This document shows, piece after piece, positions 1 to 64,000 of a DNA stretch of 64,000 bases; position 1 is the stretch's first letter, and each line of letters starts with the position of its first letter. This DNA comes from an uncultured Bacilli bacterium. Lineage in GTDB: Bacteria; Bacillota_I; Bacilli_A; RF39; UBA660. The notes below the pieces were generated by a model. It worked only from the letters and a program-made list of their open reading frames with translations. It did no database searches and was not told the origin of the DNA. A program made the translations under genes and the position numbers. The stretch is from contig CALVIX010000001.1 in the NCBI GenBank assembly GCA_944331895.1, positions 1-64,000 of the forward strand, in the 5' to 3' direction.

Positions 1-81
1 CATAAATCTATTATATTATATCATGTTTTCACCCTAAGAAAAAAGTAGATTTAAATCTACTCTATAAATTGTAATTTATTA

Positions 82-276
82 TTAAATAATTGAGAAAACA
101 ATTAATAAAATTCCTACTATTACAAAAATGCTACCCCATACTCTAAGAACAATTTTCATTTTAGGATTTTTTAATAATTCATCTGGTATTCTAGGACTTT
201 TAAGTCCCATAAAAAATTGAGGAACTAAAATCATAAAAATTGCAACTATTGTAATTAAAACTCCTGTAATTAACAT
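82..276 (-). CDS. small two-helix membrane protein
   Basis: A 64-residue protein that is almost entirely two hydrophobic segments (about residues 2-24 and 43-63) joined by a short polar loop containing SPRIPDELLKNPK. This is the look of a small SdpI/DUF-type membrane protein, but I do not recognise a named family. The start is well supported: a perfect AGGAGG lies about 10 bases before the ATG. Upstream lies a decayed stretch, so the gene may have lost its original partners. Function unknown. Confidence 0.6.
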   Translation of the reverse strand: MLITGVLITIVAIFMILVPQFFMGLKSPRIPDELLKNPKMKIVLRVWGSIFVIVGILLIVFSII

Positions 277-716
277 ACAATACCTCCTATACGAATTACT
301 ATTCGTTTTTTTCTTTCTTAAATTTTCATAAACTGCTAATTGAGAAAATATAGCACAAAATAAACTAGGAATTATAGCATATCCTACATTTACCTGTCCT
401 TCATTTGATTTTCTGTTAAACCGTCTAAATTTTGATCTGTATAATATATATCATGCGTTATACAATTAAAACAATTGCTTAAGCCTTTATCTTTTAAAAT
501 TTTATCATAATAAGATAAATCTCTATCTAATTTAAATCCAACCTCTACTATCATAATTTTCTCCAATCATTCCTGTAAACTTTTCCCTACTTAGATTTTT
601 GTGATATTTTCCTATTAAAATAACTAGCAAAATCTTTATAATATACTTTTACAACATCAACTGGGCGTAATTCATGATAGCATCTATATTACATTGTATA
701 TTTTCATGATGATCTT
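277..716. other. 440-base decayed intergenic stretch
   Basis: Apart from the truncated CYTH-like gene, this stretch holds short minus-strand pieces that read like protein but lack starts: a 33-residue tail ending at 587 containing ELRPVDVVKVYYKD, and a hydrophobic piece containing GYAIIPSLF in frame with, and upstream of, the 64-residue gene. This is what repeated small deletions between neighbouring genes leave behind. No RNA gene or mobile element is visible. Confidence 0.4.
390..554 (-). pseudogene. truncated CYTH/class IV adenylate cyclase-like gene
   Basis: A 54-codon reading frame starting MIVEVGFKLDRDLSYYDK and containing THDIYYT, with a GGAG ribosome site 7 bases upstream. To my recollection this matches the N-terminus of small CYTH-domain proteins (class IV adenylate cyclase or triphosphatase fold), in which the first strand carries the E-x-E/E-x-G type motif. 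The frame stops right after the TENQMK segment, about a quarter of the way through a normal CYTH domain, so the rest of the tunnel fold is missing. I call it a 3'-truncated remnant; a genuine 54-residue peptide is possible but less likely. Confidence 0.5.
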
Positions 717-1361
717 TTATCGATGCTTATTTTTACTATAATTTAAAAATTCATTCAAAGATAGTTCTTTTAATTTATAACTTCCACTTCGATAGACATC
801 TATAATCTCTTTATTTTCTTCATAATATTTTTTAACTTTATCTTGAATTCGCTTCGTTGCAGCATCAAAAGGTGGACTATCTGGATATTTTTCTCCATAA
901 TATGTAATTTGTTCTGGTGAAATCGTAGACATCATATAATGGATAATATCAAACCTAGAATAAGTTATATTGCCATTCGTAATATCCTCCAATAATAAGA
1001 CATTGATAATATCGGAAGCTATCGGTTGGCTCGTACAACCATTTTCAAAATTTCTTTCATTTTTAATTCCATTCATATCAAAGGATAGATAAACACCGTC
1101 CCCTAAATAATCTTCTAAATCTTTAGACAACAATATCTTTCCTTTTAAGTCGTCATCCAATGTAATTTCTTTTTCCTTTGCTTTTCTGTAAACAATGCTA
1201 AAGTCTACATATAAAGCAATCGCTCCCTCGTATCCTTCCGAAAAAAATACTTTTACTTGATCATCTTGAATCAATCTACTATTGTCTCCACTGCGAGGTA
1301 ATAATCCAAATTGATTAATAGAGTCCAAGTAATCTAGTTTCGTCATATGATAACATTTCAT
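717..1361 (-). CDS. hypothetical protein with ADP-ribosyltransferase-like N-terminus
   Basis: 214 residues, soluble, no signal peptide. The first 55 residues (MKCYHMTKLDYLDSI, then GLLPRSGDNS, then KVFFSEGYEGAIALYVDF) have the layout of ART-fold proteins such as KptA and DarT: a Y-H-x-T strand, a helix ending in a G-L-x-P turn, then a strand with a F-F-S-E/G motif. The C-terminal half is helical and charged. A full R/H-Y-E type catalytic triad cannot be assigned by eye. An AGGAG site about 10 bases upstream supports the start. No antitoxin-like partner is next to it. The fold assignment is an inference; the biological role is unknown. Confidence 0.55.
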   Translation of the reverse strand: MKCYHMTKLDYLDSINQFGLLPRSGDNSRLIQDDQVKVFFSEGYEGAIALYVDFSIVYRKAKEKEITLDDDLKGKILLSKDLEDYLGDGVYLSFDMNGIKNERNFENGCTSQPIASDIINVLLLEDITNGNITYSRFDIIHYMMSTISPEQITYYGEKYPDSPPFDAATKRIQDKVKKYYEENKEIIDVYRSGSYKLKELSLNEFLNYSKNKHR

Positions 1362-1517
1362 GTATCATCAACTCCTGTACTAAAACAACCTCTTAACTTT
1401 CAAATAATCTTCTATTATTATAACATATCTTTTTATCATAAACATCAATCACCTACATTCTACAAAACAACTTGCATTTTTATTTACTTCTATCTATCCT
1501 TTTCTTAAATTATCCGA

Positions 1518-1523
1518 TATAAT
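1518..1523 (+). promoter_or_regulatory. -10 element of the DUF2207 gene
   Basis: A perfect TATAAT 25 bases before the start codon at 1549. No convincing -35 is visible at 16-18 bases upstream, so only the -10 is called. Confidence 0.4.
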
Positions 1524-1548
1524 AAACTTAGAAAGTGGTGAATCTAAA

Positions 1549-3714
1549 ATGTACAAACAAACTAGAAATATTTTTATTATTTTCTTTCTCATCTTTTTTG
1601 TTATACCGTTCATCTCTACTTTCTTCTCATACTACGATTCAGAAGAAAGTACAGGTCCAAATGACTACGCACGGATTACAGACGTAGATTACAAAGCAGT
1701 CCTTGTAGATGAACCAGGTGAAGGAGGAAAAGTTGTCATTACAGAAAGATTGACTTACGATGTTCACGCAGCCTCTAAGAATAATCTATTCTGGGAATTA
1801 TGGAGAGATCTTCCAGAAGATTACGTCGACGGACTAAAAGTGGACTATCAAGTAAATTATGTAAAACAAATCAATGATGACGGTACAGAGACAACCTATA
1901 CCGAAAGTCCAAAACTATATTGGAATGATAGTGACTACACAAGCATTATATATGGACCGGGAAAATGGTATCATAGTAAAGGCCCATACGATGAAGGACT
2001 CGCTAGATATGAATGCGTATTCTTCTACGTAGATGGCTTGTATCGTGAAGACGTGACATTTGAAATTCAATATGAAATGAATAATGCAGCTTTAAGATAT
2101 AGCGATGTTTCAGAGTTATACCTATCTATGTACTCTGAAGATTCTATCAAACATCTAGAATCTTTTAAAGGTCAGATTTTAATTCCAAATAAAGATATGC
2201 CAAAAAAAGGGAACTATCTTGCACACACGTATGGAACAAATTCTCATACTTTTGATTATAAAGAATCAGATACTTTAAATCCTGGATATCACACATTCTC
2301 TTTCGATTTAGATAAAGATGATTTAAAATTCAAAAGCTACAATAAATACCTAGAATTTTCATTGCTTGCATACAATGAAGACAAACATAGTTTTACAAAT
2401 TTTGCACCAGACAATTACTATTCCGACGATGTCTATCTCGAAGAAGCAATGGATGCGATTGAAGAATATGATAATTTACAAGTAGAAGCGAAACACAATA
2501 AGAAAACTTTATTGATTCTTTCTATCCTCTTTTCTGTCCTATTCTTGACTTTCGCTATCACAAGAGATAAAAAGATTAGAAAAAAGCATAAATTCTATCA
2601 ACCGTCTACAAAAATAAAATATTTCAGAGATATCCCAAGTAATCTAGATCCTTACTTTGCTGCGTCTCTCGTATTCTCAAAACATAAGCATAAAGCAGAT
2701 ATCGGAGACAGTTACTCTGCTCTACTTTTAAATCTAGTTAGAAAAGGATACATCGAATTACAAAAAATCTCTGAAACAAAAGATTGGGACTTTGATAATA
2801 TCTTATTAAAAGTATTATACTTGCCACCTACTACGAATCCATTCACACAAATGCCTAGCATACCTGCTTCTAATATCATTTCAAATACGATCAATACCGA
2901 AAGTACAATAGCAGGAACTCAACCGATCGAGCGATACAATATCAATGGTAAAAAATTAGAAGACCTCTCTCTCAATGAGGAAGCATATTTTAACTTCGTC
3001 GTAAAATACGCACATGGAAATTCTATTACGATGAAAGAATTCCAAAAGAAAGTTTATTCCGATTATGATAATACAAATGCTTTCGTTGACAAAGTTGAAA
3101 ACTCTATCGTACATCTCGGTGTTACGCGAGGATACTTCCAAAAAGCAGATTATTGTGGTCTTAAAAATCGCACAATTTCTTTAGCAAAATCTTATATTAT
3201 ATTGGCAATTCTCATTATGCTGATAGGAAATCTAACATGTTCATTCACACGTCTTGATCTCGCATATGGTTCTTTCTTTATCATTGGTATCACACTTATC
3301 ATAAGCGCCATCATTTTAAAGAAATGCGCAAATCATTACATCTTATTAACACAATTTGGAGAAGACGAATACGAGAAATGGAGAGCACTCTATCGTTTCT
3401 TAAATAGTGCTACTTTAATGGATGAAAAAACTGTAATCGAACTACCTTTATGGGAGGAATACCTCGTATATGCAACAGCATTCGGTATTTCCGATAAAGT
3501 GATCAAAGCATTAGAAATCCGTTGTCCAGATATTACAAACAGTCCACTTCTCAGCAATGGATACTATCGTTCAAGTGGATTCCGTTATACGACTCGTTCT
3601 TTCAGTCGAGCAACACGTAGAGCAACTTACATCTCTAGAAGCGCTAGATATAGCGGAGGTTCTTACTACGGTGGTGGAGGCCGCGGAGGCGGTGGAGGTG
3701 GCGGTGGCCACTAA
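1549..3714 (+). CDS. DUF2207 domain membrane protein
   Basis: 721 residues: an N-terminal signal/anchor helix (about residues 7-27), a roughly 290-residue extracellular beta-rich domain with the alternating Y/D/W pattern of DUF2207 (for example WELWRDLPEDY and YGPGKWYHSKGPYDEG), a transmembrane helix around 320-336, a cytoplasmic part, two further helices near 545-590, and a C-terminal tail rich in Arg/Ser/Tyr that ends in a run of about 13 glycines and a His. This order is that of the DUF2207 family of predicted membrane proteins in Gram-positive bacteria; their function is not established. The gene stands alone, with its own -10 box and a shared terminator. Confidence 0.85.
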   Translation: MYKQTRNIFIIFFLIFFVIPFISTFFSYYDSEESTGPNDYARITDVDYKAVLVDEPGEGGKVVITERLTYDVHAASKNNLFWELWRDLPEDYVDGLKVDYQVNYVKQINDDGTETTYTESPKLYWNDSDYTSIIYGPGKWYHSKGPYDEGLARYECVFFYVDGLYREDVTFEIQYEMNNAALRYSDVSELYLSMYSEDSIKHLESFKGQILIPNKDMPKKGNYLAHTYGTNSHTFDYKESDTLNPGYHTFSFDLDKDDLKFKSYNKYLEFSLLAYNEDKHSFTNFAPDNYYSDDVYLEEAMDAIEEYDNLQVEAKHNKKTLLILSILFSVLFLTFAITRDKKIRKKHKFYQPSTKIKYFRDIPSNLDPYFAASLVFSKHKHKADIGDSYSALLLNLVRKGYIELQKISETKDWDFDNILLKVLYLPPTTNPFTQMPSIPASNIISNTINTESTIAGTQPIERYNINGKKLEDLSLNEEAYFNFVVKYAHGNSITMKEFQKKVYSDYDNTNAFVDKVENSIVHLGVTRGYFQKADYCGLKNRTISLAKSYIILAILIMLIGNLTCSFTRLDLAYGSFFIIGITLIISAIILKKCANHYILLTQFGEDEYEKWRALYRFLNSATLMDEKTVIELPLWEEYLVYATAFGISDKVIKALEIRCPDITNSPLLSNGYYRSSGFRYTTRSFSRATRRATYISRSARYSGGSYYGGGGRGGGGGGGGH

Positions 3715-3750
3715 AAAAGAATAATTCCAGTTTTGGATTATTCTTTTTCT
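3713..3750. terminator. bidirectional terminator between DUF2207 gene and hss
   Basis: Inverted repeat AAGAATAAT(T)CC / GGATTATTCTT around an AGTTTT loop, flanked by A-run on the left and T-run on the right, so it can end transcripts from both sides. It overlaps the stop codon of the homospermidine synthase gene. Confidence 0.75.
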
Positions 3751-5219
3751 TTTGCCAAAAAATCTTTCGATTGTATATCTGAAAAATCAATTTCTAGTTT
3801 GTCTGCAAGCAATTTCTTGTCGAATGTTTTATAAATTGTCTTTGATATATATTTCTCAGCGATCTTTAAAATATAGTGATAATCTAAAATATCATCCGGA
3901 AAGTAAATTCCACCTTGATGCTGATGTTTCAACATCCAACAAAGTGCAGCAAGTGCTGACATCGCAACTGGTGTAATCGTTGGTGTCTGCCAATAAGAAT
4001 CTTTTTTATGGCGATACAAATAAGATAATTCAATTCGATTTCCTACCCATACAGGTTCGAATTTTTCACCAATTAGTAAAACTCCTACATACTCAGTACC
4101 TTCTTCTATTTTTTCTTGATAAACAATTTCTGAATCATTTGGATAAATATGCCCTCTTACAATACTATTCCCTATTTCATTTTCAACATCTTGAGGTTTC
4201 TTCGGATCTGGATTAGGATAATCATTCACCTTTGACTTCTCTAAATATTCTTTTGCTAGATCACAAGGAGAATAGACAAACATCACAGAAGGACGATATA
4301 CTGTTTTACCATCTTCTACAATAGAAAGATGATCTGCTATCGTAATTGTCTCTTCGTGTGGTACTAAATATCCTTCAAAAGTACCGTTTGGATAATACGT
4401 ACGGCATTTCATATCACAAGCAAGTTTTGTATATTCTAAAAAACCTCTTTCTAAATCTAACATTCGATATTGATCTTTCTCTTTTAAACGTTCATGTGTT
4501 CCAATGTTCTGAGTTGCTTCGCTTAGTAATTCAAAGAAGAAAGAATCACAACACCAAGTGCTGACTAACTTGTTTTCATTATATTCTTCTTTCACCTTTT
4601 GTAAATCGATATCGTTTACATGTATCATACGAATTTTTAAAATTCTTGCGATTTCATTCAACTTATTCTCTGTCAATAACTGTTTCAAATGTTTGTCTTT
4701 TTTATACTGCGTATGAACGATATATTCGATTCCTGCAGCGACAAAATGCGAAACCAAGCCGGGGTTATTCCCATGTTGTAATACGATAGGATACTGATTG
4801 TATCGCGGATCGTTCTCATATTTTTTTCTAAGTTCTTTCTTTAAAAGATTCTCGTTAAAAATACTATACCAATTTTCAGGCCAATCAGCTTCTCCCGTAT
4901 TCAGATACATAATATTATTTTCGCTACACCATTGACACAGATCTCTCGTCCCAACAGTATCAGCAAAATCAATCAGAATATCTCCCTGATTCAAAAATGT
5001 ACTAAAAACTTCTTTAAAATTATCTTTGTTAATGTCACAAACAAAAAAGTTGGTGGAAATTCCACCCAGATTCATATAAGGTTCAAATTCAAATTGGTTT
5101 CTCGTAATCACGATGTAGTTATTTTCATCAAATTGAATTTCATGGGATACCTTTTCAAAAAAACTTTTTCCTACCGCACCAAAACCAAATTGTACAATTT
5201 TCCCACTATATTTTATCAT
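3738..5219 (-). CDS. hss: homospermidine synthase
   Basis: 493 residues, the normal length for the bacterial homospermidine synthase family (saccharopine dehydrogenase-like). An N-terminal Rossmann motif GFGAVGKS at residues 12-19 binds NAD. Later come HGNNPGLVSHF (about 149-159), PNGTFEGYLVPHEET and YRPSVMFVYSPCD, all typical of the family. The enzyme joins putrescine units (or transfers an aminobutyl group from spermidine) through an NAD-dependent Schiff-base cycle to make sym-homospermidine in the cytoplasm. It is the last gene of a closely spaced eight-gene minus-strand array whose third-last gene is a glutathionylspermidine-synthase-like ligase, which suggests that the polyamine is then conjugated. 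No ornithine or arginine decarboxylase is in the window. Confidence 0.88.
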   Translation of the reverse strand: MIKYSGKIVQFGFGAVGKSFFEKVSHEIQFDENNYIVITRNQFEFEPYMNLGGISTNFFVCDINKDNFKEVFSTFLNQGDILIDFADTVGTRDLCQWCSENNIMYLNTGEADWPENWYSIFNENLLKKELRKKYENDPRYNQYPIVLQHGNNPGLVSHFVAAGIEYIVHTQYKKDKHLKQLLTENKLNEIARILKIRMIHVNDIDLQKVKEEYNENKLVSTWCCDSFFFELLSEATQNIGTHERLKEKDQYRMLDLERGFLEYTKLACDMKCRTYYPNGTFEGYLVPHEETITIADHLSIVEDGKTVYRPSVMFVYSPCDLAKEYLEKSKVNDYPNPDPKKPQDVENEIGNSIVRGHIYPNDSEIVYQEKIEEGTEYVGVLLIGEKFEPVWVGNRIELSYLYRHKKDSYWQTPTITPVAMSALAALCWMLKHQHQGGIYFPDDILDYHYILKIAEKYISKTIYKTFDKKLLADKLEIDFSDIQSKDFLAKEKE

Positions 5220-5235
5220 TGCATCACTTCCCCGA

Positions 5236-5886
5236 TCACAACTCTTTTTCTTTGATTTTCTTTATTTTAATTTCTCTTGCTTCTTCATATCCATTTGTAA
5301 ATAAAATTTTGATATTCTTTTTTTGATATGGATATAGCACTTTCTTCAAATCTCTCGATAATTGATTTCCTCTCACCACGATCTTTGTAATACCATTTTG
5401 TAAAAAATAATCTGGTGAAGGAATATCTTGTGGATAAATATCCCAGCTATTATCAAAGATAGATGGATCTATTTTATATCGATTCAAACGATTTCGATCT
5501 AAAAGAAATACAGGTGGTGCATCTTCTTCTAATACTATCTTTTCTAACTCTAAAGCTCCCCATACTAATAATGGCTCTATCATAGCATTATTCGTAGTAG
5601 AAGAAACACCTATAGATGGATTAGTCCCATTAAATATCGGAATTGGACGGTATCCAAGATGAGCAAGTGCGATTCCTTCTTTGATGCTATCTACTCCTTC
5701 GATATCTATGATAATTGCAGTATCTTTGCTTAAATTATTTACATAAAATATCTTTGGAATACTATCATCGATAAATTCGTGAACTTGATACGGGCTATCG
5801 ATTCCAATAAATGGAACAGGTCTCACCCAATCTACCCATCTCTTTCCAGTAGGTGTCCACTTTTTATAGACTTCTTTTCCTGTCAT
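5236..5886 (-). CDS. unknown protein coupled to the ATP-grasp ligase
   Basis: 216 residues from the ATG at 5886; a longer TTG start at 5904 is possible, but AAAGGAA sits at the right distance only for the ATG. Its start overlaps the end of the ligase gene by 23 bases and its end is 16 bases before hss, so translation is probably coupled. The protein is soluble with an alternating strand/helix pattern: FIGIDSPYQVHEF, KDTAIIIDIEGVDSI, GYRPIPIFNGTNP, PPVFLLDRNRL, ITKIVVRGNQLS. The repeated hydrophobic strands ending in D or N suggest an alpha/beta fold. I do not recognise a family. Context suggests a partner or second enzyme for polyamine conjugation. Confidence 0.75.
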   Translation of the reverse strand: MTGKEVYKKWTPTGKRWVDWVRPVPFIGIDSPYQVHEFIDDSIPKIFYVNNLSKDTAIIIDIEGVDSIKEGIALAHLGYRPIPIFNGTNPSIGVSSTTNNAMIEPLLVWGALELEKIVLEEDAPPVFLLDRNRLNRYKIDPSIFDNSWDIYPQDIPSPDYFLQNGITKIVVRGNQLSRDLKKVLYPYQKKNIKILFTNGYEEAREIKIKKIKEKEL

Positions 5887-7099
5887 CTTTTTTATTCCTT
5901 TCAATCAAAACTGGTATATCGGCAGCATCGGAATCAATTCTATTTTTCTCACTGATTCTAGCGTAAAATCCCGCATGGTTTCCATCTACACTATATGAGC
6001 CTAAACAGACGTGAAAAAGTTTTCCGTCTGGACTCTTCAAAGGCTTACTTAGAAATTTTTTCTGTGCAAGATATCGTTTTGGGTGTCTACGAACATCTTT
6101 TAAAATTGTTTGATATTCGCCTTCACTACAAGCTTCTGGAATAGAAATTTTTTCTCCTACTCTACCCCAAGCAGGCTTATATATATATCCATCTTTTCCT
6201 TTAAGATTTTTCACTTCGATCGTATCTGGAAGTAATTTTCTCCATGTTTCTAATGAAATTCCGTGTTGTTCTAATAGATCCCATATAAGTGGAAATCGTT
6301 TTGTTTGAGCGAATATTGCAATTGGATGATTACAAGAAGGCGTAGTCGTATCAAAATAACCTGCCCATGTTTTTGGTTTGATTTCTTTCAACCACTCTAA
6401 AGGAGTAAAACGTACGATACAATCGATCTTACCTTGATTTCCATCTAAAATACTCATAGCTTCTCTATTTTCGAATCGCACGTGATCTGCTGCACCATAA
6501 AGCGAATGAAAGCCAAGTGATTCCATTTTATCTCCAATATACTGCATCACCTGACGATCATCACTATAAGATGTACAATGTACAAACATGATCGTGCCAT
6601 TACGTTTTATTTTTTTCGCAATCGTTTTTGCTAAAATGTCTCCAAAGTCGATACTATCATAACTTTTCCGAGATTTAGATAGATATCGAATTGCTAATTT
6701 AGGTAATAACGAAGCTTCTGCAAAGCCTCCTGGAACATCACTATTCACTTCGCTAATAACCCATTTTTCATCAACCGTAGGATGAAAATCATAACGCATT
6801 AATCGAATATGTCTCTTTGGATCGTACTCTTTCATTCGCTTCAATTCACACGAAATCTTCTTAGGAATTTCTAATCGTTTTGCAAGATCTAAATGTCGAT
6901 TTAAAAACTCCTCTGCACATCTCGTCTCCGAATCCAACATCTCAGTCAACTCTGCTAGTTCTTTAGATTCTTTCTCCGTTATGACAAGAGCATATTTTGC
7001 AAGTGTATTATGATCTAAAAATTGAGGATCCCATTTATAACAATCAAAAATCGCATCCACTCGATACTCTTCATAATTTGGTATAGATACTAATTTCAT
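5864..7099 (-). CDS. glutathionylspermidine synthase-like ATP-grasp ligase
   Basis: 411 residues matching the synthetase half of the GSP_synth family (as in Gsp, YgiC, YjfC). Diagnostic pieces in order: RLMRYDFHPT (about 100-109) followed by VISEVNSDVPGGFAEAS, the ATP/Mg-binding R-x-D and E-x-N-x-D-x-P motif; KPAWGRVGEKI (about 309), the nucleotide-binding loop that reads K-P-x-x-G-R-x-G; and LGSYSVDGNHAGFYARIS near the end. The N-terminal amidase domain of E. coli Gsp is absent. Family members form an amide between a carboxylate (glutathione in E. coli) and a polyamine amine using ATP. With homospermidine synthase two genes downstream, homospermidine is the obvious amine substrate; the acyl partner is unknown. 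Confidence 0.8.
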   Translation of the reverse strand: MKLVSIPNYEEYRVDAIFDCYKWDPQFLDHNTLAKYALVITEKESKELAELTEMLDSETRCAEEFLNRHLDLAKRLEIPKKISCELKRMKEYDPKRHIRLMRYDFHPTVDEKWVISEVNSDVPGGFAEASLLPKLAIRYLSKSRKSYDSIDFGDILAKTIAKKIKRNGTIMFVHCTSYSDDRQVMQYIGDKMESLGFHSLYGAADHVRFENREAMSILDGNQGKIDCIVRFTPLEWLKEIKPKTWAGYFDTTTPSCNHPIAIFAQTKRFPLIWDLLEQHGISLETWRKLLPDTIEVKNLKGKDGYIYKPAWGRVGEKISIPEACSEGEYQTILKDVRRHPKRYLAQKKFLSKPLKSPDGKLFHVCLGSYSVDGNHAGFYARISEKNRIDSDAADIPVLIERNKKDDRKRSL

Positions 7100-7129
7100 A
7101 AACGCTCTCTTTTCTAAATAAAAATAATA

Positions 7130-8278
7130 CTACCATCCTCTTTTTCGGTACATTTCTCTTTGGGCTGCTAAATCATTGGCTGCTTGTAATATATTAGAAT
7201 TGTTACTTAACTTCGCCTGCTCTTCTAGTTTTTGTTCAAATTTTTCATTGACAAGCGCCTCCAACTTTTGTTTCACTGCACTATCATATTCATAGTCATC
7301 CTCATAATCAATCGGTAAAAGGTCATTTTCCCGATGATATTTCCAAGCGTCATTCATACAGGTTTCTTGTAAACGAATGCGAATTTCATTCGCTCCAATC
7401 TGCCAAAACTTATTTGCACCAGATGTGATACGTTCGATAGAATCATCGACAATCCATTCCACCATAGCGTCAAATTGCTGATATTCTTCATCCGTTAAAT
7501 TTAAATCTCCTACTATGATACCATGTCGCGCAAAACATTCTAATTCTCCCTGTTCACAGCCTCTTAAAATCCATCTTCTATGTTGTTCAAAATTAGGCAG
7601 AACTTTTTCCACCGCTTGAAACATTCTCCCTTTCATAGTCCATGTCATTTCTTTTGACTTGTCCTTTTCTTCCTGTGTTGCCTGACGATGATACGATGAA
7701 ATCACAGTCATATTACTAATTCCAAAAAGATTTCTACATAACCCATATACATCGGTAATAGAATTCGAATCTAATGGCCTTGCATCCGGAAACAATAAAT
7801 CAATAAATGTAAATCCACCTTTTTCTCTATCTTCATCATAATAAATATTTTTATCTTTTAATTCAAGTCCCATATGAAACAGTTCACATATATCTCTTAC
7901 ACATTGTTCGTAATGTGAATCTGGTGCTTGTAATAATCTTGATTGTCTTTCTAATTGTACTTTAGTTTCATTGTTCCAGCTACTATAATTAGCAAAACTG
8001 ACACCAGGAGCTCTTTCCTGTAATACCCAACAGATATTATTCTCTCCTTTTTCTACACGTTTGATCGCCAAATGAGCAGGCGTTCTTACACCTTTATTTC
8101 TCTTCTTATTTGCTTCTTCTGCTATCATTTCCTCTTTTTCTCGTGCGACTCCATATTTGGTTAACATCTCATACTTGACTAATACAACATCGTCAAAATG
8201 ATATGCTGCACTACCTCCATCGCTCGTGTTTGGCATTCCTTTTGCCTTCTCAATATACTCATTTATATCATAATTCAT
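7130..8278 (-). CDS. kinase-fold protein, unknown substrate
   Basis: 382 residues with the order of motifs seen in protein-kinase/aminoglycoside-kinase folds: GGSAAYHFDDVVLVKYE (about 21-37: glycine loop and beta-3 Lys), a charged helix REKEEMIAEEA (candidate alpha-C Glu), a hinge-like strand NICWVLQERAPG, then GLELKDKNIYYDED followed by FTFIDLLF, which sit where the catalytic loop and the metal-binding Asp of the D-F-G segment belong. The usual H-R-D Asp is not clear, so it may be a divergent kinase or a pseudokinase. The C-terminal third is acidic and helical. It lies 30 bases upstream of the ATP-grasp gene in the same array. Family not recognised; fold is inferred. Confidence 0.6.
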   Translation of the reverse strand: MNYDINEYIEKAKGMPNTSDGGSAAYHFDDVVLVKYEMLTKYGVAREKEEMIAEEANKKRNKGVRTPAHLAIKRVEKGENNICWVLQERAPGVSFANYSSWNNETKVQLERQSRLLQAPDSHYEQCVRDICELFHMGLELKDKNIYYDEDREKGGFTFIDLLFPDARPLDSNSITDVYGLCRNLFGISNMTVISSYHRQATQEEKDKSKEMTWTMKGRMFQAVEKVLPNFEQHRRWILRGCEQGELECFARHGIIVGDLNLTDEEYQQFDAMVEWIVDDSIERITSGANKFWQIGANEIRIRLQETCMNDAWKYHRENDLLPIDYEDDYEYDSAVKQKLEALVNEKFEQKLEEQAKLSNNSNILQAANDLAAQREMYRKRGW

Positions 8279-8316
8279 AATGACACCTCATTTTCACATT
8301 TTTTATTCGATAGAAT

Positions 8317-8919
8317 CTACATATGACTAGCAATAAAATCTACGACATCATCTTCATTTACCTTTATAAGATCCATATCTTCCTCTGTAACGTCGGTAAA
8401 GTACTTATCTATTTTCTTATATTTAGAAATAGAATTTAATGGATATCCAGGATTCATTTTAAGAGATTTTGTATCTACCATGTAAAAATTATCCTTATCC
8501 CAAGTATATGTACTCTCTTCACCTTTTTCATTGATCAATGCAAGTCCATAAATCCATTTACAATTCGCTTTTCCATCGATCCCATACTCTTTTACCAATT
8601 GAGTATAATAATCTAACATTTCCTCGTCACTTAAAGTTTTTCCATTTACTCTTCTTACATATAATCCTGGTTGTTTATCACTAGGAACACCTTCCATATA
8701 TAAAGTATCATCCATTCCTATCACAGGCATATGTTCCTTTTCATAACAAGCTCTCGCTTTAATTAGTGCATTCTCTATCGCATCTGTACCATCTTCTTTA
8801 ATATCTAAATGAATTCCTAGATCTTTTAAAGACAATACCTCTATTCCTTTTTCTAACAAACCTTTTGAAAATCTTGTCGCTTTACTTTGATTTCCTGTAG
8901 CAAATAATAACTTCTTCAT
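8317..8919 (-). CDS. Ham1/RdgB-like nucleoside-triphosphate pyrophosphatase
   Basis: 200 residues, the family length. FATGNQSKATRF at residues 6-17 is the T-G-N-x-x-K phosphate motif; EDGTDAIENALIKA (about 42-55) and MPVIGMDDTLYMEGV (about 64-78) are the metal-binding helix and strand; PGLYVRRVNGK corresponds to the usual P-G-x-x-S-A/R-x-G region but with Val-Arg in place of Ser. Classic members hydrolyse ITP, XTP and dITP to clean the nucleotide pool. The divergent C-terminal half (NPGYPLNSISKYKKIDKYF in place of the F-G-Y-D-P-I-F and S-H-R motifs) suggests a different substrate. It ends the pair with the UDG-like gene 10 bases upstream. Confidence 0.75.
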   Translation of the reverse strand: MKKLLFATGNQSKATRFSKGLLEKGIEVLSLKDLGIHLDIKEDGTDAIENALIKARACYEKEHMPVIGMDDTLYMEGVPSDKQPGLYVRRVNGKTLSDEEMLDYYTQLVKEYGIDGKANCKWIYGLALINEKGEESTYTWDKDNFYMVDTKSLKMNPGYPLNSISKYKKIDKYFTDVTEEDMDLIKVNEDDVVDFIASHM

Positions 8920-8929
8920 AACATTCTCC

Positions 8930-9589
8930 TTACTCTTTATCTTTTAAAGTACGAATAATATAAGAAATATCATCGATCGCTTTATCGATATGAAACCTTC
9001 CATTACCTACTGGATAAAATACGGAATAACAATCGTATTCTTTTCCATTGATACACTTCTGAAATAATTTACATCGACACTGAGAAACCGATATCTTCTC
9101 ACCTAGAACAATCGAACTTACTTGATTTCCAAATAAAATAACTACTTTAGGTTGAATCAATTCGATCTCAGTTTCTAATAATTTTAAATATTTCTTATAT
9201 ACACAATCAGGCAATGGCCTCGCATCTAATTGGGTACACTTTCCAAGATTTGTAATAAAGTATCGATGCTTTTTTACATTCTCATATACTTCAGAAGCGA
9301 ATTTCTCTGTCCATTCGCTTCCTTTAATAGCTCTAATCTTAGTATAGATATCTTGATCCAATAAACCGATTCGATAAAACAAATCCCATATATTTTTCGT
9401 TCCTATCCACGGTGATTTTAATCCCTTCCAGTCCTTAGAGGAAGCGATATTTCTTCCCGTCGGATTCATAAAGACAAAGCAAATATCAGGATGATCAGTA
9501 CAACCACCATAGTAAATAGAATCTAATTCTTTCGCCCCATATTTCTGTTGTAACTTATCATATTCTTTATGTAATTCTTCTAGTTTCAA
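8930..9589 (-). CDS. uracil-DNA glycosylase superfamily protein
   Basis: 219 residues. ICFVFMNPTGRNIA (about 36-49) corresponds to motif 1 of the UDG fold (the water-activating strand-loop), TNLGKCTQLDARPLP (about 112-126) followed by KLLETEIELIQPKVVILFGNQ is the classic middle region of family 4/5-like enzymes, and FYPVGNGR near residue 192 takes the place of the H-P-S-P loop. No 4Fe-4S cysteine set typical of family 4 is evident. Such proteins excise uracil or related bases from DNA, but single-domain members of this superfamily with unknown activity are common. Its position next to a Ham1-like gene suggests a nucleotide-hygiene pair inside the operon. Confidence 0.7.
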   Translation of the reverse strand: MKLEELHKEYDKLQQKYGAKELDSIYYGGCTDHPDICFVFMNPTGRNIASSKDWKGLKSPWIGTKNIWDLFYRIGLLDQDIYTKIRAIKGSEWTEKFASEVYENVKKHRYFITNLGKCTQLDARPLPDCVYKKYLKLLETEIELIQPKVVILFGNQVSSIVLGEKISVSQCRCKLFQKCINGKEYDCYSVFYPVGNGRFHIDKAIDDISYIIRTLKDKE

Positions 9590-9608
9590 TGATAAACCTC
9601 CATCTCAA

Positions 9609-10247
9609 CTAATTAAAATAAATGTAATGAAAGCCAAGTTCTTTATAAATATCCGAAGCTCTCGGCAAAGAAAGAAGTCTTGCAAATAATAGATTGTAAA
9701 GCTCATCGAATAAGAAAATAGAGCACAAAACACAACTAAAAATAATGAATTTCTTCTTATCTACTCTTTTTGCAATCCAAAAACAAATTGGAACAATCAA
9801 ATAGATCAATAATAAACTAAAAATTCCAAAAGAAAGAACACTACGTAAACATACGAATCCATTGATATTACCAAAATTTAAAATTTCAGAGCTATAATCC
9901 CAACATCTTAGTCCATTTCCAAATTCATATAACAACCATCCACCAATATACTCTATAATTCCTGTTACAACCATACTAACAAGAAAGACATATAGCGGAT
10001 GTTTTCTTTTTTTATAAGTGAGAAAATAGACTGCTATAGCTCCAATCGCATAGATGTTAATCCATGGTAAGAAATTTCCACCTCGCCAATAAAATTCTGT
10101 CATTCCACTATTAAAATAATAAAAGACAAATTCGTATAAAAAGCCAAATACTCCTGTTATTACGACAATCAAGGCAAAAATTCCAAGCATTGTCATTTTA
10201 TCGAATGAATGATCTTCATCGATATACTTTTTATATTTTTCCAACAT
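9609..10247 (-). CDS. CmpB-like membrane protein (putative ABC-transporter type IV family)
   Basis: About 212 residues from the ATG at 10247, which has an AGGT site; an ATG at 10262 would add five residues. Five to six transmembrane helices. The segment FYEFVFYYFNSGMTEFYWRGG...FLPWINIYAIGA followed by GIIEYIGGWLLYE is typical of PF06541, a family of Gram-positive membrane proteins named putative ABC-transporter type IV whose role is not firmly known. No ATPase partner is near. It sits directly behind the first gene of the array, with the stop of one and start of the next within a few bases. Confidence 0.65.
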   Translation of the reverse strand: MLEKYKKYIDEDHSFDKMTMLGIFALIVVITGVFGFLYEFVFYYFNSGMTEFYWRGGNFLPWINIYAIGAIAVYFLTYKKRKHPLYVFLVSMVVTGIIEYIGGWLLYEFGNGLRCWDYSSEILNFGNINGFVCLRSVLSFGIFSLLLIYLIVPICFWIAKRVDKKKFIIFSCVLCSIFLFDELYNLLFARLLSLPRASDIYKELGFHYIYFN

Positions 10248-10263
10248 ACAACCTACTTCCATT

Positions 10264-11976
10264 CTATACTTTTGCTTCCCGTTCTAATTTCTTTACTTTA
10301 TGTGTCTCTCGATTTAACTTCTTCTGTTCTTTTTCCAACTTTAGTTTTTGTTGATCTAGTTGCTGTTCCATCTCTAACACTTGACTCATCATGTCCTTAT
10401 ACTCTATCGTATTCCTTAAAGCTTGAAATTCCCCTACTAATTCATGCTTTATTTGCGACAATTGACTCTTAGAATCTTCTAATAACTCACTTGCATAATA
10501 AATACAATCATTTTGTTCTTTAATCATATGTTTAATTTTCGACATGTCGTAATAATCGATATGACGTTCTGACTTGATCGCTTTTTTAAGTCCGCGAATT
10601 CCATTATTGATAAAGAATGCTCCTGTCAAAAGTCCGACAGCTTTATTTTTAAAAATTGAAAAAGAAAAGACTCCGGCAATCATCTGTGCAATATTAGAAA
10701 CAGCTCTGCCGATAAATCCAAGATGAAATATTTTTCGTTTCTTCGGAGCTGTAATTGCACTTAATTCCCTTCTCAATTTTGCAATTTGTTTCTTTTGCTT
10801 TTGAATTTGATCGGTAACCATCTGATCTGCTTCATCTAATTCTAATAAAAAGTTTCCTTTTTCCTTCGCTAGTTTTTCTCGTCCTTCCTCTTTCTTCTTC
10901 TCTTCTTCTTTTTTATGATATTCTTCTGTTTCCTTATACTGAAAATGTAATGTATCGTCGATTTCCTCTAACATTCCATCGAAAACTAAACCACTCGTTA
11001 AAAGTTGAAACTGATCTAATTCATAGGCTTTCGAGTTGCTATCAAAATGATAAAAGCCATACTGTCGATCCATTTCATTATATAATAATTTCATCTGAAA
11101 AACTTCATCGCGTACATTTCTTAACTTACTCTTTATCTCTTGAAATACAAATGGATCTTTTTCTTTTTTTAATTGATTTTCTAATTTTTCGATCAGACTT
11201 GCTTTTTTCTTGATATCTTTTGTCGTCTGCCTAATATAGTTAGTCACTTCTATAGGTTCTACCATGCCTACAATTGTTCTACGTTGCTTTGTTTTTGTTT
11301 TGGATTTTTGATATTTCTCTTTAATCAATTCTTGCTCTTGGACAAGAACGACTGCCTCGGCTGCAAGTAGAGCCTTTTTTGCTTTTTTAAGGGAATCTTC
11401 CAAGCGAATCGGCTCCCCAACTTGAAGTGAACTCATCTTCATCGTCGGCAATAAGTCTGCTACATCTTCTGTATCAATTTTCCGATTCCCATATTTTTTC
11501 TTAGTATTCTGATATTCTACTGAAATTCCCGCTAATGTCTGTTTCTTTTTGGCAATATTATTTTTTAATTCCATGAGACGCTCTTTCGTATATTTTTCAC
11601 CTGATGTTGCAATCCAATTCATCTTTCTTTCGATATAGAGAACCTCCTTCTGGAAAGCCTCTAGCTTAATTCCATCTGCTTCTTTTACTACCATATTTTT
11701 ACCAGGTTTTACTTCCAATACAATCTGTTTTTCGCTCGTTACTTGACGTGTTGTAAAAAGACCTAAGAATAGACCAAACAAAGTATGAAAAAACGATTTT
11801 GTCCTTTCTTTCCAAGTCAAACGATATTGTAATTCTAATCTTTTTTGTCTTTGTTTTTCCTCTCTTTTTTGGCGCATCATCGCATCTTGCAATAATAATT
11901 TTTCCTGTCTTCTTTGATTATATATGATCTTCCACGTTTTAATGCGATCTTTATGTCCGCCCTTTTGCCCCATCAT
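10264..11976 (-). CDS. coiled-coil protein with one hydrophobic hairpin
   Basis: 570 residues from the ATG at 11976, placed 6 bases after AAGGTGATG; a GTG three codons earlier lies inside that ribosome site and is unlikely. Very rich in Lys, Glu and Gln with long heptad-like helices (about 10-50, 125-280, 330-400 and 495-570). Hydrophobic stretches occur near 59-70 (FFHTLFGLFLGLF) and around 430-460 (IAQMIAGVFSFSIF then AVGLLTGAFFINNGIRGL). The design recalls membrane-tethered cytoskeletal or scaffold proteins, but I recognise no family. It is the first gene of the eight-gene array. Confidence 0.7.
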   Translation of the reverse strand: MMGQKGGHKDRIKTWKIIYNQRRQEKLLLQDAMMRQKREEKQRQKRLELQYRLTWKERTKSFFHTLFGLFLGLFTTRQVTSEKQIVLEVKPGKNMVVKEADGIKLEAFQKEVLYIERKMNWIATSGEKYTKERLMELKNNIAKKKQTLAGISVEYQNTKKKYGNRKIDTEDVADLLPTMKMSSLQVGEPIRLEDSLKKAKKALLAAEAVVLVQEQELIKEKYQKSKTKTKQRRTIVGMVEPIEVTNYIRQTTKDIKKKASLIEKLENQLKKEKDPFVFQEIKSKLRNVRDEVFQMKLLYNEMDRQYGFYHFDSNSKAYELDQFQLLTSGLVFDGMLEEIDDTLHFQYKETEEYHKKEEEKKKEEGREKLAKEKGNFLLELDEADQMVTDQIQKQKKQIAKLRRELSAITAPKKRKIFHLGFIGRAVSNIAQMIAGVFSFSIFKNKAVGLLTGAFFINNGIRGLKKAIKSERHIDYYDMSKIKHMIKEQNDCIYYASELLEDSKSQLSQIKHELVGEFQALRNTIEYKDMMSQVLEMEQQLDQQKLKLEKEQKKLNRETHKVKKLEREAKV

Positions 11977-11993
11977 ACACATCACCTTGTCTT

Positions 11994-11999
11994 ATTATA
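11994..11999 (-). promoter_or_regulatory. -10 element of the coiled-coil/polyamine array
   Basis: TATAAT on the minus strand, preceded by TATGT as in an extended -10. It lies immediately after the lepB terminator, so any -35 falls inside that hairpin. Transcription would start only about 10 bases before the ribosome site, giving a very short leader. Confidence 0.45.
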
Positions 12000-12003
12000 A
12001 CAT

Positions 12004-12030
12004 AAAAAGGCTTTCTACAAAAAGCCTTTA
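12004..12030 (-). terminator. lepB terminator
   Basis: Stem AAAGGCTTT / AAAGCCTTT with a short loop, followed on the minus strand by a T-rich stretch. It includes the lepB stop codon. Confidence 0.75.
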
Positions 12031-12510
12031 TCTTACTGTCCCAAATTTATTAAATGGGAAAATAGAAAAATTAGTTGTTCCTTGAATTTGATCTTTTGAA
12101 ATCGCACCAATCATACGACTATCTGTCGAATTTGTACGATTATCTCCCATCACAAAATAATAACCATCCGGTATCTTCTCTTCTAATTCAAAATCGTCTG
12201 TATCTTCATGTTCAAAAGTTTCTTTTACACGTTTTCCATCGACATACAATTGGTTATTCTTATAAGCAATTTTTTCACCCGGCAGACCAATCACACGTTT
12301 TACTAACTTTTCACCATTATAATCTAGTACGACGATATCAAATCTTTTTAGTGATCGATCATATTTTTTCAATATTAAAATCTCACCATCTTCCAAAGTT
12401 GGATTCATCGATGCTCCATCCACTCGTACAGGAGTTGCAATAAATGCACGGATCAAAACCACGGCAACGACGATCATAATATATGGTAATAACTCTTTGA
12501 ACAACTTCAT
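12028..12510 (-). CDS. lepB: signal peptidase I
   Basis: 160 residues, typical of the short Gram-positive S26A type. One N-terminal membrane helix (about 8-28), then GASMNPTLEDGE with the nucleophile Ser at about residue 34, KLVKRVIGLPGE with the general-base Lys at about 71, and the closing box VMGDNRTNSTDSR. It removes signal peptides from secreted proteins on the outer face of the membrane, including the many surface proteins encoded further along. It stands alone between two terminators. Confidence 0.95.
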   Translation of the reverse strand: MKLFKELLPYIMIVVAVVLIRAFIATPVRVDGASMNPTLEDGEILILKKYDRSLKRFDIVVLDYNGEKLVKRVIGLPGEKIAYKNNQLYVDGKRVKETFEHEDTDDFELEEKIPDGYYFVMGDNRTNSTDSRMIGAISKDQIQGTTNFSIFPFNKFGTVR

Positions 12511-12579
12511 CTCTCTATTCCTTTCTATTCCTTATTCATTGTTAGTTTCTAACATCTATCTTTTTTTATCCCTCTTAAC

Positions 12580-12606
12580 AAAAATAAGGCACATTGCCTT
12601 ATTTAG
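12580..12606 (-). terminator. rplS terminator
   Basis: AAATAAGGCA / TGCCTTATTT stem with a tiny loop and a T-run on the minus strand, overlapping the end of rplS. Confidence 0.75.
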
Positions 12607-12964
12607 TTTCTTTTTGTTTTGTGTTATCGTTTCTTTCTTTAATTCTTGGTTGTTTTTTCAAAGTTCTTAAGTAACGTAATTTGGCACGTCTTACTTTACC
12701 TTTTCTAACAACTTTAATACTATCGATAATTGGCGAATTTACTGGGAATGTTCTTTCAACTCCAACACCACTTGATAGCTTTCTAACGATTACAGTTCTT
12801 CCGATTCCTCTTCCTTGGATTGCTACTACAATACCTTCGAAAGCTTGAACTCTCTCTTTAGAACCTTCCTTAATTTTAACTCCAACATTGATCGTATCAC
12901 CAACACGGAATTCAGGAATATCTGTTCTAATTTGCTTTGCTGTAATTTTGTCAATTAGATTCAC
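12599..12964 (-). CDS. rplS: 50S ribosomal protein L19
   Basis: 121 residues. [27 protein letters not shown] and the basic tail [12 protein letters not shown] are diagnostic of L19, which lies at the 30S-50S interface. The start codon is GTG, set by AGGAG nine bases upstream. trmD and rimM lie upstream as in other Bacillota, but an unknown 149-residue gene is inserted between, and a separate promoter precedes rplS. Confidence 0.96.
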
Positions 12965-13034
12965 AATGTCACTCTCCTTTTTCTAAACTATGATCATGAT
13001 ATATAAAATTCAGCGGATCACGTCAACAGATAAA

Positions 13035-13063
13035 ATTATAACATACTTTCTCTTTTGTTGCAA
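13035..13063 (-). promoter_or_regulatory. rplS promoter
   Basis: TTGCAA (13058-13063) and TATAAT (13035-13040) on the minus strand with a 17-base spacer. The -35 lies just before the end of the upstream unknown gene, so rplS can be made independently of trmD. The leader is about 65 bases. Confidence 0.65.
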
Positions 13064-13066
13064 GCA

Positions 13067-13516
13067 TTATCTCGATCTTCGACTCGTTTTTTCGTCTACT
13101 GGCTCATAGACCATTTTTTTAATTGTAAGCTCTCGTTCTAAAAGAGATATTTTCTTCATCAATAATTCCATATATTCTTCTTCTAAATACATACGGTATT
13201 TATTCATGATCATACGCTTATAACGTTCAAGATCATTCATCACCATATCTATCATAGAACCATCTTCATCATTTCCATCTTGTTCCATAATATGGATAAT
13301 ATATTCTAAATATGCATCTAGTTTTCGCTTTACTTTACGCTTTAGCACTTTCTCTATAAATGATGGCTTCATCAAAATCATTTTATTAACGACAACTCCA
13401 TCATAAGGCACTTGATTTCTCGGTTGAATTTTAAATCCTTTCAATTTCTCATAATCGATATAGACAACTGAGCCATTATAATCTCCACTCGTCAATAAAT
13501 AATTTCTATGTTCCAT
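13067..13516 (-). CDS. hypothetical protein between trmD and rplS
   Basis: 149 residues, soluble, basic C-terminus. The N-terminal third (YLLTSGDYNGSVVYIDYEKL) is beta-rich; the remainder is helical with many Met, Lys and Arg. No recognised domain. It follows trmD by four bases, so it is co-transcribed with the tRNA/rRNA modification genes; the basic helical tail would fit an RNA- or ribosome-associated role, which is only a guess. Confidence 0.7.
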   Translation of the reverse strand: MEHRNYLLTSGDYNGSVVYIDYEKLKGFKIQPRNQVPYDGVVVNKMILMKPSFIEKVLKRKVKRKLDAYLEYIIHIMEQDGNDEDGSMIDMVMNDLERYKRMIMNKYRMYLEEEYMELLMKKISLLERELTIKKMVYEPVDEKTSRRSR

Positions 13517-13520
13517 ACCA

Positions 13521-14192
13521 TCATCTCTTTTCTAATAAATCTGGTCTTCTTTTTCGTGTACGTTCAAGTTGTTGTTCCCTACGCCACTCTCTTATTTTTT
13601 CATGATGCCCTGACAACAAAACATCAGGTACTTTCATTCCTCGAAATTCTTGTGGCTTCGTATAAGTTGGATAATCTAACAGAGGTTCCTGAAAAGAATC
13701 TAATTCGTGTGATTCTTTTGTAATTACTCCATCTAGTAATCGGATAATACTATCGCTGATTACTTGTGCAGGAAGTTCTCCACCGGTTAATACATAATCT
13801 CCAATCGATAATTCTAAATCTGCAAGCGTTCGTATTCTTTCGTCAAAACCCTCATAATGTCCACAAATCAATATCAAATGAGTTTCTAACGATAGTTCTT
13901 GTGCATCACTTTGTTTGAATACTTTTCCCTGTGGCGTCAACAAGATCACTTTACTCTTTTCAGTTCTTATCGCCTCAACAGCATCGAATATTGGTTGTGG
14001 CATCAGTACCATTCCACTTCCTCCACCAAAAGCATAGTCATCCACTTTCTTATGTGGATCCTTAGAATAATCTCGAATATTATGCACTTGAATTTCCACT
14101 TTTCCCTTTTCAATTGCACGCTTAACAATAGACTCGCTTACAAATCCATCAAACATATGTGGAAATAAAGTTAAAATATCAATCTTCAACAT
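13521..14192 (-). CDS. trmD: tRNA (guanine-37-N1)-methyltransferase
   Basis: 223 residues from the ATG at 14192, which has GGAGG nine bases upstream; the frame is open further upstream but without a ribosome site. MLKIDILTLFPHMF starts the protein; DYAFGGGSGMVLMPQP, ILICGHYEGFDERI (S-adenosylmethionine trefoil-knot loop) and LSIGDYVLTGGELPA are signature TrmD segments. It methylates G37 next to the anticodon and prevents frameshifting. The gene overlaps rimM by 14 bases. Confidence 0.96.
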   Translation of the reverse strand: MLKIDILTLFPHMFDGFVSESIVKRAIEKGKVEIQVHNIRDYSKDPHKKVDDYAFGGGSGMVLMPQPIFDAVEAIRTEKSKVILLTPQGKVFKQSDAQELSLETHLILICGHYEGFDERIRTLADLELSIGDYVLTGGELPAQVISDSIIRLLDGVITKESHELDSFQEPLLDYPTYTKPQEFRGMKVPDVLLSGHHEKIREWRREQQLERTRKRRPDLLEKR

Positions 14193-14676
14193 GTAATAAA
14201 ACCTCCACCTGTCGTACATGCATTTTATGCGACGGTAGATCTATCTTTTCAATAAAGAAATCTACATAAGGAATTTTCACTCTTTTAGTTCCGATATCGA
14301 TCACGACAATTTCATGAGCTTTACTTTGTTGCATTTCGACCACTTGACCTATTTTTCCATTTTCATCATAGACGTCAAGACCGACAAGATCCTCGAAAAA
14401 GTATTGATCACTCTTTGTTTCTTCTTTACTCGCCCATACAAAGCTACCTTTATATGGTTCAATTTGTTCGATGTGATCAATTCCTTCCAAAGTTACCATA
14501 TCATACATTTTATGAACACGATAAGTTACGATCTTAAATGGTTTTTTCTGGTCTCCTATATATAGATGATGACCTTCCCTAAAAATATCATTTTTATAAG
14601 GAACCGTAGATACAATACGTATTTCCCCATTTAAACCATGCGTATTTACAAATTGTCCTACATATATATATTCCAT
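14179..14676 (-). CDS. rimM: ribosome maturation factor RimM
   Basis: 165 residues. The N-terminal beta-barrel begins YIYVGQFVNTHGLNGEIRI, with the family G-x-x-x-x-x-H-G-x-x-G-E signature; the C-terminal PRC-barrel half contains DLVGLDVYDENGKIGQV and RVKIPYVDFFIEKID. RimM binds S19 and helps 30S head assembly. Its end overlaps trmD, the usual Bacillota pairing. Confidence 0.95.
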   Translation of the reverse strand: MEYIYVGQFVNTHGLNGEIRIVSTVPYKNDIFREGHHLYIGDQKKPFKIVTYRVHKMYDMVTLEGIDHIEQIEPYKGSFVWASKEETKSDQYFFEDLVGLDVYDENGKIGQVVEMQQSKAHEIVVIDIGTKRVKIPYVDFFIEKIDLPSHKMHVRQVEVLLHVED

Positions 14677-14684
14677 CTCATCAC

Positions 14685-15410
14685 CTACTTATCCAGTTCA
14701 TATAAAATAATACTTGTCGCTATAGCAACATTTAAGGATTCACAAACAGGATTCATATCGATATAAAGTAGTTCATCACATAAAACTTGTAACTCTTCTT
14801 TTACCCCATTTCCTTCGTTGCCCATTATTATACATACTTTTTCGTATTTTTCAATAGATTTCAAACTTTTCCCATGTTCTACATTCGTCGCATATAAATG
14901 ATATCCATTCGAATGATATTCTTGCATTTTTGTTTGTAAGTTCCCTTTTTCTATCGGAATATGAAATATCATTCCTTGTGTTGCACGAATTGTTTTACTA
15001 TTATATAAATCTACACAATCTTCACCAAGTAAAATACCATCTACGTGAAAAGCAACCGCACTACGAATCATCGTACCAAGGTTTCCTGGATCCTGTACGC
15101 CGTCGATCGCTAAAATACGATTACCAGATACAACCTCATCTTTCTTTTTACAAAGAGCAATAACATTAGGAATCGTCTCTAATTCACTTAGTTCTTTCAT
15201 AACAGTAGATGTAACAGTATGAACAGGAACTATCTGTTCTTTTTGAAAACCTTCCAAATAGAAAATTTCACAAACTAAATTTTTTTTCAATGCTTCCTCT
15301 AAAAGATGTTCTCCTTCTATTAAAAATCGTCCTATCTGATCACGATATTTTTTCTTATGCAACTTTTTCAATTCTTTTATTTTTTTATTTTCTAACGATG
15401 TATATAACAT
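14685..15410 (-). CDS. SpoU/TrmH-family RNA 2'-O-methyltransferase
   Basis: 241 residues from the ATG at 15410 (AGGTGAT five bases upstream; the GTG at 15419 lies within that site). An N-terminal substrate-binding part (KYRDQIGRFLIEGEHLLEEAL) precedes the SPOUT knot domain with DGVQDPGNLGTMIRSA (motif 1), CIIMGNEGNGV (motif 2) and IDMNPVCESLNVAIATSI (motif 3). These enzymes 2'-O-methylate 23S rRNA or tRNA. The exact target cannot be given from sequence alone. Confidence 0.9.
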   Translation of the reverse strand: MLYTSLENKKIKELKKLHKKKYRDQIGRFLIEGEHLLEEALKKNLVCEIFYLEGFQKEQIVPVHTVTSTVMKELSELETIPNVIALCKKKDEVVSGNRILAIDGVQDPGNLGTMIRSAVAFHVDGILLGEDCVDLYNSKTIRATQGMIFHIPIEKGNLQTKMQEYHSNGYHLYATNVEHGKSLKSIEKYEKVCIIMGNEGNGVKEELQVLCDELLYIDMNPVCESLNVAIATSIILYELDK

Positions 15411-15427
15411 AGGAATCACCTATTTTT

Positions 15428-15456
15428 ATTGTATCAAAAATACGTGATGAAGTCTA
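15428..15456 (-). promoter_or_regulatory. promoter of the SpoU-rimM-trmD group
   Basis: TAGACT (15451-15456) and TACAAT (15428-15433) on the minus strand with a 17-base spacer, just ahead of the ribosome site of the methyltransferase gene. Confidence 0.5.
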
Positions 15457-15754
15457 GAAACAATATTGATCAACCATTCTCTTGCGACAGATGACATCAA
15501 AAGAAAAATAAAAATAATCATAAATATAATAGAAGATGCTTCAAAAAAATCAAAGATAACTTTGCGTTAGCTTAAAATTTATATCATTTCGATGTTTTTC
15601 TTATTTTCAAGTAGCATTTTTGTTTGTTTGCAAATCATTTTCAAATTTTTTTTAGGGAGTTTTCCCTTATTTTATGAAGTCTCTCAGTTTTATCCGATAC
15701 TGGTTTATGTTATATTCACAAAAAATAGCATAAACTTATTTTGGAGCTGGTAAT
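15457..15754. other. AT-rich divergent intergenic region
   Basis: About 300 bases between divergently transcribed genes. It contains a small GGGA/TCCC hairpin near 15655-15675 and a TATATT that may be the -10 box of the regulator gene at 15755. I see no coding sequence or structured RNA. Confidence 0.4.
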
Positions 15755-16033
15755 ATGGATTTAAAACGAACATTGGGAAGAAATATTCGTTACTACCGCT
15801 TTCAACACTCATATACTCAAGAACGGCTAGCAGAGATGCTAGACATATCCACTACTTATATGAGTGATATCGAATGCGGAAAAAGTAACGTGTCACTAGA
15901 TTTGATTGAAAAAATTGCTTATTTGTTTGAAATACCTTTTACTTCTTTGTTTGAAGAAAACCATATTGCTTTGCCCAACAAATTAAATACTTACAAGTTC
16001 GAAAATACTGAAAAAAAGATATCTAATCATTGA
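15755..16033 (+). CDS. small XRE-family helix-turn-helix regulator
   Basis: 92 residues. LGRNIRYYRFQHSYTQERLAEMLDIS then YMSDIECGKSNVSLDLI is a complete five-helix HTH_3 DNA-binding domain (about residues 4-63); only a 30-residue tail follows, so there is no ligand domain. A GGAG site precedes the ATG. It stands alone, divergent from the rRNA methylase and convergent with glyQS. The regulated genes are unknown. Confidence 0.85.
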   Translation: MDLKRTLGRNIRYYRFQHSYTQERLAEMLDISTTYMSDIECGKSNVSLDLIEKIAYLFEIPFTSLFEENHIALPNKLNTYKFENTEKKISNH

Positions 16034-16050
16034 TATCTTTTTTGTTTTTT
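16011..16050. terminator. bidirectional terminator between xre gene and glyQS
   Basis: AAAAAGATATC / GATATCTTTTT stem with an eight-base loop, T-runs on both sides. The xre stop codon is in the right arm; the glyQS stop lies at its edge. Confidence 0.8.
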
Positions 16051-17425
16051 AAAATTGAATTTTCTTCGTAATATATGCTTCGACTTCCTCTAATGGCAAT
16101 GTGATTTGCTCCATTGTATCTCGATCTCGAATCGTCACCGTTCCATCACTAGCCGTGTGATCATCTACTGTAATACAGAATGGAGTTCCAATGACATCTT
16201 GACGGCGATATCGTTTCCCGATATTTCCTGTCTCATCGTATGTTGTCATAAATGACTTGCTCAATTTTCTATAGACTTCCCATGCTTTTTCTCCATGGTA
16301 TTTTTTCACAAGTGGTAGTACTGCTACTTTATATGGAGCTAAGAATGGATGAAAATGCATAACCTCTCTCGTAGAACCATCTTCCAAAGTTTCTTCTTCG
16401 TACGCATCACATAAAACAGTAAGTACAATACGCTCTACACCGACAGATGGTTCAATAACGTATGGAATATATTTTTCATTTGTCTCTGGATCTAAATACT
16501 CCATACTCTGTTTAGAGTATTTTTGATGTTGTGATAAATCGTAGTCAGTTCTACTTGCAATTCCCCATAATTCTCCGTATCCAAACGGAAACTTATATTC
16601 GATATCTGTCGTAGCATTACTATAAAATGATAATTCTTCCTTAGAATGATCGCGCAAGCGAAGTTTATCTTCATGGATTCCTAATTGTAGCAAAAAGTTT
16701 TTACAATAATCTTTATAATATGCATGCCACTCTAATTCTGTTCCTGGTTTACAGAAGAATTCAAGCTCCATCTGTTCAAACTCTCTTACTCTGAAAATAA
16801 AATTTCCAGGTGTAATTTCATTACGAAAACTCTTTCCTACCTGTCCAATTCCAAAAGGTACTTTCAATCGCATACTTCGTTGTACGTTTAAAAAATCGAC
16901 AAAAATTCCTTGCGCTGTTTCAGGACGAAGATAAATTGTGCTCTTACTATCTTCTGTTACACCTTGGAATGTTTTAAACATCAAGTTAAATTCGCGAATA
17001 TCAGTATAATCTAATTTCCCACACTTCGGACATACGACATTATGCTCTTTAATATAGTTCATAAGTTCTTCATGACTCATTCCACCAGCATCTTCTACTC
17101 CAGCATCCTCGACAAGTTTATCTGCACGATGACGTGTCTTACAATGTTTACAATCGATCAAAGGATCGCTGAATGTTCCGATATGTCCAGATGCTTCCCA
17201 TACTTTGGGATTCATCAAAATAGCACTATCAAGCCCTACGTTATTTGGATCCTCTTGAATGAATTTTTTCAACCATGCTTTTTTGACATTGTTTTTTAAC
17301 TCTGCACCAACAGGTCCGAAATCCCAAGTGTTGGCAAGTCCATCGTAGATTTCGCTTCCTTGATAAATAAATCCATATTGCTTACATAAGCTTACTAATT
17401 TTTCCATCGTTAATTTGTTTTCCAT
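16049..17425 (-). CDS. glyQS: glycyl-tRNA synthetase, single-chain dimeric type
   Basis: 458 residues, the length of the alpha2 class II type. [31 protein letters not shown] opens the protein in two characteristic blocks; motif 2 lies around [11 protein letters not shown] and [11 protein letters not shown]; motif 3 around [11 protein letters not shown]; a C-terminal anticodon-binding domain follows ([12 protein letters not shown]). It charges tRNA-Gly. A T-box leader controls it, and the gene sits at the end of the era-recO cluster. Confidence 0.96.
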
Positions 17426-17575
17426 AATTCCTCCTCAAAAATAAAAAACTCTAAAGAAATTTGTAAGGACGGTTCATACCGCGGTTCCACCTTACTTATT
17501 CTTTAGAGAATCAGCTCGTCAATAATCGCTCGTTGGTTTCCCATCCCAAGTCATCGCTTTGTTATTCACTATATA
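17426..17575 (-). ncRNA. short T-box leader of glyQS
   Basis: The T-box GGTGGAACCGCG is at 17480-17491 (minus strand). The variable base after TGG is A, as expected to pair with the U discriminator of tRNA-Gly. A terminator is visible: CTCTAAAGAA (about 17504-17513) pairs with TTCTTTAGAG before a T-run, while the T-box stem would form the antiterminator. The part upstream of the T-box is only about 75-80 bases, much less than in the other two T-box leaders of this window. Confidence 0.85.
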
Positions 17576-17578
17576 TAC

Positions 17579-17607
17579 AGTTTATGTTTTTTTTCCATAT
17601 TTGTCAA
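17579..17607 (-). promoter_or_regulatory. glyQS promoter
   Basis: TTGACA (17602-17607) and TAAACT (17579-17584), spacer 17, on the minus strand. The -35 abuts the end of the phosphoesterase gene. Confidence 0.6.
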
Positions 17608-17609
17608 GG

Positions 17610-18536
17610 CTAGCGCGATAGAACTTTTTGTTTTTCTTCTGGATGGACCTCTATACAATATGATTCATTCGGCAATACTTTATTTAATTGTTGTAATACT
17701 CCCGTTTTTTCAGGTCCGATTTTTGTCACTCCCGGATTTACGATGAAATCCGTATCATCTTTAGATATTTTCCCCCAACAATACTTCGCATTCCACAATA
17801 ATTGATTATTAGGAGAACGTAATCCCCAGTGGTTCTTAAAAACATTCATGAGAGGTCTTACGTACGGTGGGACAATTCCTGCGTGCATATGACCTGAAGT
17901 TACGATATCTGCCTCTTTTAAAATAGGAAGATCTTGCACTAACTCTGGAGCAACTGCAGGAGTGTGTAAAACTAAGATATGAAAATGATCTTTTCCTGTT
18001 TGAAAATGCAAATTCTTTTTTTGATAATATTCTAAAAAATCTTGTTTCGCTTCTTCTTTTTCAAAATAATGTTCATATGGTGGATTCATTACGACAATTT
18101 CAATTTGATCATCTAACCACACATTACCTTCATAAATTTCGTTATACTTAATTAAATGACTACTCGTAACCTCTTCTATTTTACGATACCAATCTGGATC
18201 AAAAGAATATTCCCAATCTAATTCTCCTTGTCCCACTTTATGAGCATTATCATGATTTCCCATAGATACAATGGTAGGACAAATCTCCTCCGAACGTTTT
18301 AATAAGTTTAAAACTTCTTTTCCGTTCTTGGTATTTCTCACTTCTGCATCATCTAAAATATCGCCCGATATCAATCTAAAATCAGGTTGAATCCGTTCTA
18401 CTTCCTCCTGTACTTGATACATTCTTTTCATATCGCTATTCACGCCTACATGCCAGTCGCTATCATGATAAATTACCAATTTTGATGATATCTTTGGAGA
18501 ATAAATTTTAATTTTCTTCGATAAATAAAGGCCCAT
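17610..18536 (-). CDS. metallophosphoesterase
   Basis: 308 residues of the calcineurin-like fold. Metal ligands in order: DSDWHVG (D-x-H), SGDILDD (G-D), SMGNHDN (G-N-H-D), LVLHTP, and TSGHMHAG (G-H-x-H). No signal peptide. Members act as phosphodiesterases or phosphatases on nucleotides, nucleic acids or lipids; the substrate here is not deducible. It lies between recO and glyQS, where Bacillus has no such gene. Confidence 0.85.
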   Translation of the reverse strand: MGLYLSKKIKIYSPKISSKLVIYHDSDWHVGVNSDMKRMYQVQEEVERIQPDFRLISGDILDDAEVRNTKNGKEVLNLLKRSEEICPTIVSMGNHDNAHKVGQGELDWEYSFDPDWYRKIEEVTSSHLIKYNEIYEGNVWLDDQIEIVVMNPPYEHYFEKEEAKQDFLEYYQKKNLHFQTGKDHFHILVLHTPAVAPELVQDLPILKEADIVTSGHMHAGIVPPYVRPLMNVFKNHWGLRSPNNQLLWNAKYCWGKISKDDTDFIVNPGVTKIGPEKTGVLQQLNKVLPNESYCIEVHPEEKQKVLSR

Positions 18537-18591
18537 AATATCCCCTCGCTTTGTGGCATATTCTATTATAAAACAAAAAAAAAGTCAAGTT

Positions 18592-19326
18592 TTATTGCAC
18601 TTTTGCAAGCGTCCTAATAAAATCTTTACTTTTTAAATAAAGCCCTGTATACCTATCATAATAATCATCGATAAATTGATTGAGTGAACTTACAATCTTC
18701 TCGTCGATTTCTAATTTCGAAATCTTATCGATATCAACATAATAATACATACGTAATAATTTTATCACCTTTCCATCGACGATCGGTTCGTTTTTACGAC
18801 ATTCACTGCATACATACCCACCGAGATAGCTAGATAAAGTTTCGATATGATCCGTTCTCCCGCATACACAACATCCATCGATTACAGGCATCACTCCTAA
18901 ATATTCGAGATATTTTAATTCTATAATATTCGTAATCACCATCGGAGAAAACCCTTCTTCAATTTTAGAAAGTCCGGATAATAAAAGTTTATAAATGTCT
19001 GGATGTGGATTATGTTTCATCACTTGTTCAGATAATTCTAAAAGAAAACTTGCATAGCTAATCTTTATAATATCTTTTCGCGTCTTTTGATAATGATCGA
19101 TTACATCGACACTCGATAGCGTAGATAGCCTTCCCTCTTTATAATAGATTTGGAATAGTGCATGATTTAGTTTCAGTGTGCCACTGCGAAAAGGACTTTT
19201 TAAATTCTTCGCTCCCTTCGCCATAATTCCAATCATTCCTCGATCTTTCGTTAGCACTTCTATAATCTTACTCGTCTCTCCATACGGAGTTTCTCTTAAG
19301 ATAATTCCTTCTACTTCTTCTACCAT
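18592..19326 (-). CDS. recO: DNA repair protein RecO
   Basis: 244 residues from the ATG at 19326, five bases after GGTGA (a GTG three codons earlier is inside that site). The N-terminal OB-fold contains EGIILRETPYGETSKI and GIMAKGAKNLKSPFRSG; a C-x-x-C pair (CCVCG) and a second (CSEC) form the zinc site of the C-terminal domain. RecO loads RecA on gapped DNA with RecF and RecR. Neighbours era and yqzL match the Bacillus order. Confidence 0.94.
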   Translation of the reverse strand: MVEEVEGIILRETPYGETSKIIEVLTKDRGMIGIMAKGAKNLKSPFRSGTLKLNHALFQIYYKEGRLSTLSSVDVIDHYQKTRKDIIKISYASFLLELSEQVMKHNPHPDIYKLLLSGLSKIEEGFSPMVITNIIELKYLEYLGVMPVIDGCCVCGRTDHIETLSSYLGGYVCSECRKNEPIVDGKVIKLLRMYYYVDIDKISKLEIDEKIVSSLNQFIDDYYDRYTGLYLKSKDFIRTLAKVQ

Positions 19327-19341
19327 CCGATTCACCGCCAG

Positions 19342-19434
19342 TTATTTTCTTTCTTTATCCATTTCTTTCCACTTCATATAATATTCTATTTTTCCTGTCT
19401 GTTTAAATAATTCCCATAACATTTCTTTCTTCAT
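19342..19434 (-). CDS. yqzL: YqzL-like small protein
   Basis: A 30-residue frame, MKKEMLWELFKQTGKIEYYM and then a basic tail, between era and recO. Bacillus encodes the short protein YqzL at exactly this place, and the M-L-W-x-x-F-x-x-T-G-x-I-E-x-Y pattern agrees. AGGTGATG lies seven bases before the ATG. Function is unknown in Bacillus too. The ribosome site is inside a hairpin. Confidence 0.75.
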   Translation of the reverse strand: MKKEMLWELFKQTGKIEYYMKWKEMDKERK

Positions 19435-19437
19435 AAA

Positions 19438-19466
19438 ATCATCACCTATTTTATCATGGTGATGAT
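19438..19466 (-). promoter_or_regulatory. hairpin covering the yqzL ribosome site
   Basis: Nine-base inverted repeat ATCATCACC / GGTGATGAT with an 11-base loop. The right arm on the mRNA is the ribosome-binding site of yqzL, so translation of yqzL may depend on unfolding. It could also act as a weak era terminator because TTTT follows. Confidence 0.5.
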
Positions 19467-19475
19467 TTAAAAACT

Positions 19476-20360
19476 TTATTCAAATTCGTGAAATCCAAAA
19501 TCCGTCAAATATTTCTCTTTATCACGCCACTTTGGAATCGTCTTTACAAATAGCTCCAAATATACTTTTTTGCCAAGAAAATCTTCCAAGTCTTTTCTGG
19601 CATAAGTTCCAATTTTCTTTAACATGCTTCCTCTAGAACCAATAATAATCTTCTTTAGAGAATCACGGTCCACAATAATACTTATGTGAATATGATAACT
19701 CGTCTTTCCTACCTCGACACTATCTACAACACACGTAATAGAATGTGGAACTTCCTGCTCCGTAAAACGAAACACTTTTTCTCTTACCATCTCCGCCATC
19801 ACAAATTCAATCGGTTTATTGGTAACTTGTCCATCCTCATAGTATTTTACACTATCTGGTAAATAAGACTTAATTACTTTGAGTAAATGCGAAACATTAT
19901 CTTTTTTTAATGCGGATACAGGAACGATTTCAGCAAACGGATACAAATCTTTATATTCGTTAATTTTTTCTAATACCTGTTCTTTTTTCATTTTATCAAT
20001 TTTATTTAACACTAAAATAACAGGTTTAGATGCGTTTTTTAAACGCTCGATAATAAATTGATCTCCCGCCCCTAATTTTTCACTCGCATCGACTAAAAAT
20101 AAAATAATATCTCCATCATTTAGGCTATAGTAAGCTTGTTCGTTTAAATACTTTCCAAGTTTATGATTTGGCTTATGAATTCCAGGAGTATCGATGAATA
20201 CGATCTGCGTATCTTCATCATTGTAAATTCCTTGAATCAAATTTCTCGTCGTCTGTGGCTTACTAGAGGTAATTGCTACTTTGGTTTTTAAAAATTGATT
20301 CATCAAAGTACTTTTTCCGGCATTTGGTCTTCCGATCAAACTAACAAACCCACTTCTCAT
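19476..20360 (-). CDS. era: GTPase Era
   Basis: 294 residues. GTPase motifs G1 GRPNAGKST (about 10-18), G2 region TSSKPQTTRN, G3 DTPGIH, G4 NKID, G5 VSALK; the C-terminal KH domain contains IIIGSRGSMLKKIGTYAR. Era binds the 3' end of 16S rRNA and aids 30S assembly. The start codon overlaps the cdd stop in ATGA. Confidence 0.97.
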   Translation of the reverse strand: MRSGFVSLIGRPNAGKSTLMNQFLKTKVAITSSKPQTTRNLIQGIYNDEDTQIVFIDTPGIHKPNHKLGKYLNEQAYYSLNDGDIILFLVDASEKLGAGDQFIIERLKNASKPVILVLNKIDKMKKEQVLEKINEYKDLYPFAEIVPVSALKKDNVSHLLKVIKSYLPDSVKYYEDGQVTNKPIEFVMAEMVREKVFRFTEQEVPHSITCVVDSVEVGKTSYHIHISIIVDRDSLKKIIIGSRGSMLKKIGTYARKDLEDFLGKKVYLELFVKTIPKWRDKEKYLTDFGFHEFE

Positions 20361-20743
20361 TTTAAATCATCCTCATTAAATGGTGATGGGCATAGATCTT
20401 TTACTGTAAAATATTTTTCTTCCCCTTGTGGATTCATCGCAACAATCTTACAATCCTCTTCGAAAAATTCCGTTATAACTTGTCTACATATGAAACATGG
20501 CATTCCTACTTTCTTGTTATCACACATCAAGTATAAAGTTTCAAAGTCATGTTTGTGATATCCACTCGCAATTGCCGAAGTAATTGCCACACGCTCTGCA
20601 CAAATACTCGCTCCATAAGAAGCGTTTTCGACATTGGTACCAACAAACTCTTTCCCATCCTTCATTACTACGATAGCTGCAACCCTAAAATGAGAATATG
20701 GACTATAGGAACACTTTAACTCTTCTAATAATTTTTCTTTCAT
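20357..20743 (-). CDS. cdd: cytidine deaminase
   Basis: 128 residues from the ATG at 20743, six bases after AGAGG. CAERVAI holds the zinc Cys and catalytic Glu and PCFICRQV the other two Cys; SPYSHFRVAA and TNVENASYG are substrate-side signatures. Makes uridine from cytidine for pyrimidine salvage. Same position as in the Bacillus era cluster. Confidence 0.95.
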   Translation of the reverse strand: MKEKLLEELKCSYSPYSHFRVAAIVVMKDGKEFVGTNVENASYGASICAERVAITSAIASGYHKHDFETLYLMCDNKKVGMPCFICRQVITEFFEEDCKIVAMNPQGEEKYFTVKDLCPSPFNEDDLK

Positions 20744-20751
20744 AAACACCT

Positions 20752-21159
20752 CTACATTAAACTTTGAATATAATCTACGATATTAGGAACATATAAAATA
20801 AGTCCACATATAAATGCTACCGTTGCAAATATAAATACTGCTGCACTTGCTGTATCTTTTGCAACTTTGGCTAATGGATCAATTTTTGGACAAGATAAAT
20901 CGACGACTGCTTCGATCGCTGTATTGACTAATTCCGTTGCAATTACAAGTCCAATTAACAGTAAAACGATGATCCATTCTGCTAATGTTAACTCCACTAT
21001 AACGCCAACCAAAATAACAAATAACGTTACTAAAACATGTACGAGCATACTTTGCTCATATCGAAACGCATACGTTAGCCCTGCCCACGAATAAGTGAAG
21101 CTCTTGAAAAAACGCTTAATTCCTAATTTTTTTTGCTCATCTCTTTGTTCTTGATTCAT
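20752..21159 (-). CDS. dgkA: undecaprenol/diacylglycerol kinase, copy 1
   Basis: 135 residues with three membrane helices. Family signature ATELVNTAIEAVVDL followed by PLAKVAKDTASAAV, holding the catalytic Glu and the Asp/Lys phosphate-binding set. In Gram-positive bacteria DgkA phosphorylates undecaprenol, recycling the cell-wall lipid carrier. A second, related copy lies 13 bases upstream; the two are about half identical by eye. Confidence 0.92.
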   Translation of the reverse strand: MNQEQRDEQKKLGIKRFFKSFTYSWAGLTYAFRYEQSMLVHVLVTLFVILVGVIVELTLAEWIIVLLLIGLVIATELVNTAIEAVVDLSCPKIDPLAKVAKDTASAAVFIFATVAFICGLILYVPNIVDYIQSLM

Positions 21160-21172
21160 AACGATCTCCTTA

Positions 21173-21580
21173 CTACAACCAATTTGTTACGATTGGGATT
21201 AACTTTGGTATAAATATCAAACACCATACGATAAAAGATACGACGGAATACACGAATACTGCTGCACTTGCGGTATCTTTTCCTATCTTTGCTAGTGGAT
21301 GGATATGCGGGCATATCAGGTCAATCACTGCTTCTAATGACGTATTAATAAGCTCCGTTGCTGCAATAACACCAAGTAAAAATATGCAAATAATCCATTC
21401 TAAACGACTAATTTGACATATGATTCCAAGACTGACAACTAAGATAATCGTCATCGCGTGAATCGTCATACTCTGTTCACAACGATATGCGTACTTAAGT
21501 CCATCCCACGAGTTACCAAAACTATGTATAAATCGCTTCCAACCTCGTTTTTTAAATTTCCCTCTTAATTCCAAATCCAT
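21173..21580 (-). CDS. dgkA: undecaprenol/diacylglycerol kinase, copy 2
   Basis: 135 residues, same three-helix layout: GWKRFIHSFGNSWDGLKYAYRCEQSM, then ATELINTSLEAVIDL and PLAKIGKDTASAAV. All motif residues of copy 1 are kept, so both may be active. Its start overlaps the end of ybeY by 29 bases, the arrangement normal for the single dgkA of Bacillus, so this copy is the positional orthologue and copy 1 the extra. Confidence 0.92.
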   Translation of the reverse strand: MDLELRGKFKKRGWKRFIHSFGNSWDGLKYAYRCEQSMTIHAMTIILVVSLGIICQISRLEWIICIFLLGVIAATELINTSLEAVIDLICPHIHPLAKIGKDTASAAVFVYSVVSFIVWCLIFIPKLIPIVTNWL

Positions 21581-22004
21581 CTAATACACGCTCCTGACGT
21601 TCAAACATGATCTTTTCATCTTCCTTCGTCATATGATCATATCCTAGTAGATGATAAAATCCATGCACTGTTAAGAAAGCTAATTCCCTTAAAAAAGAAT
21701 GGCCATATTCTTTTGCTTGACTTCTCGCTTTATCGATTGAAATATAAATATCACCTAAAATACGTTGATCTGAAAAATTCATCATCTCTTCGTCCTCGAG
21801 TGCAAACGTAATTACGTCCGTCTCTCTATCTATATGACGATATTCACGGTTTAACTTATGAATCTCATCATTGTCTACAATAATCACATTAAAAGTCACA
21901 TTGTTTAACTTTTCAAAACGAACTGCATATTCCAACAACTTTGAAATTATCTTTAATTCATCGATGGTTTCTTCTGTTTCGTTGATTACTTCAATCTGAT
22001 TCAT
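21552..22004 (-). CDS. ybeY: endoribonuclease YbeY
   Basis: 150 residues. The zinc motif HGFYHLLGYDH (H-x-x-x-H-x-x-x-x-x-H) lies at about 115-125; NREYRHIDRETDVITFAL and ILGDIYISIDKA precede it as in all YbeY proteins. Acts in 16S rRNA 3' maturation and ribosome quality control. Usually phoH lies just upstream; here a VanZ-like gene does. Confidence 0.95.
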   Translation of the reverse strand: MNQIEVINETEETIDELKIISKLLEYAVRFEKLNNVTFNVIIVDNDEIHKLNREYRHIDRETDVITFALEDEEMMNFSDQRILGDIYISIDKARSQAKEYGHSFLRELAFLTVHGFYHLLGYDHMTKEDEKIMFERQERVLDGFGIKREI

Positions 22005-22005
22005 C

Positions 22006-22614
22006 TTATCCTCCTATCGGGCTATAACAAAGATATGCGATAATTACACATATCGCAATTACCATTATTATATTATAGAACACTTCTTTTTTCAACATTT
22101 GAGGAAGGTGTGCCTTGATATAAATAATAAATTCGTATAAAAGATATCCTAGCATACCACCACATAAATTGAGTAGAATATCATCGATATCAAAAACGCG
22201 ACCGATCTGCATTTGTGTCGTTTCGATCGTTGCTGATGCGATAAAAGATAACAAGAAAATAATATAACCTTTTTTAGGTTTCAAATAATACGAAACAAAA
22301 AATCCATAAGGTACAAACATGATCATATTTCCGATTACATTACGATAAAACATATTCGTACCTAACCGATACCGAAACATCTCCGTAAATGGTACAAAAT
22401 TGGAAGAAGACCAACTAACATCCTGAAATGTAACAACATAAAATAAACAAAGAATATATATGACGAATCCAAGAGATAAAATTTCCTTATAAAAGTGAAA
22501 TGATTCTTTATGATACAACAATTGAGTCACACGTATGGAAACAATAATCGTCGTAAAAATAAGTATCATCGGCCAATTGTTTGCAAAAATATCAAGTATT
22601 GTTTCCCGAAACAT
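22006..22614 (-). CDS. VanZ-like membrane protein
   Basis: 202 residues, five to six membrane helices. SSNFVPFTEM, RNVIGNMIMFVPYGFF and SATIETTQMQIGRVFDIDDILLNLCGG split over helices are the VanZ-family core (N-P-F, G-N-x-x-x-F-x-P-x-G, E-x-x-Q, R-x-x-D-x-x-D-x-x-x-N). VanZ proteins give teicoplanin/lipoglycopeptide tolerance in enterococci; the role of the wider family is unsettled. It fills the phoH slot between yqfD and ybeY. Confidence 0.85.
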   Translation of the reverse strand: MFRETILDIFANNWPMILIFTTIIVSIRVTQLLYHKESFHFYKEILSLGFVIYILCLFYVVTFQDVSWSSSNFVPFTEMFRYRLGTNMFYRNVIGNMIMFVPYGFFVSYYLKPKKGYIIFLLSFIASATIETTQMQIGRVFDIDDILLNLCGGMLGYLLYEFIIYIKAHLPQMLKKEVFYNIIMVIAICVIIAYLCYSPIGG

Positions 22615-22618
22615 CGTA

Positions 22619-23815
22619 TCACTCCTCTTTTTGTGGTACTTCTTCTACCTTTGGTTCGATCTTAGCGTAGTCTGTAATATCCTCACATACCGAAAAAAAG
22701 ATATCTACTATTATTTTACTCTCTTTTACCTCAACTTTCAAATTTTTTGATCCAATCACATATTCATTGTCATCTAGTTTACTTTCAATTTGCTTTCTTC
22801 CTAGTTCTACAGCCTTTTTCAAAGCCTCTTTTTCTCCGTATATCTGATCGATACGTTCTACTTCCTTTTGCTCTTGATAGACGATGCCAATTGGAAATGC
22901 AGGATCAAACAATATCTTCTTTTCTTTATACTCTTTTTCTTTAAATGGATGAAGTGTAAAAAGTTCAAAAGTATGATTCAAAAACCGAAAAGCATATACA
23001 TTCTTTGTTCTACCCGTATACTTCACTTCTCTATAAGAAAGAGGATATTCTACTTTCGTCTCATACCAAACTTCTCCATATACCTTTCCTTCCGCACTCG
23101 TTACGTTTTTGACTTCCTCATTTAACGTAATCTTCCCACTAATAATGACGTCTCCTTTTTTCACATAATCGTTCTTCGTTCTGACAATCGTTCCGCGTTC
23201 TGCTACGACACGTGTAATGATGGCATTTTTCTTGGCTACAATATTGCGCATCTCACCTTGCTTTTTCTCTTTTTCTATCTCTCTTAATTCGACGCGAACA
23301 ATATAAGAAGTACCCACATTTTCTATCTCTAACCACTCTATTCGATCTCGATTTTCATCCATAATATCTTTACGAATTTTTTCAAGCGCATGATAACTTT
23401 TACGAATTGTCATTTCTTTGATACCATGTTCTTCCAATTCCTTTTTTAAAAAAACACGTACATCAGAATCAGTATGAACCACTTCTATTTTAAAAATCGT
23501 ATTTGTAAGTAGAAGCAGAAAACAAAAACCAATCGTTAACGATAAAAGTAATTCCTTATAAAACCTAATTCTTTTTCTAAAACTTAAAATACCATAACTG
23601 CCTATAATAATAACATCGTAAATCGTTTTTAACTCTTCTATTCGTTCGTAATCCTCGCTGTAAACTTCGATCTCGACTACATCTCTTTTTGGATACCAAA
23701 TCCGTAACAATTCTATATTCTGTCCCATCAATCGGTGAATAAATCTTTCTATATTCTTCCCAGAAATCCTTAGTTTTAATCTTCCTCTTAACCGTTGGAA
23801 TAAAAAATTTTTCAT
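22619..23815 (-). CDS. yqfD: sporulation protein YqfD
   Basis: 398 residues from the ATG at 23815. An N-terminal cytoplasmic part (GKNIERFIHRLMGQNIELLRI) is followed by a membrane helix (about 88-108) and a large outside domain with VELREIEKEKK, VVAERGTIVRTKNDYVKKGDVIISG (a lipoyl-like hammerhead) and GEVWYETKVEYPL, all matching YqfD. In Bacillus it is a mother-cell sporulation protein under sigma-E. It pairs with yqfC upstream (stop and start nearly touch). Confidence 0.9.
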   Translation of the reverse strand: MKNFLFQRLRGRLKLRISGKNIERFIHRLMGQNIELLRIWYPKRDVVEIEVYSEDYERIEELKTIYDVIIIGSYGILSFRKRIRFYKELLLSLTIGFCFLLLLTNTIFKIEVVHTDSDVRVFLKKELEEHGIKEMTIRKSYHALEKIRKDIMDENRDRIEWLEIENVGTSYIVRVELREIEKEKKQGEMRNIVAKKNAIITRVVAERGTIVRTKNDYVKKGDVIISGKITLNEEVKNVTSAEGKVYGEVWYETKVEYPLSYREVKYTGRTKNVYAFRFLNHTFELFTLHPFKEKEYKEKKILFDPAFPIGIVYQEQKEVERIDQIYGEKEALKKAVELGRKQIESKLDDNEYVIGSKNLKVEVKESKIIVDIFFSVCEDITDYAKIEPKVEEVPQKEE

Positions 23816-23819
23816 CACA

Positions 23820-24059
23820 TCACCTAAATTCTATCGTTTTTAATTTTCCTGTAATCAATACTTCATCTTTTAATAATCGTGAAACAACAAGCCTCTCTCC
23901 TTTTATAATAAGTAATCCGCCTACATATCTTATCATCACTTTTTCTCCACCTATTTCTCCGATACTCGTGTAGTTGACCACGTTAATTTGATTTTCTAAA
24001 ATATGAACAACAAAATCATCTTCTAATAAATAGCTACGTAGTTTCCCAACGATTCCCAT
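23820..24059 (-). CDS. yqfC: YqfC/YabP-family sporulation protein
   Basis: 79 residues. The pattern DDFVVHILENQINVVNYTSI then MIRYVGGLLIIKGERLVV matches the YabP/YqfC family of small mother-cell proteins. AGGTGAT precedes the ATG. First gene of the era cluster in Bacillus as here. It supports a sporulating host or recent sporulating ancestry. Confidence 0.88.
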   Translation of the reverse strand: MGIVGKLRSYLLEDDFVVHILENQINVVNYTSIGEIGGEKVMIRYVGGLLIIKGERLVVSRLLKDEVLITGKLKTIEFR

Positions 24060-24104
24060 ACTATCACCTAAGTCATTTTATGTTTTTTTCATATCTCTTA
24101 TGTA

Positions 24105-24132
24105 CAAAAAAACACTCTCATAAGAGTGCTTA
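24105..24132 (-). terminator. terminator after the 79-residue unknown
   Basis: CACTCT / AGAGTG stem with a four-base loop followed on the minus strand by seven T. Confidence 0.7.
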
Positions 24133-24369
24133 TCGTTTCATTCGAATCTCAACTTGACGATATTCTTGTTCGAAAGGTTCTATATAATCATTCCAATACT
24201 TTTTAGAACACCCGATCGCTTTTTCATGATTCAGTTCTATTTCTTTCACTGGATATTCACGCATAATATAATCTAATTTTTGCTTCATGCGATCCATGTG
24301 AGATAAATTTACCATTCCTTCTACGTTAATATATAATTTATCTTCTCTGTATGTAATTTCCGTTCTCAT
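24130..24369 (-). CDS. hypothetical small protein, possibly STAS-like
   Basis: 79 residues. Order strand-strand-helix-strand-helix: EITYREDKLYINVEGMVNL, a Met/Lys-rich helix, then VKEIELNHEKAIGCSK. This resembles a short STAS (anti-sigma antagonist) fold, but the phosphoacceptor Ser is not clear. A GGTGGTGAT site supports the start. Between yqfC and murT, transcribed as a single unit with its own terminator. Function unknown. Confidence 0.6.
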   Translation of the reverse strand: MRTEITYREDKLYINVEGMVNLSHMDRMKQKLDYIMREYPVKEIELNHEKAIGCSKKYWNDYIEPFEQEYRQVEIRMKR

Positions 24370-24483
24370 CTACTATCACCACCATTACTATAACATTTTT
24401 CTTTTTGTTATAGTGGATTTCGACAAAACTAGAAAAAAAATATAAATTGCAAAATTTGTCACGTATGAAAGACGATGGTATGT

Positions 24484-24489
24484 TATAAT
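24484..24489 (+). promoter_or_regulatory. -10 element of murT
   Basis: TATAAT preceded by TATGT (extended -10), 20 bases before the murT start. The ribosome site AGAGGTG follows. Confidence 0.5.
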
Positions 24490-24508
24490 TCTATTAAGAG
24501 GTGTCGTT

Positions 24509-25840
24509 ATGAAGTATATCATGATTATCATTGGAAAAATTATTTTATTCTGTGGAAAACTCCTACATAGAGGAAGTTCGCTTCCTGGAAAAATCATCCT
24601 ACGATTCTACCCACATTTTATGAAGAAAATAAAATTGCCAGACAAGATCATCGCTGTCACAGGTTCCTCTGGAAAAGGAAGTATTTCCTCTACTGTAGCA
24701 GAAGTATATCGCAAGCTAGGATATCGCGTAGCTCACAATGTAGCAGGATCTAATCTCACTTACGGGATTGCAACTCTCCTTTTGCAATACTGTTCTATCT
24801 TTGGGAAACTAAAATGCGACGTACTCGTCTTTGAAATTGATGAACGATATGCAAAATACGTATTTCCAGATATCAAACCAACCCACGTATTGATCTCAAA
24901 TATCAGTCGTGATCAACCTCCACGTCAAGGACATTTTGATTTCGTCTATGAAGAGATTAAAAGCGCTCTTTCTAAAGAGATGCACTTAATTTTGAATGCC
25001 GATGATCCGATGTTACAAATCTTTAATCTCGAAAATGAATTTCAAGTGACTTATTATTCTATGGATCAAAATCAATATAGCTATCCAAAATCAAAGTTTA
25101 AAAACTTAAACATCACTCATTGTCCTGTTTGTCATCATAAATTAATTTACGATTACTATCATTTTGAAACTCTCGGTCATTATCACTGCAGTCATTGTAA
25201 ATTTCAAACACCGAAAGCAAAATATCATATTACCAATCTCAACTTTGATACCCCCACAATGACGATCAATGAAAAGTATGTAATTCAACTTCCATACGAT
25301 ATGCTTTACTGTGCCTATAATACACTCGCAGCTTTCACAATCGTAGCGACAACAGAAAAAGAGGAGAAAAAAATTGCAACTTATTTAAATGCACTAAATG
25401 TGAAACAAAAAAATCATTTACATACAACTTTTCAAAATCGCAATGTCTATATTTTGAACAATAAGAACGAAAATGCGACAACATTTAATCAATCTATCTT
25501 GTTTACCGATCGACACGATGGAAAAAAGACGCTCGTCATCGGATGGAAAGAAATCAGTAGAAGATATCAATTTGACGATCTATCATGGTTATACGATGTC
25601 GATTTTGAACTATTTGCACGACACGATATCGATACTGTAATCTGCATTGGTTTGCATCGCTACGATATTGCAACGAGAATGAAGTACGCCGGAATCGACG
25701 AGAAAAAGATTAAAACATTTGAATCTCTCGAAGGTGTAACTGCCTGTCTCGAAAAAACAAAAGGAGATATTTTTGCCATATTGAACTTTGATCTCGTCTT
25801 GCCTTTCCAAGAATCGTTAAAGGAAGGTGATTCAAAATGA
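24509..25840 (+). CDS. murT: MurT-like Mur ligase (lipid II isoglutaminyl synthase subunit)
   Basis: 443 residues. AVTGSSGKGSISS (about 48-60) is the ATP loop in an unusual form (most Mur ligases have T-G-T-N-G-K-T). FEIDERYAKYVFPDIKPTH and NISRDQPPRQGHFD are the MurT equivalents of E-x-D-E and N-x-x-R-D-Q. CPVC and CSHC (about 209-235) form the inserted zinc ribbon that is special to MurT. With GatD it normally amidates the D-Glu of lipid II to D-isoglutamine, needed for peptidoglycan cross-linking. Its last codons overlap gatD in ATGA, so the two proteins are made together. Confidence 0.85.
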   Translation: MKYIMIIIGKIILFCGKLLHRGSSLPGKIILRFYPHFMKKIKLPDKIIAVTGSSGKGSISSTVAEVYRKLGYRVAHNVAGSNLTYGIATLLLQYCSIFGKLKCDVLVFEIDERYAKYVFPDIKPTHVLISNISRDQPPRQGHFDFVYEEIKSALSKEMHLILNADDPMLQIFNLENEFQVTYYSMDQNQYSYPKSKFKNLNITHCPVCHHKLIYDYYHFETLGHYHCSHCKFQTPKAKYHITNLNFDTPTMTINEKYVIQLPYDMLYCAYNTLAAFTIVATTEKEEKKIATYLNALNVKQKNHLHTTFQNRNVYILNNKNENATTFNQSILFTDRHDGKKTLVIGWKEISRRYQFDDLSWLYDVDFELFARHDIDTVICIGLHRYDIATRMKYAGIDEKKIKTFESLEGVTACLEKTKGDIFAILNFDLVLPFQESLKEGDSK

Positions 25841-26559
25841 AATTTGTAATCGCACACTTATATTACGATCTAATGAACTTGTATGGAGAGAGTGGAAATG
25901 TCATTGCACTTCAAAAAGCATTAGAACAACTAGGAATTGATGTTTCTATCGAATTCATCACGATAGATGATGAGATCGACTTTTCAAAATACGATCTCGT
26001 TTATATTGGTGCCGGTACTGAAAAAAATCAATTACTCGCACTAGAACATTTGCTCTCTTATAAAGAAGAGCTATGGAAACGAATGTCTCATCTCTCGTTC
26101 TTTGCAACGGGAAATGCAATCGAACTATTTGGAAGAGAAATTATCGATGAACATCAAGTTTCTCATCCAGCTTTATCTTTCTTTCCTTTTCGAGCAGAGC
26201 GAAAAAATATGCGTATCGTCGATGAAGTCGTTGCGACATGCGATTTTCTAAAAACACCAGTCATTGGTTTTCAAAATCAAAAAAGTGTCATCGAGTACTT
26301 GAAAAATCCTGTCTTTCAAGTACGACAAGGTGTTGGAAGTTCTCCGAATACAAAATACGATGGAATTATGACAAAACAATTTTTCGGAACCTATTTCATC
26401 GGTCCTATCTTGATTAGAAACCCTCACCTTCTTACATATTATGTAAAACAACTCGTCAAGAAAAAAGATCCTGAATTTAAAATGAAACGACTCAATCTAA
26501 CATTTGAAAAAAAAGCATACGAAGAACACTTAAAACAATTAGAACTAACAGAAAAATGA
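25837..26559 (+). CDS. gatD: GatD-like glutamine amidotransferase homologue lacking catalytic Cys and His
   Basis: 240 residues. The overall GatD layout is clear: HLYYDLMNLYGESGNVIALQ at the N-terminus, DLVYIGAGTEKNQLLAL, and FFGTYFIGPILIRNPHLLTYY near the C-terminus. But the segment where active GatD has I-C-G-G-Y-Q reads FFATGNAIELFG, with no Cys, and G-T-Y-L-H-G-P-I-L reads GTYFIGPIL, with Ile for the His. A class I glutaminase cannot work without both. It is therefore either a structural partner of MurT using free ammonia or works by another route. AAGGTGAT precedes the overlapping start. Confidence 0.85.
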   Translation: MKFVIAHLYYDLMNLYGESGNVIALQKALEQLGIDVSIEFITIDDEIDFSKYDLVYIGAGTEKNQLLALEHLLSYKEELWKRMSHLSFFATGNAIELFGREIIDEHQVSHPALSFFPFRAERKNMRIVDEVVATCDFLKTPVIGFQNQKSVIEYLKNPVFQVRQGVGSSPNTKYDGIMTKQFFGTYFIGPILIRNPHLLTYYVKQLVKKKDPEFKMKRLNLTFEKKAYEEHLKQLELTEK

Positions 26560-26580
26560 CAAATCATTGTCATTTTTTTC
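26552..26580 (+). terminator. murT-gatD terminator
   Basis: AAAATGACA / TGTCATTTT stem followed by a T-run; the gatD stop is in the left arm. Confidence 0.75.
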
Positions 26581-26616
26581 TTTACTCAAATTCTATTTTA
26601 TTATACATCATGCGAT

Positions 26617-26650
26617 AAAAAAACAAATAAGTGATTATCACTTATTTGTC
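26617..26650 (-). terminator. pheST terminator
   Basis: ACAAATAAGTGAT / ATCACTTATTTGT near-perfect palindrome followed on the minus strand by seven T; overlaps the pheT stop. Confidence 0.75.
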
Positions 26651-29017
26651 TCTTAATACCGCACCTAATTTATGTTCTACATCGCTAATAATCTTATTAA
26701 ATACCTTCATAACCTCATCGTCTTGTAATGTCTTATTTGGATCTTGGAATGTAAGTGAGAATGCAATTGATTTTTCATCTTGACCTACATTTTCTCCAAC
26801 GTACACATCAAAGATATGAATATCTGTAAGTAATCTTCCACCACTTTTCTTAATCTGTGCTAAAAGATCTTCAGCAGGTACTTTCTTAGATACGACGAAT
26901 GCCATATCTTTCGTTACGCTCGGATACTTAGAAATCTCCTTAAACTTAATTGGTTTGATCTTTTTAGATGCTAGTTTTTTCAAACTAAATTCAGCTACGT
27001 ATAGTTCATCTTTCATAACGCTTGGATGAACTCGTCCGATCACCCCTACTTCTTCTCGATCTAATAAGATTTTAGCACTCATTCCTGGATGTAAATCCGG
27101 CGTTGTTTCTTTTACAAATGTATATCGATTTTTAAGCCCCATATAATCGAAAATATCTTCGACGATTCCCTTGATTAAATAGAAATCGACTTTCATCTTA
27201 GCTCCTTGCCATGTCGGTGTGAGATAATTTCCCATCATAGCGATAGAAACTAACGTATCTTCTTCCTCTTCGTTAAAATAAGTATTGGCAATTTCGTAAA
27301 GACATACATCTTTTGTTCCTCTTGCCTTATTATATTCTACAGTCTTCACCAAAGATGGTAAAAGTGTTTGACGAATAATCGACTTATCAGTTGACATTGG
27401 TCTTAATAAAGCAATTGGCGTTTGATGATGATAACGGAATAACTGATCTTCTTCTGGACTAATAAGAGTATACGTTCTCGCTTCGTTAAGTCCTAGGCTT
27501 CTAAGTCTCTTACTTACTAATTTTCGATCCGCTACAAGTCCAATATATCTTCCTGGTCTACCTTCTCCCGTTGGCAATTTAGATTCGATATGATCATATC
27601 CATATAGTCTTCCAATTTCTTCAGCCAAATCTGATACATGCGCCTCCACATCTAATCTTCTATTTGGAATCGTAACATGAAATTCATCTTTATTTACTTC
27701 ATATTCAAATCCTAATCCATCTAGAGATTTTAATGCATCTTGCTTTGTTAACTCCATTCCTAAAAGGTCGTTTACTTGTCTCAATGTAAATGTTACTTCT
27801 TTTGGTGTTTTATCCATTACATCGTGTGTCATTGTTCCAGATAATACTTTCGCATCTGCATACTTTTCCAATAAGTGACAAGCACGCTCAATTGCCATCG
27901 TACAATATTCGTAGTTGAGGCCTTTTTCATATCTTAAAGACGCCTCACTGCGAAGTTCGTGGTTAATCGATGTATAACGAACATGATAAGAATCAAAAAT
28001 TGCACTTTCAATCACAATAGATTTTGTATTTTCATCAATTCCAGAATTTAATCCTCCCATGACTCCTGCAATACAAACTGGCTTTTTACCATCTGTAATA
28101 ATGATATCATCTTTCGAAAGATTTCTCTCTTTTCCATCTAATGTAACGATCTTCTCTTGATCTTCTGCCATGCGAACTAAAATAGTATCTCCTAATTTAT
28201 CACGATCAAAGAAATGTAATGGTTGTCCGTATTCTAACATAACGTAATTTGAAATATCGACGACATTATTGATAGACCGCATTCCAGCAACTTCCAAACG
28301 ATGCTTAATAAATTCTGGACTTGGTCCAATTTTTACATCTGTTACGATCTTTGCATTATACATTGGACAATTGTCAGTCTCAATCTTTAGATTTAATTTC
28401 CCATCGATCGTTTCTTTCACTGGATGTGTCGTAATATCTGGTAATGTCACTTTTTCTCCTAATACAGCAGCAACTTCATAACTGAATGGAATATGATTGT
28501 TACAATCACTACGATTTGGATTTAAATCCAACGTATAACATGTATCATCCCATCCAAAGTGTTTACAAACATCAACACCGACTGGGGTAGCTGGGTCTAA
28601 TTCTTCAATCCCTCGATTATAACTTTCCTCCGTCTTTTCTTCTAACCCAAGTTCAAATAAAGCACAGATCATTCCGTTTGACTCTACACCGCGAATCTTA
28701 CTCGCCTTAATTTCGAAATCGCCTGGTAGAATAGCTCCTGGAAGAGCGACGATTACTTTAATTCCAGTTCGTACATTACCAGCACCACAGACAATTTGTT
28801 CTTTATGATCTCCAACATTTACCTGACATACTTTCAAATGATCACTATCCGGATGCATTTCACATGAAATTACTTCTCCAGTGACCAAGTTTGGAATATA
28901 TTTACTCTCTACCTGTTCAATATTGATTCCGGCACGTGTAATTTTGTCTGCAACTTCTTTTAAATCTACATCTTTATAGTCGACATAATCACGTACCCAA
29001 TTCATACTAATCGCCAT
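26642..29017 (-). CDS. pheT: phenylalanyl-tRNA synthetase beta chain
   Basis: 791 residues, full length. N-terminal tRNA-binding (EMAP-like) domain with NVGDHKEQIVCGAGNVRTG, B3/4 editing domain (SEASLRYEKGLNYEYC), B5 domain (IPNRRLDVEAHVSDLAEEIGRLYGYD in two parts), core, and C-terminal FDX-ACB domain (SKYPSVTKDMAFVV). It recognises and edits in the alpha2-beta2 enzyme. It follows pheS by one base. Confidence 0.97.
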   Translation of the reverse strand: MAISMNWVRDYVDYKDVDLKEVADKITRAGINIEQVESKYIPNLVTGEVISCEMHPDSDHLKVCQVNVGDHKEQIVCGAGNVRTGIKVIVALPGAILPGDFEIKASKIRGVESNGMICALFELGLEEKTEESYNRGIEELDPATPVGVDVCKHFGWDDTCYTLDLNPNRSDCNNHIPFSYEVAAVLGEKVTLPDITTHPVKETIDGKLNLKIETDNCPMYNAKIVTDVKIGPSPEFIKHRLEVAGMRSINNVVDISNYVMLEYGQPLHFFDRDKLGDTILVRMAEDQEKIVTLDGKERNLSKDDIIITDGKKPVCIAGVMGGLNSGIDENTKSIVIESAIFDSYHVRYTSINHELRSEASLRYEKGLNYEYCTMAIERACHLLEKYADAKVLSGTMTHDVMDKTPKEVTFTLRQVNDLLGMELTKQDALKSLDGLGFEYEVNKDEFHVTIPNRRLDVEAHVSDLAEEIGRLYGYDHIESKLPTGEGRPGRYIGLVADRKLVSKRLRSLGLNEARTYTLISPEEDQLFRYHHQTPIALLRPMSTDKSIIRQTLLPSLVKTVEYNKARGTKDVCLYEIANTYFNEEEEDTLVSIAMMGNYLTPTWQGAKMKVDFYLIKGIVEDIFDYMGLKNRYTFVKETTPDLHPGMSAKILLDREEVGVIGRVHPSVMKDELYVAEFSLKKLASKKIKPIKFKEISKYPSVTKDMAFVVSKKVPAEDLLAQIKKSGGRLLTDIHIFDVYVGENVGQDEKSIAFSLTFQDPNKTLQDDEVMKVFNKIISDVEHKLGAVLRDK

Positions 29018-29018
29018 A

Positions 29019-30065
29019 TTACTCTGCCTCCGTTCTATTAAATGTATCTGTAACTCTTAAATCGTTCGTATAGAATGTACGAATATCAGTAATACCGTAT
29101 TTCAGCATGGCAAGTCGTTCCATACCAAATCCGAATGCAAACCCTGTCCATTCTTTTGGATCATATCCTCCATTTTCTAGTACGCGTGGATGCACCATTC
29201 CAGCTCCACCTACTGTAATCCATCCAGTATGTTTACACAATGGACATCCTTTTCCACCACAATTGAAACATGAAATATCAAGTTCTACAGATGGTTCTGT
29301 AAATGGATAAAAAGATGGACGGAAGCGGGTCTCTCGCTCTATTCCAAATAATTTTTTCGCAATAATATCGAAAGTTCCCTTAAGATCAGCAAGAGAAATA
29401 TTTTTATCGATTAAAAGTCCTTCCATTTGAGTAAATTGATGAGAATGAGTCGCATCATCATCATCTCTACGATAAGTTTTTCCCGGACATACAATGCGTA
29501 GTGGTTCTTTTTCCTCATTTGCTAACATCGTTCTTACTTGTACAGGAGAAGTTTGACTACGTAATAATAATTCTTCCCCCTTCGTATAAAATGTATCTTG
29601 CGCATCACGTGCTGGATGTCCTTTCGGTAAATTTAAAAGTTCAAAATTATAGTAATCTTTCTCAAGTTCTGGTCCTTCTACAACGTCGTATCCCATACTC
29701 ATGAAAAGTTCTTCAGATTCCTCGATCAACTTTTCTAAAATGTTTGGTGTTCCTACTGGAATCTTCGTTGCTGGTAGACTGATATCAATCTCCTCTTTTG
29801 ATAGTTTCTCTTCTAATTCCTTCGCTTCAATTTGAGCACGTTGCTCATCAAGTAAAATCCCCACTGTTTCTTTTAACTCATTAACGAGTTTTCCTGTCTC
29901 TTTTTTCTCTTCGATACTGAGATCTCTCATTCCAGAAAGAATCGCACTAATCGGTCCTTTTTTTCCTAAATATTCAACTTTTAAATCATTCCATTCTTTT
30001 AAAGTTTTAACTTCTTTTACTTTAATTTCAATCTCTTTTTGCAATTGTTCAATCTTTTCTTTCAT
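29019..30065 (-). CDS. pheS: phenylalanyl-tRNA synthetase alpha chain
   Basis: 348 residues from the ATG at 30065 (AGGAG eight bases upstream); the open frame upstream to 30098 runs into the T-box terminator and is not coding. N-terminal coiled coil, then class II motifs: motif 2 around GKTYRRDDDDATHSHQFTQMEG and motif 3 around GFAFGFGMERLAML. Works with PheT. The T-box leader controls both. Confidence 0.97.
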   Translation of the reverse strand: MKEKIEQLQKEIEIKVKEVKTLKEWNDLKVEYLGKKGPISAILSGMRDLSIEEKKETGKLVNELKETVGILLDEQRAQIEAKELEEKLSKEEIDISLPATKIPVGTPNILEKLIEESEELFMSMGYDVVEGPELEKDYYNFELLNLPKGHPARDAQDTFYTKGEELLLRSQTSPVQVRTMLANEEKEPLRIVCPGKTYRRDDDDATHSHQFTQMEGLLIDKNISLADLKGTFDIIAKKLFGIERETRFRPSFYPFTEPSVELDISCFNCGGKGCPLCKHTGWITVGGAGMVHPRVLENGGYDPKEWTGFAFGFGMERLAMLKYGITDIRTFYTNDLRVTDTFNRTEAE

Positions 30066-30069
30066 CCCA

Positions 30070-30305
30070 TTCACTCCTATTCTAATAAAAAAAATCACAT
30101 CCTATTAAGGACGTGATTCACGCGGTACCACCTTATTTTATATCAAAAAGATATACACTCAAAACTATAACGCGTTACCGGACGTACTTTCATACACAGC
30201 TAGACGGTGAATTCGTAAAATTCGTCGTACCTGTTTTTCAGCACCACAGGCTCTCTCAAACGACATCCTTTTATTACTACTCCGTGTTCATCGCTTTTTA
30301 ACTAT
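30070..30305 (-). ncRNA. T-box leader of pheST
   Basis: T-box GGTGGTACCGCG at 30122-30133 (minus strand); T after TGG fits the A discriminator of tRNA-Phe. Terminator AATCACGTCCT / AGGATGTGATT plus eight T (30087-30118). Upstream part is about 170 bases with an AGTA loop motif and GAATTCACC, where TTC is a plausible Phe specifier codon. Uncharged tRNA-Phe would turn the genes on. Confidence 0.88.
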
Positions 30306-30311
30306 AATCTG

Positions 30312-30339
30312 ATTATATCATAACTTTATGATTTTTCAA
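30312..30339 (-). promoter_or_regulatory. pheST promoter
   Basis: TTGAAA (30334-30339) and TATAAT (30312-30317), 16-base spacer, on the minus strand. The same TTGAAA-N16-TATAAT form precedes the valS T-box. Confidence 0.7.
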
Positions 30340-30356
30340 GTGATTTTTTTTTTGGA

Positions 30357-30383
30357 ATAAAAAAATGAGGTTGTTTCCTCATT
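30357..30383 (-). terminator. pilin operon terminator
   Basis: AATGAGG / CCTCATT stem, six-base loop, seven T on the minus strand; overlaps the stop of the second prepilin gene. Confidence 0.75.
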
Positions 30384-30783
30384 CAATTACTTGTTTACAT
30401 TCCGAAGGTTCATACAGTTTTAAATCGTATTTGATCATTTCAACTCCAGTACGATCCTCTACTGTATATTTTAGTACCTTGGACAAACTAATCTCTTGTC
30501 CACTATTCGCATCGATCAGTGGCGCTTCTAATTCTCCTGCGTCTGTCAGTTCTTTTAATGAAATACAAAAGGTATTCCCTGCATTTTGATGATAAGTCGA
30601 TTGATTCTTATCTAAATATATTTCTCCTGCATGATAGAAAACCTCTATCGTTGCTGATGAAATATTTCCTTTTGATTTATTCATTTGGTTGATAATTTGC
30701 GGGAGTGCAACGACGGATAATATTCCAATAATAATGATAACTCCCAACAATTCAATCAATGTAAAACCGTTCTTTAATTTCAT
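30379..30783 (-). CDS. type IV prepilin-like protein
   Basis: 134 residues. KNG-FTLIELLGVIIIIGILSVVALP is a class III signal: Gly before a cleaved Phe, Glu at +5, then a long hydrophobic helix. The C-terminal domain has two Cys (FCISLKEL and PSEC) that also occur in the neighbouring larger prepilin, suggesting a disulfide loop. A prepilin peptidase would cut after Gly5. It is eight bases behind that gene. No pilus ATPase, inner-membrane protein or peptidase gene lies in the window. Confidence 0.85.
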   Translation of the reverse strand: MKLKNGFTLIELLGVIIIIGILSVVALPQIINQMNKSKGNISSATIEVFYHAGEIYLDKNQSTYHQNAGNTFCISLKELTDAGELEAPLIDANSGQEISLSKVLKYTVEDRTGVEMIKYDLKLYEPSECKQVIE

Positions 30784-30791
30784 AAACTCAC

Positions 30792-32105
30792 CTATTTTTC
30801 TATGATAGTAATGCGCGCAAACCCATTTCCTTCATTACCAGTAATTTTGACTGTTCCACGAGGATTTGGCATGACTGCATTTCCACCAATCATCTCGATT
30901 TGTTTAAATACTTTTCCTGAATAGTGCGTATTCGATGTTCCGATGGCTCCACTTTCTAGTACCGCTCTACAACCGGTACATCCAGAGACGAAAGATGATC
31001 CTCCGCCACCACCCATATTGTGACAGTTTCCACCAGTTGAAGATCCTCCGAATCCACCGAAGTATCCTCCACCACCACCAGAGTGTCCACCACAAGCACC
31101 TGTCGTACCAGCATTAGCGCCATTTCCACCGACACCAAATGCACTACCTGAGGTCTGTGTACCTCCAGTTCCGCGTTTCGCTATATCGCTTGGATAATTA
31201 GCTAAAATTGCCGGAAGCGCTCCCTGTTCTCCATTGGTCGTTCCCGCATTTCCTTTTTGATTATCATAACCAGCATCTTTATAGACGTGTCCTCCACCGC
31301 CTCCAGCTACCATAATCCTACTCTTTAATCCTTCTGCATCGTTCCATGCTCCACCAACTAAACGTACATCGGTTGCTCCTCCTCCGGAGTTTCCTCCGGC
31401 ATAGTTAGAAAAGCCATATGTTTCGCTACCGCTAGCGTTTCCTCCAGCACCTCCACCATTAAAAGTTGCTACCGCACCAGATCCCATTGTACGCGTCTCT
31501 TCATTTCCACTAGAACCTTTCTTACCAGATTCTCCAACATAGACGTAAAGTCGATCCCCTCGTTGCAATGTGATAACTCCACTCGTATAAGCTCCTTTAC
31601 CACCTGCGTAATCATTCGTTCCTGCTCCCCATAATTCAATACGATAATCTCCATCTTTTGGAGCGGTAAATGTCTGTACGCCACCTGTATAATCAAAAAT
31701 AAATTCAGTCGACTCTAAAATTGCGCTACATTCAGACGGATCATATAAATTAAGATCATGAGTTAATTTCCGATTTGTCGTTACTTTAAACTTTAACGTT
31801 TTCGTAAGTGGTATATTCTTACCCGTCTGTGCATCCGTAACGGGAGTATTGATTTTCCCAGCATCGGCAAGTTGTTGTAACGAAACACAAAAAACATTAT
31901 CCTCTGTCAATTTATAATTGTTAATATTCTCTTTAATATAACTTTCTCCATTACTATAGAGTACTTTAGCAGTTGCCTCAGATATATTACTCTTCGCTTT
32001 ATTGATACTTCCCGTAATAATCGGAAATGCAATTAGAGCAATAAGTCCTAATACAGTAATAACTCCTAGTAATTCAACTAACGTAAACCCTTGTCTTTTC
32101 TTCAT
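30792..32105 (-). CDS. prepilin fused to an ALK-type glycine-rich domain
   Basis: 437 residues. Residues 1-130 form a prepilin module like that of the next gene: RQG-FTLVELLGVITVLGLIAL, then FCVSLQQLADAG and DPSEC. From about 133 on comes a second domain: FDYTGGVQTFTAP, YRIELWGAGTN, GGKGAYTSGVITL, LYVYVGESG, GGGATDVRLV, RIMVAGGGGG, then many glycines and NPRGTVKITGNEGNGFARI. This matches the glycine-rich domain of anaplastic lymphoma kinase (Gly_rich, PF12810) found on some bacterial surface proteins. It would display the domain at the tip or side of a pilus. AGGTCGAT precedes the ATG. Confidence 0.85.
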   Translation of the reverse strand: MKKRQGFTLVELLGVITVLGLIALIAFPIITGSINKAKSNISEATAKVLYSNGESYIKENINNYKLTEDNVFCVSLQQLADAGKINTPVTDAQTGKNIPLTKTLKFKVTTNRKLTHDLNLYDPSECSAILESTEFIFDYTGGVQTFTAPKDGDYRIELWGAGTNDYAGGKGAYTSGVITLQRGDRLYVYVGESGKKGSSGNEETRTMGSGAVATFNGGGAGGNASGSETYGFSNYAGGNSGGGATDVRLVGGAWNDAEGLKSRIMVAGGGGGHVYKDAGYDNQKGNAGTTNGEQGALPAILANYPSDIAKRGTGGTQTSGSAFGVGGNGANAGTTGACGGHSGGGGGYFGGFGGSSTGGNCHNMGGGGGSSFVSGCTGCRAVLESGAIGTSNTHYSGKVFKQIEMIGGNAVMPNPRGTVKITGNEGNGFARITIIEK

Positions 32106-32187
32106 ACTATCGACCTATCCTATGCTTTTATTATAACCTTTTTTTCTTCATTTGTACATAGATAACAAAAAAGAACCGTAAAGTAAC

Positions 32188-33429
32188 CTAAGGCACGTAA
32201 GTGATCACTTCATGCGCTATATCGAGTCTTAATTGTTCTTTTTGGTTTTTGGGAATCACTACTTGTTTTACATGACCATCAGAAATATACTTGGTCTGCT
32301 CCAATTCTTGCATTATCTGCTCCAAACTTTCCGTTGTTGTATCCCCAGGTGATGCTTGTATCCGTTTGATAAAATCTGTAGAAAACGAAAGATCAAAGCA
32401 AGACACATTTGCTCCAAATCCTGGTTGTAGTGTCGCATAAGTCTGATAGTGATATTGATCGTAAGTGCCATCTAGAATCACATCGTAATTCTTATGATTT
32501 ACTTGATACGGTGACCCATTTGGAAGTGCGACAATGGAAACATAATCTTCTCCAATGACATCTTCCAACAAATGGTATATACCACCAATTTCCTTTTCCG
32601 TTGCCGTATCATCCAATGTTGTAATATCGGCTTCTGTCATCGTACCATTTCCTACATCATATCCATTTTCTACAAGCCATTCCAGTATTTTTTTATTATA
32701 TTTTTTATCGCCAAACAAATGCTCGTTCACAAAAAAAGTAGCAGTTACTTGAAAATCAGGATATTTCTTTTTAAATGATTCTAAAATTCCAAGCGTACAA
32801 TCTGGATCTATTTTTAATTTCCCATTTTTTGTTTCTCCTATCACTTTGACAGTATTTTCATATCCACCATCGAACGTTAACACAATCGGGCTTTTCCCCA
32901 TCTCTACATCGATATCTCCCTTTATCATATCTTGCAGTGCTATCATACGGTACTGATGTTCATAATAATATTGTAAATCATTCTTAAATGCTTCTACTGT
33001 TCGAACGAAACCATTTTTATCTGTCGTTCCATCTTCTTCTTTTGTCACATCGTCTACCTTTTCGATCTCATGATAAACAATAATTGGTATCATACCAAGT
33101 TCATTGACTTTATATTTCTTATAAAGCTCTCTCTCGTCTTTTCCTAACGATACTATAACACTTAATGTTTCCTTATCGCGTAATTGTTTTCCCACGACAA
33201 TACTCTGTTTCATGACAATATCTTTTCTTACATCATCACTGTATACTTCTTTTATTTTTAAGTTAAGATTATTATCTTGCGCAAATTGGCGAGCAACACT
33301 AACGTTAAGTCCTACAACATCGATCATTTTCTCTTTTCCCTTCGGCATAAAAATTAACAATAAATAAAAGAAAGTAAAAAGACATAAACAAAATAACAAA
33401 ATATTGATTCGACGCTTTTTTATTTCCAT
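32188..33429 (-). CDS. PASTA plus degenerate polysaccharide deacetylase domain, membrane-anchored
   Basis: 413 residues from the ATG at 33429 (GGTGAT five bases upstream). A signal anchor (about 8-26), one PASTA domain (about 35-95, with KIKEVYSDDVRKDIV and SVIVSLGKD), then a NodB-fold: PIIVYHEIEKV, SPIVLTFDGGYENT, ATFFVNEHLFG, GYDVGNGTMTEADI, VSIVALPNGSPYQV. Active enzymes have T-F-D-D-G and H-S/T-x-x-H; here the second Asp is Gly and both His are Gly and Glu. All three metal ligands are gone, so it is predicted not to deacetylate. PASTA suggests peptidoglycan binding. Confidence 0.85.
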   Translation of the reverse strand: MEIKKRRINILLFCLCLFTFFYLLLIFMPKGKEKMIDVVGLNVSVARQFAQDNNLNLKIKEVYSDDVRKDIVMKQSIVVGKQLRDKETLSVIVSLGKDERELYKKYKVNELGMIPIIVYHEIEKVDDVTKEEDGTTDKNGFVRTVEAFKNDLQYYYEHQYRMIALQDMIKGDIDVEMGKSPIVLTFDGGYENTVKVIGETKNGKLKIDPDCTLGILESFKKKYPDFQVTATFFVNEHLFGDKKYNKKILEWLVENGYDVGNGTMTEADITTLDDTATEKEIGGIYHLLEDVIGEDYVSIVALPNGSPYQVNHKNYDVILDGTYDQYHYQTYATLQPGFGANVSCFDLSFSTDFIKRIQASPGDTTTESLEQIMQELEQTKYISDGHVKQVVIPKNQKEQLRLDIAHEVITYVP

Positions 33430-33482
33430 ACAATCACCAATATTAGTATGAATCATTTTTTAAATTTCATAACTTTTAAACA

Positions 33483-33510
33483 TAAAAGTCCCCGTTTTGG
33501 GGACTTTTGT
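33483..33510 (-). terminator. terminator after the 51-residue gene
   Basis: AAAAGTCCCC / GGGGACTTTT perfect ten-base stem, loop of five. It could work in both directions but follows the small minus-strand gene directly. Confidence 0.8.
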
Positions 33511-33665
33511 TACATCATATCTTCTAACTTCGCATTTGCTTTTTTCAAGCCTTGATTCATAGCATCTTCTATCTTCTTCATAGCAGGCTTATTATACTTT
33601 TGGTATGCCCACACAGCAGTTCCTCCTAGCGCCATTAACGCTAGAGTCTTACTAGCCTCTTTCAT
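33510..33665 (-). CDS. small membrane-associated protein (51 residues)
   Basis: Reads MKEASKTLALMALGGTAVWA, then YQKYNKP and an amphipathic Lys/Ala/Met-rich helix. One short hydrophobic helix with an Ala/Gly-rich face, then a charged helix, similar in design to YtxH-like stress proteins but shorter. AGGTGATAGG precedes the ATG and a strong terminator overlaps its stop, so it is a real gene although very short. Function unknown. Confidence 0.75.
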   Translation of the reverse strand: MKEASKTLALMALGGTAVWAYQKYNKPAMKKIEDAMNQGLKKANAKLEDMM

Positions 33666-33725
33666 CCTATCACCTCTCAGCCAAAAAATATGAATATCGT
33701 ATGTTTTACAACATACATTTTTAGC

Positions 33726-35954
33726 TTACCCACGTACTGTTTCATTATACATTGTTTTCAATTTATTTTTTAAATTGGTGCGCCGTACATATTCACCATT
33801 ATTTTGAACTGCTTTTTGAAACGCTTGTGGTTCTCCAAGTAAAATCAATTTTCTTTTTGCACGCGTAATTCCCGTATATACAAGTTTACGGTATAACATG
33901 CGATGATAAGCATGACTCATCGGCATCACGACGAGTTCAAATTCGCTACCTTGCGACTTATGAATCGTAATCACAAATCCATGTTTTAACTTTGAAAAAT
34001 CTTTGCTTTGATACCGAACAATATTTCCATCAAAATCAACATAAATTTCCGTCTTCCCAGACTTACTTCTCGTACCAGAAACAATTTGCGAAATCACACC
34101 GACGTCTCCATTAAATACATTCTCATCCGGCATATTCACAAGCTGTAATACTTTATCCTGTTCGCGAAAGATCACATCTCCATATTTTAATTCTCGCTTC
34201 GTATCACTTTTTGGATTAAACACCTCTTGTAACTCTTGATTTAGCTGATCGATTCCATTTTCTCCACGATACATCGGCGCCATAATTTGAACTCTTTTTT
34301 CATCATACCCTTTTTCTACTAATTGATGACATAATTGTTTTAAATGATAGCGTAAACGATCTGAAGAACACTGTAAAAAAGTATAATCGCTTTTCGTTTC
34401 TAAAAAAGAAGAACTAAGATGATTTTCTTCGATCTCTCGCGCAAGTGTAGGAATATAAGAATTTTCATCCTGACGATATAACAAATCCAAATGAATCGTT
34501 TCAATCGCTCCACTTTCGATAAAATCTTTTAACACTTGACCTGGTCCTACAGATGGTAACTGATTATAATCTCCAACCAATATGAGTTTAATATGATGAT
34601 TCAATCCTTTTAAAAGATGATCTAAAAGAGGTAGATCGATCATACTCATCTCATCTACGATGATAAAATCATTTTGTGCTTTATTCCATTCGTTGACTGC
34701 AAATTCATTATTATCCTTATTCCATTTTAAAAATCGATGAATCGTAGAAGCTGGTAAATAAGTCGACTCACTCATTCGTTTACTCGCACGTCCAGTAGGT
34801 GCTAAAAGCGCTAAATGTTCCATGAGTTCATCTGTTTTCCATCCATTTAACTGTTGATACAAATCGACAATCGCCTTAATGATCGTCGTCTTTCCTGTTC
34901 CAGGTCCACCTGTAATAATTAAAAGATTATTTTCAAGTGCGGATCTAATCGCACGCTCTTGTTGTTCGTTATATGTGATCCCACTGTGTTCCTCAAGCGA
35001 TTTTAATACGGTATCTAGTTTCTTATATTTGGTAGGCGGAATCGAAAGTAACCCTCTTATTTTTTCCACAATACGATTTTCAGCATCGTAAAGTTCTTTC
35101 AAATAGACACTATCTTCTTCTAATACGACCTTTTCTTCATCGATCAATTCTTGAAAGATAGAATCAAACAAATCTGAATCGAGCTCTTCTTTTAAATAAT
35201 CATTCATTCCTCGATAAATGTCTAACAAATCTAAATAAGTATCTCCGCGAGCGAAAGTCAACTGTTCCATCACATAATATAGACAAGCCTTTAATCTTCT
35301 TTCGTCATGTGCATCAATATGAAGTTTTTCTCGCAATCGATCTATTTTCAAAAACGTAATCTCATCTACATCATCGATCAATCTAAAAATATTATGTTCC
35401 AAATACTCCATCGTATGCGAACGATAAGTATTATAAATAGAAAGTGCATCTTTCATAGAAAAGCCAAGATCACTTAAATAGACAATCATCTTATGACTCT
35501 CTTCGTATTTTTCTAAAATATGATAAATTTTATCTGCTTTTTTCGAAGATAATTTTGGAACGAGGGATAGACAACTAGGATCTTCCAATATTTTATCTAA
35601 AGCTTTTTCACCTAAGGTATCCACGATGAGTTTGGCTTGTTTTTCTCCAATTCCAGGAAATAAATCACTTGCCAAAAACTCTATGACACCATCTTTCCCT
35701 TCTGGTTTCACACGTTCATAATCACTTACTTGAAACTGATATCCATACCTTGGATGTTCTATCTCTTCCCCATAAAATAAATAAGTATCATCTTCGTTTA
35801 ACTCGTGAAAGTATCCTGTAAATGTAATCGTCTTATTGATGTAATCTTTCATCGCTTCATCGTTAGTATCTCTCACTTTAAAAATACCAATGATATATCC
35901 TTTATCAGAACGAAATATACTTTTTCGAAAATTCCCTTTGATATAAGTTTTCAT
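33726..35954 (-). CDS. recD2: RecD2-type DNA helicase
   Basis: 742 residues from the ATG at 35954 (AAGGTGAT six bases upstream). An N-terminal region with helix-hairpin-helix-like DLFPGIGEKQAKLIVDTLG (about 95-113), then superfamily 1B motifs: GGPGTGKTT (I), DEMSMID (II), GDYNQLPSVGPG (III), and IHKSQGSEFELVV (V) with VYTGITRAKRKLILLG (VI). RecD2 is a 5'-3' helicase acting without RecBC in Bacillota, in repair and replication restart. Confidence 0.95.
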   Translation of the reverse strand: MKTYIKGNFRKSIFRSDKGYIIGIFKVRDTNDEAMKDYINKTITFTGYFHELNEDDTYLFYGEEIEHPRYGYQFQVSDYERVKPEGKDGVIEFLASDLFPGIGEKQAKLIVDTLGEKALDKILEDPSCLSLVPKLSSKKADKIYHILEKYEESHKMIVYLSDLGFSMKDALSIYNTYRSHTMEYLEHNIFRLIDDVDEITFLKIDRLREKLHIDAHDERRLKACLYYVMEQLTFARGDTYLDLLDIYRGMNDYLKEELDSDLFDSIFQELIDEEKVVLEEDSVYLKELYDAENRIVEKIRGLLSIPPTKYKKLDTVLKSLEEHSGITYNEQQERAIRSALENNLLIITGGPGTGKTTIIKAIVDLYQQLNGWKTDELMEHLALLAPTGRASKRMSESTYLPASTIHRFLKWNKDNNEFAVNEWNKAQNDFIIVDEMSMIDLPLLDHLLKGLNHHIKLILVGDYNQLPSVGPGQVLKDFIESGAIETIHLDLLYRQDENSYIPTLAREIEENHLSSSFLETKSDYTFLQCSSDRLRYHLKQLCHQLVEKGYDEKRVQIMAPMYRGENGIDQLNQELQEVFNPKSDTKRELKYGDVIFREQDKVLQLVNMPDENVFNGDVGVISQIVSGTRSKSGKTEIYVDFDGNIVRYQSKDFSKLKHGFVITIHKSQGSEFELVVMPMSHAYHRMLYRKLVYTGITRAKRKLILLGEPQAFQKAVQNNGEYVRRTNLKNKLKTMYNETVRG

Positions 35955-35992
35955 ATCGATCACCTTCTTTATTATATCATAAGAAAAAGAAG

Positions 35993-36835
35993 TTAACTCT
36001 TAATAGAAACTTCTTCTTCCGTATGATCCAAACGCATAAGCTCTAACGCTTTTGCGCGTTCATACATTTTTTTCATATATTCTAACGTATGGCGAGATCC
36101 CTGTATCATTGGTTTGTTCCCATTTACTTGCATGTAAACTAAATTTAAAAGGCGTGCAAATGGATCGTTGTGATGTACACGAACTCGTATTTCTATAGGA
36201 AACTCTTCTGTCACCTTTCCAATTTCAAAGAGATAATATTCATCCGGTTTTAGCATTTGATGACTTGGTTCTTTTCCCATTTGGGTGGCTGTCGTCTTTT
36301 GGGCGTTTCGAATCAAACCTCTGTGATTTTTATCTTCTAAATCTGTCACTACATTATACTTAGCTCTACGAATTCGTTCCTTTTGTTCAACTGAAAGATC
36401 TTCATAATACTCGTTTGAAAAATCGTATTCCTTTACCTGTCCACTTTCTTTACGTACTTTTTTAAAATAACGATCAAATTCTGTTTCTATCTCTCGATAA
36501 AATATAAGAGTATCTCCCTCTAAATAAATTTCAATTCGATTTTCATTCGTGTCTTCTCGATCACAAAAGATATATGCCGCCTCATACTTATTCGTAAGAT
36601 CAAACCCTTTTTTATTTTTTAAACTATACAAACTACCTTGATTCATGCGGATATAAAAAGAAAATTGTTTTAAAAATTGTGCGTATTCCATCGTTAATGT
36701 CTGTGAGTTTTCTCCGGTTCCATACATGAGTTCACACATTCTTTTTCCACGATATTCTGAAATTGTAGCCTGCAAGGGTTCCAAACGATCGCTAGGACGG
36801 ATACCGAAAGATTTTTCCATCACTTGCAGTCCCAT
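35993..36835 (-). CDS. hypothetical protein downstream of the sortase
   Basis: 280 residues from the ATG at 36835, nine bases after GGAGG; the frame stays open into the sortase gene but without a ribosome site. Starts MGLQVMEKSFGIRPSDRLEP. No signal peptide. Middle part has alternating strands (NRIEIYLEGDTLIFYREIET) and the C-terminal part is basic and helical. I recognise no family. Gap to the sortase is 67 bases. Confidence 0.65.
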   Translation of the reverse strand: MGLQVMEKSFGIRPSDRLEPLQATISEYRGKRMCELMYGTGENSQTLTMEYAQFLKQFSFYIRMNQGSLYSLKNKKGFDLTNKYEAAYIFCDREDTNENRIEIYLEGDTLIFYREIETEFDRYFKKVRKESGQVKEYDFSNEYYEDLSVEQKERIRRAKYNVVTDLEDKNHRGLIRNAQKTTATQMGKEPSHQMLKPDEYYLFEIGKVTEEFPIEIRVRVHHNDPFARLLNLVYMQVNGNKPMIQGSRHTLEYMKKMYERAKALELMRLDHTEEEVSIKS

Positions 36836-36902
36836 TCCGCCTCGCCTCCATACTACTAATAGTTTACTATCAAATCGATATAAAGTCAATAAATACAAGC
36901 GT

Positions 36903-37415
36903 TCAACCGACTTTTTCACAAAATATAATCAATCTTTCGGAATCATCTTCCATGCACGTAATTAAGACTAAATTCCCGGTAGATGGAAATGAAGGAAATT
37001 CTGTTTCACTTACGACATGAAAACTACTCACTCGATATTTTCTATAAACCCCACTCCAATAAAGTTCTACAATATCTCCTTTTTTCAGTTTTTCTAAAGG
37101 AGCGAAAACAGTTGGAATACGATGGCCCACTAAATGAATATTTTGACTATCAGGAACACTCCAATAAGCTACTTTAGATTCTGACAATAACCGACTCGTC
37201 GATCCTCGTTCCAATACTTGATATAATGCGATGGAAGAAATTTTTAAATACCCTTCATCTTCTACAGTAGGAGAATTTTCTATTTGAGTGATTTTTTCTT
37301 TTGCTCTTTCTTTTTGAATAAAATTATCTTTGCAACAAGTCCAAAATATATAGATAGATCCTAACATGCATACACATCCTAAAACTAATACAAACCGTGC
37401 CTTCGTGCTATCCAT
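36903..37415 (-). CDS. sortase
   Basis: 170 residues with an N-terminal membrane helix (about 8-26). The catalytic His is in HLVGHRIPTVFAPLEKLKKGD, the Cys in LVLITCME and the Arg in SERLIIF. Sortases cut a sorting motif and join the protein to the cell wall or to a pilin Lys. Its start overlaps the end of the surface-protein gene by 31 bases, a sign that this is its dedicated substrate. Small size and sequence do not allow a safe class call. Confidence 0.88.
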   Translation of the reverse strand: MDSTKARFVLVLGCVCMLGSIYIFWTCCKDNFIQKERAKEKITQIENSPTVEDEGYLKISSIALYQVLERGSTSRLLSESKVAYWSVPDSQNIHLVGHRIPTVFAPLEKLKKGDIVELYWSGVYRKYRVSSFHVVSETEFPSFPSTGNLVLITCMEDDSERLIIFCEKVG

Positions 37416-40177
37416 CTCGATCCTATCACTAGTAAAATACCAAAAGTAAACAAAGAAAGAATCGTCACTTTCATATATTTCATCGTATTACTCGCCTTTG
37501 GTATTACGATTCTTTTATTATAAATCGTTACATTTCCAACTTCAGATTGTAATTCGTATGATATAGAGTCTTCTTTCTTCTGATAATATTGTGGAGCTTT
37601 GGTCTCTCTTATTTGATAAGTTCCATATGGCATCTGATGTAAAGATATCTCCCCCATGGACAAGTCTACAGCAATTTCTGTGCCTCCTTCATATGCCAAA
37701 GTAATTTCAGCCCCTCTTAATATTTGTAAGGTCTCATTATCTTTTTTTTCTAACTCGAAATCTCCTTTCTTGATGCGATTTACAATTGGTTTTTCCAAGA
37801 CATCTTCTTGATGAACCGTATGATCTATTGTAAATTCATACTCTCGATCATCTTTGATATAAGGTTCTATATCTGAAAGTTCCTTTATATAATATGTCCC
37901 ATTTGGAAGTGGTAATTCAATCATTCCAATACCTTTTTCATCGGTCACGATCGTCTCTAATTTCGTATCGGGTGCGATCGATAAATCGCCTAGTATTAGA
38001 ACATCTCTGTTATACAAACCAAATTCGACCCCTTCCATACTGATATTTTGATAGACTGCTTCCCGATCGATAATTCCGACAAATTGTTCTTTTAACTTTT
38101 GAAAGTATCGTTTTTTCTTCACTCTTTCGTTATGAAATGAAAATTTGAAAATCACCTCGGAAGTTTTATCATCTTGAAATTTTAAAGTACCACAATACTC
38201 TTTCGAATCTATTTGATATCCATCAGGTACGCTCTTTTCTTTCACACAATAAGTTCCAAGCGGTAATAATTCACTGAGTGCTATTCCATTCTCGTCGGTA
38301 ACTAGTTCTGAAAAGACTTGTCCGCTTTGGAATTTTTGATTTTGATACGTAATTTCTTGCCTCGTCGTAACTTCATAGGTAACTTGGGATAGAGGTATTT
38401 TCTCAGAGACCATTTTAATGCCTCCTAACGTTTTTTCGTATGAATTTTTTTCACCTGTTTTTTCTATTTGTAATCTTCCCTGCGGCTTTCTATTTTCGAC
38501 AATCAGTTCTATTACTTCACCGTCTATAAGATATTCTTGATCGATCGTAAACGAAATTGGATTCCCGAGCAAATATCCATCTGGTGCATGAATTTCCTCT
38601 AGAAGATAATTTCCACCTTCTAAAGGTTCTGGTGTAGTAAATTCGCCATTTTCATTCGTTTCAAACACATCTATTTCCTCTCCATTTGGATACGTTACTT
38701 GTTGTTTCACATACTCTCCTGATTCAAGATTTTTAATCTTAAACGAAATCCCTGCCATTTTAATTTTTTCTTTTGTTTCTGCATCAACTTTTATTACCCT
38801 CAGTTTTGCTTTTACACGAGCATCAGATAAAACATAGCGAACAGGCTCTGGCTTCTCCTCATATACATGTATTTCAAAATCATCTATTTTTTCATAATAA
38901 GGGCTTGTATTTTTCTGTGTGACTCTATAACTTCCATACGGTAATCGAAAGGATGCATAGCCACTTTGATCCGTTACCACGGTTTTCACTAACTCATCCT
39001 GTTCATTATAAATTTCAAAGGTAATCCCTCCCTCAGGTAGAAGAGTTCCACTTTCTCCTTCGTTATATACTTTCATCAATTCAATTTGATTTGTAATCAC
39101 TTGTTCCTGTGATTTTACTACTACGATATTTTCCTTATTCTGTTTTGATACTAAGACTGTATAAACTTGTGGATCTATCAAATACCCTGTACTAGCAGTT
39201 TTCTCCTGTACTGTATACTCACCTAACGCAAGCATTTTTGATTCACCAATTCCATTTTCATCTGTCTTTATTTGATCCACAATATTTCCATCTTTATCTT
39301 TTACTTCGTATACTGCACCTTTTAAACTAGCTGCCCCAGATGGAACGTTTTCGTTCGTATCGCGATCGACCTTTTGTACTCTAATTCTTCCTCCCTTTAT
39401 TTCAAAATATACTTTACTTTGTAGCATAGAACTTAAAGATAAGGAAGCGAGCGTTTGAGAGCCTACTTTTCTATAGACAAAACTATGTTGTCCTGTTCCT
39501 CCTCTTTTCTTCATCACTATCTCGCCATTTCCCACCTCTAATCCTTTTACTTTTAAATTGTTTCCCTCGATCGATGCGCTTACTCCTGTTTGTTTTTCTA
39601 TTGTGTAACTAGATAGTACCGCATTCTGATCAGTAAGTGATATCTCACTTTCCATGGAGACAATCACTGTCGATTCATCAAACGAAGGCTTTTTCCAATC
39701 CATTTGAATCAATCTCATAATCTCGTTTTTTTCCGCATTCACATCAATTCTTAAACCTTGCATCGCGGCTCCAGTAGTAAAGTATACTTCTTGATATCCT
39801 ATCGTTTCCCATAGCATTTCTTGCGTTGCCATATAATATCGATCTGTCTGGTGCCCAGGATATTGATAACCATAGGTTGCAATCAATTCCATTTGTTCTT
39901 TTTGCTCTAACGTTAATCCCTCTATACCAAAATCTAAATAAGAATCGTATATAAAATCACTTAGTCCCACTTCTGGTTCGATACAATACGCTAAAATCCC
40001 ATTCGCATACAGATATCCCATTTGACTCCAATAAGTTCTTCCCTGTATGACGACATTAGAAAATACTTTTGGTATCATCCTTCTCGTAATTTGAGTATCT
40101 TGGGTTCCTGCTTGTACCATTGGAAGGAAAGCAAAGAAAAACAAAAGTACCAAACAATATTTGCACCACTTTTTCAT
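37385..40177 (-). CDS. thioester-domain and Cna_B-repeat surface adhesin with variant sorting signal
   Basis: 930 residues from the ATG at 40177 (AGGTGATCAG upstream). Signal peptide (1-23, ending MVQAG). A thioester domain follows, with Cys65 (AYCIEPE) and Gln119 (YMATQEMLWE) placed to form the internal Cys-Gln thioester that lets such adhesins bond covalently to host amines. Then about six Cna_B/SpaA-like modules, each with a closing strand such as LGEYTVQEKTA, YGSYRVTQKN, GGNYLLEEIHAP, LGTYCVKEKSVP, NGTYYIKEL, YGTYQIRETKAP. The C-terminus has IPKASNT, a hydrophobic helix and RRHGLY: a sorting signal without the canonical L-P-x-T-G. Confidence 0.88.
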   Translation of the reverse strand: MKKWCKYCLVLLFFFAFLPMVQAGTQDTQITRRMIPKVFSNVVIQGRTYWSQMGYLYANGILAYCIEPEVGLSDFIYDSYLDFGIEGLTLEQKEQMELIATYGYQYPGHQTDRYYMATQEMLWETIGYQEVYFTTGAAMQGLRIDVNAEKNEIMRLIQMDWKKPSFDESTVIVSMESEISLTDQNAVLSSYTIEKQTGVSASIEGNNLKVKGLEVGNGEIVMKKRGGTGQHSFVYRKVGSQTLASLSLSSMLQSKVYFEIKGGRIRVQKVDRDTNENVPSGAASLKGAVYEVKDKDGNIVDQIKTDENGIGESKMLALGEYTVQEKTASTGYLIDPQVYTVLVSKQNKENIVVVKSQEQVITNQIELMKVYNEGESGTLLPEGGITFEIYNEQDELVKTVVTDQSGYASFRLPYGSYRVTQKNTSPYYEKIDDFEIHVYEEKPEPVRYVLSDARVKAKLRVIKVDAETKEKIKMAGISFKIKNLESGEYVKQQVTYPNGEEIDVFETNENGEFTTPEPLEGGNYLLEEIHAPDGYLLGNPISFTIDQEYLIDGEVIELIVENRKPQGRLQIEKTGEKNSYEKTLGGIKMVSEKIPLSQVTYEVTTRQEITYQNQKFQSGQVFSELVTDENGIALSELLPLGTYCVKEKSVPDGYQIDSKEYCGTLKFQDDKTSEVIFKFSFHNERVKKKRYFQKLKEQFVGIIDREAVYQNISMEGVEFGLYNRDVLILGDLSIAPDTKLETIVTDEKGIGMIELPLPNGTYYIKELSDIEPYIKDDREYEFTIDHTVHQEDVLEKPIVNRIKKGDFELEKKDNETLQILRGAEITLAYEGGTEIAVDLSMGEISLHQMPYGTYQIRETKAPQYYQKKEDSISYELQSEVGNVTIYNKRIVIPKASNTMKYMKVTILSLFTFGILLVIGSRWIARRHGLY

Positions 40178-40228
40178 CTGATCACCTCTAATGATATCAT
40201 ACGAAGCAAAGTGGTAATCTCCTTCTTG

Positions 40229-40263
40229 AAAAGAAAAAAAGAAGCAACTTATCATCGCTTACT
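40229..40263 (-). terminator. terminator of the DD-carboxypeptidase gene
   Basis: AAGCGA / TTGCTT stem around a seven-base loop, then C and seven T on the minus strand; overlaps the stop. Confidence 0.55.
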
Positions 40264-41437
40264 TTAGTTTAATATTTCCAGAAATCATATCTCCAACATA
40301 ACGCAAATATAATTCCCATAAATTGGCTTTTTCCACTTTCTCTTTGATTGTAATATCGATGGTCTGTGTCGTCTTTCCATCCACTTTTACATTTAGTTTT
40401 CCAACTGAATCACCTACTTTTACAGGAGCTTTTACTTTGTTTAACTGTACATCGTAAGTAGCTGTTTTTTTCTGCTCTGTTCTTTTATGTAGTAGCGTAA
40501 TTTCCTCGCTCGGAACAAGTGTCGCATACTTTTGTTTCCCTTTTTCTATCTCTACTTTCCCGAGATTAGAATCTTTATTCAATACATGTTCTACTTCGTA
40601 TTGTGAAAACCCATAATCTAACATCTCTGTCGTATCTGAATTTCTCGTCTTACTATCAGGTTCTCCCATCACAACTGTAATCAGTCTCATACCATTTTTC
40701 TCAGCTGTTGACGTTAAACAATATCCAGCTTCTTTTGTATATCCAGTTTTAAGTCCATCCAATCCTTTATAAAATTTAACTAATTTATTGGTATTCACTA
40801 ACCATATCTCTTTATCTGTACCTTTTCTTAAATAATCTTCATAAATAGATGAATATTCTAATACTTTTTCATGTTTGACTAGTTCCTTTGCAATCATCGC
40901 CATATCATATGCACTAGAATAATGATTTGACTCATCCAGACCATGTGGATTTTTAAAATGCGTATCTTTTAACCCTAATTCCTTTGCCCGTTGATTCATC
41001 ATCGTTACAAATTGCTCTTCCGTACCTGCTACTCTTTCGGCAAGGGCTACAACCGCATCATTTCCACTTGCTACCGCAATTCCTTTAAATAAATCCTTTA
41101 CTTTCATCTGTTCTCCTGTTTCTAAAAGGATTTGACTTCCACCCATCTTAGAAGCATTCTCACTAACAGTAACCTCTTCTTCCCAATCCAAAATCCCCTT
41201 CTCAATACTTTCCATAATCAGTAACATACTCATCATCTTCGTCATAGAAGCAGGCGCTAATTTTTCATGCGAATTATTCTCATAAATAATATACCCTGTA
41301 CTCGCTTCTAATAAAACCGCACTTTTCGCACTTTCTGCTAATTTTAAATCTCCTGCTTGCGCTTCTACTTCTGCATTTACAGAAATCATTGGAATAAAAC
41401 ATAATATCGTTATCATACAACATAATAGTTTCCTCAT
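40259..41437 (-). CDS. dacA: D-alanyl-D-alanine carboxypeptidase (S11 penicillin-binding protein)
   Basis: 392 residues. Signal peptide 1-22. Active-site motifs SMTK (about 64-67), SGN (SGNDAVV) and KTG (LDGLKTGYT) in the right order, followed by the all-beta C-terminal domain and an amphipathic helix at the end (ANLWELYLRYVGDM). It trims the terminal D-Ala of peptidoglycan stem peptides outside the membrane and thus sets cross-linking. Confidence 0.93.
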   Translation of the reverse strand: MRKLLCCMITILCFIPMISVNAEVEAQAGDLKLAESAKSAVLLEASTGYIIYENNSHEKLAPASMTKMMSMLLIMESIEKGILDWEEEVTVSENASKMGGSQILLETGEQMKVKDLFKGIAVASGNDAVVALAERVAGTEEQFVTMMNQRAKELGLKDTHFKNPHGLDESNHYSSAYDMAMIAKELVKHEKVLEYSSIYEDYLRKGTDKEIWLVNTNKLVKFYKGLDGLKTGYTKEAGYCLTSTAEKNGMRLITVVMGEPDSKTRNSDTTEMLDYGFSQYEVEHVLNKDSNLGKVEIEKGKQKYATLVPSEEITLLHKRTEQKKTATYDVQLNKVKAPVKVGDSVGKLNVKVDGKTTQTIDITIKEKVEKANLWELYLRYVGDMISGNIKLK

Positions 41438-41481
41438 AACTCACCTCTATTAAAAAAATATGTCACTCTTTTTAATTTATA

Positions 41482-41508
41482 CAAAAAAATAAGACAAATT
41501 GTCTTACT
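41482..41508 (-). terminator. terminator after the first UPF0316 gene
   Basis: AAGACAA / TTGTCTT stem with T-run on the minus strand; overlaps the gene's stop. Confidence 0.7.
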
Positions 41509-42013
41509 TAAAATAACCATTTTGAACGTATTTTGTCTCACTTACTACTAAGAAAGCTGTTGGATCAACTTCTCTTACGACCTCTTTTAAGTGATCCACG
41601 TGTTTTTTATCGATTTCGATAAACAACATATACTTACCTGTTTCCTCTTTTCCTTGTACATCGATCGCACTCACTGCATATCCATTTTCTCGAATATGTT
41701 TTAATACATTCGCATCATGACGACTCGTTACAACTTGTACACCTAAATTACCACCAACAAATTTCTCATTTAATAAACTCCCAATATAGGTACCTAATGC
41801 ATACCCAAATGAATAAGGAAAAATATACCACCACTCACTCGTTCCAGAAAGCACATTTCGCGCTACTAAAAACCAAATAAAAATTTCACAAAAACCAAAA
41901 ACACAAGCTAGTATCGACTTCCCTTTCCCTAGAAAGATAATTCTAAGACTTCCTAGCGATACGTCCAACATACGTCCTAAAAAAATAAACAAACAAGTTC
42001 CAAACATTTCCAT
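41504..42013 (-). CDS. UPF0316/DUF2179 membrane protein, copy A
   Basis: 169 residues: three membrane helices, then a cytoplasmic DUF2179-like domain. Signature pieces: MLDVSLGSLRIIFLGKGK, FGFCEIFIWFLVARN, GYALGTYIGSLLNEKF and LGVQVVTSR. Matches UPF0316 (Bacillus YebE type). Biological role not established; DUF2179 also occurs in YitT-like proteins and is suspected to bind a ligand. 50 bases behind its paralogue. Confidence 0.88.
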   Translation of the reverse strand: MEMFGTCLFIFLGRMLDVSLGSLRIIFLGKGKSILACVFGFCEIFIWFLVARNVLSGTSEWWYIFPYSFGYALGTYIGSLLNEKFVGGNLGVQVVTSRHDANVLKHIRENGYAVSAIDVQGKEETGKYMLFIEIDKKHVDHLKEVVREVDPTAFLVVSETKYVQNGYFK

Positions 42014-42063
42014 ACAACCTACTCTCTATGGAAATTTTAACATGAACTTTCGTAAAACACAAC

Positions 42064-42579
42064 TTATTTAATATATCCATTTTGAACATATTTGGTCTCG
42101 TTTACAATAATAAATGCCTTTTCATCCATCGATTTGATCAAACGAGAAAGTTGTTCAAACCGTTGTTTGTTAATTTCGATTAACAACAAGTACTTCCCTT
42201 GTTTTTCTTCTTTTCCTTGCACTTCCATAACTGTAACCGCATACCCAGACTTACGAAGTATGTCGATCATATGATGATTTTGACGACTCGTTACAACTTG
42301 AACACCAAAATTACCTTTCACGAATACCTCTGATATATAACTTCCAATATAAGTCCCAACTGCGTATCCTAAAGAATAAGAAATTACAATCCACCAACTA
42401 TTACTATCACTATTTAAAGCATCTTTTGCTACTAAAAACCAAATAAAAACTTCGCAAAAGCCAAAAATAAAAGCCGTTTTCGATTTTCCTTTTCCTAAAT
42501 ATATAATTCGCAATGTTCCCATTGATACATCCATAATACGCGCTACAAAAATTTTGATACATAAGAAAAATAAATCCAT
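42064..42579 (-). CDS. UPF0316/DUF2179 membrane protein, copy B
   Basis: 171 residues, same plan as copy A and about 60 percent identical by eye: MDVSMGTLRIIYLGKGK, FGFCEVFIWFLVAKD, GYAVGTYIGSYISEVF, FGVQVVTSR, and an identical ETKYVQNGY ending. The shared ending and high identity point to a fairly recent tandem duplication. Confidence 0.88.
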   Translation of the reverse strand: MDLFFLCIKIFVARIMDVSMGTLRIIYLGKGKSKTAFIFGFCEVFIWFLVAKDALNSDSNSWWIVISYSLGYAVGTYIGSYISEVFVKGNFGVQVVTSRQNHHMIDILRKSGYAVTVMEVQGKEEKQGKYLLLIEINKQRFEQLSRLIKSMDEKAFIIVNETKYVQNGYIK

Positions 42580-42682
42580 ATCGATTCTCCTATCTATCCC
42601 TAGTTTGCAACAATTTTCATGCTTTATCCTTTTTTCCTTTTATTTTTTAGTAAATTTGGTATAATGAAATTAGGGTGATCAT

Positions 42683-43627
42683 ATGTATAAGAAAAGAAGA
42701 AGGTTGAAAAAAGAAGTCATCGTTGGAGCTGTCATATTACTTGCAGTCATCATAATAGGAATACTGGCATTCAACTATTTTAGCTATCATTCTAGCTATA
42801 CATATAAACTGAAAGAAATAGGATATCAAGATGACGAGGTCGAAACGATTTTAAATAATCTCGAGGATACACAGATTGATGATATTTTGGAAAAAGAATA
42901 CAACCGCAACATTCCAAAGTTGATTATTCAAAAATATTTCATCTATAAAAATTTAGATCGATATTCTAAATACATGGATGAAAATACAGAGGAAAGTCCA
43001 AAAAATGTCGTTGCGATTGTCAATGTCAATGGTGATTACGATTATTATACACATACAAAAAAAACCGACATGTCAAAAAAGAACTTAATTTTAACCAATA
43101 AATACAATTATCTCGATGAGAATTACACCCCAGAGGACCTTATTAAAATCAGTAACCGATACGCATATGAAGATAATCACGTACGAGAAGAAGTCAACGA
43201 TCAATATGTTTCAATGTGGAAAGCAGCAAACGAAGAAGGTCTCGTATTGATTGCCAATTCTTCTTTCCGTAGCTATGAATCCCAAGAAGCTGTTTGGAAA
43301 CGTTATAAGAATCAACACGGAGAAGAATATGCTGATAAATATGCAGCAAGAGCTGGTTATTCAGAACATCAAACAGGACTTTGTATCGACATTGTATCGG
43401 ATGGAGCAATCGCAAATGATTTCGAAGATACAGAAGAATTTAAATGGTTGCAAAAAAATGCCTATAAATATGGATTTATTTTAAGATATCCAAAAGGAAA
43501 AGAAAAAATTACAGGATATAGTTATGAATCTTGGCACTATCGTTATGTCGGAGTTGAAGCTGCAAAAGAAATTCACGATGCCGATATTACATTCGACGAA
43601 TACTATGCATACTATCTAGCAAAATAA
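42683..43627 (+). CDS. M15 LD/DD-carboxypeptidase (VanY/LdcB-like), paralogue 1
   Basis: 314 residues, N-terminal anchor helix (about 12-33). The C-terminal catalytic domain has SSFRSYESQEAVW, then SEHQTGLCIDI with zinc His and Asp, and SWHYRYVGVEAA with the second zinc His; the catalytic Glu precedes W-H (GYSYESWHYR). It removes D-Ala from stem peptides at the cell surface. A module of about 60 residues with YSKYMDENTEESPKN and VVAIVNVNGDYDYY precedes the enzyme and recurs in the next paralogue. Confidence 0.9.
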   Translation: MYKKRRRLKKEVIVGAVILLAVIIIGILAFNYFSYHSSYTYKLKEIGYQDDEVETILNNLEDTQIDDILEKEYNRNIPKLIIQKYFIYKNLDRYSKYMDENTEESPKNVVAIVNVNGDYDYYTHTKKTDMSKKNLILTNKYNYLDENYTPEDLIKISNRYAYEDNHVREEVNDQYVSMWKAANEEGLVLIANSSFRSYESQEAVWKRYKNQHGEEYADKYAARAGYSEHQTGLCIDIVSDGAIANDFEDTEEFKWLQKNAYKYGFILRYPKGKEKITGYSYESWHYRYVGVEAAKEIHDADITFDEYYAYYLAK

Positions 43628-43653
43628 AATGTCAATATGGCATTTTATTTTTT
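43624..43653 (+). terminator. terminator of M15 paralogue 1
   Basis: AAAATG(T)C / G(G)CATTTT stem, loop AATAT, then T-run. Confidence 0.65.
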
Positions 43654-43670
43654 ACTCTACTAACAGTCGA

Positions 43671-43699
43671 TTGTATCTTTTCTCGCTCCTTGATATAAT
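43671..43699 (+). promoter_or_regulatory. promoter of M15 paralogue 2
   Basis: TTGTAT (43671-43676) and TATAAT (43694-43699) with a 17-base spacer, just after the preceding terminator. Confidence 0.65.
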
Positions 43700-43714
43700 G
43701 ACAGTGGTGATTAT

Positions 43715-44884
43715 ATGAAGAAGAAAAAAACGATCAAACAAGGACTCATTTTATCTCTACTTATTTTAATTATTATCATCTTTGCTATCATTTATCTTTG
43801 CAGTCCATCATTTCAACTACGAAAAAAGGGTTATCAATCTAACGAAATTACACTGATTGAAAAAAACTTGACGGACAAGGAAATCTCCAATTTAATAAAG
43901 TCAAACCATAAAACACCTATCAAAGATCTAGAAAAACAACCTCTATTTCAAAGAAAAAAGTTATCCTCATATGTTACCTTTGATCAATCTTATCCCAATC
44001 ATAAAGCAAATCAGATTGTCAAAGCAGTAAATTTGAACTTACATAAACAAAAAGGATTTGATATCAAAAAATTAGATCGCTACCTTTCTTTTTATCAGAC
44101 ATATCAAAATTTAGATATAAAATACATCATATCTTTGGTAAATCAAAATATTGATCGATTGGAAATAAAAGATCCGGATTTTCTATTAAGTGTAATTACT
44201 GAAAAATATTATATTGAAAATCGTCTTCCAAGATACCTTCAATATCACGATACTCACCCTACTTTTAAAGTATCGATCGTAGTACGACACGTTAATGCGA
44301 ATGCTGATTATGAATATTATACAAATACAACACCATCGAATCCCAATGATCAATTGCTAATTCTAGCAAACAAATATACTTATTTAGATGCGAATTATAA
44401 ACCAAATGATCTCGTCACAGTAGAAGGCGATTTTATGGTTCGAAAAGAAGTGAAAGATGCATATCAAAAAATGAGTCAACAAGCACAGCAAGAAGGGTTA
44501 TCTTTCCACATGAATTCCGCATATCGTAGCTATCAATCACAACAACAAGTATATCGAGAATATCAACAAAAATTTGGCCAAGCATATGCTGATAAATATG
44601 CTTCACGCCCGGGATATTCTGAACATCAAACAGGACTTGCCATCGATATTACAACAAGGAGAGTTCGTTTCAACTCTTTCGATGAAACAGAAGAATATCA
44701 ATGGTTGCAAAATCACGCACACGAATATGGATTTATCTTGAGATTTCCAAAAGGATTAGAACAAATCACAGGTTATAGTTATGAACCTTGGCATTATCGC
44801 TATGTTGGTGTTGAAGCCGCAACCAAAATAAAACAGGAAAATATCACATTAGAAGAATATTACGCATACTATGTCAACCCATAA
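43715..44884 (+). CDS. M15 LD/DD-carboxypeptidase, paralogue 2 with repeated stalk
   Basis: 389 residues. Anchor helix (about 9-30); a stalk with three copies of a helical repeat (YVTFDQSYP...IVKAVNLN, YLSFYQTYQ...IISLVNQN, YLQYHDTHP...IVVRHVNAN); then the catalytic domain: SAYRSYQSQQQVYREY, SEHQTGLAIDI, PWHYRYVGVEAA. The repeats are about 60-70 residues apart and absent from paralogue 3, so the stalk length is what differs between the three. Confidence 0.9.
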   Translation: MKKKKTIKQGLILSLLILIIIIFAIIYLCSPSFQLRKKGYQSNEITLIEKNLTDKEISNLIKSNHKTPIKDLEKQPLFQRKKLSSYVTFDQSYPNHKANQIVKAVNLNLHKQKGFDIKKLDRYLSFYQTYQNLDIKYIISLVNQNIDRLEIKDPDFLLSVITEKYYIENRLPRYLQYHDTHPTFKVSIVVRHVNANADYEYYTNTTPSNPNDQLLILANKYTYLDANYKPNDLVTVEGDFMVRKEVKDAYQKMSQQAQQEGLSFHMNSAYRSYQSQQQVYREYQQKFGQAYADKYASRPGYSEHQTGLAIDITTRRVRFNSFDETEEYQWLQNHAHEYGFILRFPKGLEQITGYSYEPWHYRYVGVEAATKIKQENITLEEYYAYYVNP

Positions 44885-44913
44885 AGTATTACAAAATTGT
44901 AATGCTTTTTTTC
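44882..44913 (+). terminator. terminator of M15 paralogue 2
   Basis: AAAGTATTACAA / TTGTAATGCTTT stem followed by seven T. Confidence 0.8.
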
Positions 44914-44952
44914 ATTTATGCGTGCTATAATATTGATATAAAGGAGGTTAAA

Positions 44953-47280
44953 ATGCAACAGATTGATATCGAACGTGGTTTATCCACTAGAGAAGTAGAA
45001 AAAAGAAAGCAACAAGGATTATGTAACTATGATACCTCTGTTGCAACAAAAACCATTCCCAGAATCATCAGAGATAATATATTTACTTTATTTAACCTAT
45101 TAAACTTTGGACTCGCTGCATGTATCTTTATGGTACAGGCATATAAAAATCTACTATTTTTAGGAGTTGTGATTTGTAATACTATCATTAGTACCGTTCA
45201 AGAAATTCACGCTAAAAAAGTCGTTGATAAACTATCGATCATCGCAGCATCTAAAGTAACAGCTATTCGAAACGGAAAGAAAGAAAGTATCGAAATAAAC
45301 GAAATCGTCATGAATGATATCCTAGAATTTCACCCTGGAAATCAAGTTGTAACTGACTCCATCATTCATAGAGGAAGTTGTGAAGTCGATGAATCATTTA
45401 TTACAGGAGAAAGTGATCCTGTATTCAAAAAAGAAGGAGATCTTCTCCTCTCTGGTAGTTTTATTATAAGTGGACATGCGATTGGAGAAGTAAAACATGT
45501 TGGGCTTCAAAATTACACAGCAACCATCACGAAAGAAGCAACGCAAATAAAACATACGAAATCTGTTTTAATGGACGCTTTAAATCATATTATCAAAATT
45601 GTATCTATCGCGATTATTCCAATTGGAATCCTACTTTTTTTAAATCAATCGCAGGTCGATGGAAATACTTTTCAAGATGCTGTTGTAGGAAGTGTTGCTG
45701 CCATTATAGGTATGATCCCTGAGGGTCTCGTTCTCTTAACCAGTACTGTTCTTGCCGTAAGTGTCATTCGTCTTTCGAAACGAAAAGTTCTCGTAAAAGA
45801 CCTCTATTGTATCGAATCTCTTGCACGTATTGATACTCTTTGTTTAGACAAAACAGGAACCCTTACTACAGGAACGATGAAAGTAGTAGATATATTACCG
45901 TATGGAAAAATAAGTAAAAATATGCTAGAAAATGCAATCAATGCCATGACGACAGTAATGGAAGATAATAATCCTACCATGTTAGCATTAAAAGAAACAT
46001 TCCATAAAAAAATATATTTTCCTGTGGAAAAACTAATTCCATTTTCCTCTGATAAAAAATATTCAGGTGTTGTTTTTCAAAATAAAGAAACATATTATAT
46101 AGGCGCCCCAGAATTTGTTCTAGGAAAAGACTATTCAAAAGTCGAGAAAATTCTCTCCTCTTATCTCTTGGAATATCGTATTTTAATCGTTACAAAAAAA
46201 GAAGGTACTCATCAACAAATTTTAGGATTTGTTTTACTTCAAGATAATATGCGTTCCGATGTCGAAAAAACACTTGCTTATTTTAAAGTACAAGGGGTTA
46301 CGATTAAGGTCATCTCTGGAGATCACGTAAAAACCGTCTCTGGTATTGCGAAACGAGCAGGAATTGAACATTATGATCAATATGTTGATATGAGCAAACT
46401 TACAACAGACGAAGAAATTTACGAAGCAGCAGAAAAATATACCATTTTCGGACGAGTCAATCCAATTCAAAAGAAAAAATTAGTGATTGCATTGAAAAAG
46501 CAAGGACATTATGTCGGAATGACAGGTGATGGAATCAATGACGTTCTCGCTTTAAAAGAGGCAGATTGTAGTATTGCTATGCCAAATGGTAGTGATGCGA
46601 CTCGTAACATATCGCAGCTCGTCTTATTAGATGGAAATTTTAGTGCGATGCCACAAGTTGTAGCCGAAGGAAGAAGAACTGTCAACAATATAGAAAATTC
46701 AGCGACTCTCTTTCTTACCAAAACGACTTACGCGACAATCTTAGCCGTTTTATTCGTCTTTTTGCAGACGCAATATCCATTCATTCCAATTCAATTAACT
46801 TTAACAAGCGTCGTTACAATCGGAATTCCATCATTCGTATTAGCATTACAACCCAATAAAAAAAGAATTACTGGTAATTTTTATAAGAATGTATTGAGTA
46901 GATCTTTACCAGCAGCGATCATTGTCGTTACCAATATTATTCTCATCATGATATTAGCAGAGATTTTTAAACTTCCAGATCATCAAGTATCTACATTATG
47001 CGTCATGATGAATGCTGTGACGGGATTTTACCTTCTATTTGAATTATGTAGGCCTTTCAACAAATTAAAAATCACAATGTATATTGCTATGGTAACTTTA
47101 TTCATTCTACAAGTCATTTTCTTAAAAGAACTATACAGTCTATCATTTATTCACTCACACATGCTCTTAATTTTAATTATTTTATCAACATTAACCGTTA
47201 TCCTATTTCAAGCACTAAATAAACTAATTTATAATAATATTACAAAATATTTAAAAATCGATAATCGAATCTCTTCTTAG
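44953..47280 (+). CDS. CtpE-like cation-transporting P-type ATPase
   Basis: 775 residues from the ATG at 44953, after AAAGGAGG; the frame is open to 44902 but that part overlaps the terminator. TGES (151-154) in the actuator domain, PEGL (256-259) in helix 4, DKTGT with the phosphorylated Asp299, TGDGIND in the hinge. The run MIPEGLVLLTSTVLAVS and IESLARIDTLCLDKTG are closest in my recollection to CtpE, a Ca2+ uptake pump of actinobacteria with effects on the cell surface. Metal choice is inferred, not seen. Flanked by cell-wall peptidases. Confidence 0.85.
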   Translation: MQQIDIERGLSTREVEKRKQQGLCNYDTSVATKTIPRIIRDNIFTLFNLLNFGLAACIFMVQAYKNLLFLGVVICNTIISTVQEIHAKKVVDKLSIIAASKVTAIRNGKKESIEINEIVMNDILEFHPGNQVVTDSIIHRGSCEVDESFITGESDPVFKKEGDLLLSGSFIISGHAIGEVKHVGLQNYTATITKEATQIKHTKSVLMDALNHIIKIVSIAIIPIGILLFLNQSQVDGNTFQDAVVGSVAAIIGMIPEGLVLLTSTVLAVSVIRLSKRKVLVKDLYCIESLARIDTLCLDKTGTLTTGTMKVVDILPYGKISKNMLENAINAMTTVMEDNNPTMLALKETFHKKIYFPVEKLIPFSSDKKYSGVVFQNKETYYIGAPEFVLGKDYSKVEKILSSYLLEYRILIVTKKEGTHQQILGFVLLQDNMRSDVEKTLAYFKVQGVTIKVISGDHVKTVSGIAKRAGIEHYDQYVDMSKLTTDEEIYEAAEKYTIFGRVNPIQKKKLVIALKKQGHYVGMTGDGINDVLALKEADCSIAMPNGSDATRNISQLVLLDGNFSAMPQVVAEGRRTVNNIENSATLFLTKTTYATILAVLFVFLQTQYPFIPIQLTLTSVVTIGIPSFVLALQPNKKRITGNFYKNVLSRSLPAAIIVVTNIILIMILAEIFKLPDHQVSTLCVMMNAVTGFYLLFELCRPFNKLKITMYIAMVTLFILQVIFLKELYSLSFIHSHMLLILIILSTLTVILFQALNKLIYNNITKYLKIDNRISS

Positions 47281-47293
47281 AGATTCTTTTTTA
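47266..47293 (+). terminator. terminator of the P-type ATPase gene
   Basis: GAATCTC / GAGATTC stem, six-base loop and six T; the stop codon is in the loop. Confidence 0.8.
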
Positions 47294-47337
47294 TGAAATC
47301 AACATTTTAACCTGCATATATTATAATAGGTGAAAAT

Positions 47338-48000
47338 ATGAAAGAAGAAACCTTTAAAAAATTCGTCTATACTATTCTATTTATACTCATCGTTATTTTT
47401 TTTACAAAAGATTGTGACTTCTTTTTTGGCTTTTATAAAGATATTCGTAAAGTTAAAAATCCGAATGATATTCTTGTTTTAGTAAATAAGAATAATAAAT
47501 TAGATGACGATTACATGCCCAAAGATTTAGAGGCAATCGATATCAACTATGCTATGGAAGAAAAATATATAAGAAAAGAAGTAAAAATAGCTTTTGAAAC
47601 ACTTGCCAAAAAAGCAAAAGAAGAAGGCTATAACATCGTAGCCGTCAGTGCATTTCGCTCATATTCCTATCAGGATGAATTATACCACACCTATGTTAAA
47701 ACAAGTGGAAAAGCGTATGCTGATAGATGTAGCGCAAGACCTGGACATTCAGAACATCAAACAGGACTTGCCATCGATGTCATGGGAGAAAATCAAGATT
47801 ACAATAAATTTGCTGAAACCAAGGAATTTCAATGGATGCAGAAACATGCACATGAATATGGTTTTATTTTGAGATATCCTGAAAAATTCGAAGATGTCAC
47901 AGGATTTAAATACGAACCATGGCACTATCGCTATGTTGGCGTAGAAGCTGCAACCAAAATAAAAGAAGAAAATACATGTTTAGAACTTTACTTGCAATAA
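47338..48000 (+). CDS. M15 LD/DD-carboxypeptidase, paralogue 3 (short)
   Basis: 220 residues: one anchor helix (about 9-26), almost no stalk, then the catalytic domain (SAFRSYSYQDELYHTY, SEHQTGLAIDVM, PWHYRYVGVEAA). All zinc ligands and the catalytic Glu region are kept. It is separated from its two paralogues by the P-type ATPase gene. AGGTGA precedes the ATG and TATAAT lies at about 47322-47327. Confidence 0.9.
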   Translation: MKEETFKKFVYTILFILIVIFFTKDCDFFFGFYKDIRKVKNPNDILVLVNKNNKLDDDYMPKDLEAIDINYAMEEKYIRKEVKIAFETLAKKAKEEGYNIVAVSAFRSYSYQDELYHTYVKTSGKAYADRCSARPGHSEHQTGLAIDVMGENQDYNKFAETKEFQWMQKHAHEYGFILRYPEKFEDVTGFKYEPWHYRYVGVEAATKIKEENTCLELYLQ

Positions 48001-48053
48001 TATCTTTTTCCCCTAGTCTAAGGCAAATAACATATGCACAAATTTAATTGCAT

Positions 48054-48062
48054 CATAAGATA
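48054..48062 (+). promoter_or_regulatory. possible sporulation sigma factor -10 element
   Basis: CATAAGATA fits the sigma-K -10 consensus CATANNNTA, 23 bases before the coat-protein start. No AC at the ideal -35 distance is evident (nearest gives 14 bases), so this is tentative. Confidence 0.3.
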
Positions 48063-48084
48063 CATTAGATAAGGGGGAAAAAAT

Positions 48085-48375
48085 ATGTTTAACAAACGTT
48101 GCTGTGACCGTCAGAATACAGGGTGTTGCACACCGATGAACTGTGGTTGCCAAAATCAACCAATCATCGAACCATGCATCAATAAATGTGTAGAACGTGA
48201 ATTCTGTCATCAAGTTCCACACGTATGCCCAATCCATACACACGTAATTAACCGTCACATTTATCAACACACATATACGCCACAATATTCAACTTCTGAA
48301 GAAAATCAAGTAATTAACATCGACAATGGTAGTTGTCAAGGACTTGCAAATAACGGTCCATTCGGTCAATTTTAA
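48085..48375 (+). CDS. CotD-like spore coat protein
   Basis: 96 residues. A Cys-rich N-terminus (RCCDRQNTGCCTPMNCGC) and a His-rich middle (HQVPHVCPIHTHVINRHIYQHTY) that follows the CotD pattern of V-P-H-x-x-P-x-H-T followed by spaced N-H/R-H repeats. CotD is an inner-coat protein of spores, made late in the mother cell. AAGGGGG precedes the ATG. It stands alone with its own terminator. Along with yqfC and yqfD it indicates spore formation. Confidence 0.75.
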   Translation: MFNKRCCDRQNTGCCTPMNCGCQNQPIIEPCINKCVEREFCHQVPHVCPIHTHVINRHIYQHTYTPQYSTSEENQVINIDNGSCQGLANNGPFGQF

Positions 48376-48386
48376 TAACACACATT

Positions 48387-48419
48387 CAAAAAGAGCATAT
48401 CCATGCTCTTTTGTTTTTA
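48387..48419. terminator. terminator between coat gene and ffh
   Basis: AAAAGAGCAT / ATGCTCTTTT stem with a four-base loop; T-run right, A-run left. Overlaps the ffh stop. Confidence 0.75.
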
Positions 48420-49724
48420 AAATGGCATTTTAAAGTTACCATTTCTCATCTGTTTCATCATAACTTTCATCTGATCAAATTGTTTTAATAATCGATTTAC
48501 TTCTTCGACACTTCTGCCACTTCCTAAAGCAACTCTCTTTTTACGGGATGCTTTCATAATATCTGGATTTCTTCTTTCTTGAGGCGTCATCGACAAAATG
48601 ATTGCTTCTACATGCGCTAGATCTTTGGGATCAATCTTAACTTTATTTAAGCCCATTTTAGAAGCTCCCGGTATCATCTTCAAAAGATTTTCTAAAGGTC
48701 CTAACTTTTTTACTTGTTTCATATATCCGAGAAAATCTTCTAAATCGAATTTACCTTTTTGCAATCTCACTGCTGATTTTTTAGCTTCCTCTTGATCTAT
48801 TACCTCTTCTGCCTTCTCGATAAGTCCCATAAAATCTCCCATACCGAGAATACGACTTGCCATTCTTTCTGGATCAAATGCTTCCAAGCCATCCATCTTT
48901 TCACTGACACCAATCATCTTAATTGGTACATTTGTCAAATGACGAATCGACAAGGCTGCTCCACCACGTGTATCACCATCTAATTTCGTTAAAACTGCAC
49001 CAGTTAAAGGAAGACGCTCATTAAAACCTGTAATAACATTGATCGCATCTTGACCTGTCATACTATCTACGACAAGTAAAATTTCATTTGGATGTACTGC
49101 TTCGTTAATATTTTTTAATTCATCCATCAATGCTTCATCTATATGAAGTCGACCTGCCGTATCAATTAAGACGTAATTAAACCCATTTTCTTTTGCATAA
49201 GCAATCGCATTCTTAGAAATTTGGACAGGATCGTTCTTTCCTTCACTATAAACTTCGATGTTAAGCTCTTTTCCTAGTTGTTTTAACTGATCGATTGCTG
49301 CTGGACGGTATACATCACATGCTACTAGTAATGGTTTTCTAGCATGTTTTTTTCTTAAGAAATTAGCTAATTTCCCAATCGTTGTTGTCTTACCAGATCC
49401 CTGCAGTCCGACAAGCATCAAAATAGCGGGATTCCCATTTACAACCAAATCTTCTTTTTCTCCACCAAGTAAGTCAACTAATTCATCTTTGACAATTTTA
49501 ATGAACAACTCACTTGGTTTCAAACTCTTTTGTACCTCTTCTCCTAATGCTTTTTCCTTGACATTAGCGATAAATTCTTTTACTACTTTATAGTTAACGT
49601 CAGCTTCTAAAAGCGCTAATCTAAGTTCGCGTGTTATTTCACCAATATTTTCCTCAGTAATCTTACCATACCCCTTCATTTTATGAATGGCATTTTGTAA
49701 ACGATCTCCTAAATTTTCAAACAT
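48417..49724 (-). CDS. ffh: signal recognition particle protein Ffh
   Basis: 435 residues. N domain (MFENLGDRLQNAIHKMKGYG), G domain with GLQGSGKTTTIGKLA (G1), DTAGRLHID (G3), TKLDGDTRGGAALS (G4 region), then the Met-rich M domain (GLNKVKIDPKD to the end). It binds 4.5S RNA and signal sequences. In many Bacillota ffh lies next to rpsP-rimM-trmD; here it is 34 kb away. No ylxM gene precedes it. Confidence 0.97.
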   Translation of the reverse strand: MFENLGDRLQNAIHKMKGYGKITEENIGEITRELRLALLEADVNYKVVKEFIANVKEKALGEEVQKSLKPSELFIKIVKDELVDLLGGEKEDLVVNGNPAILMLVGLQGSGKTTTIGKLANFLRKKHARKPLLVACDVYRPAAIDQLKQLGKELNIEVYSEGKNDPVQISKNAIAYAKENGFNYVLIDTAGRLHIDEALMDELKNINEAVHPNEILLVVDSMTGQDAINVITGFNERLPLTGAVLTKLDGDTRGGAALSIRHLTNVPIKMIGVSEKMDGLEAFDPERMASRILGMGDFMGLIEKAEEVIDQEEAKKSAVRLQKGKFDLEDFLGYMKQVKKLGPLENLLKMIPGASKMGLNKVKIDPKDLAHVEAIILSMTPQERRNPDIMKASRKKRVALGSGRSVEEVNRLLKQFDQMKVMMKQMRNGNFKMPF

Positions 49725-49742
49725 ATTCTCACCTTTTCTATC

Positions 49743-50435
49743 TTAGTCTTGTTGCTTCTTCCATTTTTCTTTTTTTCCATTCACGACTGCTTTCGCACTT
49801 TCTGACTTCTCCTCATAAATTAGTCGTGCAACGACTGTATCTTTTTCATACATTGGCATTCCTTCAATTTTGGCTTCAGTCGATTTCATCGTAACGACAT
49901 ATTGCTTTTGTTTTTTATTGTAAGTCATTTTATAAGTACCTTTATAATACTCTCTTTTCAACACATTTTTAACTTCATAATTACCATCACGATCAAACTC
50001 ATAAACGTCATTTCCGTTTGTCTTCCATGTTCCAATAATAAATGGTAATCGATCTTCGCAAATCTGATGCCATACAAATGCTCCCAAAACAAGTGTTGCA
50101 ATACAAAGGACAACGCCGATAATATTATTCTTCCCAGGACGCCTTTGTCCAATGATATATAAAATGATTGCAATTACAACTGTAATCAAACTAAGTATAA
50201 AAAAAATCGTTTGATGACGTCCGACAATCATAAATAACATGGCAAATACAGATATAATAATAGATGCAATCGTAAATGAATTTGCCTTTTTTACATGATA
50301 ATCCTCCTCGTGAAATATTTTGGAATGATTATAAATTTGTGTCTTATATTGAGTTTTTTCTACAATATCAACTCCACAGTTTGGACAAATTCTAGCACCA
50401 TAAGGTAGTTCGTGGCCACACTTCTCGCATTTCAT
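49743..50435 (-). CDS. zinc-ribbon membrane protein
   Basis: 230 residues from the ATG at 50435 (GAGGAGGTGC upstream). CEKCGHELPYGARICPNCG at 3-21 is a zinc ribbon; three membrane helices follow (about 54-75, 78-98, 106-126); the outside C-terminal part (IIGTWKTNGNDVYEFDRDGNY, KREYYKGTYKM) looks like a lipocalin-type strand set seen in DUF-type surface domains. Such zinc-ribbon membrane proteins are common and uncharacterised. Confidence 0.75.
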   Translation of the reverse strand: MKCEKCGHELPYGARICPNCGVDIVEKTQYKTQIYNHSKIFHEEDYHVKKANSFTIASIIISVFAMLFMIVGRHQTIFFILSLITVVIAIILYIIGQRRPGKNNIIGVVLCIATLVLGAFVWHQICEDRLPFIIGTWKTNGNDVYEFDRDGNYEVKNVLKREYYKGTYKMTYNKKQKQYVVTMKSTEAKIEGMPMYEKDTVVARLIYEEKSESAKAVVNGKKEKWKKQQD

Positions 50436-50495
50436 AACTGCACCTCCTCTATTATTATACAATCTATTGCTAGTTCAATCAAGAGATAGTAAGCA

Positions 50496-50526
50496 TTAAA
50501 AAAGAAGGAATCAAATTCCTTCTATA
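50496..50526 (-). terminator. arginine deiminase operon terminator
   Basis: GAAGGAAT / ATTCCTTC stem, three-base loop, followed by six T on the minus strand; overlaps the transporter stop. Confidence 0.8.
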
Positions 50527-51964
50527 AGAATATCATCAATGTCGTTAATATTGCGATATTAACTACTGCGATAGTAACAACTACTTTAAATGCCCAACGG
50601 AACCAAGTCGTATATTCTACTTTAGCAAGTGCAAGTCCTCCCATGATCGCACCACAAGTTGGCGTAATCAAGTTTACAAGACCATTTGCTGCTACAAGTG
50701 TCATAACTGTCGACTCTACGCTATATCCTAATTGATCGGCAATTGGTCCGATAATTGGCGCAGACAACGTAACAAGTCCCGAACTAGATGGTACTAAAAT
50801 TGATAATATAATGTGAATAACATAGTTAAATGGTGCAAAGATGATTGGTGGTACGCTCTGTAATAATTCTGCTGCATTATAGATAATGAAATTATCTAAG
50901 TATGTACTTTGCATCAATACAGATGCTCCACGAGCAATTGCAATGATCAATATAACTCCTACCATGTCATCTGCTCCATCGATAAAAGTATCGACGAATT
51001 GTTTTTCACCAGTACGATTGATCAGTCCAATAATAACTGACATCACTAAGAACCATAAAGCTGCTTCATAGAAATACCATTGTCCCATTGGAGTTCCAGT
51101 TAACCAACCAGTGTTATCTGCAAAGAATGTAATTCCGAAGTCTTCCCATGGAATAAATCCTATAATCATTACGATAAATGTAAGCACAAATAACAATAAT
51201 GTTACTTTTTGCTTTTCGTTTAATTTCGTATCGTATGCTTTATCTGCTGCTGCAGCTCCATACTCTAACTCCATATTTTTTCTTTCGCGTAAAGATAAAA
51301 TCGTAGAACCTTTTTTCTTAATTACTTTTCGTGCATAATTCATAACAAACATGATTGATATAATCAATGTCGTTACCCATAACATCATACCAATTCCAAT
51401 GATCAAACCTTGATTTACTGTGGTTCCTTCTGGAAGGGCAGATACGGCTGCTCCTACAGCAAATGGATTGATCGTAGAACCAAGAACTCCAGATCCTGCT
51501 CCTAATAATACAATTGCAGAAGATACGACAGTATCCATTCCCGCCATTACCATTGCTGCTGCAAGTAATGCATAAAAACCTACTGTTTCTTCCAACATTC
51601 CATAAGTCGTTCCACCTACAGAGAAAATAAACATTAAAATTGGAATTAGTGCTAATTCGTTTCCTTTTAATTTTTTAACAAGAGCACGAATTCCGGTTTC
51701 AAGTGCTTTTGTTCGGTAAACGGTAGCTAAAAATCCTCCTAAGATCAGTACGAAAATACAAACATCGATCGCATTTTCAAATCCTAGTATTGGTGCGAGC
51801 AAAACGTCTGATAATGATGCTCTTACAACTCCACTTCCATTAACAATCTCTTCTCCATTAAAACTTGCCTGTGGTAAAAAATAAGTAGCGATTCCCAGTG
51901 CAAAAATCAAGATAAAGATGATAGAAAATGAAGTCAAAAACCCTTTTCTTTTTTTCTTTGCCAT
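50522..51964 (-). CDS. YfcC-family transporter of the arginine deiminase operon
   Basis: 480 residues, about twelve membrane helices. PQASFNGEEIVNGSG near the N-terminus, GGTTYGMLEETVGFYALL, GAGSGVLGSTINPFAVGAA and PSSSGLVTLSAPIIGPIADQLG are hallmarks of YfcC/ArcD2-type proteins in the ion-transporter superfamily. In arc operons this gene takes the place of arcD and most likely exchanges arginine for ornithine (or citrulline). Five bases after arcC. Confidence 0.88.
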   Translation of the reverse strand: MAKKKRKGFLTSFSIIFILIFALGIATYFLPQASFNGEEIVNGSGVVRASLSDVLLAPILGFENAIDVCIFVLILGGFLATVYRTKALETGIRALVKKLKGNELALIPILMFIFSVGGTTYGMLEETVGFYALLAAAMVMAGMDTVVSSAIVLLGAGSGVLGSTINPFAVGAAVSALPEGTTVNQGLIIGIGMMLWVTTLIISIMFVMNYARKVIKKKGSTILSLRERKNMELEYGAAAADKAYDTKLNEKQKVTLLLFVLTFIVMIIGFIPWEDFGITFFADNTGWLTGTPMGQWYFYEAALWFLVMSVIIGLINRTGEKQFVDTFIDGADDMVGVILIIAIARGASVLMQSTYLDNFIIYNAAELLQSVPPIIFAPFNYVIHIILSILVPSSSGLVTLSAPIIGPIADQLGYSVESTVMTLVAANGLVNLITPTCGAIMGGLALAKVEYTTWFRWAFKVVVTIAVVNIAILTTLMIFL

Positions 51965-51968
51965 CTTT

Positions 51969-52907
51969 TTAAATTCCTTTCCTACTAATGACTGTTCCTG
52001 TTCTTCCTTCTAAAGCTTCCTTTGCTTTACCTAAAGAAGTAATAATTGCTTGTCCACCTCTATGATGTTCTACAAAATCTAAACAAGCCTCGATTTTAGG
52101 AAGCATACTTCCCTCTTTAAATTCACCTGTTTGCATATATTTCCTTGCAAGAGCAGGAGTTAAAAAATCTAGCTTTTTCTCGTTTGCAGTATTAAAATTG
52201 ATCGATACTTTATCAACTGCAGTTAAAATCAAGAAGATATCTGCCTTCATATCAATCGCAAGACGTGCACTTGTTTTATCTTTATCGATAACGGCATCTA
52301 CACCTCTTAACTTACCATAATGTCGAATGACAGGAATTCCTCCTCCGCCACCAGCAATCACGATATTACGCTTTTTTAAAAGTGTATCAATCGTTTTTAC
52401 TTCGATAATCTTTTTAGGATCTGGAGAAGGTACAACTCTACGATATCCTCGTCCTGCATCTTCTTTCATCACATAACCACGTTCTTTCGAAAGCTGTTCT
52501 GCTTCCTTTTTCGTATAAAACGGTCCTATTGGCTTTGTAGGATGTGAGAAGGCAGGATCTTTCTTATCGACCATAACTTGTGTCAACAATGTAACACATT
52601 CTCTTCTCATATGTTTTTTGATTAGTTCTTCTTGAATTGCTTGTTGTAAATGATATCCAATATATCCTTGACTCATCGCTCCACATTCTGCGAATGGTAC
52701 ATCTGGCGTATTCACCTCTTCATGGGCAACTGACATTGCCATATTGATCATACCAACCTGTGGTCCATTTCCGTGCGTTACGATAACATCATAACACTCT
52801 GCAAGCTCCACGATATGCTTTGCAGTCTTCTCTACCAATTTCAATTGCTCTTCTGGGGAATTCCCTAAGGCATTCCCTCCGAGCGCTACGACAATTTTCT
52901 TTTTCAT
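51969..52907 (-). CDS. arcC: carbamate kinase
   Basis: 312 residues. [11 protein letters not shown] at the start, [32 protein letters not shown] and [12 protein letters not shown] are carbamate kinase signatures. It makes ATP and CO2 plus ammonia from carbamoyl phosphate, the energy-yielding step of arginine fermentation. Start overlaps the arcB stop (ATGA). Confidence 0.96.
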
Positions 52908-53896
52908 TCTTTATACATCGTCGCATACATGACAGCTTTGATCGTATGAAGTCGATTTTCAGCTTCATCCATTACTTTAGACTGTGCTGATTCAAATACT
53001 TCATCGGTAACTTCCATTTCTGAAATTCCAAACTTGTCGTGTATTTCCTTTCCGATCTTCGTATGAATATCGTGGAAAGATGGTAGACAGTGAAGGAAAA
53101 TAGCGTCTGGAGCAGCAATACTCATCAGTTCCTTCGTTACACGATATGGTTTTAACAATTCAATTCTCTGTGCCCATAGTTCATCTGCTTCTCCCATAGA
53201 TACCCAAACATCAGTATATACTGCAGAAGCACCACTCACACCTTCATGAATATTTTCTGTAAGTAAGATCTTAGATCCACTCTCACGTGCAAATCCACGA
53301 CAAGTATTGACAAGTTCTTCGCTAGGGAATAATTCCTGTGGTGCACAGCAAGCAAAATCAATTCCAAGTTTAGAACAGATCACCATGAGAGAGTTAGCAA
53401 CATTATTGCGTGCATCTCCTAAAAATACTAGCTTTCTTCCTTTCACACTACCAAATGTTTCATACATCGTCATAATATCCGCTAACATCTGTGTCGGATG
53501 GAATTCATTGGTAAGTCCATTCCATACTGGAACAGATGATGCTTGAGCAAGTTCCTCTACGATACTCTGCTCAAATCCACGATACTCAATTCCATCATAC
53601 ATACGAGCAAGTACGCGAGCTGTATCCTTGATACTCTCTTTCTTTCCCATTTGACTTCCCGTTGGACCTAGATAAGTAACTCCCATTCCAAGATCCATCG
53701 CTCCAACTTCAAATGCACAACGTGTTCTCGTCGAATCTTTTTCAAATAGAAGAACGACATTCTTACCCCTTAGATAATCGTGTCTCTCTCCCTTTTTCTT
53801 TTTTTCTTTGAATGCGATTGCAAGTTTAATTAAATACTCAATTTCCTCTGGTGTGTAGTCTAATAACTTCAAGAAATCTCTTCCATAAAAATTCAT
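52904..53896 (-). CDS. arcB: ornithine carbamoyltransferase, catabolic
   Basis: 330 residues. [10 protein letters not shown] (carbamoyl phosphate loop), [39 protein letters not shown] and HCLPSFHD are typical; the ornithine loop normally H-C-L-P-A-F-H-D has Ser for Ala. Position in an arc operon makes the catabolic direction likely: citrulline plus phosphate to ornithine and carbamoyl phosphate. Confidence 0.96.
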
Positions 53897-53897
53897 A

Positions 53898-55139
53898 TTA
53901 ATCCTCCCTTACAAGTGGCATACTCATACATCTAGGACCACCTCTACCACGAGATAATTCAGCTCCTGGCATCTCTAATACTTTTAGTCCTTTTTCTCTT
54001 AATGTCTGATTTGTCGTTGCATTACGATCATATACGATAACAACTCCTGGAGCAATACATAATGTATTAGATCCATCATTCCATTGTTCTCTTTCGGCAG
54101 CAACTTTATCTCCACCCGCACAAGGAATCAATTCTACAGGTATTTTTAAATAAGATGACAAAATATTTTCAAGCGTATCGTTGATTTCGATAACATTGAG
54201 ATCCTCATCGCTATCTTCGATATTTCCCTCTGTAATTTCAAATACTTGTAATGTATCCATAATTCCTGGATGATATGTAAATTTATTTCTGTCAATTTGT
54301 GTAAATACTGTGTCTAAGTGCATAAATGCTCTTGAATTTGGAATGTTAAAAGCAAGCACTGTATCAATCTTACACTTTTTATCTTTAAATAAATTTTTAG
54401 CAAGTTGATCGATCGCCTCTGGGCAAGTACGCTGTGAAATTCCAACAGCCAAGATATGATCATTTAAATTCAATATATCTCCACCTTCGATGTGATATGT
54501 TAAATCACGATCGTAATACTTATCAACTTGTCCTTTATAATCTGGATGATATTTAAAAATGTACTCAGCATAAATCGTCTCTCTATTTCTCGTTACAGAA
54601 TACATATGATTTAAAGAAATACCTCTTCCGATACTTGCAAAATTATCTCTTGTAAAGTACAAGTTTGGCATTGGTGCAGCCAAGAAATCTGTCTCTTCTG
54701 TTACGAGGTCTACTAGAGATTTTTCATCTTTTCTCTTACTACGATTGATCTCGTAGATTTGAATTCCTTCCATTGTTTTCAATACGAGTTCTTTAGCATC
54801 TTTAAAACTATACAAGTATTGGAAAACTAATTCACGATACTTTGGAGTACGAATTCCAGCTTCGTAAATAAATTGATTGATGAATTCCTCGCGAATCTCA
54901 TCGCTTAAAGAAACAACATCAGCCATTAAATCTTCGAGATAGACTACCTCTACTCCATTTTCTTTTAGCATGCGTGCAAACTCGTCATGCTCTTTCTGTG
55001 CAACAGGTAAGTATGGGATATCGTCGAATAATAACTCTTGTAAGGTATCAGGAGTTAAATTCAAAAGCTCATTCCCTGGTCTGTGCAACAGAACTTTTTT
55101 TAGTGGCTTAATTTCGCTCGTCACGTTAATTTTATTCAT
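53898..55139 (-). CDS. arcA: arginine deiminase
   Basis: 413 residues. [13 protein letters not shown] at the N-terminus, [40 protein letters not shown] with the catalytic His, and GGPRCMSMP with the nucleophile Cys near the end. Converts arginine to citrulline and ammonia, giving acid tolerance and ATP through arcB and arcC. AGGAGG precedes the ATG. Confidence 0.97.
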
Positions 55140-55149
55140 TTTACCCCTC

Positions 55150-55869
55150 CTATTTTATAATGTTCAAAAATTGTTGCAATCGTTCTGATTTTGGATGTTC
55201 AAATACTTCCTGTGTAGGACCATCTTCTACGATCGTTCCACCATCTACAAATAGAACGCGCGTTGCAAAATTTTTGGCGAAATTTAATTCGTGTGTTACC
55301 ACAATCATGGTAATATTCTTCTTGCTCACCTCCATGATCAAATTTAAAACTTCTTCAATCATTTCTGGATCTAACGCACTTGTCGGTTCATCGAACAATA
55401 TCACTTCTGGATTCATGAGTAATGTTCGAACAATCGCCACGCGCTGTTTCTGTCCTCCAGATAAAGACGATGGATAAACATCTTCCTTATCCTCTAAATG
55501 AATCTGTTTTAAATACTCTCGTGCCTCACGATACGCTTGATCTTTCGGCATCAATTTATTTAAAATTGGTGCGAGTGTAATATTTTCAATTACTGTCATA
55601 TTGTCAAACAATTGAAAGCTTTGAAACACCATACCAATTTTACCCTGAATTTTTTTATAGTTTCTACGATTTAATTTCATGTCGTGATAATAAATCGCAC
55701 CACCAGTTGGTTCTTCTAGTAAGTTTAAACAACGTAATAACGTACTTTTTCCACCACCCGATGGACCAATAATTACTATTTTTTCATTCGCCTCTACTTC
55801 AAAATTAACTTTCTTTAATACTTGATTTTCTCCAAATGACTTCTCTAAATTTTTAACTCGATACACCAT
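55150..55869 (-). CDS. amino-acid ABC transporter ATPase (GlnQ/ArtM type)
   Basis: 239 residues. GPSGGGKSTLLRC (Walker A), SLSGGQKQRVAI (signature), VILFDEPTSALDPE (Walker B), VVTHELNFA (H-loop). The sequence is typical of polar-amino-acid importers. It overlaps the permease gene by 17 bases. With arcA 10 bases downstream, arginine is the likely cargo. Confidence 0.93.
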   Translation of the reverse strand: MVYRVKNLEKSFGENQVLKKVNFEVEANEKIVIIGPSGGGKSTLLRCLNLLEEPTGGAIYYHDMKLNRRNYKKIQGKIGMVFQSFQLFDNMTVIENITLAPILNKLMPKDQAYREAREYLKQIHLEDKEDVYPSSLSGGQKQRVAIVRTLLMNPEVILFDEPTSALDPEMIEEVLNLIMEVSKKNITMIVVTHELNFAKNFATRVLFVDGGTIVEDGPTQEVFEHPKSERLQQFLNIIK

Positions 55870-56545
55870 GATTTAACTTCCTTTCTCCAAACTTCATCAG
55901 TTTTGATAACAAGTATGTCAGAAGTAGATAAATCAAAGCAGAGATGACAAGTGGAAAAAAATAATCATACGTACGAGACGAAATAATATCGGCAGCTTTA
56001 ATAAGTTCCACAATTCCAACGTATCCAGCAATCGATGTCTCTTTTACAAGCGTGATCATCTCGTTTCCTAATGCCGGGAAAATATTGCGTAACGCCTGTG
56101 GAAAAATAACGTAACGCATCGTTTGGATATAATTTAATCCAAGCGTCTGACAAGCTTCCTTTTGCCCTGGATCGATTCCTTCAAATCCTGCGCGAAATAT
56201 CTCGGCAACATAGGCACCAGAATTGATTCCAAATGTTAAAATCCCTACGATGATCGGTGAAATTGGAATTGTCTTAAAAATGACATAATATAAGATCATT
56301 AACTGTAATAATGTAGGAGTTCCACGAATGATATAAACATAGAATCGACATATTCCATGCAATATTTTTAATCGTCCTGTCTGCTTGTGATAATCCGTGA
56401 TAATACTGACGAGCATTCCTAGAAACAATCCTAATAAAACAGAAAAGAAAGCAATGAGTAATGTAAACTTCAAACCTTCTAAAAAATATAAATAACGATC
56501 TTCTAAAATAAATGTTTTATAAAATGAATCTACAGCATCCTGCAT
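55853..56545 (-). CDS. amino-acid ABC transporter permease
   Basis: 230 residues, five membrane helices. The family line YVYIIRGTPTLLQLMILYY and the cytoplasmic EAA loop EACQTLGLNYIQTMRYVIFPQA identify a His/Glu/Gln/Arg-type permease. Middle gene of a three-gene importer. Confidence 0.93.
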   Translation of the reverse strand: MQDAVDSFYKTFILEDRYLYFLEGLKFTLLIAFFSVLLGLFLGMLVSIITDYHKQTGRLKILHGICRFYVYIIRGTPTLLQLMILYYVIFKTIPISPIIVGILTFGINSGAYVAEIFRAGFEGIDPGQKEACQTLGLNYIQTMRYVIFPQALRNIFPALGNEMITLVKETSIAGYVGIVELIKAADIISSRTYDYFFPLVISALIYLLLTYLLSKLMKFGERKLNHGVSS

Positions 56546-56557
56546 ACCACATCTCTC

Positions 56558-57292
56558 CTACTTTGAATGTTTGAGAATCAACTGATCGATCGTTCCATCT
56601 TCCTGCAATTCTTTCAACACTTTATCGATCTCTTGTTTTAACTCAGTATTTCCCTTTTTTACAATCATTCCATATTTATCCTGGAACAAAATTCCATCCA
56701 TAATTTTTAACTCTGGGTTTTCAGCTACAATTTCTTCGGCCGGTAATTGATCCATAATTAAACAATCTGCCTTGTTACTCTTAACATCCTCGACAGCTGT
56801 TAAATATTTTTTATGTGTCATCAATGTAGCATATGGATAATTATCCGTGACATACATATCCGCAACTGTTCCCAATTGCACTGCGATCTTTTTATTTTGA
56901 ATCTCATCAAAACTTGTCAAAGGAGAATCTTTTCGAACAACGACAACTTGATTCGATGTCGTGTACTCAATAGAAAAATCAACTTCCTCTTTTCTCTCCT
57001 CTGTAATACTCATTCCAGCAGCTGCAAAATCAGCTTTCCCACTCTTTACTTCGTTAATCAAAAAGTCGAATGCGACATCCTTTACTACCAGTTTCTTATC
57101 TAGGCGCTTTGCAATTTCCTTTGCAATATCGATATCGACTCCGACAATCTCTCCGTCCTTATAATACTCGTATGGTGCGAAACCCGCCTCTGTCACCATA
57201 ACAAGTTCATTTTCATTTTTGCCACATGCAGTACATCCAAACACTATAGCTAATAAAGCAATCGTTCCAATGAATAACTTAAATCTTCTCAT
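56558..57292 (-). CDS. amino-acid ABC transporter substrate-binding lipoprotein
   Basis: 244 residues. Signal with a lipobox-like VFGC at Cys20 (a second Cys at 23), then the SBP_bac_3 fold: VTEAGFAPYEYYKDGEIVGVD, DFAAAGMSITEERKEEVDFS, IAVQLGTVADMYV. Binding-pocket residues fit polar amino acids. First gene of the importer-arc operon, which suggests arginine. Confidence 0.92.
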   Translation of the reverse strand: MRRFKLFIGTIALLAIVFGCTACGKNENELVMVTEAGFAPYEYYKDGEIVGVDIDIAKEIAKRLDKKLVVKDVAFDFLINEVKSGKADFAAAGMSITEERKEEVDFSIEYTTSNQVVVVRKDSPLTSFDEIQNKKIAVQLGTVADMYVTDNYPYATLMTHKKYLTAVEDVKSNKADCLIMDQLPAEEIVAENPELKIMDGILFQDKYGMIVKKGNTELKQEIDKVLKELQEDGTIDQLILKHSK

Positions 57293-57314
57293 GATACCTA
57301 CTCCTATTATATTA

Positions 57315-57350
57315 ATATCATATCAAACGTTCATAAAAAAGTAAAGAATA
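57315..57350 (-). promoter_or_regulatory. promoter of the importer-arc operon
   Basis: TTTACT and TATGAT on the minus strand with a 17-base spacer; a second TATAAT lies about 10 bases further on. The operon probably runs from 57292 to 50522 as no strong terminator is seen inside. No clear ArgR box was found by eye. Confidence 0.5.
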
Positions 57351-57354
57351 TCGC

Positions 57355-57386
57355 ACAAAAAAAGAAACATATTGCTATGCTTCTTT
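57355..57386 (-). terminator. valS terminator
   Basis: AGAAGCATA / TATGTTTCT stem (one G-T pair), GCAA loop, seven T on the minus strand; contains the valS stop. Confidence 0.75.
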
Positions 57387-59921
57387 CATTTTTTCGATAA
57401 TGAGTTGTAACTCTGCTTTTTCTTTTTCTAAATTTGTTCTTTCTTGTTCTACGATATGACTTGGTGCTTTAGAAACATAATTTTCGTTAGCGAGTAATTT
57501 TTCACGCCGTGCAATCGACTGTTCTAACGAAGTTTTATTCTCCTCTAATTTCAAGCGTTCCTCTTCTTTATTTGCACTACCGTCATAGTAAAGTGAAACG
57601 GTATCATTTTGATATGGTAAAGATAGGCACGTTAAACTTTCATCCGTCACTTGATCGATGCATTGTGAAGTATCTACCTTTAACATCTTAGTTAAGATAT
57701 CTTGATACTTCTTTGCACTGTTTAAAACAAGTTGATATTCTTTTCCTATCTTGTATTCTACCTTCGCTTTACGAATTTTTTGAACAAGTTCGATGACATC
57801 GTCAAGTTCTGTATCAAACGCATATTTAGCATCATAAACAGGATAACTACTTGTCATGATCGTCTCATCGTGCATTGGTAACATCTGATAAATTTCTTCC
57901 GTTACATATGGCATGAATGGATGTAACATCTTTAATATATCTGTAAGTACCCAGATGAGGACAGATTTTGTCGTATCGTTCATGTTAACCTTAGCAAGTT
58001 CGATATACCAATCACAGAAATCATTCCAAATAAAGTGATACAATTCTGCCCCTACTACATGAAAATCATACTGATCCATATGCTTACGTACCGTCTTAAT
58101 CGTCGCTTCTAACTTAGACAAAATCCATTGATCGCTCGTGTTTAAGTTTTCCACTGTATAATTTTCTTTTGTAAATCCTTCTAAATTCATCAATACAAAT
58201 CGAGACGCATTCCAAAGTTTATTGATAAAATTCCATGTAGATGCTACTTTTTCTTCATCGTAACGTAAATCCATTCCAGGTGCGGAAGAAGTTGCCAAGA
58301 AATATCTCAATGAGTCAGCCCCATATTTTTCAATCACATCCATTGGATCGACTCCATTTCCAAGAGACTTACTCATTTTACGTCCTTCTTTATCCCGAAT
58401 GAGTCCATGAATCAAACAATCTTTAAATGGTCTTTGATCCGTAAATTCCAATCCCTGAAATGTCATACGATTTACCCAAAACGGAATAATATCGTATCCA
58501 GTCACTAATACATTGTTTGGATAATATCTCTTAAAGTCATCAGTTTTTTCTGGCCAACCAAGCGTGCTAAATGGCCAAAGTGCACTACTAAACCACGTAT
58601 CTAATACGTCGCTATCCTGAACCCATCCATCTTCCTCTGGCGCTTCCATTCCAACATATACTTCGTCCCCTTTATACCAAGCAGGAATACGGTGTCCCCA
58701 CCACAATTGACGAGAAATACACCAATCATAAGTAATCTCCATCCAGTGGTTCATAATCTTTTCAAATCGTTCTGGAACAAAGTTTACTTTAGTCTTTTTA
58801 TTCTTCTGATTTTCCAACACTCGATCAGCAAGTGGACGCATACGAACAAACCACTGCTTTGAAAGATATGGTTCTACCATGACATCTGTTCTTTCGCTAT
58901 GTCCAACAGAGTGAACCATCGGTTCTATCTTTACTAATAATCCCGCGTCTTTTAAATCTTTGATCAAAGCCTCTCTACATTCGTAGCGATCCATTCCTTG
59001 GTATTTGAAAGCATTCTCATTCATCGTTGCATCTGGATTCATAACGATGATACGTTCTAAATGATGGCGATTTCCCACCTCAAAATCATTCGGATCATGA
59101 GCAGGTGTAATCTTAACCACTCCTGTTCCAAATTCCATATCTGCATGTTCATCACCAACGATCGGAATTAACTTATTGACAATCGGTAACACAACATGCT
59201 TACCAATTAAATGTTTATAGCGCTCATCTTCAGGGTTAACCGCAACAGCAGTATCTCCAAATAACGTTTCAGGACGTGTCGTTGCAACCTCGAGATATTC
59301 GTCACTATCTTCTAACATATACTTGATATGATAAAATGCCCCCTCGACATCTTTATAGATAACTTCCTCGTTAGAAAGCGCTGTCATTGCTTCAGGGTCC
59401 CAGTTAATAATTCTCTCTCCACGATAAATAAGACCTTTTTTATAGAGTGTTACAAAAACATGACGAACTGCTTTAGATAAACCATCGTCTAAAGTAAATC
59501 GTTCTTTTGTATAATCGAGACTAAGTCCCATTTTAGCCCACTGTCTATGAATGTTTTCAGCATACTCTTCTTTCCAATCCCAAGCATGACTAAGCCATTC
59601 CTCCCGATCCATCTCTCGAGGCTGAATTCCCATACCTTTTAACTTCGCATCTACCTTTGCCTGCGTTGCAATTCCAGCATGATCCATTCCTGGAAGCCAT
59701 AATGCATCATATCCGTCCATTCTTTTGTAGCGAATCAGAATATCTTGTAATGTCGTGTCCCAAGCATGCCCTAAATGTAATTTACCTGTTACGTTCGGTG
59801 GTGGAATTACGATACAATATGGCTTTTTGCTCAGATCTCCTGACGTAAAATATCCTTTTTCTTTCCAATGTTCATACTTTCCCTTTTCTACTTCTTTTGG
59901 ATTATATTTTTTATCTAACAT
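57375..59921 (-). CDS. valS: valyl-tRNA synthetase
   Basis: 848 residues. [15 protein letters not shown] is the H-I-G-H region; [14 protein letters not shown] holds KMSKS; the editing domain with [17 protein letters not shown] lies between; the C-terminal coiled coil ([20 protein letters not shown]) is typical. Its start overlaps the HD-domain gene by seven bases and GGAGAGG serves as ribosome site. Under T-box control with that gene. Confidence 0.97.
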
Positions 59922-60628
59922 GTAAACCTCTCCTTTAAATATCTCTGTGCCCGATCTAGCTCTTGACAGGCAACTTCATCCTTTACCCTATCTTTCAAAC
60001 GATCGATAATCTTTCGTTCAAATAAAATATCGACGGTAGGTTTAAAATAAATATCATAGAAAAAACCAATTTGGATAAATACATTGTCCGTATTCGTTCT
60101 AGGACCATTGATTCTCACTTGTGAGCGAGACTGTACTTGCGCTAAAATGTTTGGTTTCACTACACCGTCCATGTAAAATTTCATAATACCTTCACAAGAA
60201 AGTTCTAGAATATCAATTTTGTCAGCATCACGAATTAACTGACAGAAAAATTTAGTTCGTGTATCTAAATCAGAGGCAATCGCAAACTTATTATGATATT
60301 TAACAGCCATTTCTATGATTCGATAATTTTCTTTTGCAATAGGAAAACTTGTAATCAACCCATCTTGAAATAATAGTTTTACTCCATAATCGGCATGATC
60401 TAAAAGTGAGTCATCATAAGAATTCGTTTTTTCGAATTGATGGAATCTTCCAATATCGTGTAAAATTCCAATCTGGTACGCTAACTCTTTATCTTTCTCC
60501 GATAAGTGGAGCTCATCTGCAATCTGTAAGCAATTTTCTGCCACACGATACGTATGAATATGTTTTCGTTTGATATGAAAATTATTCAAATCAAACTGTT
60601 TCAAGTAATCTTCGAATGCTTTATCCAT
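59915..60628 (-). CDS. HD-domain phosphohydrolase in the valS operon
   Basis: 237 residues from the ATG at 60628, after GGGGGAGG; the open frame upstream overlaps the T-box terminator. [29 protein letters not shown] with the H-D pair, [11 protein letters not shown] and [13 protein letters not shown] give the four metal-binding positions of the HD superfamily. These enzymes hydrolyse nucleotides or signalling nucleotides; the substrate is unknown. It is the first gene of a T-box-valS transcript. Confidence 0.85.
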
Positions 60629-60868
60629 AAATCCTCCCCCAAAAAAAATCACATCCTATGTAAGGACGTGATGAACGTGGTACCACCTTAGTTTACATAG
60701 CTTTCGCTATGCCTCAAAAGATAACGCTCTTTTTGCGGACTTTCTTACTCTATTTCGGAAAATCAACTCCCAAGCTACCTTCCAATTTTCTTTGTATCTA
60801 TTTCCAGCAACCATAGACTCTCTATTACAAATCCAATTGTACTCCTCTTGTTCCTTGTTTTTTACATG
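60629..60868 (-). ncRNA. T-box leader of the HD gene and valS
   Basis: T-box GGTGGTACCACG at 60676-60687 (minus strand); T after TGG fits the A discriminator of tRNA-Val. Terminator ATCACGTCCTTA / TAGGATGTGAT plus eight T (about 60643-60672). An AGTA loop motif lies near the 5' end and GAAGGTAGC further on, in which GTA may be the Val specifier. About 180 bases precede the T-box. The terminator half is nearly the same as in pheST. Confidence 0.88.
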
Positions 60869-60873
60869 AGACT

Positions 60874-60901
60874 ATTATAACACAATCTTTTTTATTTTCA
60901 A
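60874..60901 (-). promoter_or_regulatory. promoter of the valS T-box operon
   Basis: TTGAAA (60896-60901) and TATAAT (60874-60879), 16-base spacer, minus strand; the -35 box lies just behind the stop of the LamG gene. Confidence 0.7.
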
Positions 60902-60906
60902 ATAGC

Positions 60907-61755
60907 CTATTCGAACATTTGATATCTTCTTTTATCCACCTGATAATTATGCATGATTTCATCTTCCGATAAAGCTCGATTATAAATACGAACGGCATAT
61001 ACCTTCCCTACGAAATAATCTTGGGCTGGATTAGATCCATTGGGATTTACTCCTATCATCATTGTAGAATTTTCCTGAGGCTTTGCAATCGTTCCTGCCG
61101 CAGTAACCTCATATTTTGCTCCATTTTGATAAAAAATTGCTTTTGCATTGTCATAACTTCCACTCATATAATACATTTTGTTTATACTGTTTGGATCTAT
61201 TCCGTATGGATCGGTAATCGCATCTACAATATACGTTCCATTGACACTTACTTGAAAGGCAAAAACTCCAGTTGTTGTGTGATACTCAATTGCATATCCA
61301 CCATTTTCCAAATTACCGACAACTAGTCCTGTATTATTACCTCCAAGACTCACAACCGCTTCCAATGTAATCTGCTCGTAATTCATCTGTGGAAGTTTTA
61401 CATATTCTTTTCCAGTAAATGTTAAAGCTCCTTGTTGTGGATTAGTAGAATAATCAAATCCCACCATTTCTCCATGATTTCCACTACCACTTAGATCTTT
61501 CCAAATATATTTATCTCCTTTTTTTTCAGCACCTTGATATCCATCAAAATACCCGATTAACCCATCGGAAATATATTCGTATGTATTAGATGCATTGATC
61601 TTTTCCGCTGCCTCCTTATTTGTTCGATCTAATAAAACTTTACGACTTGCAAGTAATCCGAGTGTTCCTAATAACAACATGATGAAAAGCACTAAAAGTG
61701 GATAAACCACTCCTGCCATTGCAAATCCTTTATTATCTAAATGAAATAATTTCAT
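60907..61755 (-). CDS. pilin-like anchor fused to a LamG/concanavalin-type domain
   Basis: 282 residues. NKG-FAMAGVVYPLLVLFIMLLLG has a prepilin-like Gly-Phe cut site and long hydrophobic helix, though without Glu at +5, followed by SRKVLLDRTNKEAAEKIN as in TadE/pseudopilin stalks. From about residue 60 a LamG-like jellyroll follows: GLIGYFDGYQG, WKDLSGSGNHGEMVG, LTFTGKEYVKLP, ITLEAVVSLG, and KVYAVRIYNRALSEDEI, the classic LamG_3 ending. It would present a carbohydrate- or protein-binding domain at the surface. AAGGTGACTT precedes the ATG. Confidence 0.82.
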   Translation of the reverse strand: MKLFHLDNKGFAMAGVVYPLLVLFIMLLLGTLGLLASRKVLLDRTNKEAAEKINASNTYEYISDGLIGYFDGYQGAEKKGDKYIWKDLSGSGNHGEMVGFDYSTNPQQGALTFTGKEYVKLPQMNYEQITLEAVVSLGGNNTGLVVGNLENGGYAIEYHTTTGVFAFQVSVNGTYIVDAITDPYGIDPNSINKMYYMSGSYDNAKAIFYQNGAKYEVTAAGTIAKPQENSTMMIGVNPNGSNPAQDYFVGKVYAVRIYNRALSEDEIMHNYQVDKRRYQMFE

Positions 61756-61795
61756 AAGTCACCTTCTTATTCTATATTCATCATACACAAAATCG

Positions 61796-61823
61796 AAAAA
61801 AAAAACAACTATTTCGTTGTTTC
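61796..61823 (-). terminator. rpmF terminator
   Basis: AACAAC / GTTGTT stem with a GAAATA loop and ten T on the minus strand; the stop codon lies in the loop. Confidence 0.75.
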
Positions 61824-62024
61824 TTCTTCAGTTTTAACAACTTCTTTCCCTTTGTAAGTTCCGCAATTAGGACAAACTCTGTGTGGTCTAATCGCTGCTC
61901 CACATTTTGGACATTTCGTTGTTTGATTTTCACTGATTTTATAGTGTGTACGACGTTTTCTTTTTCTTGTTTTACTAGTTTTTCTAAATGGTACAGCAAA
62001 TAATTGAATGTCTAACTTCATCAT
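61809..62024 (-). CDS. rpmF: 50S ribosomal protein L32 with N-terminal leader
   Basis: 71 residues. [20 protein letters not shown] is the usual L32 start (after the Met), and CPKC...CPNC forms the zinc ribbon. Unlike ordinary L32, nine residues, MMKLDIQLF, come first. The join LQ/IQ-L-F-A resembles the site cut by the Prp protease in the leader of L27 of Bacillota (L-Q-F-F-A). AGAGGTG sits five bases before the first ATG, and no start exists at the Ala, so the leader is translated. Confidence 0.92.
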
Positions 62025-62040
62025 ATTAACACCTCTTTCT

Positions 62041-62526
62041 CTAAAGTAAATCTTTTAATTTTGCCAATGCTGGATTCGTCTCTTTCACCGAGTCCTTATC
62101 TGTTACAAGTTTCCATCCATCACCTTCGAGATGAACTTCTTCTGCTTCCTTGCTTACAACTCGCATTGGAATTTCCATTAGTATATTTTCCCATATTATT
62201 GGCAAAATATCAATACTATTTTCAATCTTTTTTGCATTTTCATCGATTTCTTGTAAGATTTGTTCTAGATTTCCCTCTATTTTTAATTGAAATGGATATT
62301 CCACTGGTTTTAAAGTAATCGCACACGGCAGAATCATCGTTCCGGTAACTTCCATAGAAATCTCATATTCGTCTAATGCATCTAGCGTAATATCTCCTAC
62401 AACTCTTACATCTTTTAAATCGAGTAGTTCTGTATCCTCGATCCATTCTTTTGGAATCGTTACTTCTGCATCAATTGAAATATATGCATCTAATTTATTT
62501 TTTAATCGTATCAAATCAAATTCCAT
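62041..62526 (-). CDS. yceD: YceD/DUF177 protein
   Basis: 161 residues from the ATG at 62526 (GGGTGAT upstream). Matches the DUF177 family: [39 protein letters not shown] (the family's C-x-R/L-x-L-x-P-x-x-Y/x line) and a C-terminal [11 protein letters not shown]. Members lie next to rpmF and take part in 23S rRNA or ribosome work. Here the usual C-R-C Cys is single. Rpmf follows at 16 bases. Confidence 0.9.
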
Positions 62527-62621
62527 AAAATCACCCGTGTTTCCATTATACCGAACTCTCATCTATTTTGCAACGTTCCTTTCTTCTTTCATTTATGTTA
62601 CAATAACTCTAGGTGAGATGT

Positions 62622-63788
62622 ATGAAAACAGTTGGAATTATCTGTGAATATAGTCCATTTCATAATGGACATGAATATCACATCAAACAAGTCAAAAAAT
62701 TATATCCGGACGCAAACATTATTTTAATATTAAGTGGAAACTTTACACAGCGCGGGCTTCCGAGTGTTTTAGATAAGTGGACGAAAACCGAGATTGCACT
62801 CCGACACGGGATTGATCTCGTCGTAGAACTTCCATTTGTTTTTGCAACCCAAAGTGCAGATATTTTTGCTCGTGGTAGTATCTTTCTGCTAAAGGCTCTC
62901 AACGTAGATACCCTCGTCTTTGGAAGTGAAGAAAACAATATTCAAATGTTGCAGACACTAGCGCATATACAGTGCAATGACCCAAAATACGATCAACTTG
63001 TCAAAAATTATCTACAGGAAGGTGTAAACTATCCTACTGCTATGTCGAAAGCATTAGAAGCATTTCATTCGACGGCGATTACTTCTCCAAACGATTTATT
63101 AGGATTAAGCTACGTAAAAGAAATTATCAAACAACATGCTAACATACAACCTGTCACAATTCAAAGAACTAGTGATTTCCACGATACCAATAGTCAAGAT
63201 GATATCGTAAGCGCGACACGTATTCGTACAGCTTTAAAAAATAATGAAGATATCTCGCGTTTTGTTCCAAAAGATACATTATCCGCTTTCGATCATCACA
63301 TCATCGATATCGAAGACTATTATCCATTTCTGTTTTATAGACTGGCTACCTTCCAAGGACAGATCGCATCCAATCAAACTGTCGATGAAGGAATAGAACA
63401 CCGTATTTTAAAATATTATATCGAATGCGCTTCTATAGAAGAGTTCATTCATAAAATTAAAACAAAACGATATACATACAATAAACTTATGAGAATGATT
63501 CTACATATTCTATGTAATTTTACAAAAGAAGAAGCAAAAGCAGTACCATATCCGACATATATTCGTATTTTAGGGCTCACGGAAACTGGAATCGCCTATT
63601 TAAATTCCATCAAGAAGAATTGCCCACTACCTATCATTACATCATTATCTCAAATAGACGATCTATGCAGTCAAATAGAATATAGAGCAACTGCTGTATA
63701 TAGTTCCGTATTTCTAAAAGAAAAAAGAACGCAATTACTTACTAGAGAATTTCAAAAAAAACCAATCATACAAAAAAGCGCTTTATAA
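62622..63788 (+). CDS. tmcAL: tRNA(Met) cytidine acetate ligase
   Basis: 388 residues from the ATG at 62622 (AGGTGA six bases upstream; a GTG at 62613 lies in that site). GIICEYSPFHNGHEYHI holds the nucleotidyltransferase H-x-G-H motif; LSGNFTQRGLPSVLDKW and VELPFVFATQSADIFARG are TmcAL (YlbM) signatures. It makes acetylcytidine at the wobble base of elongator tRNA-Met from acetate and ATP. Divergent from yceD, as in other Bacillota. Confidence 0.94.
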   Translation: MKTVGIICEYSPFHNGHEYHIKQVKKLYPDANIILILSGNFTQRGLPSVLDKWTKTEIALRHGIDLVVELPFVFATQSADIFARGSIFLLKALNVDTLVFGSEENNIQMLQTLAHIQCNDPKYDQLVKNYLQEGVNYPTAMSKALEAFHSTAITSPNDLLGLSYVKEIIKQHANIQPVTIQRTSDFHDTNSQDDIVSATRIRTALKNNEDISRFVPKDTLSAFDHHIIDIEDYYPFLFYRLATFQGQIASNQTVDEGIEHRILKYYIECASIEEFIHKIKTKRYTYNKLMRMILHILCNFTKEEAKAVPYPTYIRILGLTETGIAYLNSIKKNCPLPIITSLSQIDDLCSQIEYRATAVYSSVFLKEKRTQLLTREFQKKPIIQKSAL

Positions 63789-63806
63789 AAAGCGTTTTAT
63801 TTTTTC
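63772..63806. terminator. bidirectional terminator after tmcAL
   Basis: CGCTTT / AAAGCG stem with a four-base loop, T-run right and A-run left; overlaps both neighbouring stop codons. Confidence 0.75.
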
Positions 63807-64000
63807 CATGAACGAACGTTTTCGTGTCACACGTGGTAATTTTAAAACGGAATAATACCGTGGAAAATAGTACTGAAAATATTCGTTTACCAATACGGTC
63901 CTCGTCTTATCGGCACAATGAAGACGACCTTCTAAGTACTTGACATCTAAACCGAGAATTTGAAACGCAAGAGTGAGATTATCCGTCTTCAACGCATCTA
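63783..64000 (-). CDS. C-terminal part of an unknown gene, cut by the window edge
   Basis: The frame is open from the stop at 63783 to the end of the window; a TTG at 63992 is a possible start but the frame runs on through it, so the gene most likely begins beyond 64000. The visible 72 residues contain LGLDVKYLEGRLHCADKTR and a basic end (RVTRKRSFMEKIKRFL). Not recognised. It is convergent with tmcAL. Confidence 0.5.
   Translation of the reverse strand, partial: DALKTDNLTLAFQILGLDVKYLEGRLHCADKTRTVLVNEYFQYYFPRYYSVLKLPRVTRKRSFMEKIKRFL

Follow-up and report, generated by a model that had tools for sequence, protein, structure and literature searches.

A modular type IV prepilin with an ALK/LTK-type glycine-rich domain, a probable exchangeable adhesive head in a family of gut Bacilli

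Introduction

What does a glycine-rich domain (GRD) of the kind known from the animal receptor kinases ALK and LTK do on a bacterial prepilin? The question is raised by one gene in a window of 64,000 nucleotides (the whole stretch of DNA analyzed here) from an uncultured, genome-reduced gut bacterium of the Bacilli. A first-pass annotation, made from the sequence alone, had described a prepilin module fused to an ALK-type domain and placed it on a retractable or short surface fiber. It also held an adhesive or receptor-mimicking function to be conceivable. We propose that the gene probably encodes a modular minor type IV pilin whose head is an exchangeable adhesive module, displayed at the pilus tip or close to it.

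Results

The gene combines a pilin module with a second domain

The open reading frame at 30792-32105 (reverse strand) encodes a modular prepilin of 437 amino acids. Pfam matches only N_methyl (PF07963) and PF12810 in this product, and finds no EGF-like or kinase domain. An AlphaFold2 model (a monomer prediction built with 70 aligned relatives; pLDDT 87.6, pTM 0.76) shows the same two parts.

The pilin module comprises residues 1-135 (31701-32105, reverse strand), as delimited by the N_methyl match, by similarity to the next gene and by the secondary structure of the model. N_methyl covers residues 1-27 (29.9 bits, cut-off 21.2), and TIGR02532 matches as well (21.8 bits, cut-off 16.3). The class III leader consists of MKKRQG followed by FTLVE, with the cut before F (+1) and a Glu at +5. 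In the model the module forms a long helix (residues 9-61) and a small beta sheet. Cleavage site, Glu+5 and hydrophobic helix, the marks of a class III signal peptide, are all present. The glycine-rich head, residues 136-437 and the stop codon (30792-31700, reverse strand), is modelled as a TNF-like beta-sandwich with glycine-rich loops.

The next gene (30379-30783, reverse strand) encodes a bare prepilin of 134 amino acids (PF07963, 27.8 bits). Its product is 45% identical to the first ~131 residues of the modular prepilin (BLASTP, 2e-35), and the shared prepilin module of the first-pass annotation is thus real. Eight bases separate the stop codon of the modular prepilin from the bare prepilin gene, which has AGGTGAG ahead of it and is a probable operon partner. 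Two consensus matches fit a two-gene operon: a promoter-like site upstream of the modular prepilin (TGTACA-17-TATAAT, 10/12; 32130-32158, reverse strand) and a terminator-like hairpin, followed by a T tail, where the bare prepilin gene ends (30363-30384, reverse strand). Such sites occur in the region at close to chance frequency, and hence it is its position that supports the promoter-like site. Further upstream lies a gene for a protein with PASTA and polysaccharide-deacetylase domains (32188-33456, reverse strand; PF03793, PF01522). Its 41%-identical homologue at another locus, L100, is equally placed ahead of a related head.

Elsewhere in the window (36903-40255, reverse strand) a sortase gene (PF04203) adjoins a gene whose 956-aa product combines a thioester domain (TED) with six domains of the SpaA type. 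Judged by these domains, the pair is likely a sortase-anchored covalent adhesin and a second surface-attachment system in the window.

The head belongs to the ALK/LTK fold class

PF12810 matches residues 150-435 with 140.2 bits (cut-off 24.5; 1.5e-40) and covers positions 6-243 of the 243 in the profile. The first-pass annotation had itself named mere low-complexity glycine as the outcome that would speak against its domain. Such an artefact is ruled out, because two residue shuffles, two shuffles that keep the glycine runs and the reversed domain all lack a PF12810 match at E<=10.

The predicted structure agrees with the profile match. Modelled alone, the head reaches a pTM of 0.91 and is a beta-sandwich with glycine loops. 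Foldseek searches of the PDB with the whole protein or the head yield 21 matches below 1e-3, all of them chains of ALK, LTK or C. elegans SCD-2; no chain from outside the ALK family falls below this threshold. For the head model these 21 chains have E-values from 2.4e-8 to 2.2e-6 and a probability of 1.00. TM-scores to ALK are 0.38-0.44, with ~18% identity in the fold alignments, which for a predicted structure indicates that the ALK-type fold class is secure and that the loop lattice probably differs in detail.

A single-sequence search of the PDB matched pilins and missed ALK, which was matched by an alignment profile. A profile of twelve bacterial GRD proteins retrieves human ALK (8.1e-9), LTK (2.2e-6) and C. 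elegans SCD-2 (3.9e-6). The fusion of an ALK/LTK-type domain to a prepilin is therefore confirmed by both profile and fold.

Across the 70 relatives, mean entropy is 1.37 bits for strands and 1.34 bits for glycines, and 2.39 bits for the other loop residues. Strands and glycines are conserved and the remaining loop residues are variable, as unconstrained loops would be too.

The head is an optional part of the pilins beside pilB

The source genome (1.12 Mb in 13 contigs, 83% complete) contains four PF12810 domains, three of them on prepilins. Two GRD prepilins lie side by side at C2:56724-58154 and C2:58170-59840 and adjoin the genes for PilC, the prepilin peptidase PilD and PilB. The fourth domain belongs to a protein with an ordinary, non-pilin transmembrane anchor (C2:105303-106643, reverse strand). 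Its gene lies between a lipoprotein-like gene and one for a 387-aa membrane-anchored protein, and it has close relatives in L112 and L135.

We sampled 98 genomes of the same family. A PilB-type T2SSE ATPase is present in 94 of them, a few of which rest on the Tad-type ATPase alone, and PF12810 is present in 43, with up to ~20 copies per genome. Most genomes examined have kept two minor prepilins, A and B, divergent from pilB. The pilin modules of both slots have homologues at 37 loci each across the family. The head is found on 6 of the 37 slot-A matches and on 14 of the 37 slot-B matches. Slot pilins without it are either bare (155-206 aa) or carry other modules: LamG (PF13385), LRR_5 of the BspA type (PF13306), Fib_succ_major (PF09603), DUF7507/CBM49 or DUF6273. 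At L312, for example, the slot-A minor pilin (5720-6886, reverse strand) has a LamG lectin module where other relatives have the GRD.

One or both slots carry the head in 20 genomes or records, some of them closely related (the source genome, G002, G005, G028, G059, G062, G064, G090 and twelve further records). Eight of the 43 domain-bearing genomes have a head in the pilB-linked slots, compared to ~0.9 expected if heads were placed at random (within 4 kb; shared ancestry ignored). As in other modular pilins (Raynaud 2021), the C-terminal domain is not pilus-specific, and orthologous slot pilins exist without PF12810. Of all the evidence, this slot pattern argues most strongly that the minor pilins of a functioning pilus system take the head as an optional and exchangeable extra.

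Heads have switched carriers

The window's head was placed on a tree of 93 heads, which came from a fast search and carries no bootstrap values. It belongs there to a trio (SH-aLRT 98) whose other members are the head of the core slot-A pilin of G005 and the head of L100, which sits on a different N-terminal anchor. In L100 the head is followed by a LamG domain, and PF12810 is combined there with LamG and Ig-like domains. The neighbors of the window's domain on this tree thus belong to two different carriers, and so the head passes from one carrier to another. Over the whole tree, the carrier must have switched between pilin and non-pilin at least 20 times.

A tandem array in G094 (L080, G094:C3:964000-983000) encodes nine GRD prepilins on one strand, two of them with double heads. 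We considered whether this array consists of antigenic-variation cassettes and rejected the idea: mean identity among the pilin modules (0.38) does not exceed that among the heads (0.43), so that nothing points to a recent switch of heads alone in this array.

Other carriers differ from the window's gene in several ways. GRD proteins in L061, L068, L072, L125, L173 and L100 (5232-7451) have prepilin-leader-like N-termini (NKGF[AIL]xSxLY...) that lack Glu+5. Going by these N-termini, they may form a class of pilins at the extreme tip, comparable to GspK or S. sanguinis PilA. In Segatella albensis DSM 11370 (L121, L124, L172) many stand-alone GRD open reading frames of 242-297 aa start with MQxFxAP and alternate in orientation, so that they look like silent or invertible cassettes. 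Giant proteins of ~3,000-5,700 aa in L141, L109, L122, L132 and L143 carry multiple GRDs, as many as eight in the case of L141, and several of these proteins are cut by the end of the locus.

Such giant proteins, some of which may be fibers or spacers, bear on another reading of the head. It might have a structural or protective task and bind no ligand itself, as a spacer, a cap or stabilizer of the tip complex, or a stiff surface fiber. We regard this as unlikely. The same pilins lack the head in most relatives, which means that the head is not needed for capping the filament. The slot is also used by known binding modules such as LamG, and L100 joins the head to LamG and Ig-like domains.

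The genome encodes a type IV assembly machine

The first-pass annotation had suggested a search of the genome for a prepilin peptidase and a pilus ATPase. Both exist, together with PilC: the peptidase matches PF06750 (104 bits) and PF01478 (53 bits), PilC matches T2SSF (168 bits) and PilB reaches 410 bits. The source genome thus has the machinery that a type IV prepilin requires for assembly.

The term retractable fares less well. Full-strength T2SSE matches are limited to PilB and a Tad/CpaF-like ATPase, with one further stretch below the cut-off in a helicase-like open reading frame. As this search of the 83%-complete genome detected no PilT-type ATPase, the genome does not support the term. 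Pilus retraction without PilT is possible.

The lack of a PilT-type match would also suit a different filament. The prepilin pair of the window could serve a short pseudopilus or a competence-like filament for DNA uptake instead of an adhesive pilus, with a head that binds DNA or extracellular polymer. The best partial matches of the pilin module are the GspG and ComGC models, and PilB also matches ComGA and GspE. However, PilB, PilC and the pilins all remain below the equivalog cut-offs of the Com and T2SS models, and we consider this reading quite improbable.

The genome holds 16-17 prepilins and also a Tad-type locus, and this abundance counts against our preferred explanation of a modular minor pilin. 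Several prepilins are very large (698, 816 and 1880 aa) with Ig-like or Listeria-Bacteroides repeats. The longest (C3:119807-125449; L037:2-5449, reverse strand) has repeated Ig/fn3-like and Listeria-Bacteroides domains.

The closest relatives are bacterial, and phages carry a branch of the family

A single-sequence scan of the contig database returned 0 relatives, an alignment query 351. PF12810 occurs in 15 of 296 genomes sampled from the class and in 6 of 295 sampled from the phylum. All but one in each sample (14 of 15 and 5 of 6) come from the family of the source genome. Outside this family PF12810 is rare.

Phages carry the domain too (PHROG families 1589, 5811 and 7388). On viral contigs it forms the N-terminus of proteins of 515-577 aa, encoded before holin/endolysin-like genes. 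In clostridial prophages the gene directly follows a PF12571 tail-fiber gene, as shown for L186. The five phage domains that were sampled form one clade in the tree of 93 heads (SH-aLRT 99). A tblastn search of annotated phages gave no match despite these PHROG families and viral contigs, and the low-complexity filter of BLAST is the probable cause. The position of the phage copies points to a display role there as well, so that the fold appears to sit outermost on two unrelated machines.

Receptor mimicry, by which the domain would imitate ALK/LTK and capture ALKAL cytokines or disturb host signaling, is highly implausible: the fold family is the same, profile E-values to ALK are about 1e-8 and many relatives come from animal guts, but the nearest relatives of the head are bacterial (54-56% identity, compared to ~18% for ALK), the domain has expanded in a bacterial lineage, the phage branch and many non-pilin bacterial carriers hold far closer sequences, and there is no sign of a recent transfer from animals.

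Discussion

The head occurs repeatedly on and off subunits beside the pilus motor gene. Hence, it is most likely an exchangeable sticky tip and not a copy of an animal receptor. We picture secretion, tip position, binding and the type of ligand as follows. The class III leader would be cut by the prepilin peptidase of the genome, and the PilB/PilC machine would then incorporate the N-terminal helix into a type IV filament. A head of 300 residues would be too bulky for the interior of the filament and would be displayed at or near the tip. There, the variable loops of the beta-sandwich may bind a glycan or protein on the gut surface, on a food particle or on a neighboring cell. The head would act as an exchangeable cassette, with the same minor pilins being bare, headed or equipped with lectin-like, LRR or other modules. 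Because the window copy lies outside the pilB locus, we infer rather than observe that this satellite copy and the core copies share one filament. An adhesive role, which the first-pass annotation had already thought conceivable, is our inference from the genes, and comparative anatomy strengthens it.

Modular pilins are already known; the slot-exchange pattern and the satellite expansion distinguish this one. The combination of PF12810 with a pilin was not found in the literature searched, outside of which a protein of this build may be listed in supplementary dataset S1 of PMC8179133. No settled role for bacterial PF12810 domains was found. They are found here at a constant position of a pilus locus, where the slots otherwise hold lectin-like or bare minor pilins, and this gives them a concrete and testable role, that of an adhesive head on display. 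The modular-pilin concept gains a further module, and modules are seen to be exchanged at orthologous slots. For the cytokine-receiving fold of ALK and LTK, the results provide a prokaryotic and a phage setting. They also hint at a way in which uncultured gut bacteria with reduced genomes may attach to surfaces or partners.

A wider picture is possible but doubtful. In this family of gut Bacilli with reduced genomes, pilus tips might serve as a plug-in platform, on which the pilB-side minor pilins swap recognition heads and satellite and tandem arrays of GRD prepilins supply the repertoire of heads. The head would also be common to phage tail fibers, and two unrelated machines might then share one exchangeable, loop-diversified recognition fold, of which an animal branch would have become the ALK cytokine receptor.

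Comparison with known systems

The head resembles the glycine-rich (TG) domain of ALK, LTK and SCD-2 in its full-length PF12810 match, and these are its sole significant fold neighbors in the PDB. Unlike the receptors, the protein has a pilin anchor instead of a receptor transmembrane segment and carries the domain at its C-terminus. The low TM-scores to ALK suggest that the loop lattice of the model has diverged.

Glycine-rich tips are also known from phage tail fibers, namely gp24 of Pam3 and gp38 of S16 (PMC9608196). Pam3 gp24 contains a TNF-like sandwich, forms an intertwined trimer and has a chaperone, and its variable distal loop tips have been proposed to recognize the host receptor (PMC9608196). 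In its model, the pilin head likewise extends a TNF-like sandwich into glycine-rich loops. Its match to the Pam3 fiber structure is weak (Foldseek, E 0.39); a closer PF12810 relative lies in the clostridial phage tail-fiber region. Unlike gp24, the pilin head has no recognized chaperone gene beside it and is known from a monomer model.

A close parallel is offered by S. sanguinis. PilB (vWA) and PilC (LamG lectin) of this species are modular minor pilins that have been shown to bind host proteins and glycans and are modelled at the pilus tip (PMC8179133, PMC9934059). The ALK/LTK-type domain sets our protein apart from these modules, and the 2021 survey text does not name it as one of the frequent ones. 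The many satellite copies and tandem arrays, with nine GRD prepilins in G094, are a further difference. In both systems, however, a class III leader and a small pilin module are followed by a separate C-terminal functional domain. Both also have two modular minor pilins in the pilus locus, and in the relative L312 slot A even carries a LamG module.
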